From the NCBI GenBank assembly GCA_027448805.1, contig DAIDMU010000083.1:1-38729 (forward strand): a DNA stretch of 38,729 nucleotides, in the 5' to 3' direction. This document shows positions 1 through 38,729 of the stretch, one piece after another. The notes under the pieces were generated by a model that ran no database searches, was not told where the DNA came from, and saw only the letters and a program-made list of their open reading frames with translations. Origin of the DNA: Sulfurimonas sp. GTDB lineage: Bacteria; Campylobacterota; Campylobacteria; Campylobacterales; Sulfurimonadaceae. The position numbers were made by a program, and so were the translations under genes. Position 1 is the stretch's first letter. Every line of letters begins with the position of its first letter.

Positions 1-480
1 ACAGAAGTAAAGCTTTTAGGAAATCAAGTAAATGTAGGTGACAAAGCACCTGAGGTTACAGTTGTAAATTCAGCTGGTTTAGGTGACGTAGTTGTTGGTG
101 GTGCTCAAGGCGTTAAGCAACTAATCATAGTTGTTCCATCACTAGATACTGGTGTATGTGCTACTGAGACTCGTAACTTCAATGCAAAAGTTGCTTCGTT
201 AGAGGGCGTAAAAGCTACTATCGTTTCTCTTGACTTACCATTTGCTTCAGGAAGATTTTGTGCTGCAGAGGGAATTGACAAACTGACTGTTGCATCTGAC
301 TTTAGAAACAAAGATTTTGCAAACGCTTACGGTGTATTACTTGGCGGTTCAGTTCTTGCAGGTGTTACATGTAGAGCAATCTTCGTAGTAGATGCTAAAG
401 GTATTGTTACTTACAAAGAAATCGTTCCAGAAATCACAGAAGAGCCAAACTACGACGCTGCTATCGCTGCGGTTAAGTAA
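1..480 (+). CDS. tpx: Thiol peroxidase Tpx (5' end cut by window edge)
   Basis: Frame 1 is open from the first base to a TAA at 478-480, giving 159 residues; only a few N-terminal residues should be missing, since the family is about 165 residues. Tpx is a peroxiredoxin that reduces hydrogen peroxide and alkyl hydroperoxides using thioredoxin. The peroxidatic cysteine lies in PSLDTGVCATET and the resolving cysteine in ASGRFCAAEG, the two-cysteine spacing of atypical 2-Cys Tpx. The thioredoxin-fold ending (CRAIFVVD, then an acidic tail) is normal. A hairpin about 35 bases after the stop probably ends the transcript. Identification rests on recognised motifs. Confidence 0.95.
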   Translation, partial: TEVKLLGNQVNVGDKAPEVTVVNSAGLGDVVVGGAQGVKQLIIVVPSLDTGVCATETRNFNAKVASLEGVKATIVSLDLPFASGRFCAAEGIDKLTVASDFRNKDFANAYGVLLGGSVLAGVTCRAIFVVDAKGIVTYKEIVPEITEEPNYDAAIAAVK

Positions 481-514
481 TTAATCTTTTCTACACTCCA
501 CAACTTCTCTATAC

Positions 515-535
515 TAAAGGGCTTCGCGCCCTTTA
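515..535 (+). terminator. Hairpin after tpx
   Basis: A perfect 7-bp stem (AAAGGGC at 516-522 pairing with GCCCTTT at 528-534) closes a 5-base loop; the flanking T515/A535 can also pair. It sits 35 bases after the tpx stop and ahead of the next gene's promoter region. Only a few T residues end the stem and no long T tract follows, so termination efficiency is uncertain. Confidence 0.55.
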
Positions 536-590
536 AAAATCAAGTAAAAATTCGGTACAATAATTCTATCTTTAAATAAGGATTTTATTT

Positions 591-1343
591 ATGAAAAAAG
601 TTTTATGCACACTTGCCTGTGGAGCTCTTTTGGCTTCTAATGCTATGGCTGATATAGCGAGAGTTGAGATGGGCGCCGGGGCTTGGATGCAGACTCCAAA
701 AGGAGATGCGTCTTACACAGATGGCGGAGCGGACGGCCGTTATGTTTCAAGCGAAAAAGATAGTACCGAGAGTTATGTTTGGGCTCTTATAAAACATCCT
801 GTTCCTGTATTGCCAAATTTAAGACTGGAGTATGTAACTCTTGAAGACAGCGGTGTTGCAAGCGGAACATTTAAGGATTTTGATATAACTTCGGCTTCTA
901 CTGCATTATCTTATGATATGAAACAGTATGACATTATCCCATATTACAACATTCTTGACAACACTGCCTGGATTACTCTTGATTTGGGGCTTGATATAAA
1001 AATCGTTGATGCTTCCTATACGGCTGCCGCATCGGCTCCATTTGCAGGATACAGCGACAGCGTGACTTTTGCCGTTCCGCTTCTTTACGCAAGAACAAGG
1101 GTTGAGATTCCTGCAACGGATATCGGTCTTGAGGCAGATATAAAGTACATTACAACGGGTGACTCTACCGTCTATGATGTTAGGGCAAAAGTTGACTATA
1201 CGCTTGATTTTGTCCCTGTTGTTAAACCTGCTTTAGAGGTGGGTTACAGAGTTCAAAAGATAGATATAGACGAGAGCGGTGCAGATGCAAAACTAGACAT
1301 CGATTTCTCAGGAGTTTACGCAGGCTTGATGCTTCGTTTTTAA
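591..1343 (+). CDS. Outer membrane beta-barrel protein, TIGR04219-like
   Basis: A 250-residue protein with a clear Sec signal peptide (Lys-Lys start, hydrophobic core, cleavage expected after SNAMA near residue 20). The mature part is rich in alternating hydrophobic/polar strands and ends in phenylalanine (GLMLRF), the usual signature of a protein folded into the outer membrane by the Bam machinery. N-terminal and strand patterns resemble the TIGR04219 family common in marine gamma- and epsilonproteobacteria, whose function is unknown. Upstream are a TACAAT-like -10 box and an AAGGAT ribosome-binding site. It stands alone and converges with the GNAT gene, three bases away. Confidence 0.7.
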   Translation: MKKVLCTLACGALLASNAMADIARVEMGAGAWMQTPKGDASYTDGGADGRYVSSEKDSTESYVWALIKHPVPVLPNLRLEYVTLEDSGVASGTFKDFDITSASTALSYDMKQYDIIPYYNILDNTAWITLDLGLDIKIVDASYTAAASAPFAGYSDSVTFAVPLLYARTRVEIPATDIGLEADIKYITTGDSTVYDVRAKVDYTLDFVPVVKPALEVGYRVQKIDIDESGADAKLDIDFSGVYAGLMLRF

Positions 1344-1346
1344 GTA

Positions 1347-1871
1347 TCAGTCCATCCATTTTCGAGGGTCGTAGCCGTCGGTCGGTCGCACGACTCTCTC
1401 TTTTGGCAACTCTTTTGTCATAGTTACAACTTCCAAGCCATCAACAGGGCTTTTGCTCAAAGAGTTTTCAACCTCTGCAAATCCATGCTTTTTAAAAAAA
1501 CCGACGCTCTTTTCGTTATTTAAAGCACTAACGCTAATGCGTTCAAAAAGCGCTCCTGCTTCTAAAAATAGCTGCTCCAGCATAGCAGAGCCGATGCCAA
1601 CTCCTCTAAATTCAGGTTTTACACCGATAGTCAGAATAGGAGGCTCATCCTCTTTTAGAAGTCGTATCCAAGCAGCGCCTGCAATTTTATGCTCACAAAG
1701 CGCGTAAAGCCCAAGATCTTTTGAAGAGAGTCCATAAAATCTGCAGTAGATGTCAAGCTCAGCAAAATCTTGAACTTTTTTATCCGTCTCATCAAGGCGG
1801 TAGGCATAGTGAAGCATATCGGCTACAATTTTTTGCTCCGAAGATCTTAAAAAATAGAGTGTTGGTTTCAT
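1347..1871 (-). CDS. GNAT-family N-acetyltransferase
   Basis: A 174-residue protein with the GNAT acetyl-CoA-binding motif A, VKPEFRGVGIGSAML (R-G-x-G-x-G type), followed by the helix and ISVSALNNEKSVGFFKKHGF, the usual motif B region. The family transfers acetyl groups from acetyl-CoA to amines; the substrate cannot be told from sequence. A C-terminal tail of about 25 residues (RPTDGYDPRKWMD) goes beyond the core fold. The gene starts 6 bases after the tex stop on the same strand and is probably the last gene of the DUF234 - tex - GNAT operon. The upstream ribosome-binding site is weak, so translation may depend on coupling to tex. Confidence 0.85.
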   Translation of the reverse strand: MKPTLYFLRSSEQKIVADMLHYAYRLDETDKKVQDFAELDIYCRFYGLSSKDLGLYALCEHKIAGAAWIRLLKEDEPPILTIGVKPEFRGVGIGSAMLEQLFLEAGALFERISVSALNNEKSVGFFKKHGFAEVENSLSKSPVDGLEVVTMTKELPKERVVRPTDGYDPRKWMD

Positions 1872-1877
1872 TCTGTT

Positions 1878-3974
1878 TTATATCAGACTTAGTCCGACTT
1901 TTCCTTTTTCTTCATCTATTGAGACAACCTCGATTTGAGGCAGATATTGGTTTAGCGAGAGAACTTCAAGCGGATGAGAGATTTTTGTTGCACTCATTTT
2001 TGATATATGAATCATCCCGTCATTTTTCAGCCCAATGTCCACAAAAGCGCCAAAATCCGCAATATTTCTGACAACGCCTGAGACAAAACTACCCACACTT
2101 AGCATTTTAATATCCGTTATGCCGTCCTTAAACGGAATAGGCGGCAACTCTTCTCTTGGGTCAAAACCGGGCTTTTGCAGCTCTTTTATGATATCTTTTA
2201 GCGTCTCTTCTCCGACACCAAGCTCCGCAGCTTTTTGTTTAACATCAACAGTTGCCAAGTCAAGAGCGAGAAGTTTTTTAGCAACTTCATAACTCTCAGG
2301 GTGAATTCCGCTGTTGTCAAAAATGTTTTTGCCATTTTTGATGCGAATAAATCCGACAGCCTGCTCATAAGCTTTTTTGCCCAAACCTTTTACTTTTAAG
2401 AGCTGCTCTTTTGTTTTAAATGCCCCATTCTCTTCTCTAAAAGCGATGATGTTTTGCGCCACTTTTGCTCCAACGCCTGCGATATAAGCCAGAAGCGAAG
2501 CCGATGCGGAGTTTATATCTACACCCACGCGGTTAACCAAATCCTGTGTAACATCAGTCAGTTTTTTCTCTAAAAGTTTTTGGTCAACATCGTGTTGATA
2601 CTGCCCGATACCCAAACTTTTCGGGTCTATCTTAACAAGTGCGGCCATCGGGTCTTGAAGCCTCTGCGCTATTGAGATAGCGCCTCTTATGGTTACATCA
2701 AGGTTTGGGTACTCCTGCGAAGCTATCTTTGAAGCGGAGTAGACGGATGCACCCGCTTCTGAGACGACCGTATAGTTTAGTTTTGTATTCTCATCTCTGT
2801 TTAGTCGGGCAAAAAACTCTTGCGTTTCGCGTGAGCCTGTTCCGTTTCCGATGGCTACACCCGTGATGTTATACTTGTTTGTTAGTGTTATAACTTTGTT
2901 TTTGGAGTTTTCGTAATCCCTTTGAGGCTCTGTCGGGTAGATGACGCACGACTCAAGGTAGTTGCCGTTCTCATCTATAACGGCCAGTTTACACCCAGTT
3001 CTAAAAGCGGGGTCAACTCCTAAGATAACTCTTTTTGTAACAGGCGGAGTCATAAGAAGCTGGTTGAGATTTTTTCCAAAGACGGATATCGCGGCTATAT
3101 CTGCTTTTTCTTTTAACTCAGAGTGAACTTCTCTCTCAAGCGATGGAAGCAAAAGCCTTTTCAGCCCATCTCTGTATGCTTCAAGAAGCAGTTCCTTTGA
3201 ATTCAAAGCATTGCGAGGTATTTTGTACTCTTTGATGTTTTGCTCTAAGCGTTCTACATCTATGGTTATCTTTACTGAGAGCTCTTTTTCATTAACTCCG
3301 CGCATTATGGCAAGATAGCGGTGAGACGGAATGTAAGCGACTTTTTCGCTTTTGCCGACAAAGTTTTTAAACACTCCGTTCTCATCAAAATTCTTTGTTT
3401 TTTTGACCTCTAAAACACCATGTCGGAGCATATTGTTTCGGATGGCTTCACGCTCACGAGGCATATCTGCATAACGTTCAGCTAAAATATCCTGCGCGCC
3501 TCGCACGGCTTCATCTACCGATGCAACATTGCCTTTTACAAACTCTTTTGCCTTTGATTTAAACTCTTCAAGACTTAGCTGTGCTTTTTCTAAAATGTTA
3601 GCAAGGGGTGTCAGTCCATTTTCTATGGCAGTTGTGGCACGGGAGTTTTTCTTCTCTTTGTATGGACGGTAGATGTCTTCCAAAACACGCAGACTCTCTG
3701 CTTCATCTATGCTTTTTTTGATAGCTTCGCTCAAAGTCGCTCTCTCGGCTATCAGCCTTGAGATCTCTTCTTTTCGTTCCAAGAGTTTTTTTGCACCGAT
3801 ATAGATAGTTTCAAACTCACGAAGTACTTCATCATCCGCTCCGCCCGTCATCTCTTTGCGGTAGCGGGCAATAAAAGGGATAGTCGAACCCTCATCAAGA
3901 AGTTTTAAAATGTTTTCTACATGCTCTTTTTTTAAAGCAGTTTTTTTGGTTAGTAAATTTATTAAATTATTAAT
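1878..3974 (-). CDS. tex: Tex-family RNA-binding protein, probable ATT start
   Basis: Tex is a nucleic-acid-binding transcription accessory factor. Visible parts are the N-terminal helical Tex region, the YqgF/RNase H-like core (GVDPAFRTGCKLAVID), helix-hairpin-helix motifs (SASLLAYIAGVGAKVAQNI and KGLGKKAYEQAVGF), and a C-terminal S1 domain (VSGVVRNIADFGAFVDIGL). The first ATG, at 3851, lies inside the conserved IPFIARYRKEMTGG motif, so it cannot be the true start. The frame is open upstream and encodes family-like residues (LKKEHVENILKLLDEGST) but has no ATG, GTG or TTG. The best start is ATT at 3974-3972, overlapping the upstream TAA, with AGGA seven bases before it. That gives 698 residues, a normal length. 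The product call is secure; the start is inferred. Confidence 0.9.
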   Translation of the reverse strand: MNNLINLLTKKTALKKEHVENILKLLDEGSTIPFIARYRKEMTGGADDEVLREFETIYIGAKKLLERKEEISRLIAERATLSEAIKKSIDEAESLRVLEDIYRPYKEKKNSRATTAIENGLTPLANILEKAQLSLEEFKSKAKEFVKGNVASVDEAVRGAQDILAERYADMPREREAIRNNMLRHGVLEVKKTKNFDENGVFKNFVGKSEKVAYIPSHRYLAIMRGVNEKELSVKITIDVERLEQNIKEYKIPRNALNSKELLLEAYRDGLKRLLLPSLEREVHSELKEKADIAAISVFGKNLNQLLMTPPVTKRVILGVDPAFRTGCKLAVIDENGNYLESCVIYPTEPQRDYENSKNKVITLTNKYNITGVAIGNGTGSRETQEFFARLNRDENTKLNYTVVSEAGASVYSASKIASQEYPNLDVTIRGAISIAQRLQDPMAALVKIDPKSLGIGQYQHDVDQKLLEKKLTDVTQDLVNRVGVDINSASASLLAYIAGVGAKVAQNIIAFREENGAFKTKEQLLKVKGLGKKAYEQAVGFIRIKNGKNIFDNSGIHPESYEVAKKLLALDLATVDVKQKAAELGVGEETLKDIIKELQKPGFDPREELPPIPFKDGITDIKMLSVGSFVSGVVRNIADFGAFVDIGLKNDGMIHISKMSATKISHPLEVLSLNQYLPQIEVVSIDEEKGKVGLSLI

Positions 3975-4884
3975 ATTTTTTTCCTACGCACTCTATAAAA
4001 TCTTTTTCGCTCAAATCTTCTATAAGAATTTTAAAATTTTTAAATGCAAATAGTTTTATATCTTCGCCCTTTAGGGCTTTTAGCTCATTTGAGAAACCGC
4101 CTTTTGAGATAATTACCGAGATGTCAGGTGTAAGCTCTGCCGCTTCACACTGCTCTTTTAATTTTGTAAGCTCGCTCTTTTTTGCTTTTTGGCTGGAGTA
4201 TTTGCATATTCCCGCAACGATTTTGCCAGATTTTGTTTTTGCCAGAATGTCTATTTGCGTATTTCTGTCCCAATAGCTTCCTATTTCTACTATGGCGTCA
4301 TCTTTGAAGCTTTTTTTCATAACTTCCATCGAGAGTTTTTTAAATGTAAGCTCGTAAAACTCGCTCTTGCGGTTAGCAAACGACTCTTTTGCCTCTTTAA
4401 AATCGCCATCTTTGATGCTTTTGAAGTATGGTGATATAAAAGCAAACCAAAAACGCATAAAAGGGGTGCTGAAATTTAGTTTCTCATCAATCTTCTCATT
4501 CGAATCAGGCGGAGATTCCAGCGGAAATTCAGTTTTTATGATATTTTTACTGCAAAGCGTATCAATGGCAACTTCGCCCTCATTTCTTGAGATTCTGGCT
4601 CTCTTGAGTGCTGAATGAACTCTTCCGTCTCCAACCGCAACGGCACTAAGAAGCGAGTGGCTTACCTTGTCACTCTGCGTAATCTTTGTAATATCTCCGT
4701 GAATGTATGTGTAATTTTTTAAAATTTTACTCTCAATCAACTCTTCAAGGCTTTTTGTCATGTCAACGCCCCAACTCATACCGCCAAAAACTGAGAAATA
4801 CTCTATTGCCTGCTCCAAATCTTGCGGCTTGTTTTGAAAGCAGAAAGAGCGAAACTGCTCCAAAAGTGAAGGGTATTTTGCCAT
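3970..4884 (-). CDS. DUF234 protein without an ATPase domain (PD-(D/E)XK-like fold)
   Basis: A 304-residue cytoplasmic protein. The N-terminal half is helical and winged-helix-like. The motif PFMRFWFAFISPYF (about 141-154) and the following region match DUF234, usually found at the C-terminus of archaeal-type AAA ATPases. Residues 200-230 have the layout of a restriction-endonuclease-like core (E200, D206, D212, then ICKYS at 226-230), but the expected E-x-K is I-C-K, so the catalytic glutamate seems lost. No Walker motifs are present. Its stop overlaps the inferred ATT start of tex, implying translational coupling. A TATAAT on the minus strand (4917-4912) is a likely promoter. Function unknown. 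Confidence 0.65.
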   Translation of the reverse strand: MAKYPSLLEQFRSFCFQNKPQDLEQAIEYFSVFGGMSWGVDMTKSLEELIESKILKNYTYIHGDITKITQSDKVSHSLLSAVAVGDGRVHSALKRARISRNEGEVAIDTLCSKNIIKTEFPLESPPDSNEKIDEKLNFSTPFMRFWFAFISPYFKSIKDGDFKEAKESFANRKSEFYELTFKKLSMEVMKKSFKDDAIVEIGSYWDRNTQIDILAKTKSGKIVAGICKYSSQKAKKSELTKLKEQCEAAELTPDISVIISKGGFSNELKALKGEDIKLFAFKNFKILIEDLSEKDFIECVGKKY

Positions 4885-4949
4885 TGAGAAAGCCTTTGGT
4901 TTGTTTTTGAAATTATACTTGAATATATTGGACTATTGAAAGTTTTTAA

Positions 4950-4958
4950 TGCTAAAAT
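4950..4958 (+). promoter_or_regulatory. Extended -10 promoter for tRNA-Arg
   Basis: TGC followed by TAAAAT (4953-4958) forms an extended -10 element 17 bases before the tRNA 5' end, a plausible distance for a short leader. A weak -35 candidate TTGGAC lies at 4928-4933 with 19-base spacing. A minus-strand TATAAT at 4917-4912 faces the DUF234 gene, so the region appears to be a divergent promoter. Confidence 0.45.
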
Positions 4959-4975
4959 TCCACTTTATTTAATTT

Positions 4976-5051
4976 CTCCTCATCGCTTAACAGGATAAAG
5001 CAGTCCCCTCCTAAGGGATAGCTCGAGGTTCGATTCCTCGTGGGGAGACCA
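4976..5051 (+). tRNA. tRNA-Arg (anticodon CCT)
   Basis: A full cloverleaf can be folded by hand. The acceptor stem is CTCCTCA with TGGGGAG (one G-U pair), and the D stem is GCTT/AAGC. The anticodon stem is GTCCC/GGGAT with loop CTCCTAA, placing CCT at positions 34-36. The T stem CGAGG/CCTCG has loop TTCGATT. The discriminator A is followed by an encoded CCA. It reads AGG arginine codons. It lies alone between divergent and convergent protein genes; the 3' end is two bases from the stop of the next leftward gene. Confidence 0.95.
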
Positions 5052-5052
5052 C

Positions 5053-6018
5053 TTACACAATTTTTAAAAACTCATTTAGAGGCGAAGAGTCCAATTTTTT
5101 ATTTACTTCTCTGTTTTGGCGAGCAAAGTCAATCTGCGACATTATTCCGCTTGTGCCGTCTTCATTTAGAAAAAGCCCTGTTGCTCTTATGCGCCCGAGT
5201 GTTTCGTTTTTCTCATTTTTAATATCAAACTGCCCGTTTGTGTTGCCAAGATAGATAGCACCGATGCCGACTTCTCCAAGCGTTACAAGACGGTCCTTGT
5301 CCTCGGTTTTTTGCCAGATACGCAGGCCGTTAAAAATAGGGTCGTTTTCATCTATCCAGCTGTTGTTGTCACTATCATACCGCCTCAAATCGGCAAATCC
5401 GTCGCCGTTTTGCATACCAAACAGCTCTAAACCGTCATCTATTTTATTGTTAGAGTTTTTGTCAAGCGCTAAAAACCCGCTCCCTTTTTTAAGCATTGAA
5501 ATCTGGTCACATTCGCCGTTTGCATCTATGTCAAAAGAGAAGTTTTTACTCTCTAAATCTGGCATTTCGCCATCAAAGCTAAGGATTAGCGGGTCATAAA
5601 ACTGCTGTCTTATAATCTCATTGTTTGAGACAAAAGAGTGCGACATAGAGATATCGATATTTAACTCTATTTTTTTAGTCGCAGTATAGACAAAGCCGCT
5701 CATACTGACATCAAGTTTTTGGGATTCTCTGTACTCTTTGTGAACCGAGACCTCGCGGCTTGTAAATTCGCGGCTTGCAAACTCGCTTGCGTCCACCTCT
5801 TTAAACTTGCAAGGTTTTGAGTTGAGCGCAGATATAAGCTGCCCAATCAACTCAAACTCAAGCCGTTTGCAAAACTCGACCTGTTGATTTATCGCCTCAA
5901 CCTCTTTTAGGCGCTTGGCATTCTCACTCTGGAGTTCGGTCACAAAAGTCGTAATTGAGGTGCTGCTGCTTTTTGATGATTCGGAGCGTAAACCCAGTGC
6001 GAAGTTTTCTATTTTCAT
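5053..6018 (-). CDS. Protein with EF-hand-like calcium loops (unknown function)
   Basis: A 321-residue protein of unknown function. The first 60 residues are Ser/Thr-rich and then a probable coiled coil (TELQSENAKRLKEVEAINQQ). From about 160 on there are three Asp/Asn-rich loops of the D-x-D/N-x-D/N type: DIDANGECD (163-171), DKNSNNKID (186-194) and DSDNNSWID (215-223). GSGFLALDKN, GDGFADLRRYD and the later GIGAIYLGN match a module common in VCBS/RTX-associated proteins, but no RTX nonapeptides, type I secretion tail or signal peptide are seen. An AGGAG ribosome-binding site precedes the ATG. It probably binds calcium; location and partner are unknown. Confidence 0.6.
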   Translation of the reverse strand: MKIENFALGLRSESSKSSSTSITTFVTELQSENAKRLKEVEAINQQVEFCKRLEFELIGQLISALNSKPCKFKEVDASEFASREFTSREVSVHKEYRESQKLDVSMSGFVYTATKKIELNIDISMSHSFVSNNEIIRQQFYDPLILSFDGEMPDLESKNFSFDIDANGECDQISMLKKGSGFLALDKNSNNKIDDGLELFGMQNGDGFADLRRYDSDNNSWIDENDPIFNGLRIWQKTEDKDRLVTLGEVGIGAIYLGNTNGQFDIKNEKNETLGRIRATGLFLNEDGTSGIMSQIDFARQNREVNKKLDSSPLNEFLKIV

Positions 6019-6181
6019 AACATTCTCCTATATAAAGCTCATGCAATATGGAGTTTATCCATACTATATTTACTCACTAAAGCTTCGCCTTCGGCGAGAA
6101 TAGTCAACATAGTTTTTTACTTTTTAACAGACAAATATATTTAGCAAAAGCCATTCCCTTATTTTTGTTTTTACTTGATAA

Positions 6182-7828
6182 ATGATATACTTTAGCATGA
6201 TTAATTTATCTCTGAACAAGCAGCTCGATATCATTGTTCCAAACACAAACAGGGCGTTGGCAACGGTTTTGAAAGAGGCATCTCCAAAAGAGCTTGAGAC
6301 GATTTCAAAAGATAAAGATTTAAAGTCCATTATCGGCTCTCTGTTGAAGGAGAGCAGCCAAAACTCCCTATCCGACAAAACCCTTTTGGAGCTTGTAAAA
6401 AACAACCCTACGCTAAAAGATTTGGGAAATGTTTCAAGCACCGTAAAAGAGCTTCTAAACACGCTTAAGAGCGAGAAAAATCCACTGCCCATTGAGACCG
6501 CTCTTAAAAAGTTTCTTGTTGACATTAAAGAGCTTAGCGAACCAGTTTTAAAAGATAAAATTCAAAATTCCGGTATTTTTTTAGAGTCCAAACTGAAAAA
6601 TGTGCAAAATCCTCAGGTTGAGCTTAAAAATCTTCTAATCTCGCTCGAGACCAATATCGCAAAAAGCGAGATTCCCAGTGTAAAGCTGCTCGCTCAAAAC
6701 ATAAAAGAGCTGCTTGCCTCGCCGACACTAAAAGAGGCGACAAACAGCGCTATTTTAGAGCCTTTAAAAGATGAAAAAGCTCCGTTGGCACAGGGCCAAA
6801 AAGAGACAAAGAGCTCTTTGGTACAGCTTGCAAAAGGCGTTGAAAATATTGTTTCAAAGCTAAACGAACAGTTGCGCAGCGCAGACGTTATAACTACCAA
6901 GGGCTTTGAGAAACAGCTCGCAAAAGTTGAGCATCTTATAGCTCCAAAAATGTTAAGCGATGAGAATTTCAAACCGGCACCGCTTGGAGATGCACTGCAA
7001 CGCCTGAATGCGCAGATGGAGCAGAGCCAGCAGCTCTTGCAAAATACAAAACCCGAGGTAAAAGGGTTGTTTGACGCATTTGTAAAGATTATAGAGTCGC
7101 TTAAAGTAATTGAGCAGGAGAGTCCGACGCCAAAGACTGCGTTAGAAGCTTTGTTAGGGAAAAAAATACCTCAAGAGATTCGGACCGCTGTTGATGTTTT
7201 AAAAACGGTTGTTGAAAAAGCCGACCCTGTTTTTTCAAAAGAGACCGCTGCCATCATTCCTAAACTTTCCCACTTTAGCGCTCCTCAAAAGCTCTCGGTG
7301 GAGGAGGGCGTCAAAGAGATTTTATCTCAGGATTTAAAAGCGGTTTTACTAAAAGCGGGTGAGGAGATAAGTAAATCATCGCATCCAAATCAGACAGAGA
7401 TTTTAAAAAATGTAGATAAACTGCTTCTTCAGATAGATTATTTTCAACTGCTATCTCACCTCTCAAACTCATCGTCGCTCTATCTCCCTTTTTCTTGGGA
7501 TAGCTTAGAAGAGGGAAATATCAATATTAAAAAAGATAAAGAGGATAAATTTTACTGCGATATCGATTTAAAACTAAAAGAGTATGGGGAGATAAAACTT
7601 AAACTCGCACTTTATGAGGAGAATCAGATAAACATACACATCTACTCGGACAGTGCCGAATTTAAAGAGATTGTAAAAGAGAATATCGCTTCTCTGCGCT
7701 CTGCACTTATAGAGTCGCAAATAACGCCAAGAGAGATACGGATTTTTGATACTCCAAAAAAAGGTGTAGTTTCGCCTTATGGGGTTCAAGAGCGTCAAAT
7801 TGATATGGGATTTGAGATAAAAGTATGA
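6182..7828 (+). CDS. FliK-like protein (hook-length control C-domain)
   Basis: A 548-residue protein, mostly helical and rich in Lys, Leu and Glu. The last 120 residues (LYLPFSWDSLEEGNINI, then KEYGEIKLKLALYEENQINIHIYS, then IASLRSALIESQITPREIRIF) fit the C-terminal domain of FliK-type flagellar hook-length proteins, which contacts the FlhB C-domain to switch export specificity. The next gene encodes exactly such a free FlhB C-domain with a 4-base ATGA overlap, which strongly supports the call. The pair resembles the Bacillus ylqG-ylqH cassette, so it may be a paralogue rather than the main FliK. No ribosome-binding site precedes 6182; ATG at 6197 is an alternative start. Confidence 0.6.
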   Translation: MIYFSMINLSLNKQLDIIVPNTNRALATVLKEASPKELETISKDKDLKSIIGSLLKESSQNSLSDKTLLELVKNNPTLKDLGNVSSTVKELLNTLKSEKNPLPIETALKKFLVDIKELSEPVLKDKIQNSGIFLESKLKNVQNPQVELKNLLISLETNIAKSEIPSVKLLAQNIKELLASPTLKEATNSAILEPLKDEKAPLAQGQKETKSSLVQLAKGVENIVSKLNEQLRSADVITTKGFEKQLAKVEHLIAPKMLSDENFKPAPLGDALQRLNAQMEQSQQLLQNTKPEVKGLFDAFVKIIESLKVIEQESPTPKTALEALLGKKIPQEIRTAVDVLKTVVEKADPVFSKETAAIIPKLSHFSAPQKLSVEEGVKEILSQDLKAVLLKAGEEISKSSHPNQTEILKNVDKLLLQIDYFQLLSHLSNSSSLYLPFSWDSLEEGNINIKKDKEDKFYCDIDLKLKEYGEIKLKLALYEENQINIHIYSDSAEFKEIVKENIASLRSALIESQITPREIRIFDTPKKGVVSPYGVQERQIDMGFEIKV

Positions 7829-8082
7829 AAAAAGCTGCCGCGCTGAGATATGACAAAGATAAAGAGAGTGCTCCCAGAGTAGTTGCAAAGGGGCAGGGAA
7901 ATACGGCAGAAAATATCATAAAGATTGCCGAACTTCACAATCTACCCATAAGAAAAGACGAGGACCTTATAGAGCTTCTCTCAAAAGTAGAACTTGACAA
8001 AGAGGTTCCGCAGGCGCTTTATAGAGCCGTTGCGGAGGTATTTAGTTTTATCTATAAAATGACGAAAAAGGATATAGGCTAG
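7825..8082 (+). CDS. flhX: FlhX, free FlhB C-terminal (FlhB-CC) domain
   Basis: An 85-residue protein matching only the cytoplasmic C-terminal domain of FlhB/YscU export-switch proteins: AAALRYD, then APRVVAKGQGNTAENIIKIAE, LHNLPIRKDEDLIELL, and EVPQALYRAVAEVFSFIY. It begins where FlhB is normally self-cleaved, so the NPTH site and the membrane domain are absent. In Helicobacter pylori, FlhX can replace the cleaved FlhB fragment in flagellar export. Its start overlaps the FliK-like stop by 4 bases (ATGA). Its stop shares the palindrome CTAG with the convergent small gene. Confidence 0.85.
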   Translation: MKKAAALRYDKDKESAPRVVAKGQGNTAENIIKIAELHNLPIRKDEDLIELLSKVELDKEVPQALYRAVAEVFSFIYKMTKKDIG

Positions 8083-8297
8083 TTGTACTCCGAAATAGTC
8101 GTTATGTCCACGCCTCTTTCTTTGAGCTTGTATCCTATCTCAAGGACTATTTTGTTATATTTTTCGGTCTGTAAAAACCCTTCATAGGCATCCATCTTTT
8201 TTTCATACACTTTTGCCGCAATGTTTTCTATCTCCGAGAGTGCTTTTTGCAGCTCTTCGTCTAAATCTTCAACGGTCTCTTCTAAAAAATCTTCCAT
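8079..8297 (-). CDS. Small acidic helical protein, unknown
   Basis: A 72-residue, strongly acidic, probably all-helical protein. The N-terminus (EETVEDLDEELQKALSEIEN) is glutamate-rich and likely a coiled coil, followed by a more basic segment (KYNKIVLEIGYKLKERG). No family recognised and no cysteines. It has a short upstream spacer with an AGG-type ribosome-binding site and converges on flhX with overlapping stops. Coding is supported by clean codon use and by filling the space between flhX and the divergent promoter region, but the evidence is limited. Confidence 0.5.
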   Translation of the reverse strand: MEDFLEETVEDLDEELQKALSEIENIAAKVYEKKMDAYEGFLQTEKYNKIVLEIGYKLKERGVDITTISEYN

Positions 8298-8359
8298 TTT
8301 ACCTATCCATTTTTAATACTTGATTTTTGAAGCCAATTATATAATAACAACTTAACTTA

Positions 8360-8390
8360 TTGTGATATTCTAGCAAAAACATAATATAAT
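8360..8390 (+). promoter_or_regulatory. Promoter for the first EAL-HDOD gene
   Basis: A perfect TATAAT at 8385-8390 lies 26 bases before the ATG at 8417, with TTGTGA (8360-8365) upstream at 19-base spacing as a weak -35. An AAGGAT ribosome-binding site follows. The region also serves the divergent small acidic gene. Confidence 0.55.
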
Positions 8391-8416
8391 TTACTTTTTA
8401 CAAGTAAGGATTTTAC

Positions 8417-9664
8417 ATGAAAAACATCTATTTGGGACGTCAGCCAATTCTTGACATAGATGAAAGTCTGAACTACTACGAGGTTCTCTACTCTCAAGAG
8501 GATAAAGCCGACAGCTACGCGCAAAATGACTACAGATCCGCTATGGTTATCAGCACTATATTAAATAAATTTGGGACGTACGAGATTTTGGGCGGACGCA
8601 GAGCGTTTGTCAAGATAGGCGAAAAGTTTCTTCTAAGCGATATCATTTTTACAATTCCGAATGAATTTTTCATCTTCTCTGTGCTTGATGAGGTGCCAAT
8701 GAGCGAGAGAGTTATCGAGCGTCTGCAACAGCTAAAATCAAAAGGATTTGTTTTGGCGATTGACGAGGTAGTTCTTGATGAGGCTGCTCTAGATAAGTAT
8801 AGAGATGTGTGGAGCGAGCTCTCATTTCTCAAAATAAATCTACATGCAGATTTTATAAACTACGAAGAGACAAAAAAGATTATAAAAGAGATAAAATCTA
8901 AAGGCGTCAAGGTTGTAGGCACTAAAATAGAGGATGAAAAGAAGCTTGAGAGAGCCAAAGATTTAGGGTGTGAGCTTTTTCAAGGCTACTTTTTCTCAAA
9001 ACCAAAAATTTTTGAAAACGAAAAATATGATCCGTCACAGGCAAATATTTTAAGACTCTACACTCTGCTTATGGAGGATACTAACATAGATGAGATTGCG
9101 GCCGAATTTGAAAAAAATCATGCTCTTACCGTTCAGCTTCTTAGGTATATCAACTCCGGTATTTTTCATTTTAAAAAGAAGATATCTTCAATCCATCATG
9201 TTTTGGTACTTGTGGGAAGAACGCCTCTTGCACAGTGGCTGATGTTTATGATTTATGCAAAAGCGGTTTCAAAAAATAACGAAATATCTCCTCTTATGCT
9301 TATGGTAAAAAACCGTACAGGGTTAATGGAGTCGATTTTTAAAAAGATAAAACCGGAGGCAAGAAGCAATATGCTTGGACAAGCCTATTTTGTCGGTGTT
9401 TTATCGCTAATAGATACCATATTCGGAAGAAGAATGGAGACTATTTTGGATGAAATGAACGTTGATGACGCAGTGCGTGATGCGCTGCTTTATGACAAGG
9501 GAGTTCTTGGCGAGATATATGCTCTTGTCAGAGATATAGAGCAGTTTAACACAAAAAAGGTATCGGCTTTTGAGAAAAAACATCAGCTGCCGGAAGCCTC
9601 TTTTCGCGATTTGATGCTTGAGAGCATGAGAGAAGTTACGATTTTTGAGGATTCAATTAAATAG
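8417..9664 (+). CDS. EAL-HDOD protein, degenerate phosphodiesterase
   Basis: A 415-residue protein of the YuxH-type architecture: an EAL-like barrel (about 1-200) followed by an HDOD domain (about 205-400). Active EAL enzymes hydrolyse cyclic di-GMP, but the signature residues are changed here: EAL is EVL in NYYEVLYS, the DDFGxG motif is DEVVLDE, and KxD is KIN in LKINLHAD. Catalysis is therefore unlikely; it may bind c-di-GMP or act as a scaffold. The HDOD part (LLRYINSGIFHFKKKISSIHHVLVLVG) lacks the HD metal ligands, as normal for HDOD. The next gene is a close paralogue in tandem. Confidence 0.85.
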   Translation: MKNIYLGRQPILDIDESLNYYEVLYSQEDKADSYAQNDYRSAMVISTILNKFGTYEILGGRRAFVKIGEKFLLSDIIFTIPNEFFIFSVLDEVPMSERVIERLQQLKSKGFVLAIDEVVLDEAALDKYRDVWSELSFLKINLHADFINYEETKKIIKEIKSKGVKVVGTKIEDEKKLERAKDLGCELFQGYFFSKPKIFENEKYDPSQANILRLYTLLMEDTNIDEIAAEFEKNHALTVQLLRYINSGIFHFKKKISSIHHVLVLVGRTPLAQWLMFMIYAKAVSKNNEISPLMLMVKNRTGLMESIFKKIKPEARSNMLGQAYFVGVLSLIDTIFGRRMETILDEMNVDDAVRDALLYDKGVLGEIYALVRDIEQFNTKKVSAFEKKHQLPEASFRDLMLESMREVTIFEDSIK

Positions 9665-9692
9665 GGCTCTGTTTTTTTAAATTAAATTAAAG

Positions 9693-9725
9693 TTTACTCA
9701 TGAAACTAAGCTCTTTTTGAGTAAA
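9693..9725. repeat. Inverted repeat between the EAL-HDOD paralogues
   Basis: TTTACTCA (9693-9700) and its exact complement TGAGTAAA (9718-9725) are separated by 17 bases. The right arm overlaps the likely -10 TAAAAT (9722-9727) of the second EAL-HDOD gene. It could be an operator or a weak terminator hairpin for the first gene. Eight matching bases in AT-rich DNA may also be chance. Confidence 0.35.
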
Positions 9726-9761
9726 ATTCACCAGCAAAAAGATAGTTTTTAAGGATTTTGT

Positions 9762-11015
9762 ATGCAAAGCCTATATTTTGGATGTCAGCCGGTTATTAAT
9801 ATGGATGGAGTTCTTGAATTTTACGAATTTCTCTACACACAAAAAGAGCACTCAAATCAAGAGAATTATTTTATATTTGCAACCATGCTCAACGATGTTT
9901 TAGGTAAAGTCGGAACAAAAGCGGTTTTGGGCGGGCATAAGGCATTTGTAAAGGTAGATGAAAAACTGCTCTTTAGTGATAAGATTTTTACAATACCGAA
10001 TGAATTTTTCATTCTCTCTTTGATTGATGAGGCAGAGGTAAGCGAAAATATAATAAAAAGGCTGGAGCAGCTAAAAAGCAGTGGTTATCTCTTAGCCTTG
10101 GACGGCTTTTCTCCGGAGGGCGATGGCATACAAAAGTATGAAAAGCTCTTAGATAAAATCTCTTTTGTAAAAATCAACATTGGGGATAGTTTTGTAGTTA
10201 ATGAAGAGAATAAGAGAAGTGTCGACAGGATAAAAGAGAAAAATATAACAGTTGTCGGCACAAATATTTTGGACAAATTTAATTATGAAGTTTCAAAAAA
10301 ATTAGGGTGTGAACTTTTTCAAGGTTACTATTTTTCAAAAGCAAAAGTGTTTGAAGATAAAGAGTATAAAGCGCCTCGTTTGGATCTTTTAAAGCTTTAC
10401 TCCCTGCTTGTTGAAAATGCGGAGCTAGAGGATATAACGGCAGAGTTCAAAAAAAACAATGAAATCGCTCTTATGCTGCTTAAATATATAAATTCCGGTG
10501 CATTTCACTTTAAGAACAGAATCTCGTCTATACACCATATTTTAACTCTTGTGGGAAGAGAGCCTCTCGTAAAATGGCTAATGCTGGTAATTTATTCACT
10601 CTCTAAATCATCAAGTGCAAAAATTTCACCGCTGATGTTGATGATAAAAAACCGTACGGAGCTAATGGAGAGAATCTTAAAAGAGGTTATGCCAGACGCC
10701 GGCAAAAGTATGTTAGATCAGGCCTATTTTGTCGGTGTGCTCTCGCTTATAGATGCGGTATTTGAAGAGAGTCTGGAAAAAATATTAGATGAGATGAACG
10801 TATATGATGTTGTCAGAAATGCTCTTCTTAAAGATGGGGATATTTTGGGTGAAATATATGCTCTGATTAGAGATATCGAGGCGTTTAAGCCTGAAGCTGT
10901 GACAGATTTTGAAGAGAAATATGAGTTGTCAAGCGGTGCAATCGGCAAAATTATAATAGAGAGCATGCAGGAAGTTACGGCTTTTGAGACGGCAATAGCC
11001 TCAATTGAAGGATAA
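9762..11015 (+). CDS. EAL-HDOD protein, paralogue of the preceding gene
   Basis: A 417-residue paralogue of the gene at 8417-9664 with colinear EAL-like and HDOD domains and many shared blocks (IPNEFFI, LGCELFQGY, YINSG, ISSIHH, LMLMIKNRT, AYFVGVLSLID). The EAL motif is EFL in FYEFLYT, the DDFGxG position reads DGFSPEG, and KxD is KIN, so phosphodiesterase activity is not expected. Divergence is spread along the whole length, which suggests an old duplication rather than a recent copy. It has its own AT-rich promoter region and ribosome-binding site (AAGGAT), and is followed 6 bases later by ywbE, with which it may be co-transcribed. Confidence 0.85.
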   Translation: MQSLYFGCQPVINMDGVLEFYEFLYTQKEHSNQENYFIFATMLNDVLGKVGTKAVLGGHKAFVKVDEKLLFSDKIFTIPNEFFILSLIDEAEVSENIIKRLEQLKSSGYLLALDGFSPEGDGIQKYEKLLDKISFVKINIGDSFVVNEENKRSVDRIKEKNITVVGTNILDKFNYEVSKKLGCELFQGYYFSKAKVFEDKEYKAPRLDLLKLYSLLVENAELEDITAEFKKNNEIALMLLKYINSGAFHFKNRISSIHHILTLVGREPLVKWLMLVIYSLSKSSSAKISPLMLMIKNRTELMERILKEVMPDAGKSMLDQAYFVGVLSLIDAVFEESLEKILDEMNVYDVVRNALLKDGDILGEIYALIRDIEAFKPEAVTDFEEKYELSSGAIGKIIIESMQEVTAFETAIASIEG

Positions 11016-11021
11016 GAAAAG

Positions 11022-11213
11022 ATGGACGGCACAAAAAGAGCAAATATTAGAAGCGGTATGAGCGTGGCAATCGTTCTTAAAGAGGATCAATCAAGCGGAC
11101 GGCTGACAAGCGGAGTAGTCCGTGATATTTTAACCTCCTCTGCAACCCACCCTCACGGCATTAAAGTTCGTCTTATGAGCCGTGAAGTCGGACGGGTCAA
11201 AGAGATATATTGA
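11022..11213 (+). CDS. YwbE-family small protein
   Basis: A 63-residue protein matching the YwbE (DUF2196) family: GTKRANIRSGMSVAIVLKED near the start, then a THPHGIKVRL core and EVGRVKEIY at the end. The family is a small, basic, beta-rich fold often encoded beside DEAD-box RNA helicases; RNA binding is a reasonable guess but its function is not established. It lies 6 bases after the EAL-HDOD gene, and its TGA overlaps the ATG of dbpA by one base (TGATG), so it is probably translated together with dbpA. Confidence 0.85.
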   Translation: MDGTKRANIRSGMSVAIVLKEDQSSGRLTSGVVRDILTSSATHPHGIKVRLMSREVGRVKEIY

Positions 11214-12583
11214 TGAAGAGCAGAGATTTTTCAAACCTTCCTCTTACCAAAGAGATGCTTCATAACCTAAATGAGATAGGTTATAAGGAGATGACGCCGA
11301 TTCAAGAGGAGAGTTTGCCCTCTATACTTGATGGCAGAGACGTAATCGCTCAGGCAAAGACCGGAAGCGGCAAAACAGCGGCATTTGGCATAGGTCTGCT
11401 TCATAAGCTCCAAGTTAAAAAGTTCAGAGTTCAGTCTCTTATACTCTGCCCGACTCGTGAACTTGCAGACCAAGTGGCAAAAGAGCTCCGCATGCTTGCC
11501 AGATTTTCACATAATATAAAGATTTTAACTCTATGCGGCGGAACTGCTTTTGGACCGCAACTAGGTTCGCTTCGCCACGGTGCGCACATAGTCGTCGGAA
11601 CACCGGGACGGATTTTAAAACATCTCAAAAAAGAGACACTCTCGCTTGAAGATGTTGACATGTTGGTTTTGGATGAAGCGGACAGAATGTTGGATATGGG
11701 TTTTAGCGAAGAGATAAATGAAGTTTTGGGCTTTGTTCCAAAGACAAGACAGACGCTTCTCTTCTCCGCTACCTATACTGATGAGATAATGGGCATCAGC
11801 GCATCAATCCAGAGAGATGCAATAAATATAAAAACAACATCAACCGAAGTTGCCAACAAGATAACAGAGCGATTTTATGAGGTGCAAAACTCTCAGAAGT
11901 TAAATACGCTTATAAATATTTTGAGCAATTTCAAACCAGAAAATGTTATAGTTTTTGCTAACACGAAAGCAGAGGTTCAAGAAATAGCGGACACTTTGCA
12001 AAAAAACAGGATTGACGCACTCGCTATTCACGGTGATTTGGAGCAGTATGAGAGAAATGATGTGTTAGTTCAGTTTGCTAACAAAAGCTGCCCTGTGTTA
12101 GTTGCAACGGATGTTGCGGCACGCGGACTTGACATCAAAGAGCTCTCTATGGTTATAAACTACGACCTGCCTCACGGCGAAGAGACTTACACTCACCGCA
12201 TAGGCAGAACGGCAAGAGCCGGAATGGAAGGTTTGGCTTTTACTCTCATAAGTCCGTATGAAGCGGACAAAGCCGATGAGTACAAAAACGAGAGCCGTCT
12301 TTTTGAAGATGCAACTGCTCTAAAAACTCTTAACGGCTTTGAGATGAAACCGCAAAATATAACGCTGGTTATTGAGGGCGGTAAAAAAGACAAAGTCCGT
12401 GCAGGAGATATTTTAGGAGCGCTTACCGGTGAAGCAGGACTAGGCGGAGGTTCTATCGGAAAGATAGATATCTACGACAAACAGAGTTATGTAGCCATCG
12501 AAGCATGTAAAATAGATGAAGCCTTTGAGAAGCTCAAAAACGGAAAAATCAAAGGTAAAAAGTTCTCAGTTTGGATTCTCTAA
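11213..12583 (+). CDS. dbpA: DEAD-box RNA helicase DbpA
   Basis: A DEAD-box ATP-dependent RNA helicase of 456 residues with the expected motifs: Q motif (MTPIQEESLP), motif I AKTGSGKT, PTRELA, TPGR, DEAD in LVLDEADRML, SAT in LLFSATY, and HRIGRTARAG. The C-terminal 75 residues (VIEGGKKDKVRAGDILGALT, then GSIGKIDIYDKQSYVAIE) are the DbpA RNA-binding domain that targets helix 92 of 23S rRNA, so the role is late 50S ribosome assembly. The better start is ATG at 11213, overlapping the ywbE stop, rather than TTG three bases earlier. Confidence 0.92.
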   Translation: MKSRDFSNLPLTKEMLHNLNEIGYKEMTPIQEESLPSILDGRDVIAQAKTGSGKTAAFGIGLLHKLQVKKFRVQSLILCPTRELADQVAKELRMLARFSHNIKILTLCGGTAFGPQLGSLRHGAHIVVGTPGRILKHLKKETLSLEDVDMLVLDEADRMLDMGFSEEINEVLGFVPKTRQTLLFSATYTDEIMGISASIQRDAINIKTTSTEVANKITERFYEVQNSQKLNTLINILSNFKPENVIVFANTKAEVQEIADTLQKNRIDALAIHGDLEQYERNDVLVQFANKSCPVLVATDVAARGLDIKELSMVINYDLPHGEETYTHRIGRTARAGMEGLAFTLISPYEADKADEYKNESRLFEDATALKTLNGFEMKPQNITLVIEGGKKDKVRAGDILGALTGEAGLGGGSIGKIDIYDKQSYVAIEACKIDEAFEKLKNGKIKGKKFSVWIL

Positions 12584-13083
12584 AATATATAAACCACTAC
12601 TCAGAAGCCACTAAAAATCAGGTTTTGGAGCTGATAAAAGAAGATAAGTTGGCCCAGCACCTTAAAAAGAAGTATCCCTCGTCGCACGGCATAAAAACAG
12701 ACAAGGCACTCTTTGCTTATATAAATGAGCTTAAAAATGCCCATATGAAAAATGTAGCCACCCTCAGTAAAGCTCTTTATGACGCAAAGATAAATGTTAT
12801 TCACAATGCTTTGGGTACCCATCATATTATCTCAAGAGTTCAGGGCTCGAAACTAAAGAGCAAAAACGAGATTCGAATAGCCTCGATGTTTAAGAGTGTG
12901 CCTGAGGAGTTTTTAGAGATGATAGTGGTGCATGAGCTCTCACATTTTAAGGTCAAAGAGCATAACAAAGCGTTTTACAATCTATGTGAGTACATGCAGC
13001 CCTCTTACCATCAATTAGAGTTTGATGTGAGGCTCTATCTTACGCAGCTGGATATTTTTGGCAAGATAGAGGAGTGGAATTAG
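12571..13083 (+). CDS. YgjP-like (DUF45) zinc metallopeptidase
   Basis: A 170-residue protein with a zinc-binding HELSH motif (about 121-125) in EMIVVHELSHFKVKEHNKAF, with H131 as the probable third ligand, as in YgjP/SprT-type proteins. A substrate is not known for this family. The gene overlaps the end of dbpA by 13 bases and is read from TTG at 12571. That start is the weakest part of the call: no clear ribosome-binding site precedes it, and translation could be coupled to dbpA. It is shorter than typical YgjP (about 220 residues). Confidence 0.7.
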   Translation: MDSLKYINHYSEATKNQVLELIKEDKLAQHLKKKYPSSHGIKTDKALFAYINELKNAHMKNVATLSKALYDAKINVIHNALGTHHIISRVQGSKLKSKNEIRIASMFKSVPEEFLEMIVVHELSHFKVKEHNKAFYNLCEYMQPSYHQLEFDVRLYLTQLDIFGKIEEWN

Positions 13084-13126
13084 ATTTGCTTTGTCTTTTA
13101 AATATATAGCTCTGAAGGAGCAGTTT

Positions 13127-13936
13127 TTGAGAGACGATATTTGTTTGGCTCTAATTAGAAGAGTGGTTGATTCCCAAAAAGATTTGATAATTATTTTTCA
13201 TAACAGTGAGCCTATTTTGGTAAACAGAGCCTTTGATAATTTTTTTTCAGTCTCGTCACTTGAGGAGTACAAAACAGAGTTTGGTCTGTTTATTGACAAT
13301 TTTGTTCCTCACCCGCACTATTTTCACAAAGATAAGATTAAAGACGGCAGCAGCTGGTTTGACGCAATCTTAAAACTGCCCGAGATGGAGCGCGTCGTAA
13401 GTATGATGACGCCAAGCTATGAGCCGCATGCTTTTGCAGTACATGTAGATAAAATAGAGGAGTATGTGATTGGGGTATTTGAAGACATTACACAAACTCT
13501 GATAAAACGTATTATGATTGAAAACAATGCAAATATCGACAAAGAGAGCGGTGCTTACGCCAAAAACTATTTTTTACAGGTTGCGCAAAGTTATCAGGAT
13601 GCGGTTGTTTTTAATGAGAAGATAGTGAGTGCTATTTTAATCAAGGCAAATAAAAAAGACGGAAGCTGCGTTAGCAGTGACGGCAATATCTTAAGGGCGT
13701 TGGTTAGCCATTTTAAGAGTGTTATACGCCAAGATGATATGCTGATTCGCTGGAGTGATAATGCCTTTTTGCTTATATATCTTGTAGACAATGCAAAAAG
13801 CGCACAGATGATGCTCGATAAGCTCTATGTTATCTCCAAGGAAGATGAGATAAAAGGGATTGATTATTTTTTTACTCTAACAATTCAAGAGAAAAATGAG
13901 AAAATTAAAGCATTTTTGAGAAGGATTGATGGCTAA
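13127..13936 (+). CDS. PAS protein with degenerate GGDEF domain
   Basis: Start chosen at TTG 13127 because AAGGAG (13115-13120) sits six bases before it; an in-frame TTG at 13091 has no such site. The product is about 269 residues. The first part (KDLIIIFHNSEPILVNRAFDNFF) reads as a PAS sensor domain, ending at AVHVDKIEEYVIGVFEDITQ. The second part aligns in outline with a GGDEF domain: DKESGAYAKNYFLQVA replaces DxLTGLxNRRxF, and RWSDNAFLLIY replaces RxGGDEFxxxL. The GG[D/E]EF residues are missing, so no cyclase activity is expected. It is probably a c-di-GMP-related sensor or partner protein. It converges with the cyclase at 13938. Confidence 0.65.
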   Translation: MRDDICLALIRRVVDSQKDLIIIFHNSEPILVNRAFDNFFSVSSLEEYKTEFGLFIDNFVPHPHYFHKDKIKDGSSWFDAILKLPEMERVVSMMTPSYEPHAFAVHVDKIEEYVIGVFEDITQTLIKRIMIENNANIDKESGAYAKNYFLQVAQSYQDAVVFNEKIVSAILIKANKKDGSCVSSDGNILRALVSHFKSVIRQDDMLIRWSDNAFLLIYLVDNAKSAQMMLDKLYVISKEDEIKGIDYFFTLTIQEKNEKIKAFLRRIDG

Positions 13937-13937
13937 A

Positions 13938-15865
13938 TCAATCCTCTTCTTTGGCAAAGAGACAGTATCTGTTCCTTCCGCTCTGTTTTGCCTCATACAT
14001 CGCCGTGTCCGCATTTTTAAATAGAGTCTGCTGGTCAAGTCCGTCCTCGGGATAGATGGCAATACCTATCGAGGCTGTAACAAGCATATCATTTCCATTA
14101 AACTTGCATGGGGTCTCGATTATTTTAAGAAGTTTTTCCGCTATGTGCGAAGCGCCTGAAGAGGACGTATTTGGCAACAGAAATATAAACTCGTCGCCGC
14201 CAAGGCGTGATACTGTATCGACCTCGCGCAAAATAGCTTTAAATCTGTTTGAGAGTTCAATAAGCAGGGCATCGCCGGCATCATGTCCGAGTGTGTCGTT
14301 TATCTCTTTGAAATGGTCAAGATCTAAAAATATAATGCTGAATTGTTCACTGTTTCGCTTTGCATCGCTGATGACGTATTTAAGACGCTCTTCAAGCTGA
14401 AATCTGTTTGGAAGACCGGTAAGAGAGTCAAAGTTTGCAAGAAAGTGGATGCGCTCTTCTGAGCGTTTTCTATCGGTAATATCCTCTTTTATGGCCATAT
14501 AATGAGAGATTGTTCCATCTGTTTTAAAAATCGGTGCCGCCTTAACACCCTCAACGTACTCATTCCCGCTTTTTGTTCTGTTTATAAACTCCCCGTGCCA
14601 CGTTTTTCCGAGTTTTAATGCATCCCACATATCATCATACGATTTTGAATCTGTTTTGCCGGACTGTAAAAAGCGCGGATTTTTGCCAATGGCTTCATTT
14701 TTGCATAACCGGTAGTTTCGCTAAAAGCTTCGTTGACATACTCTATATTTCCATCAAGGTCCGTAATTATAATAGTGTTTGGGCTCTGCTCAACAGCTTG
14801 GGAGAGCTTTGTCAGCTCTTGGGCTTGGTTTTTTAACATATATCTGCTGTTAAAGAGCATCAAGATAATAAAAAGAAGTATGAACTGAATAACCAATCCG
14901 ATGGCAGTCATTAAAAGGGGATAGAGGGTGTCTGTGGATTTGTCAAACTCTCTTGTGCTTGAGAAGCGTATGTGCCACGTTATATTGTTTAGTTCAATAG
15001 TTTTTTCGACCTTGAATTTTGATTTGTATGAGTTTGGTTTGAATGACTTATAAAGCAGATGTTCTTCAGAGGTATCAGTATCATCATATATTTCAAAGTT
15101 CAAAACAGATGATTTTAAAACGATTTTATCCATAAGGTCGTTCATGCGAAAAGGGCTGTATATAAAGCCGACAAGTGCCTCGCGTCTCTCATTTACGCTC
15201 TCTAATTTTGCCCCTTTTTTGTACAGTGGCAGATACATTAGCATTCCAGCCTGCACATCCTTGTCAATCTCTTGAACAAGGGTTACTTTTTTAGATAATG
15301 ACGCTTCCGCGGTGTCCCTTGCTCTCTCCATAGCAGCTCTTCGAACAGGCTCTGAAAACATGTCGTACCCGATTGCCGCCATGTTTCGCTCATCCATGGG
15401 TTCAAGGTATAGAATAGAACTATAAATTTCACGTTTGCCGGATGGCTTTATAGAGAATGATTCAAATCCCTCGTTTTTCATCTCTTCTTCTATTTGTGCC
15501 ACTTCCGATGGGGTAATCATTTTTGAAAAGCCGATGCCCCGAATACTGGGATAATTATTTTTAAGATTTAGAGCTTCTGCAAAATCATGCCACTCTTTAC
15601 GGCTTACATGTTCGCTTCCTTGAAAGAAGCCTACTCCGCCTTGGAGAAGCGTTTCGTACTTCTGCATTCGCTTATTGATTCTATCTATATTTTCATCTAC
15701 GGCAGTTTCAAACTTTTTTGTAGCAATTGAATTGTAATAATTATGAGCTACACTCCAAATAACAGTTCCGACAAGAAGCGAGAGCAGAATCGCTAGGGAG
15801 ATAGTTGCTTTGTTGTATAAGAAACCGTTTCGTAGTAGCACCGAAAAGTGATTGCTTTTTGTCAC
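13938..15865 (-). pseudogene. CHASE-PAS-GGDEF diguanylate cyclase, split by a one-base frameshift
   Basis: Two overlapping frames together encode a 642-residue membrane diguanylate cyclase. The upstream frame (15865-14615) has a membrane segment near residues 20-40, a periplasmic CHASE domain (with YPSIRGIGFSK), a second membrane segment near 315-340, and the start of a PAS domain (AVEQSPNTIIITDLDGNIEY). It then runs into unrelated residues. The second frame (coding to 13938) continues PAS exactly (NEAIGKNPRFLQSGKTDSKS) and carries an intact GGDEF domain (RLGGDEFIFLLP) with an RxxD inhibitory site (REVD) five residues before it. The break is at a five-base T run (14698-14702; A run in the gene); one more base restores the frame. 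It could be a mutation, phase variation or an assembly error. Confidence 0.85.
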
Positions 15866-15935
15866 GCGCCAAACCCTGTCATTTAGTTAAATATATTTTA
15901 CATGTTAGCATAAATCAAAAATCAGTTTACTGAGC

Positions 15936-17768
15936 TTACTCAAATTCTGCAATTTTCTTCTCATAATCATTCGAAATTTCATCAAATTCACTCTGCAAAA
16001 TCTCTAAAAGCTCAAACATCTTCTCAACCTCTTTTTGTTCCAAAGAGACGAGTTTTGAAAACTCTATGATTTTAAAGCTGTCCCCGCTGCTTGAAGCTTC
16101 CAGCAGTTTCTTTTGATGAGAAGCCAAAGTCTCTTCCGATTTTATAATAGAGGCTTCAAGCTTTTCAATCTTTTTCTTCATCGGCGAAGTGAGTTTGTTT
16201 TTATCTCTGATCAGGTCGGCTTTTAGTTTTTTGTTATCTTTAAAGGCAGTTTTTGGTTTTTGTTTGCCCTTTTCTTCATTCTCTTCCTCTTCCCAGCCCA
16301 TTTTTTCTAAAAAGAGGTCATATCCGCCGTCAAAGTACTCTGCACCGTTTTTTGCAAAGATAATAAGTCTGTCACAAACACGTCGAAGCAGCTCTTCGGA
16401 GTGCGTTACGATAATGGCAGAGCCTTGGAAGTTTTGAATGGCTACCGTTAATGCCTCAATAGAGTCCATGTCCAAGTGGTTTGTAGGCTCATCAAGAAAG
16501 AGCAGGTTTACATCACGGGCTAAAATCTGTCCTAACATTACACGGCTTTTTTCCCCGCCCGAGAGAAGAGATACTTTTTTATCTGCGCTGTCTCCGCTAA
16601 ACATCATCGAGCCGCAGATGCCTCTGATGACTTGGGTTGAGAGCTTAACGTTGGCAGAGTGAATCTCATCAATAACCGTGCTGTTTGGATGCAGCCTTGC
16701 AATATTTGTTTGGCCAAAGTGCGCAAATGACGTAGTTGTATGAAAGTTGACCGTTCCGCTGAGCGGTTTCAGCTCACCCGCGATTGTATTTAAAAGAGTT
16801 GATTTACCCTTGCCGTTCTTTCCGATAATTCCAAGACACTCGCCCTTTTCAAGCACAAAAGAGATGTTTTTAAACAGAACATTATCGGGTGTGTAGCCGA
16901 AGCTTAAATCCTTAACGTCAAGCAGAACCTTTGCCGGCGTATCTTTGTAGTTAAACTCAAACTTCAGGGTTGAGTCATAACCTAAATCTTCAAGCAGGTC
17001 CATCTTCTCAAGCTGTTTTACTTTTGACTGCGCAAGTGCAGCGGTTGAAGCACGGGCTTTGTTACGGGCTATAAAATCTTCAAGCTCCTTTACCTTCTTG
17101 TCCTGTGCTATTTTTTGTTTTTCATAGAGTTCATCATTGGCTTGGAGCTGCTCATAGTATTTGTGAGTATCTCCGGCAATAACTCTTAGATTTCTGCGAA
17201 CAATTCCCATTGTGTGGGTGGTGACGGCATCCATAAAATCTCTGTCGTGGGTTATTATAATCACTTCGCCCTCAAATGCTTTTAAAAATGTTTTCAGCCA
17301 TCTAAGCGAGAGAATATCCAAGTAGTTTGTAGGCTCGTCCAAAAGCAGCAGGTTTGGTTCGGTTACCAAAAGTTTTGCAAGATTGATTCGGATTTGGTAG
17401 CCGCCTGAAAATGAGAGCGGATTTTTCTCTAAGTCATCTTGGGTAAATCCAAGACCAAAGAGAATCTTCTCAACTCTGTAAACATCATACTTCATATCCT
17501 CTTCAAGCGCCAGCGCAGCCTCTTCTCTAAGTGTGCTTTCACTGAATTCGAGATACTGCTTAAGCGCTCCTATTTTGTACCCTCTTGGGATGACTACTTC
17601 ACCGCTATCGGGGGTATCTTCACCTAAAATAAGTTTAAAAAGGGTTGACTTTCCGCTTCCGTTGCGGCCTACTAAACCGACCTTGTTGCCGGAGTTTAGT
17701 TTAAAGTTAAGATTGCTAAAAAGCTCCTGTTTGCCGAAACTTTTTGAAATGTTTATTAGTTGTATCAT
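15936..17768 (-). CDS. ABC-F family ATPase
   Basis: A 610-residue soluble protein with two ABC domains and no membrane segments. Domain 1 has Walker A GRNGSGKST (34-42), signature SFSGGYQ (119-125) and Walker B LLLLDEP with ITHD. Domain 2 has Walker A GKNGKGKST (316-324), LSGGEKS and LFLDEPTNHLD. A charged helical linker joins them, and a Lys/Glu-rich C-terminal coiled coil (about 510-610) follows, as in Uup/YheS-type members. ABC-F proteins bind the ribosome and act in translation or antibiotic protection; the subgroup cannot be fixed from motifs. Its upstream gap holds two hairpins. Confidence 0.88.
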   Translation of the reverse strand: MIQLINISKSFGKQELFSNLNFKLNSGNKVGLVGRNGSGKSTLFKLILGEDTPDSGEVVIPRGYKIGALKQYLEFSESTLREEAALALEEDMKYDVYRVEKILFGLGFTQDDLEKNPLSFSGGYQIRINLAKLLVTEPNLLLLDEPTNYLDILSLRWLKTFLKAFEGEVIIITHDRDFMDAVTTHTMGIVRRNLRVIAGDTHKYYEQLQANDELYEKQKIAQDKKVKELEDFIARNKARASTAALAQSKVKQLEKMDLLEDLGYDSTLKFEFNYKDTPAKVLLDVKDLSFGYTPDNVLFKNISFVLEKGECLGIIGKNGKGKSTLLNTIAGELKPLSGTVNFHTTTSFAHFGQTNIARLHPNSTVIDEIHSANVKLSTQVIRGICGSMMFSGDSADKKVSLLSGGEKSRVMLGQILARDVNLLFLDEPTNHLDMDSIEALTVAIQNFQGSAIIVTHSEELLRRVCDRLIIFAKNGAEYFDGGYDLFLEKMGWEEEENEEKGKQKPKTAFKDNKKLKADLIRDKNKLTSPMKKKIEKLEASIIKSEETLASHQKKLLEASSSGDSFKIIEFSKLVSLEQKEVEKMFELLEILQSEFDEISNDYEKKIAEFE

Positions 17769-17812
17769 AAGACTCTTTTTATTTAATTTATAACCGCTAT
17801 GGTACTAAAGCT

Positions 17813-17862
17813 AGCCTCATACGAGGCAGAATGTTTATAACGCCAAAGGAAGCAATTCCTTT
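17813..17862 (-). promoter_or_regulatory. Two hairpins in the leader region before the ABC-F gene
   Basis: A 7-bp stem (17845-17851 with 17856-17862, 4-base loop) overlaps the stop codon of the hydrolase gene, and a 5-bp stem GCCTC/GAGGC (17814-17818 with 17823-17827, loop ATAC) follows toward the ABC-F start at 17768. Neither is followed by a T tract. They may form a weak terminator or a leader structure; some ABC-F genes are controlled by leader attenuation. Confidence 0.35.
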
Positions 17863-18400
17863 AATACGAGATATTTTTTATCTCTTCTAAAATCCATGGC
17901 CACTCGCCGTACCCGCTATCCATGTTTATATGCCCTGCGTTTTGTAAAATCAGCATCTCAATCCCGAGATTATCCGCAAGCAAAGAGGCTTCATCAAGGT
18001 CCATATACGGGTCGTTTGTTGATGCCACCAACAGAGCTTCTTTCGCATAGAGATTTGTCGGTATCTTGCATGGAAAAAAACTCTTCAGCTCTTCAATTCT
18101 GCACTCTAAACTCGCAGGAGCAACAAGAAAAAGCTTCTCCACTTTAGTGATTTTTAACTCGTTGCAGAGATGAAACCAGAGAATGTTTGCAAGAGAGTGA
18201 CAAACCACGATATCGGGTCTGAAATCATCTAGCTCTTTGGATAACTCTTCCATCCACTTATCTTTGTTTGGAAAGTCGGGATTGCTAAGTTTTAAAAAAC
18301 TCACACATCCGTAATCTTTGGCAATCTCTCCCGATAGCCAGCTCTGCCAGTGCGGAAAATCACTTCCGCCCCAGCCGTGAAGAATCAGAACTCTTTTCAT
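17861..18400 (-). CDS. RBBP9/YdeN-like serine hydrolase
   Basis: A 179-residue alpha/beta hydrolase. The N-terminus ILHGWGGSDFPHWQSWL is typical of the RBBP9/YdeN family. The nucleophile serine lies in VVCHSLANIL (the usual G-H-S-L-G elbow reads C-H-S-L-A), the acid is probably the Asp in ASTNDPYM, and the histidine is in NAGHINMDSGYGEWP, all in family order. Substrate unknown. It starts 2 bases after the gltX stop on the same strand, so it is probably the second gene of a gltX-hydrolase unit that may extend to the ABC-F gene. Confidence 0.85.
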   Translation of the reverse strand: MKRVLILHGWGGSDFPHWQSWLSGEIAKDYGCVSFLKLSNPDFPNKDKWMEELSKELDDFRPDIVVCHSLANILWFHLCNELKITKVEKLFLVAPASLECRIEELKSFFPCKIPTNLYAKEALLVASTNDPYMDLDEASLLADNLGIEMLILQNAGHINMDSGYGEWPWILEEIKNISY

Positions 18401-18402
18401 CT

Positions 18403-19791
18403 TTATGAGTTGGCTGTTATTGCGCTGTTGATTCTTGAGATAGTCTCATCTTTTCCGATTATCGCCATTACGCTGTCAAGTCCCGGACCGCTCATTTTTC
18501 CTAAAAGCGCAAGGCGAAGAGGTTGTCCGATTTTTCCAAAGCCTATTTTCATCTCATCCACTACCTCTTGCATCAGGTGGTGGTAGTCGCTCGGAAGATG
18601 AAGTTCGCTGTTTGCGGCTACTTTTGTTGCAAAAGCTCTTAAAACATCTATGGCATCTGCTTTAAACGATTTTTCAACAGCTTTTTCATCATAAGAGGTC
18701 GGATGCGAGATTATCTCATAAACAAGAGCGGCCATCTCTTTGAGAGTTTTCGCGCGCTCTTTTAGAGCATCGAGTAAAATCTCTTTTTTGTCGTGTGAAG
18801 TGAGCAGAAGACCGTAAGGCTCAAGCAGCCTTGATAGCTCGTTGTTTGGAGTGTTTTTGATGTAGTGAGAGTTTAGCCAGTCAAGTTTTTCGGTATTGTA
18901 GATTGATGCCGATTTATTTATATTTTTAGGATTGAAAAATTCCATCATCTCATCCATCGAGAAAATCTCCTGATCACCGTAGCTCCATCCCAGACGAACT
19001 AGAAAGTTTAGAAGTGCCTGCGGAGTGTAGCCCATCTCTTTGTATGCCATAACATCCGTCGCGCCGTCACGTTTGGAGAGTTTTTTGCCCTCATGGTTAT
19101 GAATCATAGGAACATGGAAAAACTTCGGCACATCAAACCCCAGCGCTTCATAAACCACTATCTGCTTTGGAGTGTTTGAGAGGTGGTCATCGCCGCGGAT
19201 AACCTCGGTAACGCCCATCAGATGGTCATCAATCGCTACAACAAAGTTGTAAGTAGGAGAGCCGTCGCCTCTCGCAATGACAAAATCATCCAAAATATCT
19301 TCAGCTTGAAAAGAGATATCTCCTTTTACGCCGTCACGAACTAGAATTTCACCGCTAATAGGTGCTTTTATGCGGATAACCGGCTCTATGCCCTCCGGCG
19401 GAGTACCGTTAAAATCACGATATTTGCCGTCGTATTTTGTTCGCTCTTTGTTTGCCATTTGAGTTTCACGAAGCTCACTCAGCTCCTCTTTTGACATGTA
19501 ACATTTGTAGGCTTTGCCCTCTTCTAAAAGCTGCTTGATATAGACTGCGTAGATATCATCTCTTTGTGACTGATAAATTATCTCCCCGTCATGCTCCAGC
19601 CCCAGCCAGTTAAACGCTTTTACAATTGCCTCTGCCGCCTCCTGTGAGTTTCTTGCTTTGTCCGTATCCTCAATGCGAAGAAGAAATTTACCGCCGTTTT
19701 TTCTAGCCCACAGATATGAAAAAAGAGCTGTTCTTAAACCGCCGATGTGTAGATAGCCTGTTGGACTTGGAGCAAAGCGAGTGACAACCAT
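18403..19791 (-). CDS. gltX: Glutamyl-tRNA synthetase
   Basis: A class I aminoacyl-tRNA synthetase of 462 residues charging tRNA-Glu. The HIGH motif appears as PSPTGYLHIGGLRTAL (HIGG at 15-18) and the KMSKS motif as KLSKRDG (237-243). YRDFNGT, DGSPTYNFVVAIDDHLMGVTEVIRG and NTPKQ fit GluRS. Epsilonproteobacteria commonly have two GltX paralogues, one of which can charge tRNA-Gln with Glu; which this is cannot be decided here. It is divergently transcribed from the SurA-like gene, with an 89-base shared promoter region, and the hydrolase gene follows directly. Confidence 0.95.
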   Translation of the reverse strand: MVVTRFAPSPTGYLHIGGLRTALFSYLWARKNGGKFLLRIEDTDKARNSQEAAEAIVKAFNWLGLEHDGEIIYQSQRDDIYAVYIKQLLEEGKAYKCYMSKEELSELRETQMANKERTKYDGKYRDFNGTPPEGIEPVIRIKAPISGEILVRDGVKGDISFQAEDILDDFVIARGDGSPTYNFVVAIDDHLMGVTEVIRGDDHLSNTPKQIVVYEALGFDVPKFFHVPMIHNHEGKKLSKRDGATDVMAYKEMGYTPQALLNFLVRLGWSYGDQEIFSMDEMMEFFNPKNINKSASIYNTEKLDWLNSHYIKNTPNNELSRLLEPYGLLLTSHDKKEILLDALKERAKTLKEMAALVYEIISHPTSYDEKAVEKSFKADAIDVLRAFATKVAANSELHLPSDYHHLMQEVVDEMKIGFGKIGQPLRLALLGKMSGPGLDSVMAIIGKDETISRINSAITANS

Positions 19792-19880
19792 AAAAAGCCT
19801 TTATAAAATAGTTACCGAATTTTAGGCTATCATTTGTTAAAAGCGGGTAAAATACCATTTTTAATTTATAGGAAAACAAA

Positions 19881-20729
19881 ATGTATAAAATATTTTTATC
19901 TCTTTTTTCATCTCTTTTTTTTGGTGCGCTCTTAAGCGCAGAGCTTGTTAGCGGGGTTAGCGTTGTAGTAAAAGGGGAGGCAATAACTCTTTATGACATT
20001 AAAGAAGAGATGCGGATATCCAATGTTGATGCGGCTGCCGCAACTGATGTTTTGATACGAAAAAAGCTTGAAGCCTTAGAGATTAAAGAGAGAAAAATAA
20101 GCGTCACAAGCAGTGAAGTTTATGATGATATTAAAAAAGTTGCAGCTGCAAACAAGATGAGTGTAGATGAGTTTTATGAGGCTGTAAGAGAGTCAAACGG
20201 GCTTAGCTCTGCCGAGTTTAAAGAGAAGACAAAAGAGAAGATTCTATCTCAAAAGCTCTACTCGGCGATAGCATACTCATCGGTGGAGGCTCCGGTTGAA
20301 GATGAGATTAAAGAGTATTATGAACTTCATAAAGAGGATTTTTCACGCCCAACTGCTTTTAAGGCTACCGTGTACACTTCAAAAGCCAAAGAGATTCTCC
20401 AGAAAAAAATAAGCACCCCTGTTTTTAACTCTAATGAGATAAAAATAGAGGAGCAGATATTTCCATACGATAGAATCTCTCCTGAACTTGCGCAGCTTTT
20501 AGAAAAAACAGAGATAAATAGTTTCACCCCAATTATTTTAGATAACAAAGGCTCTTTTGTCAGCTTCTATCTAAAAGAGGTTCAAAAGCCAAGCAAGAGC
20601 GGTTATGATGCGGTAAAAGAGCAGATAGTAAATCTGATAATGGGGCAAAAAAGAGAGCAGGTTCTAAGCGATTATTTTGCAAGATTAAGAGGTAACGCAG
20701 ATATTCAAATTATTAGAAAAGCCGAGTAG
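19881..20729 (+). CDS. SurA-like periplasmic chaperone/peptidyl-prolyl isomerase
   Basis: A 282-residue protein with a Sec signal peptide (hydrophobic up to about residue 20, cleavage near LLSAEL). Residues 25-130 resemble the SurA N-terminal chaperone domain (VSVVVKGEAITLYDIKEEM, then KLEALEIKERKISVTSSEV). Residues 150-270 resemble a weakly conserved parvulin (rotamase) domain, with DRISPELAQLLEKTEINSF and GSFVSFYLKEVQ. It should assist folding of outer membrane proteins in the periplasm. The dCMP deaminase starts directly at its stop (TAGATG). An AGGA ribosome-binding site precedes the ATG. Confidence 0.8.
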   Translation: MYKIFLSLFSSLFFGALLSAELVSGVSVVVKGEAITLYDIKEEMRISNVDAAAATDVLIRKKLEALEIKERKISVTSSEVYDDIKKVAAANKMSVDEFYEAVRESNGLSSAEFKEKTKEKILSQKLYSAIAYSSVEAPVEDEIKEYYELHKEDFSRPTAFKATVYTSKAKEILQKKISTPVFNSNEIKIEEQIFPYDRISPELAQLLEKTEINSFTPIILDNKGSFVSFYLKEVQKPSKSGYDAVKEQIVNLIMGQKREQVLSDYFARLRGNADIQIIRKAE

Positions 20730-21173
20730 ATGTTAAGCGATGAAAATTTTATAAACATAGCGCAAGAGATAGCGACCGCTTCAAAGTGTGTCTCTAAACA
20801 GGTCGGCGCTGTAATCGTAAAAGACGGAAGAATTTTAAGTACCGGCTATAACGGCACACCGGCCGGATATATAAACTGCCGCGAACATTGGAGCGGCGAA
20901 TATACTTCAGAACATCATGAGTGGTCAAAAACTTACGAGATACACTCAGAGATGAATGCGATTATCTGGGCGGCAAGAAAAGGAATCAGCGTAGAGGGTG
21001 CTACGATATATGTAACACTTGAGCCTTGCAGCGAGTGCAGTAAAAACATCATAGCAAGCGGGATTAAGCGTATAGTTTATCTAAAACCGTACGAGCATAA
21101 CCACTCCGCTACAATCTCAAAATTTATTATAGATAATGGCGTAAGCATCGAAATGCTTAGCAAAAAAGAGTAG
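20730..21173 (+). CDS. dCMP/cytidine deaminase-family protein
   Basis: A 147-residue zinc-dependent deaminase. The metal and catalytic motifs are HSEMNAI (H72, E74) and PCSEC (C100, C103), as in deoxycytidylate deaminases of the ComEB type, which convert dCMP to dUMP for thymidylate synthesis. The early segment SKQVGAVIVKDGRILSTGYNGT is the standard fold signature, and INCREHW...EHHEW gives possible extra zinc ligands. Its ATG follows the SurA-like stop with no gap, and the next gene starts 3 bases after its stop, so the three are probably co-transcribed. Confidence 0.85.
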   Translation: MLSDENFINIAQEIATASKCVSKQVGAVIVKDGRILSTGYNGTPAGYINCREHWSGEYTSEHHEWSKTYEIHSEMNAIIWAARKGISVEGATIYVTLEPCSECSKNIIASGIKRIVYLKPYEHNHSATISKFIIDNGVSIEMLSKKE

Positions 21174-21176
21174 AAA

Positions 21177-21719
21177 ATGAACGAACAAAAAGAGTTAGAA
21201 GCAGAAATAGGCAGACATCTTATGCAGCCTGAAAATTACGGAAAGCTTGAAGATGCCGATTGTATCGGAGTCGGGATAGACCACGCTACGAAGAGTTATG
21301 TTATTATGTATATCAAAAGAGATGATAACTCCATAAAAGATGTAATGTTCGGCACAAATGGCACGCAGGATACGACTACGTTAGGCTCACTTTTTACAGA
21401 GATGATAAAAGGCGACAAAATAGAGGACGCGATAGAGACGACCTCTGCGCTGGAGAAAGATTTGCAGGCAAGTTATGCAGCCATACCTGCTCCAAAGGTT
21501 GATGCTACAAAGCCGGAGGGTGAGCAGGTTGAGCGCGTATCAACAGAACATCAAGACAGTGCAAATATGGTGCTTACCGCATTTCGAGCAGCAATGCGTC
21601 ACTACGACCGCAAACAGAGCGGTATAGAAGAGGAGCAGTTTGAGATGAGTATAGTTAAAACTTGTCCATACTCTACAACAGAGTGCCATTTTGTCACAAA
21701 AGAGAAAAAAAACTCTTAG
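21177..21719 (+). CDS. NifU/IscU-like protein lacking the cysteine ligands
   Basis: A 180-residue protein whose first part (EIGRHLMQPENYGKLEDADCIG) and central part (FTEMIKGDKIEDAIE) follow the NifU/IscU N-terminal fold. In true scaffolds the cluster cysteines lie in VCGD, GCGA and CP segments. Here the central segment reads MFGTNGTQDTTTLGS with no cysteine. The remaining cysteines are in ADCIG and near the C-terminus (KTCPYSTTECHF). Cluster assembly in the usual way is therefore doubtful. The C-terminal third is an added acidic/helical region. It converges with arsC, with overlapping stops. Confidence 0.6.
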   Translation: MNEQKELEAEIGRHLMQPENYGKLEDADCIGVGIDHATKSYVIMYIKRDDNSIKDVMFGTNGTQDTTTLGSLFTEMIKGDKIEDAIETTSALEKDLQASYAAIPAPKVDATKPEGEQVERVSTEHQDSANMVLTAFRAAMRHYDRKQSGIEEEQFEMSIVKTCPYSTTECHFVTKEKKNS

Positions 21720-22069
21720 CTCTTTAAAAATTCTGCAATTTTTTCGACAGGTCTGCCGATAATTGCTCTGTCCCCCTTGATTATGATTGGGCGCTCTATT
21801 AGTTTCGGGTGTTTTGCCATCGCTCGAATGAGAGCGTCGTCATCAAGCTCATTTTGTAAATTCAGCTCTTTATAGATATCCTCTTTTGTTCTCATAAGCT
21901 CTCTTGGCGCAATGTCGAGCATTTTTAAGATAGCTTTTATTTTTTTTACATCAGGTTTTTCTTCCAAATATTTTATTATTTTAGCTTCGCATTTATTCTC
22001 CTGAAGTATCTCCATAGCTTCTCGTGATTTTGAGCATTTTGGGTTGTGCCATATTTTTACTTCTTGCAT
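21716..22069 (-). CDS. arsC: ArsC/Spx-family thioredoxin-fold reductase
   Basis: A 117-residue glutaredoxin-linked arsenate-reductase-type protein. The catalytic cysteine is C12 in WHNPKCSKSREAMEIL, and the family's second conserved block is ERPIIIKGDRAIIGRP near the C-terminus. Length and order match ArsC of the plasmid R773 type. The same fold is used by YffB/YfgD-like proteins, so true arsenate reduction is likely but not certain, and no arsR or arsB is nearby. It is divergent from the CopD-like membrane protein and convergent with the NifU-like gene. Confidence 0.85.
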   Translation of the reverse strand: MQEVKIWHNPKCSKSREAMEILQENKCEAKIIKYLEEKPDVKKIKAILKMLDIAPRELMRTKEDIYKELNLQNELDDDALIRAMAKHPKLIERPIIIKGDRAIIGRPVEKIAEFLKS

Positions 22070-22137
22070 TTTGACCTCTTTTTTGTCGGTATTTTACACT
22101 ATAATCCAAAAATAAAAAATTTTTACGAGGTGAGTTT

Positions 22138-22593
22138 ATGGTAGATGTAGTGCTTTATGTTCATATATTGGGGGCGACTGCTTGGATTGGAGGGTCGTTG
22201 CTTTTGTTTGCTCTTGGCATACTGCTAAAAGGCAAAGAGGCGCAGGCGCAGACGTATGAGTATCTGGGACCGCTTTATGGATATTTTGAGACTTTTTGGT
22301 TGGTAGTTTTGCTAAGTACGGGAACATTCCTCTTTTTCAATTTTAATCTTATCTCAGTACTAACGCTGGATATAAACGAATCAACACTCGGGTATATGAT
22401 GAGCAATAAACTCTTTTTTGTTGCTACGATAACACTCTTAACAATTATTCATATGAGAATTGCGCTAAAGACGCACAAGGGCGAACGCACAACCGTTCAA
22501 AAGATTGTATCGCGCGCCAGCTCTATGATGATATTTATTTTAAATCTTATTGTGCTTTGGTATGCGATGCAGTTAAGACACATCCTCTCCTAG
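22138..22593 (+). CDS. CopD-like four-helix membrane protein
   Basis: A 151-residue integral membrane protein with about four hydrophobic helices: LYVHILGATAWIGGSLLLFA, FETFWLVVLLSTGTFLFF, KLFFVATITLLTIIHM and MMIFILNLIVLWYAM. The N-terminal H-x-x-G-A-x-x-W-x-G-G pattern and a second histidine (IIHMRIAL) match CopD/YphA-type membrane domains that bind haem or copper; the ligand here is unknown. A good ribosome-binding site (GAGGTGAG) precedes the ATG. It stands as a single gene between arsC and the sulfur locus. Confidence 0.65.
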   Translation: MVDVVLYVHILGATAWIGGSLLLFALGILLKGKEAQAQTYEYLGPLYGYFETFWLVVLLSTGTFLFFNFNLISVLTLDINESTLGYMMSNKLFFVATITLLTIIHMRIALKTHKGERTTVQKIVSRASSMMIFILNLIVLWYAMQLRHILS

Positions 22594-22603
22594 AGAGGAG
22601 TTA

Positions 22604-23038
22604 TTAGAAAAGTTTTGTAAATTTTTTTAAAAGTTTATATATTTGGCACCCTATGCAGTAGTTAAAAGCGACCTCTAAAAACGCGCAGATTGCAAGCACG
22701 GCAACGACTAAAACGGCAGCAAGCGCTTCTCCCAGTAGAAACATCATAAAAGAGATAAGAACAAACACAAAACCCATCTTAAGAGCAAACTCTTTTGGTC
22801 CAGCATCAATCTCCTCTTTTTTTAGATTTAGAGTTTTTGCGATAAATCTTGCCAGATGAAAGAGAGGGCTTGCATTTTTGTAGCCCAAAGCGCGTACCAA
22901 GAAATCATAGAACAGAAGCGTTAAAAGCGAGAGTTGTTGAGATATTATAAACATAACCCCTATCGCAGAGACCAAGCCAGCCATAACTCTGACTACGTTT
23001 TGATCAACTTTTTTAAATATTACCGGACAAGACCCCAT
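22604..23038 (-). CDS. DUF4395 membrane protein (with the Rrf2 gene)
   Basis: A 144-residue membrane protein with about four hydrophobic segments. DUF4395 features are a cysteine near the N-terminus (GSCPVIFKKVDQNVVR), a loop SPLFHLARFIA, GPKEFALKMGF before the last helices, and a C-terminal C-x-x-C (FNYCIGCQIYKLL). The family has no settled function. It starts 14 bases after the rrf2 stop on the same strand, so regulator and membrane protein are probably one transcript. A paralogue heads the divergent cys operon. I infer a role with a thiol or sulfur compound from the cysteines and context only. Confidence 0.75.
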   Translation of the reverse strand: MGSCPVIFKKVDQNVVRVMAGLVSAIGVMFIISQQLSLLTLLFYDFLVRALGYKNASPLFHLARFIAKTLNLKKEEIDAGPKEFALKMGFVFVLISFMMFLLGEALAAVLVVAVLAICAFLEVAFNYCIGCQIYKLLKKFTKLF

Positions 23039-23052
23039 ATGTTTTTTTCCCT

Positions 23053-23457
23053 TTATATTGAGTAGTTTAAAAATTGATTTTGATACTTGGCGAGTTTTGT
23101 AATATTTATGTCAAAAATATTTTTTACGCTCTCTCTCGCATCTTCAAAAAATAGATTTATAATCGGATGCTCAATATTTGCATCAACAATTTTAAGATCA
23201 TCTTCGAGTGCGACTAATATCTCTAACACTTTGATATCTTCAGCGGGGCGTGCCAAAACATAACCGCCTTTTGCGCCCCTTACGCTTTTTACAATCCCAG
23301 CGCGTCTCAGTTTTCCAAGCAACTGTTCAAGATAATTTTGAGGGATTTTGGCATTTTGTGCTATCTCTTTTATCTGCATCACAGAGTTGTCTTTGTGTTT
23401 GCTAAGCTCGCAAATCGCGGCAAGACCGTAACTTCCCTTGGTAGATATAAGTGGCAT
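23053..23457 (-). CDS. Rrf2-family transcriptional regulator
   Basis: A 134-residue winged-helix regulator. Residues 1-65 carry the Rrf2 DNA-binding domain (STKGSYGLAAICELSKH, IAQNAKIPQNYLEQLLGKLRRAG, VRGAKGGYVLARP). The cluster-binding cysteines of IscR and NsrR are absent; the only cysteine is in the first helix. It is therefore closer in type to CymR, which controls cysteine synthesis through a protein partner or metabolite. It is divergent from the sulfate-assimilation operon, which makes that operon its likely target. An upstream minus-strand promoter is TTTACA-17 bases-TATAAT, and GGAG precedes the ATG. Confidence 0.88.
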   Translation of the reverse strand: MPLISTKGSYGLAAICELSKHKDNSVMQIKEIAQNAKIPQNYLEQLLGKLRRAGIVKSVRGAKGGYVLARPAEDIKVLEILVALEDDLKIVDANIEHPIINLFFEDARESVKNIFDINITKLAKYQNQFLNYSI

Positions 23458-23488
23458 AGCAGCTCCGTTTAAAGATATATCAAAAAGA

Positions 23489-23517
23489 ATTATACTTTTT
23501 TTTTAAAATAATGTAAA
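23489..23517 (-). promoter_or_regulatory. Sigma-70 promoter for the Rrf2 gene
   Basis: On the minus strand, TTTACA (23517-23512) and TATAAT (23494-23489) are separated by 17 bases, about 30 bases before the rrf2 start. The -10 is a perfect consensus match and the -35 differs at one position. Confidence 0.65.
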
Positions 23518-23567
23518 GTGATTTACTTGTATTTAAATATAAATTTTTTATTTAGACAAAAGCCCTG

Positions 23568-23611
23568 TTTATCGGGATAAATATATAATCTTGATTAATA
23601 CAGTATTGTAT
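23568..23611. promoter_or_regulatory. Two short palindromes between rrf2 and the cys operon
   Basis: TTTATC-GG-GATAAA (23568-23581) is a perfect 6-bp inverted repeat, and ATACA-GTAT-TGTAT (23598-23611) a 5-bp inverted repeat. Both lie upstream of the rightward promoter at 23628 and behind the leftward one at 23517, the expected place for an activator or repressor site. Assignment to the adjacent Rrf2 protein is inference; the region is AT-rich and chance palindromes are possible. Confidence 0.4.
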
Positions 23612-23627
23612 AACACAACAAAATTGC

Positions 23628-23656
23628 TTGACATTATTTTTGAAACTGATTATACT
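23628..23656 (+). promoter_or_regulatory. Strong sigma-70 promoter for the cys operon
   Basis: A perfect -35 TTGACA (23628-23633) and a good -10 TATACT (23651-23656) are separated by exactly 17 bases. The expected start is near 23663, about 29 bases before the ATG at 23692, with GGAGAAA as the ribosome-binding site. Confidence 0.75.
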
Positions 23657-23691
23657 TTCGCCAAATAAATAAAAATCGGAGAAAAATTAAC

Positions 23692-24138
23692 ATGTCACAA
23701 ACTAAAAATGAAACAAAAAAACTTGTTTGCAAGAATCAGAGTCGCGTACACGCAGGGCTTTTGGTTGTATTGATGGGTGCCTATCTACTTAGCGCAAATG
23801 TAGCTGTTTTATATATTTTGGTTTATGACTTTTTAATGAGAATATATATGGCACCGCATATGAGTCCTATATATTTAATCTCTACTTTTTTAGTCAAGAT
23901 TATAGGGGCAAAAGAGAAACTTACGGATGAGAATGCAAAAGAGTTTGCTTCTCATGTGGGATTGACGCTTCTTTTTGCATCACTTGGCGCAGAGCTATTA
24001 AATGAGACAACGGCCGCCTTTTTGCTGGTTGGATTTTTGAGTGTTTGGAAGATAGCAGAAGCTACAAAAGAGTTCTGTTTCGCGTGTAAATTTTACGAGC
24101 TGCTAAAGAGCAGAAATATTGAGCTGGAATCACTATGA
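23692..24138 (+). CDS. DUF4395 membrane protein, first gene of the cys operon
   Basis: A 148-residue paralogue of the DUF4395 protein at 22604-23038, with the same layout: an N-terminal cysteine (LVCKNQSRVHAG), helices including VLMGAYLLSANVAVLYILVY, a SPIYLISTFLVK loop, NAKEFASHVGLTLLFASLG, and a C-terminal C-x-x-C (EFCFACKFYELLK). The two are clearly related but diverged. It is read from the strong promoter at 23628 as the first gene before DUF2061-cysHDN-sulfite reductase. Since no sulfate permease is encoded here, a transport or membrane thiol role in sulfur assimilation is a reasonable inference, not shown. Confidence 0.78.
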   Translation: MSQTKNETKKLVCKNQSRVHAGLLVVLMGAYLLSANVAVLYILVYDFLMRIYMAPHMSPIYLISTFLVKIIGAKEKLTDENAKEFASHVGLTLLFASLGAELLNETTAAFLLVGFLSVWKIAEATKEFCFACKFYELLKSRNIELESL

Positions 24139-24183
24139 ATTATGTAATAAGTATAGTTTTGGGCTCTGTAACAGGGAGCATAG

Positions 24184-24414
24184 ATGCAGGAAAAGGCATA
24201 TAGGTCGGTTATTAAGACCATCTCGTGGAGAACGCTCGGGACAATCGATACGATGGTTATCTCATACATTGTAACCGGCAACTTGGTTATGGCGGCTTCA
24301 ATCGGCTCCATAGAGGTTGTTACAAAAATGGTTTTGTACTACTACCATGAGAGAGCGTGGAACAAGATAGATATTGGCAGGCATAAAGCAGTTGCCAATG
24401 ATTTTCATATATAG
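24184..24414 (+). CDS. DUF2061 small membrane protein
   Basis: A 76-residue protein of the DUF2061 family: KTISWRTLGTIDTMVISYIV, then TGNLVMAASIGSIEVVTKMV and YYYHERAWNKIDIG. One or two hydrophobic segments are seen. The family is often encoded beside sulfate-activation genes and sometimes fused to them, but has no proven function. Its start has a good GGGAG site six bases upstream. It lies 45 bases after the DUF4395 stop and 12 bases before cysH, so it is part of the operon. Confidence 0.8.
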   Translation: MQEKAYRSVIKTISWRTLGTIDTMVISYIVTGNLVMAASIGSIEVVTKMVLYYYHERAWNKIDIGRHKAVANDFHI

Positions 24415-24426
24415 GAAGAGGATATT

Positions 24427-25137
24427 ATGAGAGAGAAGATAAAAGAGTTAAACGAAAAGTTTAAAGATAAGGATACAAAAGAGCTGCTGGAATATTTTTT
24501 AAAAAAGTACAGAGGTAAAATTGCATTTTCTTCAAGCTTTGGAGCTGAAGATCAGGTTCTGACCGACTTGATTTTAAAAATAGACGCAAATGCAAAGATA
24601 TTTACGCTCGATACGGGAAGGCTTCCATACGAAACATACGATGTGATGGATAGAACAAATTTAAAATATCAAACAAAAATAAGAGTCTATTTTCCTCGCA
24701 GCAAAGATGTTGAAAAACTCTATCAAGAGCAGGGAATCAACGGATTTTATGAATCCATAGAGAATAGAAAAGAGTGCTGTTACGCTAGGAAAATCGTGCC
24801 TCTCAAGAGAGCTCTAAACGGTGTAGATGTCTGGATAACAGGTCTTAGAGCCGAGCAGAGTTCTACAAGAGAGCTGATGCAGCTTTTTGAGTGGGATGAG
24901 GGAAACAGAGTTATAAAACTAAACCCGCTTATTTTGTGGAGCGAGAGCGATGTCTGGGACTACATCAGAGAAAACGGCGTCCCGTATAACGCTCTGCATG
25001 ATAAAGGATACCCGAGCATAGGATGCGCGCCGTGTACAAGAGCCGTGGAGAGCGGTGCGGATATACGAAGCGGCAGGTGGTGGTGGGAGAGCCCCGAACA
25101 TAAAGAGTGCGGGTTGCACATAAAGGAGAAAAAGTGA
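24427..25137 (+). CDS. cysH: APS reductase (4Fe-4S type CysH)
   Basis: A 236-residue assimilatory reductase that turns adenylyl sulfate into sulfite and AMP. The nucleotide loop is [10 protein letters not shown] (35-44). The four cluster cysteines are C117-C118 (KECCYARK) and C200, C203 (GCAPCTRA), and the catalytic C228 is in KECGLH at the C-terminus. The Cys-Cys...Cys-x-x-Cys set marks the Fe-S APS-using class rather than PAPS reductase, consistent with the lack of an APS kinase gene here. The stop overlaps the GTG start of cysD (GTGA). Confidence 0.93.
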
Positions 25138-26045
25138 TAGATACAAAGAGATTAACGCATTTAAAACAGCTAGAGGCCGAATCGATTCATATACTGCGAG
25201 AAGTGGTTGCGGAGTTTGACAATCCCGTGATGATGTACTCTGTCGGCAAAGACTCTGCCGTTATGCTTCATCTCGCACTCAAGGCTTTTTTTCCCGCAAA
25301 ACTGCCGTTTGCGCTTCTGCATGTAGATACCAGATGGAAATTTAAAGAGATGATTGAGTTTCGGGATAAAAGGGCAAAAGAGGAGGGCTTTGAGCTTTTA
25401 GTTCATACTAACCCTGAGGGGATAGAGAGAGATATCAACCCGTTTGTTCACGGTTCGGCGGTCCACACTGACATCATGAAAACAGAGGGTTTGAAACAGG
25501 CACTAAACAAGTACAAGTTTGATGCGGTGTTTGGCGGAGCAAGACGCGATGAGGAGAAGAGTCGCGCAAAAGAGAGAATCTACTCTTTTAGAGATAAAAA
25601 CCATAGATGGGACCCAAAAAACCAGAGACCTGAGCTGTGGAATATCTACAATGCAAGAGTCCATAAGGGTGAGAGCATAAGGGTTTTTCCGCTCTCAAAC
25701 TGGACGGAGCTTGACATCTGGCAATATATCTACTTAGAGCATATCCCGATAGTTCCGCTCTATTTTGCCAAAAAAAGACCGGTAGTTGAGAGAGACGGGG
25801 TTAAGATAATGGTTGATGATGAGAGAATGCCGATAGCCGAGGGAGAGGAGATAAAAGAGGAGATGGTGCGCTTTAGAACTTTGGGCTGTTACCCTCTGAC
25901 GGGTGCGGTTGAATCACATGCAACAACGCTGAGCGAGGTTATCCAAGAGATGCTTTTAACCAAAACAAGCGAGAGACAGGGGCGGGTAATCGACAACGAC
26001 TCATCCGGTTCAATGGAGAAGAAAAAAATAGAGGGGTATTTTTAA
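25134..26045 (+). CDS. cysD: Sulfate adenylyltransferase subunit 2
   Basis: The small ATP-sulfurylase subunit, about 303 residues, which adenylates sulfate to APS together with the GTPase CysN. The PP-loop is [10 protein letters not shown] (35-44), followed by [27 protein letters not shown] and [14 protein letters not shown], all characteristic. I place the start at GTG 25134, which overlaps the cysH TGA and has AAGGAG five bases upstream; an earlier in-frame GTG at 25107 lacks this. The C-terminus ends KKKIEGYF, the usual CysD tail. Confidence 0.95.
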
Positions 26046-26046
26046 G

Positions 26047-27459
26047 ATGTCAATTTTAGAGAGAAAAATAGCAACTGATATAGAGAGTTATTTAAGGGAG
26101 CATGAGAATAAGCAACTGCTTAGATTTATTACGTGCGGAAGCGTAGATGATGGCAAAAGCACTCTGATTGGGAGGCTTTTGCATGACTCAAAGATGATTT
26201 TTGAGGATCAGCTGGCAAGTATTAAAAAAGATAGTAAAAAGAGCGGAACGACGGATGGCGAGTTTGATTTGGCACTTTTAGTTGACGGTTTGCAAAGCGA
26301 GAGGGAGCAGGGGATTACAATCGATGTTGCCTACAGGTACTTTACAACCGATAAGCGAAAGTTCATCATTGCGGACACTCCAGGGCATGAGCAATACACG
26401 AGAAATATGGCGACCGGAGCTAGCACAGCGGATTTGGCAATAATCTTAATAGATGCAAGGTACGGGATTCAGACACAGACACGAAGGCACTCTTTTATAG
26501 CAAAACTGCTTGGGATTAAGCATATAGTAGTTGCGATAAACAAGATGGATTTGGTCGGTTTTAGCCAAGAGGTTTATGAGGATATATCAAGGCATTATCT
26601 CTCGTTTGCAAAAGAGGTAGGGCTTAGCGAGGATATTACCTTGATTCCGCTCTCTGCTTTAAACGGGGACAATGTGGTAGAAGCAAGCCAAAAAACACCG
26701 TGGTATAAAGGCGAGACGCTTTTGCATCTTTTAGAAAATATTGAGATAGAGAACGACAGAGATTTGGTTCATTTCAGACTTCCGATACAGTATGTAAACA
26801 GACCCAATCTTGACTTTAGAGGATACTGCGGGACAATCTCTTCGGGTGTTATAAGTGTGGGAGACGGTGTTACAGTTTTGCCCTCTAAAAAAAGTTCTAA
26901 AGTAAAAGAGATTGTGACTTATGACGGCAATTTAGAGTATGCATATGCGCAGCAGGCTATCACGCTGACACTTGAAGACGAGATAGATATAAGCCGCGGA
27001 GATATTATCGTAAAGAGTGATGAACAACCAGACAGCGCTGATATTTTTGATGTAAATATAGTCTGGATGAGTGAAGAGCCGCTGCTTAAACACAAGCAAT
27101 ACTTTATAAAACGCGCTTCATCGCTGAGTGTTGGAAGCATAGATAAATTTTATTATAAAACGGATGTAAATACGCTGGAGAAACAGAGTGCAAATCTGCT
27201 TAATATAAATGAGATAGGGTATGCGAAATTGGATTTAGAGAGCTCTTTGGCGTATGACCCGTACATTAAAAACAAGGCGATGGGAAGTTTTATAATCATA
27301 GACAGGGTTACAAACAACACGGTCGGAGCCGGAATGATTGTTCAAAAATCAGATGAGGTGTCAAAAGTAAAAGCTTCCGAGTATGGAGAGTTTGAGGCGG
27401 AGTTAAATGCACTGATCAGAAAACATTTTCCTCATTGGGAAGCAAAAGAGATTTTTTAG
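26047..27459 (+). CDS. cysN: Sulfate adenylyltransferase subunit 1 (GTPase)
   Basis: The 470-residue regulatory GTPase of ATP sulfurylase, related to elongation factor Tu. G1 is [15 protein letters not shown] (about 30-44), G2/G3 are [15 protein letters not shown] and [12 protein letters not shown], and G4 is NKMDLV. The following beta-barrel domains are complete. There is no C-terminal APS kinase (CysC) fusion, in line with direct APS reduction by the neighbouring cysH product. It begins one base after the cysD stop and ends 9 bases before the sulfite reductase gene. Confidence 0.95.
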
Positions 27460-27468
27460 GAAAAGAAG

Positions 27469-29027
27469 ATGTCAAAAGAGACAAAAGCACAGAGGGTTGA
27501 GCGGATAAAGAGAGAAAAAGACGGCTTGGATGTCTTAGAGGATATCTACCGTTATGCAAAGAGCGGCGGGGAGATTGACCCCGAAGATATAGACAGATTT
27601 AAGTGGTACGGATTATATACCCAAATAGAAATCTTCAAGGCAAAGATGACGACACGCTCTACTTTATGCTAAGGGTTAAGCTAGAGGGCGGCAGGCTCGA
27701 TTTAAAACAGCTTGAAGCGGCTCTAGAGATTTCAAAGAGGTATGCAAGAGGCACGGCGGACTTTACGACAAGACAGGATTTGCAGTTTCACTATATAAAA
27801 GCAGAGGATTTACCGGCAATTTTTGCAAAGTTAGATGAGGTGGGTTTAACTACCGCTTTTGCGGCGGGTGATGTTGCCAGAAATGTGGTTACATGCCCGG
27901 TTAGCGATGTCGATAGAGAGCGCATTTATGATGTGGAGGAGATAACAAAAGAGGTTAACGGCTATTTTGACGCAAACAGAGAGATATCGAACCTTCCGCG
28001 AAAATACAAGGTGGGTATCAGCGGCTGTTCCAAACATTGCACATCCCATGAGATACAGGATTTGAGTTTTAACGCAAAAAAAAGCGCCGACGACAAAATA
28101 CTCTTTGATGTCAGCGTGGGCGGAGGTTTGGCATCAAACAAGCGCATAGCTTCTCATCTCGGTTATGTAGAGCCTTATCAGGTTTTAGCCCTCACGCGGG
28201 CGGTTACGGAGATTTACAGAGATTACGGCAACAGGGAGAACAGAAGCAGGGCGAGACTCGGGCATCTGCTGGACTTAATGGGGATAGAGAAGTTTATGGA
28301 AATATTACACTCAAAAACAGGGTTTTTACTTCAACAGGGCGATGTACAATTCTACACGCCTTATGCAAAAAGGGAGCATTTCGGTATTCACGAGAGCACA
28401 AATGTGGGCAGAAGCTATATCGGCTGTGCAATTAACGGCGGGAAAATAGGAGCCGATGGGTTGGAGGTGCTTCTAAAAATAGCTAAAAAATATGATATTA
28501 CGGCCATAAGGGCGACGACAACGCAGAATTTTGTCATTACCGATTTGCCGAGCGAAAATGCACTCTTAGCGGCAAAAGAGCTCGAAACCATAAGTATTGA
28601 TGTTAATCCATCTCCTTTTAAGGCAAGAACGCTCTCTTGTACCGGTCTTAATTTTTGCAAATACGGTGTCTCAGAGACAAAAGATTTGGCGACAAAGCTG
28701 GTGGAACATCTGGAGAGAAAATTTCCGCATTTTGAGGAGCGTCTCTCTTTCAGCGTCAACGGATGTCCAAACTCATGCGCACATCCCCATATCGTTGATA
28801 TAGGATTATTGGGATGTAAAGTAAAACATAAGAGCGAACTTGTTTCAGGTTTTGAGCTTATTTTAGGTGGCAACTTGGAGGGAGAGAAGAGCAGTTTTGG
28901 CAAAAAAACAGGCATTAAGTTTGTCGCAGACGATGCCATTAGGGTTGTAGAGAGCATAATCGAGAGCTATCAAGGCAGCCACTATAAAAATTTTTATGAT
29001 TATGCCTTCGGAGTAATTTACAGGTAG
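27469..29027 (+). pseudogene. Siroheme sulfite/nitrite reductase, broken by a one-base frameshift
   Basis: Last gene of the cys operon, expected to reduce sulfite to sulfide. The N-terminal frame from ATG 27469 reads normally to FKWYGLYTQ, then runs to an early stop at 27672. The next frame resumes at once with RNLQGKDDDTLYFMLRVKLE and runs to 29027. Joined, they give about 519 residues. Siroheme/[4Fe-4S] ligands are intact in the second part: SCTGLNFC (C-x5-C) and NGCPNSC (C-x3-C); the first half-repeat has SGCSKHC. The break is at the A run 27623-27625, where a fourth A restores CAA-AAT-AGA. All other genes of the operon are intact, so a recent mutation or a sequence error seems more likely than long decay. 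Confidence 0.88.
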
Positions 29028-29106
29028 AGAAAGTTTTGCAAAAATTAAGAGCCGATGAATATTTACAACTGTACAATTTAACAAAAGCTTATTTCAAGGG
29101 CGTAGA

Positions 29107-29733
29107 ATGGTTTATGAATTGTCAAATCCGGTTACAAAAACATTGATTGCACATCTAAGGGATCAAAGCAGCGACGCGCTTCGTTTTAGACATACTGTTG
29201 GCGAACTTACGAAGCAACTTATGTATGAGGCACTTAAAGAGCCTGTTTTAACGCAAAAGAGCATAACTACATGGCGCGGCAAAGAGAGTTATGAAGTTAT
29301 TGACGAGGATAGTATAGTCGTTGCAACGGTTCTAAGAGCCGGCATGCCGATGCTAGACAGTGCTGTTGACCTTCTTCCAGGAGTATCTGCGGGATTTTTG
29401 GCTATGAAGAGGGATGAGACGACGCACAAGAGCGTTTTATACTACGACAGACTTCCAAACTGCAAGGGAAAGACCGTTATCTTGGTTGACCCGATGGTAG
29501 CCACCGGAGGTTCGATGATGGATGCGCTGGAGCTTATAAAAGGCAGAGAGCCGCTGAAAATAATCACGCTAAATATTATAGGCTCACCTGAGGGCTTGGA
29601 AAAAGTTAGCAAGGCGTATCCTGAAGTAGATATATACATTGCGCAGATAGATGAGCGCTTAAACAGTGACAAGTTCATCATTCCTGGGCTTGGGGACGCG
29701 GGTGACCGCTCTTACAACACCGTAAAACAGTAG
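29107..29733 (+). CDS. upp: Uracil phosphoribosyltransferase
   Basis: A 208-residue pyrimidine salvage enzyme making UMP from uracil and PRPP. The PRPP loop is VILVDPMVATGGS (124-136), and the uracil-binding end GLGDAGDR (about 194-201) is present, as is VLRAGMPML. Length is typical. It has its own upstream region of 79 bases with a TACAAT-like -10 box. The methyltransferase gene begins directly at its stop (TAGATG), so the two should be co-translated. Confidence 0.95.
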   Translation: MVYELSNPVTKTLIAHLRDQSSDALRFRHTVGELTKQLMYEALKEPVLTQKSITTWRGKESYEVIDEDSIVVATVLRAGMPMLDSAVDLLPGVSAGFLAMKRDETTHKSVLYYDRLPNCKGKTVILVDPMVATGGSMMDALELIKGREPLKIITLNIIGSPEGLEKVSKAYPEVDIYIAQIDERLNSDKFIIPGLGDAGDRSYNTVKQ

Positions 29734-30621
29734 ATGACTCTAAACCTGCGTGGTAAAACCTCAAACGAGATACTCTGCATTTTTGAAGCTCTGCATCCAG
29801 AGGGCGGTGAAATAGTTGAGGCTGAGGTTTTGGAGGCCGATATAGCGACTATCGGCTACAAGGCTTTTGCAGATTTGGCACAGCTCTATTTTATGAAACT
29901 TCTTACCCCGATAAAAAAAGATGAAACAACAACAATATTGAGATTTCAAAAACTTTATCTTGAGAGCTCTTTTCACAAAGACGATGATAAAAGCAGTGAA
30001 AAGTATGGAGAGGGTAGCGACTTTTTTGCGATTGATAAAACTGCACAGTTTAGCTTTTTATACCACTACAAAAGGGCGCTTGAGTTTGTGAATATTAAAA
30101 GCAAAAAGAGGGTTTTAAACCTAGGCGTTAACCGCGGTGATGAGTTTGATGTAATAAAAAATATGCTCACGCGCGAGGAGTTTTGCACAACTAAATTTGT
30201 TGGAATTGACTACTCTGCTTCGGCAATAGAGTACGCAAAAAAAGAGTTTTCACAATACGAAAATGTTGAGTTCTTTTGCCACGATATAAACTCTCTTGAG
30301 GAGCTTGAGTTAGGAAGATTTGACTTAATTATCTCCATCGGCACGCTGCAGAGTTCAAACATAGATTTTAACGCCGCTTTTATGTCCATATATCAAAACT
30401 ATTTAGCAAGCGGCGGTGCGATGATACTCGGTTTTCCAAATTGCAGATGGATAGACGGCGAGATGATTTACGGTGCAAAAGCTCCAAATTATAGCTTTAG
30501 CGAGCTAAGTCTTGTTTTAAAAGACATACATTTTTGCAAAAAATATCTCCAACAAAAAAAGTACAGAGCGATAGTGACTGGAAAGGATTATCTCTTTTTG
30601 AGTGCGAGAAAAATTGGTTAA
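29734..30621 (+). CDS. Class I SAM-dependent methyltransferase, coupled to upp
   Basis: A 295-residue protein with a Rossmann methyltransferase core in its second half: motif I VLNLGVNRGDEFD (127-139), an acidic VGIDYSASAIEYAK second strand, and FDLIISIGTLQSSNIDF as motif IV. The first 100 residues have no recognised domain and may bind the substrate. Its ATG directly follows the upp TAG with no gap, implying translational coupling; whether this reflects shared function is unknown. Substrate not recognised. Confidence 0.7.
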   Translation: MTLNLRGKTSNEILCIFEALHPEGGEIVEAEVLEADIATIGYKAFADLAQLYFMKLLTPIKKDETTTILRFQKLYLESSFHKDDDKSSEKYGEGSDFFAIDKTAQFSFLYHYKRALEFVNIKSKKRVLNLGVNRGDEFDVIKNMLTREEFCTTKFVGIDYSASAIEYAKKEFSQYENVEFFCHDINSLEELELGRFDLIISIGTLQSSNIDFNAAFMSIYQNYLASGGAMILGFPNCRWIDGEMIYGAKAPNYSFSELSLVLKDIHFCKKYLQQKKYRAIVTGKDYLFLSARKIG

Positions 30622-30647
30622 AAATCTTGTATGTTATTTGTTTTGGA

Positions 30648-30653
30648 TATAAT
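30648..30653 (+). promoter_or_regulatory. -10 box of the carbonic anhydrase promoter
   Basis: A perfect TATAAT 31 bases before the ATG at 30685, in an AT-rich run. No good -35 at 16-18 bases is seen, which is usual for this group of bacteria. GAAGG at 30673-30677 is the ribosome-binding site. Confidence 0.5.
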
Positions 30654-30684
30654 TTTTTAATTAAAAATCTTTGAAGGCCCATAT

Positions 30685-31341
30685 ATGATTTACAATAATA
30701 TGATTTTAGGAAATGAGCTCTTTCAAAAGAGTTATTTTAAGGCTTATGAGAAAGAATTTTTAGAGTTGGCCAAGAAAGGCCAAACACCAAAAGCTTTATA
30801 TATAGGCTGTTCTGATTCCAGAGTTGTGCCGGATTTAATGACAAGCAGCGCTCCTGGGGATTTGTTTGTTGTTAGAAATATCGGTAACTTTGTTGCACCA
30901 TATAAACCGGATGAAGATTTTCACTCAACAGCGTCAGCAATTGAGTACGCCGTATCTGTTTTAAATGTAAAAAATATTATTGTGTGCGGGCACACAAAAT
31001 GTGGAGCAATAGAGGCAATCCATACTAAAAGCTGTGCAACCGACCCTGAACTTGTCCACACTAAGACATGGCTTACTCTTGGAGACAGCGCGAAATCGCA
31101 GGCAATCTTGGCTCTTGGTTTAAACGCGGATAAAGAGGTTTTGTATCGTCTTACAGAGAAGCTCTCTGTTATCTCTCAACTTGAGAATCTTTTGACATAT
31201 CCATCAGTCAGCAAAAGAGTTGATAGCGGTGAGATAGCTATTCACGGTTGGGTTTATGATATAGAGAGCGGCGAGATAGAGTATTATGACCCTGAAATCT
31301 CACAGTTTCTTCCGCTTAGCTCACTTAAAGTTGAAGCTTAA
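30685..31341 (+). CDS. Beta-class carbonic anhydrase
   Basis: A 218-residue enzyme interconverting CO2 and bicarbonate. Zinc ligands are C42 in GCSDSRVVP (with the D44-R46 dyad), and H103 and C106 in CGHTKCGAIEA, the classical beta-class set. RNIGNFV and AIHGWVYDIESGEI are family motifs. It would supply bicarbonate for carboxylation, useful for an autotroph using the reverse TCA cycle, though that is context only. GAAGG lies seven bases before the ATG. It converges with asnB; the stops overlap within TTAA. Confidence 0.95.
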   Translation: MIYNNMILGNELFQKSYFKAYEKEFLELAKKGQTPKALYIGCSDSRVVPDLMTSSAPGDLFVVRNIGNFVAPYKPDEDFHSTASAIEYAVSVLNVKNIIVCGHTKCGAIEAIHTKSCATDPELVHTKTWLTLGDSAKSQAILALGLNADKEVLYRLTEKLSVISQLENLLTYPSVSKRVDSGEIAIHGWVYDIESGEIEYYDPEISQFLPLSSLKVEA

Positions 31342-33143
31342 AGCAGCCACTTCTTTATCCAAACGCTAAGAACGTATAGCCCCCATACATGCTGCTTAAA
31401 GCCTCCGCTTGAGGCTTTTTGTATATACTCTTCAAGAACCTCTTTTTTAAATATCCCGCTTTTTTCGTTTACCTCTTTTATGAGAGCAATTTTTTTGCTC
31501 TCTATCAGATATTCCATATATGGGTTAGAGAATCCCTTCTTCTTGCGTGAGATTGTTTTTTCGCCAAGATACGGCTTTGCGATGGACTTTAGAAGCGACT
31601 TTGTAATGCCATCTTCATATCTTAACTTTGGGTCAATGCTAAAGACGGCAGATGCCAACTTATGGTCTAAAAATGGGGTGCGCGATTCTATGGAGTGTGC
31701 CATGCTGACACGGTCGAGTTTTGTTAAAAAGTGCTCCGCTTGAAAAATATTCAAATCTATATAGCTGTACCAGATACTCTCATCGCTGTGCTGCGAAGAG
31801 TCAAATTTATCGCGATACTTTTTTATATATTTGAGTGATTCATTGTCCCTGACATTTCTTCTCATAGCCACGTTTTTTTGCAAATCACTAAAGCTCTCTC
31901 CTGTTGTTCGAAACAAAAGTGTGTCATCAAAGACCCTCTTGTAGCGCTCCCACTCCCTGTTCATCGAGAAATTGGAGTGAAAATAGTTGCTTAGCCAGTT
32001 TTTGTTTTTAAGCTTTGTAAGTGACTGCACATCCAGAAATTCAAAATATTGCCTATATCCAAGAAATAGCTCATCGCTCCCCTCACCGCTTAAGACCACT
32101 TTGTAACCGTCTTTTTTTATTTGTTCAAAAAGCAGGTAGAGCGGGACTGCCGCTGGGTCGTTTAGAGGTTCGTCAAGTGCATCTAAAATTCTGTCGCTGG
32201 CGTCGATAAACTCGTTTTGCGAAATCTCTATCTCTTTGTTTGGTATCCCTAAAAACTCCGCGCTCTCTTTGGCGTTTTGTCTCTCGTCATACTTTGCAAA
32301 ATTTTTGTATCCCAAAGTATATGTCTGCAGTTTTGTGCCGTTTTTTATGGCAAGTGCATTTATAAGCGCGCTGTCTATGCCGCCAGAGAGTAGCGATGCC
32401 ATCGGGACATCTGCGCTTAGTCTGATGTTCATAGACTCTTGCAGAAGATTTTCCAATATCTCTATTGCTTCGTCTTTGTTTGTGATGAGGTTTGGTTTGG
32501 CATCAAGCAGGTCAAAATATCGCTTGACCTCTGCGTGCCCATCTTTGAATCTAAGATACTCTCCCGCCGCTAACTTTTTAATATTTTTGAAAAAAGTAAA
32601 AGGAGGTGTTGGAGCTAAAAATGAGAGGTAGCTAAGAAGCGCATCTTCATCCATCTCAATTTTCTGTAAAAAGGGCGTAAGCGCTTTTATCTCGGAAGCG
32701 AAGATAAAAGATTTGCCATGGAGGTAAAAGAGCGGCTTTTTGCCTAGCCTGTCACGAAAAAGGTAGAGCGTCTCATCATCAAGAAGCGCAATAGCAAACA
32801 TACCGCGCAGGTGAGAGACAAAATCAACCCCCCACTTCAGATACGCTGCGATGATAACCTCGCTATCACTCTTGGTTTTAAAATCAAACATATTTTTTAG
32901 CTCATCTCGAAGCTCTTTGAAGTTGTAAATCTCTCCGTTAAAAGAGAGCAGAATCTTCTCATGGGAGAGCGGCTGGTTTGAGCGGGAGTGCGTGTCTGTT
33001 ATGCCGAGGCGCTGATGCGCAAAAAAGAGATTTTCTCTCTCAACAACTCCGCAAAAGTCGGGTCCTCTGTGGGCAAGTTTGCCAAGAGCAATTCTTGCAA
33101 TTTTGGCGTCATATTCGCCTAAAATCCCAAAAACAGCACACAT
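31338..33143 (-). CDS. asnB: Asparagine synthetase (glutamine-hydrolysing)
   Basis: A 601-residue two-domain enzyme. The glutaminase half starts with the catalytic C2 (MCAVFGIL) and has RGPD, SFNGEIYNF and SDSEV. The synthetase half has the PP-loop LLSGGIDSAL (251-260), then LSGEGSDELFLGY and ESRTPFLDH. It makes asparagine from aspartate, glutamine and ATP; related enzymes modify cell-surface sugars or peptides, so the exact acceptor is not proven. Its ATG overlaps the stop of the upstream methyltransferase gene by one base (TGATG), so the two form an operon. Confidence 0.92.
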   Translation of the reverse strand: MCAVFGILGEYDAKIARIALGKLAHRGPDFCGVVERENLFFAHQRLGITDTHSRSNQPLSHEKILLSFNGEIYNFKELRDELKNMFDFKTKSDSEVIIAAYLKWGVDFVSHLRGMFAIALLDDETLYLFRDRLGKKPLFYLHGKSFIFASEIKALTPFLQKIEMDEDALLSYLSFLAPTPPFTFFKNIKKLAAGEYLRFKDGHAEVKRYFDLLDAKPNLITNKDEAIEILENLLQESMNIRLSADVPMASLLSGGIDSALINALAIKNGTKLQTYTLGYKNFAKYDERQNAKESAEFLGIPNKEIEISQNEFIDASDRILDALDEPLNDPAAVPLYLLFEQIKKDGYKVVLSGEGSDELFLGYRQYFEFLDVQSLTKLKNKNWLSNYFHSNFSMNREWERYKRVFDDTLLFRTTGESFSDLQKNVAMRRNVRDNESLKYIKKYRDKFDSSQHSDESIWYSYIDLNIFQAEHFLTKLDRVSMAHSIESRTPFLDHKLASAVFSIDPKLRYEDGITKSLLKSIAKPYLGEKTISRKKKGFSNPYMEYLIESKKIALIKEVNEKSGIFKKEVLEEYIQKASSGGFKQHVWGLYVLSVWIKKWLL

Positions 33144-33733
33144 CAGAGAGCCTCTTTTAGAAAAAGAACAGTTATGTCGTCTTGCATGTAGTCATCTCGT
33201 AAAATTATTTTTTTAACGCCAAGCTCTTTTGCCATCTGCTCTATCTTAGAAGTTGTGATGTAGTTGTATGTTTCGCTTTTCTTCTCTCCGTGAAGCACGT
33301 TAAATATAAAACCGACTCTGCAGGCGCTAAAACAGTTGCGTACAAAGAGGTGCGTTTCAAACTCTTCGAGCACATTCATAGCTCCGCTGCAGACATAGTA
33401 ATCAGCCATCGGAAGCTTGTCTTTACAAATATCGGCTATAACTATCTCACAGCCCGTTCTATCACTTGCGATGGAGTACATATCGCTAAGAGAGTCTATG
33501 CCGATATACTCTTTTGGCGCTCTTTTCTTTTTTAACATGTAGAGGTACAAATCGCCAAATCCGCATCCGGCATCAGCAATACTATATTGGCTAATATCAT
33601 CTGGTAGCATCTCTAGGATAATGTCAAATCTCATCTTTTGAGACTCTTTTGAGTGCCAGTTCACCCCTTTTGCGGTTATGCCGTATTTGTCTATGGCTGA
33701 TGAGTAGAATTTTTGGCTATCAACACGAGGCAT
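33143..33733 (-). CDS. Class I SAM-dependent methyltransferase, coupled to asnB
   Basis: A 196-residue protein with motif I SIADAGCGFGDLYLYML, an acidic residue after strand 2 (IGIDSLSDMYSIA), and the active-site region ADYYVCSGAMNVLEEF. These are standard methyltransferase features; the substrate is unknown. It is the first gene of a two-gene leftward unit with asnB. Its promoter must lie in the 98-base gap that also serves the divergent flavoprotein gene. Confidence 0.75.
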   Translation of the reverse strand: MPRVDSQKFYSSAIDKYGITAKGVNWHSKESQKMRFDIILEMLPDDISQYSIADAGCGFGDLYLYMLKKKRAPKEYIGIDSLSDMYSIASDRTGCEIVIADICKDKLPMADYYVCSGAMNVLEEFETHLFVRNCFSACRVGFIFNVLHGEKKSETYNYITTSKIEQMAKELGVKKIILRDDYMQDDITVLFLKEAL

Positions 33734-33831
33734 GGCTTTTCCAGATACAAAGATTTAGTTTGCAAATTATAGTACAAAAGATATTTATTTTATTGTGTTA
33801 GAATATATCCAACTAATTATAAGGATTTATT

Positions 33832-34800
33832 ATGAGCCATATCTACAATCTTGCGATAATAGGCGCCGGTCCTGCGGGGATTGCAACGGCGGTAGAGAGT
33901 TATTTGCAAGGCATCAGAGATATCATATTGCTTGAAAAAGACCAAAACCACAACTCTACGATACGCAAATATTACAAGGACAACAAAAGAGTAGATAAGG
34001 ATTGGAAGGGTCAAAAAGTCGAGCTTGACGGCAGAATCTACTTTGTTGACGGAACCAAAGAGACAACACTGGACTTTTTTGATGAGATTTTGGCAAACCA
34101 CTCGGTTGAGCTTAAAACCCACACCGAGGTTCAAAAGATAGAGAAAAGAGAAGAGAGTGGCAAAGAGCCATATTTCGAGGTTTTTGTCGCAGGCAGCAGC
34201 ATAATGGCAAAAAATGTCGTCGTAACGATAGGCAGAATGGGCAAGCCTAACAAACCGGAGTACAAGATAGCAACTGAGATTAAAAGCAGGGTAGGGTTTA
34301 CGCTTGATGGCTGCGTTGGCGGTGAGAAAGTTCTGGTTGTTGGCGGCGGCGACAGTGCGATTGAGTATGCGGTCGATTTAAGTGCCAAAAACGAGGTTTG
34401 CATCTGTTACAGAAGAGAGACTTTCAGGCGTGCAAATCCCACAAACCAGCGCGACATTGCAAACGCGATAATACATAAAGAGGTAGAGCCGATTTTAGGT
34501 ATAGATATAGTATCGCTTGAGAGTGACGAGGGCAGGGTCAAAGTTATATTTAACGATATAGAGCCTCGCACATTCGACAGGGTAATTTATGCAATCGGCG
34601 GTACTACGCCAAGTGCGTTTTTGGCAAGTTCTGGCATAAAAGAGGAGGACGGCAAGCCTGTCCATGATGAGAATTACGAGACGAATATTAAAGGGCTTTT
34701 TGTAGCCGGAGATATAACGCAAGAGTCCGGCGGGAGCATCGCTCTTGGTTTAAACCACGGATACGCCATCGCTTGTTATATTCAGAAAAATCACAACTAG
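33832..34800 (+). CDS. YpdA-like FAD/NAD(P) oxidoreductase
   Basis: A 322-residue flavoprotein with two Rossmann nucleotide sites: FAD at IIGAGPAGIATAVES (8-22) and NAD(P) at VLVVGGGDSAIEYAVDL, plus the late FAD motif GLFVAGDITQ. It resembles thioredoxin reductase in layout but lacks the C-x-x-C pair between the two sites, placing it nearer to YpdA/ferredoxin-NADP reductase types. Electron acceptor unknown. AAGGAT and a TAGAAT -10 box precede the ATG. It is convergent with the thioredoxin-like gene, 4 bases away. Confidence 0.8.
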   Translation: MSHIYNLAIIGAGPAGIATAVESYLQGIRDIILLEKDQNHNSTIRKYYKDNKRVDKDWKGQKVELDGRIYFVDGTKETTLDFFDEILANHSVELKTHTEVQKIEKREESGKEPYFEVFVAGSSIMAKNVVVTIGRMGKPNKPEYKIATEIKSRVGFTLDGCVGGEKVLVVGGGDSAIEYAVDLSAKNEVCICYRRETFRRANPTNQRDIANAIIHKEVEPILGIDIVSLESDEGRVKVIFNDIEPRTFDRVIYAIGGTTPSAFLASSGIKEEDGKPVHDENYETNIKGLFVAGDITQESGGSIALGLNHGYAIACYIQKNHN

Positions 34801-34804
34801 GTGA

Positions 34805-35209
34805 CTATTTTAGCTTTTGCAAAAGATTTAGGAACTCTATCTTGTTGGAGAAGCCCACGCTTTGGTGAAGAATCTCCTCTTTTTGCGGAATTATAAAATA
34901 GGTTGTGGGAACTATGGGTGTGTCCAGATATTTTGGAAAGTTTCCCTCTTCTTTATTGATAATCAGAGGGATATATTTAGATTTAATGGCACTGTCTACG
35001 TTTTTATCAACAAGTGTTTTGTTTTCAAACTTGGTGCACCAAGGACAGTAGTTGGTTATCATTAAAACCATAAGGTTCTTTTTTTCTTTTTTTGCTTTGT
35101 TTAGCGCTGTTTCATACTCTGTCTCATATGACATCTTTTTTGCAAACTCTTTGTACCCCTCCGCAAAAACAAGAGTGCACATGAGCAGAAGTATTACTGT
35201 TTTTTTCAT
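34805..35209 (-). CDS. Periplasmic thioredoxin-like protein (C-P-W-C)
   Basis: A 134-residue protein with a signal peptide (ILLLMCTLVFAEG, cleavage near residue 16) and a thioredoxin fold. The redox pair is in TNYCPWCTKFENKTL, and the cis-proline region is TPIVPTTYFIIP. It is probably a periplasmic thiol reductase or thiol-delivery protein of the SoxW/DsbC-like group. Its ATG overlaps the previous stop by 4 bases, and it is the last gene of a three-gene coupled operon. Confidence 0.85.
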   Translation of the reverse strand: MKKTVILLLMCTLVFAEGYKEFAKKMSYETEYETALNKAKKEKKNLMVLMITNYCPWCTKFENKTLVDKNVDSAIKSKYIPLIINKEEGNFPKYLDTPIVPTTYFIIPQKEEILHQSVGFSNKIEFLNLLQKLK

Positions 35210-35649
35210 AAATTATCCTCAATATATTGTGCAGCAAAAACTTCAAGCAGCTCTTCTGCGTTGCCTAGCAAATCATCCTCTAGTTCTTCGACAACGAAGA
35301 TACGGCTGCTCATGTATGATACTACAAAAATCTCCTCTTTAGTGTCAAGTCTGATGGCATTTTCACCAAGCATAAGGTCCATTTTTAGAGCAATTGTGTC
35401 GCCTACGCCGATAAAGCTTATGAGAAATGCAAGTGATCTTGAGGAGAAGTTTTTTGTCTCAACACCAAGCTTTGCAGACTTTTTGGCCATCATATCCAGT
35501 ATAATCTGTTTATATTTTGTATCTATTTTGTCTGTGTTAATCTCAACAACAGGATAGTAGCTCTTTACACCGCTTAAAACAAACGGTGTCTGGGCATAAA
35601 TAGATACCGCCAAGATGGATAGAAGCAAAAATATTTTAACTGTTTTCAT
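35206..35649 (-). CDS. Secreted protein of unknown function
   Basis: A 147-residue protein with a signal peptide (KIFLLLSILAVSIYAQ, cleavage near residue 20) and no cysteine in the mature part. The mature region mixes beta strands (YYPVVEINTD, TIALKMDLMLG, EEIFVVSYM) with an acidic C-terminal helix (VVEELEDDLLGNAEELLEVF). No family is recognised. It overlaps both neighbours by 4 bases (ATGA), so it is made together with the AMMECR1-like protein and the thioredoxin-like protein. A role with the periplasmic redox protein is possible but not shown. Confidence 0.6.
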   Translation of the reverse strand: MKTVKIFLLLSILAVSIYAQTPFVLSGVKSYYPVVEINTDKIDTKYKQIILDMMAKKSAKLGVETKNFSSRSLAFLISFIGVGDTIALKMDLMLGENAIRLDTKEEIFVVSYMSSRIFVVEELEDDLLGNAEELLEVFAAQYIEDNL

Positions 35650-35996
35650 TTTATAATTGCCTTGTCCCTTTCGCTCATCTCTCCATCCTCAGTTGCCAAA
35701 ATCAGCTCTATTTCGCAATGCAGATATTCAGAAGTTGAAAGCGGTGTAGAATTTTTATCTTCAAATGCCGCCACTTTTGCATTTTTTACGATGTCATCAA
35801 GCAGGGAAACCGCTGGAGTTTTAGTAGATGATGAGCCTCTTAATTTGGAGTTTAGATAGATATTTAGCGTGGTGGCTACTTTCTCGCCAAGCAGAGGATA
35901 TTGGGCTAAAAGTCCATCTTTATCGATTGTTCTGCTTGCCTCTAACACCTCTTGTATAGAGTCTCTGGCAAGTTGCAGTAAAACAGAACGAGACAT
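35646..35996 (-). CDS. Short AMMECR1-like protein
   Basis: A 116-residue cytoplasmic protein, no signal peptide. Its parts follow AMMECR1 in order: LLQLARDSIQEVLEA, VATTLNIYLNSKLRG, VSLLDDIVKNAKVAAFED, and TPLSTSEYLHCEIELIL. AMMECR1 proteins are about 180-200 residues and carry an invariant LRGCIG; here it reads LRGSSS and the protein stops early. The AMMECR1 function itself is unknown. First gene of the three-gene operon, with a minus-strand TATAAT (36032-36027) upstream. Confidence 0.6.
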   Translation of the reverse strand: MSRSVLLQLARDSIQEVLEASRTIDKDGLLAQYPLLGEKVATTLNIYLNSKLRGSSSTKTPAVSLLDDIVKNAKVAAFEDKNSTPLSTSEYLHCEIELILATEDGEMSERDKAIIK

Positions 35997-36051
35997 TCAA
36001 AACTCCTAAAATATTAGATTTGATATATTATACTCTTTTGTCTTGGAGTTT

Positions 36052-36897
36052 TTATTTTACAGCTTTTGCCACATTTAGGTTTAGGTTTTTTAGCATCTCC
36101 AAATCCTTGCTCATAGCCCGTCCGGCCGTTGTAAGGTAATTTCCTATGACGATGGAGTTGGCACCGTGAGAAAAAATTTCATTTTGTCTCTCTCCAAACA
36201 TAACTTCTCTGCCTCCTGCAACCATAATCCTCTCTGCATTAGGAATCATCTCCCTTGTCAGCTTTATTAGTTCAAACGCCTCTTCAATAGTCAGCGAATT
36301 TGGTTTTAGCTCCAATGCTATATTGTGATGGTAAAAATTTATGGGGACTGATGTCGGATTTAGGGATTTTAGTGATTCAAGCATTGAGATTCTATCCCCT
36401 TGGCTCTCTCCAAGACCGAAAATGCCGCCGCTTATAAGAACCAGCCCCGCCTCGTTTACATTTTGACATGTAGCATATCTCTCACTCCAAGAGTGGGTTG
36501 TGCAGATTTGGTCATAAAACTCTTTAGAAGTTTCAAGATTATGGTTATAAGCTTTTATGCCAGCTTTCTTTAGAGTTAAAAGCTGCTCGAGAGTTGCCGT
36601 TCCGTTGCAGGCGATAAGACGAAGACTGGGCACCTCTTTTGTTAAAACTTCTGCAACAGAGCAGACAAAAGAGAGAGTTTTATCATTCAGCCCTTTATCG
36701 GCGCTAACCAGACAAAAGCCCAAAGCACCGCTCTCATAGGCTGCCTTTGCTTCTTTTAGGATAACTTCCATATCTTTTTGTTTGTAACGCTCAATATCTG
36801 CTTTATATCTTACGCTTTGAGAACAAAATTTGCAATCCTCATTGCATGTACCGCTGTTTATATTGCATATTGAACATAAAAAAATCTCTTTATTCAC
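36052..36897 (-). CDS. bioB: Biotin synthase
   Basis: A radical-SAM enzyme of 281 residues inserting sulfur into dethiobiotin. The cluster motif is TCNEDCKFC (C18, C22, C25), followed by SADKGLN, NGTATLEQL, YNHNLETSKEFY and SGGIFGLGES, standard for BioB. It belongs to the short epsilonproteobacterial form, while Escherichia coli BioB is about 345 residues. The start is GTG at 36897, overlapping the phosphoesterase stop by 4 bases. The bioB/topA neighbourhood is also seen in Campylobacter. Confidence 0.9.
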   Translation of the reverse strand: MNKEIFLCSICNINSGTCNEDCKFCSQSVRYKADIERYKQKDMEVILKEAKAAYESGALGFCLVSADKGLNDKTLSFVCSVAEVLTKEVPSLRLIACNGTATLEQLLTLKKAGIKAYNHNLETSKEFYDQICTTHSWSERYATCQNVNEAGLVLISGGIFGLGESQGDRISMLESLKSLNPTSVPINFYHHNIALELKPNSLTIEEAFELIKLTREMIPNAERIMVAGGREVMFGERQNEIFSHGANSIVIGNYLTTAGRAMSKDLEMLKNLNLNVAKAVK

Positions 36898-37415
36898 TTT
36901 TTATCTCTTGCGTATCTAATCTCTTCTTTTTCTATAACTTCGCTTTTTCTGACCCTTGTGTACTTGGTTACTATAAACATCTCTTCAATTATCTCCAGCA
37001 TTGCCCACTCTGAGACAGGTTTGTTTCTGGCACATACCTCACCGGAGTTTATGAACAGAGTGTTATTTATAAATTCTGATGAAAATTCATGTGTATGGCC
37101 GGATATTATAACATCTGCATCTGGCGACATGTAAAAAGGAAGATGCATAAGTTTAAATTTAGTATCTGCTATTTTAAAGTAGTGGGGCTCTTGAACTAAG
37201 TTGAAGCTGCCGTGATGAGAAGCCAGATGAGAATCGTTGTTTCCATAAACGGCTACATATTTAAGAGAGCCGTTATGGAGAATTTCAAGAGTTTCAAGTT
37301 CGACTATATCGCCGGCATGAACTATAAATTCAGCACCGTCTCTTACTAAAGTCTCTATCGCGCGTGCTGCCTTTTTAACCTTAGTGTGCGTGTCTGAAAT
37401 AATGCCTATTTTCAT
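36894..37415 (-). CDS. YfcE/MJ0936-like metallophosphoesterase
   Basis: A 173-residue calcineurin-fold phosphoesterase. Metal-binding motifs in order are ISDTHTK (D-x-H), HAGDIVE (GD), YGNND (GN[H/D]) and ISGHTHEF (GH-x-H). Such proteins hydrolyse phosphodiesters with Mn or similar metals; the physiological substrate is unknown. It lies 9 bases after the topA stop and overlaps bioB, so topA, the phosphoesterase and bioB probably share a transcript. Confidence 0.88.
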   Translation of the reverse strand: MKIGIISDTHTKVKKAARAIETLVRDGAEFIVHAGDIVELETLEILHNGSLKYVAVYGNNDSHLASHHGSFNLVQEPHYFKIADTKFKLMHLPFYMSPDADVIISGHTHEFSSEFINNTLFINSGEVCARNKPVSEWAMLEIIEEMFIVTKYTRVRKSEVIEKEEIRYARDKK

Positions 37416-37424
37416 AACTGCTGC

Positions 37425-38729
37425 CTATTTTATCTCTTCTGCTGGTGTTCTTGTTTTACACTTTATGCACTCATAGACTTCTTTGCCTCTGTAAACCCTT
37501 TTTGCCAAAGCACCGTCACAGCCTTTTTCTTTGCATTTTATGGTTGATGGTTCAAACTTAGAGATAAATTTACATTTTGGATAGGCGGCACATCCCCAAA
37601 ATGGACCTCGCCTTGAGTTTTTAAGGCTTATTTTGCCGCCGCAATCAGGGCACGGAGTAAGACTTATTTTCTCCTCAATGTTCATACTTTTTGTATTTTT
37701 ACACTCAGGATAGCCGCTGCATGCTAAAAATTGACCGTTTCTGCCGTTTTTAACTACCATCTCTTTTCCGCATTTATCGCATATCTCATCACTTGATTCA
37801 GAGGCTGTCTGCTCTTTTGCTTCTTTATCGCCCTCTACCTGTTCAGTATATTTACATTTTGGGAAACCGCTGCAAGCTATAAACTCTCCGAATCTGCCTG
37901 AGCGAAGAATAAGCTCCTCTCCACACTTGGGGCAGCCTCTGCCCAAAGGTTTTGCTGTTTTAAGAGATAGAATATTTGTTTTACCCTCTTCAACCTGCTC
38001 TAAAAACGGGAAATAAAAATCACTTAAAAGTTTTTGCCAATCATTCTCTCCCTCTGCAACTTCATCGAGCTTCTCTTCCATATTTGCCGTAAAAGAGACA
38101 TCAACTATATTTGCAAAATTTTTCTCTAAAATTTCTGTAACAGTAAATGCCATCTCTGTCGGAATAATCTGCTTTTTCTCAATAGTCACATAGGTTCTGT
38201 TGCTTAGAGTAGCAATAGTCGGAGCATAAGTTGAAGGTCTTCCTATCCCCTCGCTCTCAAGCTTTTTGATTAGAGCTGCTTCCGAGTAGCGAGCAGGCGG
38301 TTCTGTAAAGTGTTGCTCTTGGTTTATTTTTTGTATCTCGGCTGTCTCGCCCTCTGTAAGAGAGGGAAGAAGTTTGTCTTTATCCTCTGCTCCTGTTAGC
38401 GCGTAAAAACCATCAAACGTAAGCTTGCGCCCGATTGCTCTATACTCGTTATTTGCTCCACTAAAGAGAATACTTTGCTGTTCAAATATAGCATCGTTCA
38501 TTTGACAAACCATAAATCTCTCATAAATAAGACGGTAAAGTTTAATTTCATCTGGTTTTAAAAAGCTTTGCGCCACCTCTGGGGTAAACTGCAGCATTGT
38601 AGGACGGATTGCTTCGTGAGCTTCTTGTGCGCCCTTTGCCTTTTTGGTATAAACCTTAGGCTCATCCGGCAGATACTTTTTGCCAAATCTGCTCTCAATC
38701 ACACCGCGAACTGCGGTAACCGCTTCGTG
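37425..38729 (-). CDS. topA: DNA topoisomerase I, C-terminal part (cut by window edge)
   Basis: Frame open from the window edge to the stop at 37425: 434 residues, lacking the toprim domain and the active tyrosine. Visible are the gate region (AHEAIRPTMLQF, then SEAALIKKLESEGIGRPSTYAPTI and RTYVTIEKK) and a C-terminal tail with four zinc-ribbon units: CPKCGEEL...C..FPKC, CDKCGKEM...CSGYPEC, CPDCGGK...CAAYPKC and a final CKEKGC...CIKC. It relaxes negative supercoils. The internal GTG at 38702 is not a start, because family residues continue upstream. Confidence 0.95.
   Translation of the reverse strand, partial: HEAVTAVRGVIESRFGKKYLPDEPKVYTKKAKGAQEAHEAIRPTMLQFTPEVAQSFLKPDEIKLYRLIYERFMVCQMNDAIFEQQSILFSGANNEYRAIGRKLTFDGFYALTGAEDKDKLLPSLTEGETAEIQKINQEQHFTEPPARYSEAALIKKLESEGIGRPSTYAPTIATLSNRTYVTIEKKQIIPTEMAFTVTEILEKNFANIVDVSFTANMEEKLDEVAEGENDWQKLLSDFYFPFLEQVEEGKTNILSLKTAKPLGRGCPKCGEELILRSGRFGEFIACSGFPKCKYTEQVEGDKEAKEQTASESSDEICDKCGKEMVVKNGRNGQFLACSGYPECKNTKSMNIEEKISLTPCPDCGGKISLKNSRRGPFWGCAAYPKCKFISKFEPSTIKCKEKGCDGALAKRVYRGKEVYECIKCKTRTPAEEIK

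Follow-up and report, generated by a model that had tools for sequence, protein, structure and literature searches.

The window, a 38,729-nucleotide stretch of a Sulfurimonas contig (GenBank DAIDMU010000083.1; contig C83 of genome G000), carries on its minus strand a gene for the RNA-binding protein Tex (toxin expression), which directly follows a gene for a DUF234-domain protein. The features of this junction are:

1878..3974, minus strand: tex coding sequence, 698 aa from the ATT and 657 aa from the first ATG, with the Tex Pfam domains; the single tex in this genome.
3970..4884, minus strand: DUF234-domain protein gene, the upstream partner of tex; 304 aa, Pfam PF03008.
3970..3974, minus strand: ATTAA, a 5-nt stop/start overlap between DUF234 and tex (ATTAG in L046).
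3972..3974, minus strand: inferred tex start codon ATT; no other near-cognate codon has a conserved position close to where relatives have ATG, and all 18 loci have ATT.
3982..3985, minus strand: AGGA, a Shine-Dalgarno-like motif (SD) 7 nt before the ATT and within the DUF234 reading frame; its GG is invariant in 18/18.
3984..3986, minus strand: in-frame TAG that closes the tex frame four codons upstream of the ATT.
3849..3851, minus strand: first in-frame ATG, codon 42, the internal Met of ARYRKEMTGG and the likely pick of an ordinary gene caller.

Read on the minus strand, the tex frame runs TAG (3986-3984) GAA AAA AAT ATT (3974-3972) AAT AAT TTA ATA and onward. Between this TAG and codon 42 it contains no ATG, GTG or TTG, and the ATG at codon 42 lies 41 codons past the ATT. 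The DUF234 gene ends in TAT TAA (the TAA at 3972-3970); ATTAA (3974-3970) is common to both genes, and the ATT is composed of the final two bases of the DUF234 tyrosine codon and the first base of the DUF234 stop. The predicted protein, with an expected N-terminus of (M)NNLINLL, has the Tex_N, Tex_YqgF, HHH_3, HHH_9 and S1 domains, all above the Pfam gathering score and in the order (Tex_N, YqgF-like, HHH, S1) by which members of the Tex family are recognized. Residues 3-75 of the ATT-started protein align with positions 2-74 of the 75 positions in the Tex_N profile; the conserved domain therefore begins at the ATT. Gene callers do not look for AUU starts, so that the annotated Tex of these genomes would lack its first 41 residues. 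The original prediction, made from this DNA alone, had placed the start at an ATT overlapping the DUF234 TAA with AGGA 7 nt before it, and had described a conserved N-terminus upstream of the first ATG that offers no ATG, GTG or TTG. Its coordinates are right to the base, and the frame reading and the Tex_N alignment bear out the remainder.

We compared tex relatives from Sulfurimonas-type genomes and from the wider Campylobacterota. Eighteen distinct Sulfurimonas-type loci, two of them in single-contig genomes (G012 and G062), have ATT at the exact homologous start codon. Nearly all other relatives have ATG at that codon, rarely GTG (L027) or TTG (L075), and a few start with ATG a few codons away from it. 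Aligning the N-termini of relatives, as had been proposed, revealed that the ATT, the overlap and the SD are kept in 18 related loci. Relatives with ATG at this codon, which the original prediction had counted as potential evidence against itself, occur only outside both groups of ATT loci (see below) and mark the true start position instead of contradicting the ATT. Given that the window assembly is fragmented (122 contigs, 87.9% complete), one could suspect that tex is a pseudogene or that the ATT arose from faulty sequencing or assembly; however, the same ATT in 18 distinct loci, including single-contig genomes, rules out both chance and sequence error, and the tex frame is intact and under purifying selection. 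The comparative data refute this reading, and its probability is vanishingly small. In 400 kb (352 genes) sampled from a related complete genome, only the tex junction combined an ATT/stop overlap with a long stretch (41 codons) free of canonical starts; one weaker candidate in this sample had 23 codons.

Two further observations concern other tex genes. In two genomes of the same genus tex is split in two open frames (G010:C4:88035-90115 and G051:C68:19359-20475); these may be pseudogenes or assembly errors. A tex outside the ATT clade (L089:2030-2110, JAOXRY010000045.1) also has no ATG, GTG or TTG before its conserved N-terminus, and has an ATC two codons upstream with AAAGG 8 nt before the ATC. 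This gene may have acquired a non-AUG start independently, or the sequence may contain an error.

Nine of the 18 ATT loci lack any canonical start (ATG, GTG or TTG) in the interval from the upstream in-frame stop to codon 42, and only three triplets in this interval are common to all 18: with the ATT counted as position 0, these are the ATT itself, an internal isoleucine ATT at 21 and the ATG at 41. One alternative is that translation begins at another near-by codon, either a GTG five codons upstream of the ATT, present in frame in 8/18 loci, or codon 5, which is ATA or ATC in several. However, neither codon is kept across the loci: in the window the GTG is absent and codon -4 is TAG, and codon 5 is ATA, GTA, ATC, GTC or ACA across loci. 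Furthermore, there is no SD upstream of the GTG; the SD lies downstream of it, at a spacing optimal for the ATT only. On this comparison the GTG, being unconserved and upstream of the SD, is not the common start, and we regard a start at either codon as very unlikely.

A second alternative takes the ATG at codon 42 as the start, giving a Tex that lacks 41 N-terminal residues. This ATG is the sole canonical start position common to all 18 loci, and a standard gene caller would choose it; however, most relatives that start at the upstream ATG have it too, as the codon of an ordinary internal methionine, and it is not preceded by a spaced SD (AAAGAG directly adjoins it). Also, the residues that would be missing belong to the Tex_N domain, and codons 2-41 are under full purifying selection: across the 18 ATT loci pN/pS is 0.176 for codons 2-41 versus 0.188 for codons 43-290, and 0.20 for codons 2-11. 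Purifying selection on the N-terminal stretch is as strong as on the remainder of the gene, and indicates that the stretch is translated. At the junction the variable columns flip, mostly, from the third codon position of DUF234 upstream to the third codon position of tex downstream. A start at codon 42 is highly improbable. At the homologous start these loci have ATT and no usable ATG, GTG or TTG; translation in this Sulfurimonas group almost certainly starts at the ATT, the normal start codon having been lost, as judged from the alignments.

The conservation of the ATT is partly explained by DUF234, whose tyrosine and stop codons supply its bases. A change of the terminal tyrosine codon to TAC would turn ATT into ACT, and this codon is TAT in 16/16 ATT loci usable for the count. 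Of 12 conserved tyrosine columns in DUF234 and tex, the terminal one alone has TAT throughout; 10 of the others contain both TAT and TAC, and the remaining one has only TAC. In DUF234 orthologues that do not overlap tex, the terminal tyrosine is TAC in 6/10 (overlapping versus non-overlapping, Fisher p 0.0006, relatedness ignored). Similarly, of 17 conserved glycine columns only the DUF234 one inside the SD is limited to GGA/GGG and never has GGT or GGC; none of the other 16 is so limited. RNA folding around the tex start revealed no shared structure. The alignments document the position, conservation and constraint of the putative start codon and SD, and both appear to be conserved beyond chance and beyond the demands of the overlap and the DUF234 protein; the evidence, which is modest, rank-based and drawn from related loci, is supportive rather than conclusive.

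The overlap with the DUF234 stop is present in all 18 ATT loci (17 ATTAA, 1 ATTAG), giving the co-directed genes with conserved stop/start overlap expected of a translationally coupled pair. In one of these loci (L009, on contig C4 of G004) a 1-nt frameshift ends DUF234 115 nt before tex, which would break the coupling; the same genome also has an in-frame stop in both gyrB and EF-G, and given these stops the frameshift is probably a sequence error. In ATG-started relatives (L250, L251, L252, L255, L258 and L262) the order of DUF234 and tex is fluid, and the intervening genes are a minus-strand gene, a pheA-like gene or a small gene of ~115 aa. The close junction also raises the possibility that ribosomal frameshifting or transcriptional slippage on the A-rich stretch before the overlap yields a DUF234-Tex fusion. 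In the window GGAAAAAAAT (7 A) does directly precede the DUF234 stop, but this run is not conserved, with GAAAGAGAT and GAAAAAGAT in other members, and none of the loci read had a DUF234-Tex fusion. A fusion would need a +1/-2 shift, whereas a classical -1 slip on A AAA AAA would not lead into the tex frame; a -1 frameshift fusion is ruled out by this frame arithmetic together with the non-conserved A run. Fusion by any such route is exceedingly improbable.

The ATT loci do not form a single group. The tex protein tree unites the 16 main ATT loci in one clade (100/99) and places L015 and L046 elsewhere; a topology in which all ATT loci are forced together is disfavoured (AU p 0.028). The gyrB+EF-G tree also separates the ATT groups (p 0.0035), as does the DUF234 tree with the missing sister genomes added (p 0.0017). 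As reconstructed from these three gene trees, ATT is found in two non-sister Sulfurimonas clades. Sulfurimonas crateris is an example of a cultured ATT-clade strain. Horizontal transfer of the junction had been suggested by a first DUF234 tree, which joined both ATT groups, and was rejected: the joining was a sampling artefact, since the groups separate once DUF234 from G055, G032, G063 and G042 is added. A sliding-window comparison of identity gave no clear recombination breakpoint. Two histories fit: two gains of the ATT overlap, which would be the shorter count, or an older origin followed by at least two losses. The second group has sister genomes, G055 and G032, in which tex starts with ATG and is separated from the upstream DUF234 by 1.3 kb. 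In L049/G099 and L054 DUF234 ends in TATTAA, followed by three bases and then ATG (TATTAA-TCT-ATG or TATTAA-GAT-ATG), and these junctions plausibly represent a precursor of the ATT arrangement. Judging from such sister loci, the origin was likely a small deletion or substitution in the short intergenic spacer, which would remove the ATG and leave a ready-made ATT with an SD at working distance.

Taken together, tex is very probably translated from the AUU at 3974-3972 with the assistance of the SD, most likely by ribosomes directly after their termination on DUF234. The ATG of most relatives has been replaced in two lineages by an ATT that belongs to the final tyrosine codon and stop of DUF234 (TAT TAA). 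The SD (A/G-GGA) in the 3' end of DUF234, 7 nt upstream, would hold the ribosome; ribosomes ending DUF234 would stop on the UAA, one base from the AUU, and some of them would re-initiate there with initiator tRNA. Because AUU initiates weakly and IF3 counteracts its use, Tex would be made in modest amounts, in proportion to the translation of DUF234. We infer this re-initiation, the low yield, the coupling to DUF234 and the sensitivity of tex to IF3 from the arrangement of the junction. A more specific, and rather doubtful, possibility is that the -5 nt overlap (ATTAA/ATTAG) arose twice in Sulfurimonas and was kept by selection as a throttle, the weak AUU being read mainly by DUF234-terminating ribosomes to give a low, fixed Tex:DUF234 ratio. 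If true, a class of overlap thought to be excluded would here have its first conserved example in nature.

Starts at ATT, ATC or ATA are seen for infC in other bacteria. We found infC in 126 of the 135 genomes searched, and in the 20 Sulfurimonas genomes in which its start was read (L175-L194) this is TTG (TGAGGTAAATTTTTG); the E. coli-type, ATT-based signal for IF3 autoregulation is therefore absent from those 20. The E. coli infC has an ATT start with IF3 autoregulation (PMC5472188), and re-initiation in E. coli decreases when IF3 is overexpressed (PMC2268962).

To our knowledge, very few natural AUU starts have been established; those of infC and pcnB in E. coli are known. As far as sequences can tell, the window tex is a real, conserved and new natural case. 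Our literature search, in which most subscription journals lay outside coverage, returned no description of ATT starts in tex or in Sulfurimonas. The case leaves a clean evolutionary record, with ATG in relatives, ATT in two lineages, and a start and SD that appear constrained.

Non-NTG starts in Staphylococcus aureus include cvfC1 (AUU), and ccpN and infC (AUA); the AUU and AUA starts of cvfC1 and ccpN, with strong SDs, reach about 10% of the AUG versions (PMC13009471). In E. coli, AUU was reported to rank seventh among the 64 codons, with about 0.3% of the yield from AUG (Hecht et al., as cited in PMC10666635). The infC/pcnB and cvfC1/ccpN cases and tex are alike in having a conserved non-NTG start that replaces AUG and an upstream SD, and low, IF3-sensitive initiation is to be expected in each. 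Tex differs in that it is another gene, one base of its AUU also belongs to the upstream stop, its start is deduced by comparison, its SD is short (A/GGGA) as opposed to extended, and infC in its genus starts with TTG. The GTC start of Streptomyces sigR, which is repressed by IF3, is similar to that of tex in being lineage-conserved, missed by ordinary annotation and limiting for the protein level; however, the codon is GTC and not ATT, the accessible part of the sigR report describes no such overlap with an upstream stop, and the sigR start was proven there by Edman sequencing, mutagenesis and IF3 titration (PMC5472188), whereas that of tex comes from comparing genomes.

The DUF234/tex junction also resembles the -4 (ATGA) and -1 (TAATG) termination-reinitiation overlaps, in which co-directed genes have overlapping stop and start codons and coupling is usual (PMC10666635, PMC12548453). 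In contrast to these, the overlap here is -5 nt, which NTG starts cannot form. A survey of 1,695 species found -5 nt overlaps to be more than 1000-fold rarer than -4 overlaps, and attributed them to annotation error or rare ATT starts, with ATTAA, ATTAG and ATTGA as the possible forms (PMC10666635). The ATT loci described here supply two of these three forms, ATTAA (17) and ATTAG (1), and provide a conserved example of a class that the survey held to be excluded or an annotation error. The tex junction makes it testable whether termination beside a weak codon rescues AUU initiation.
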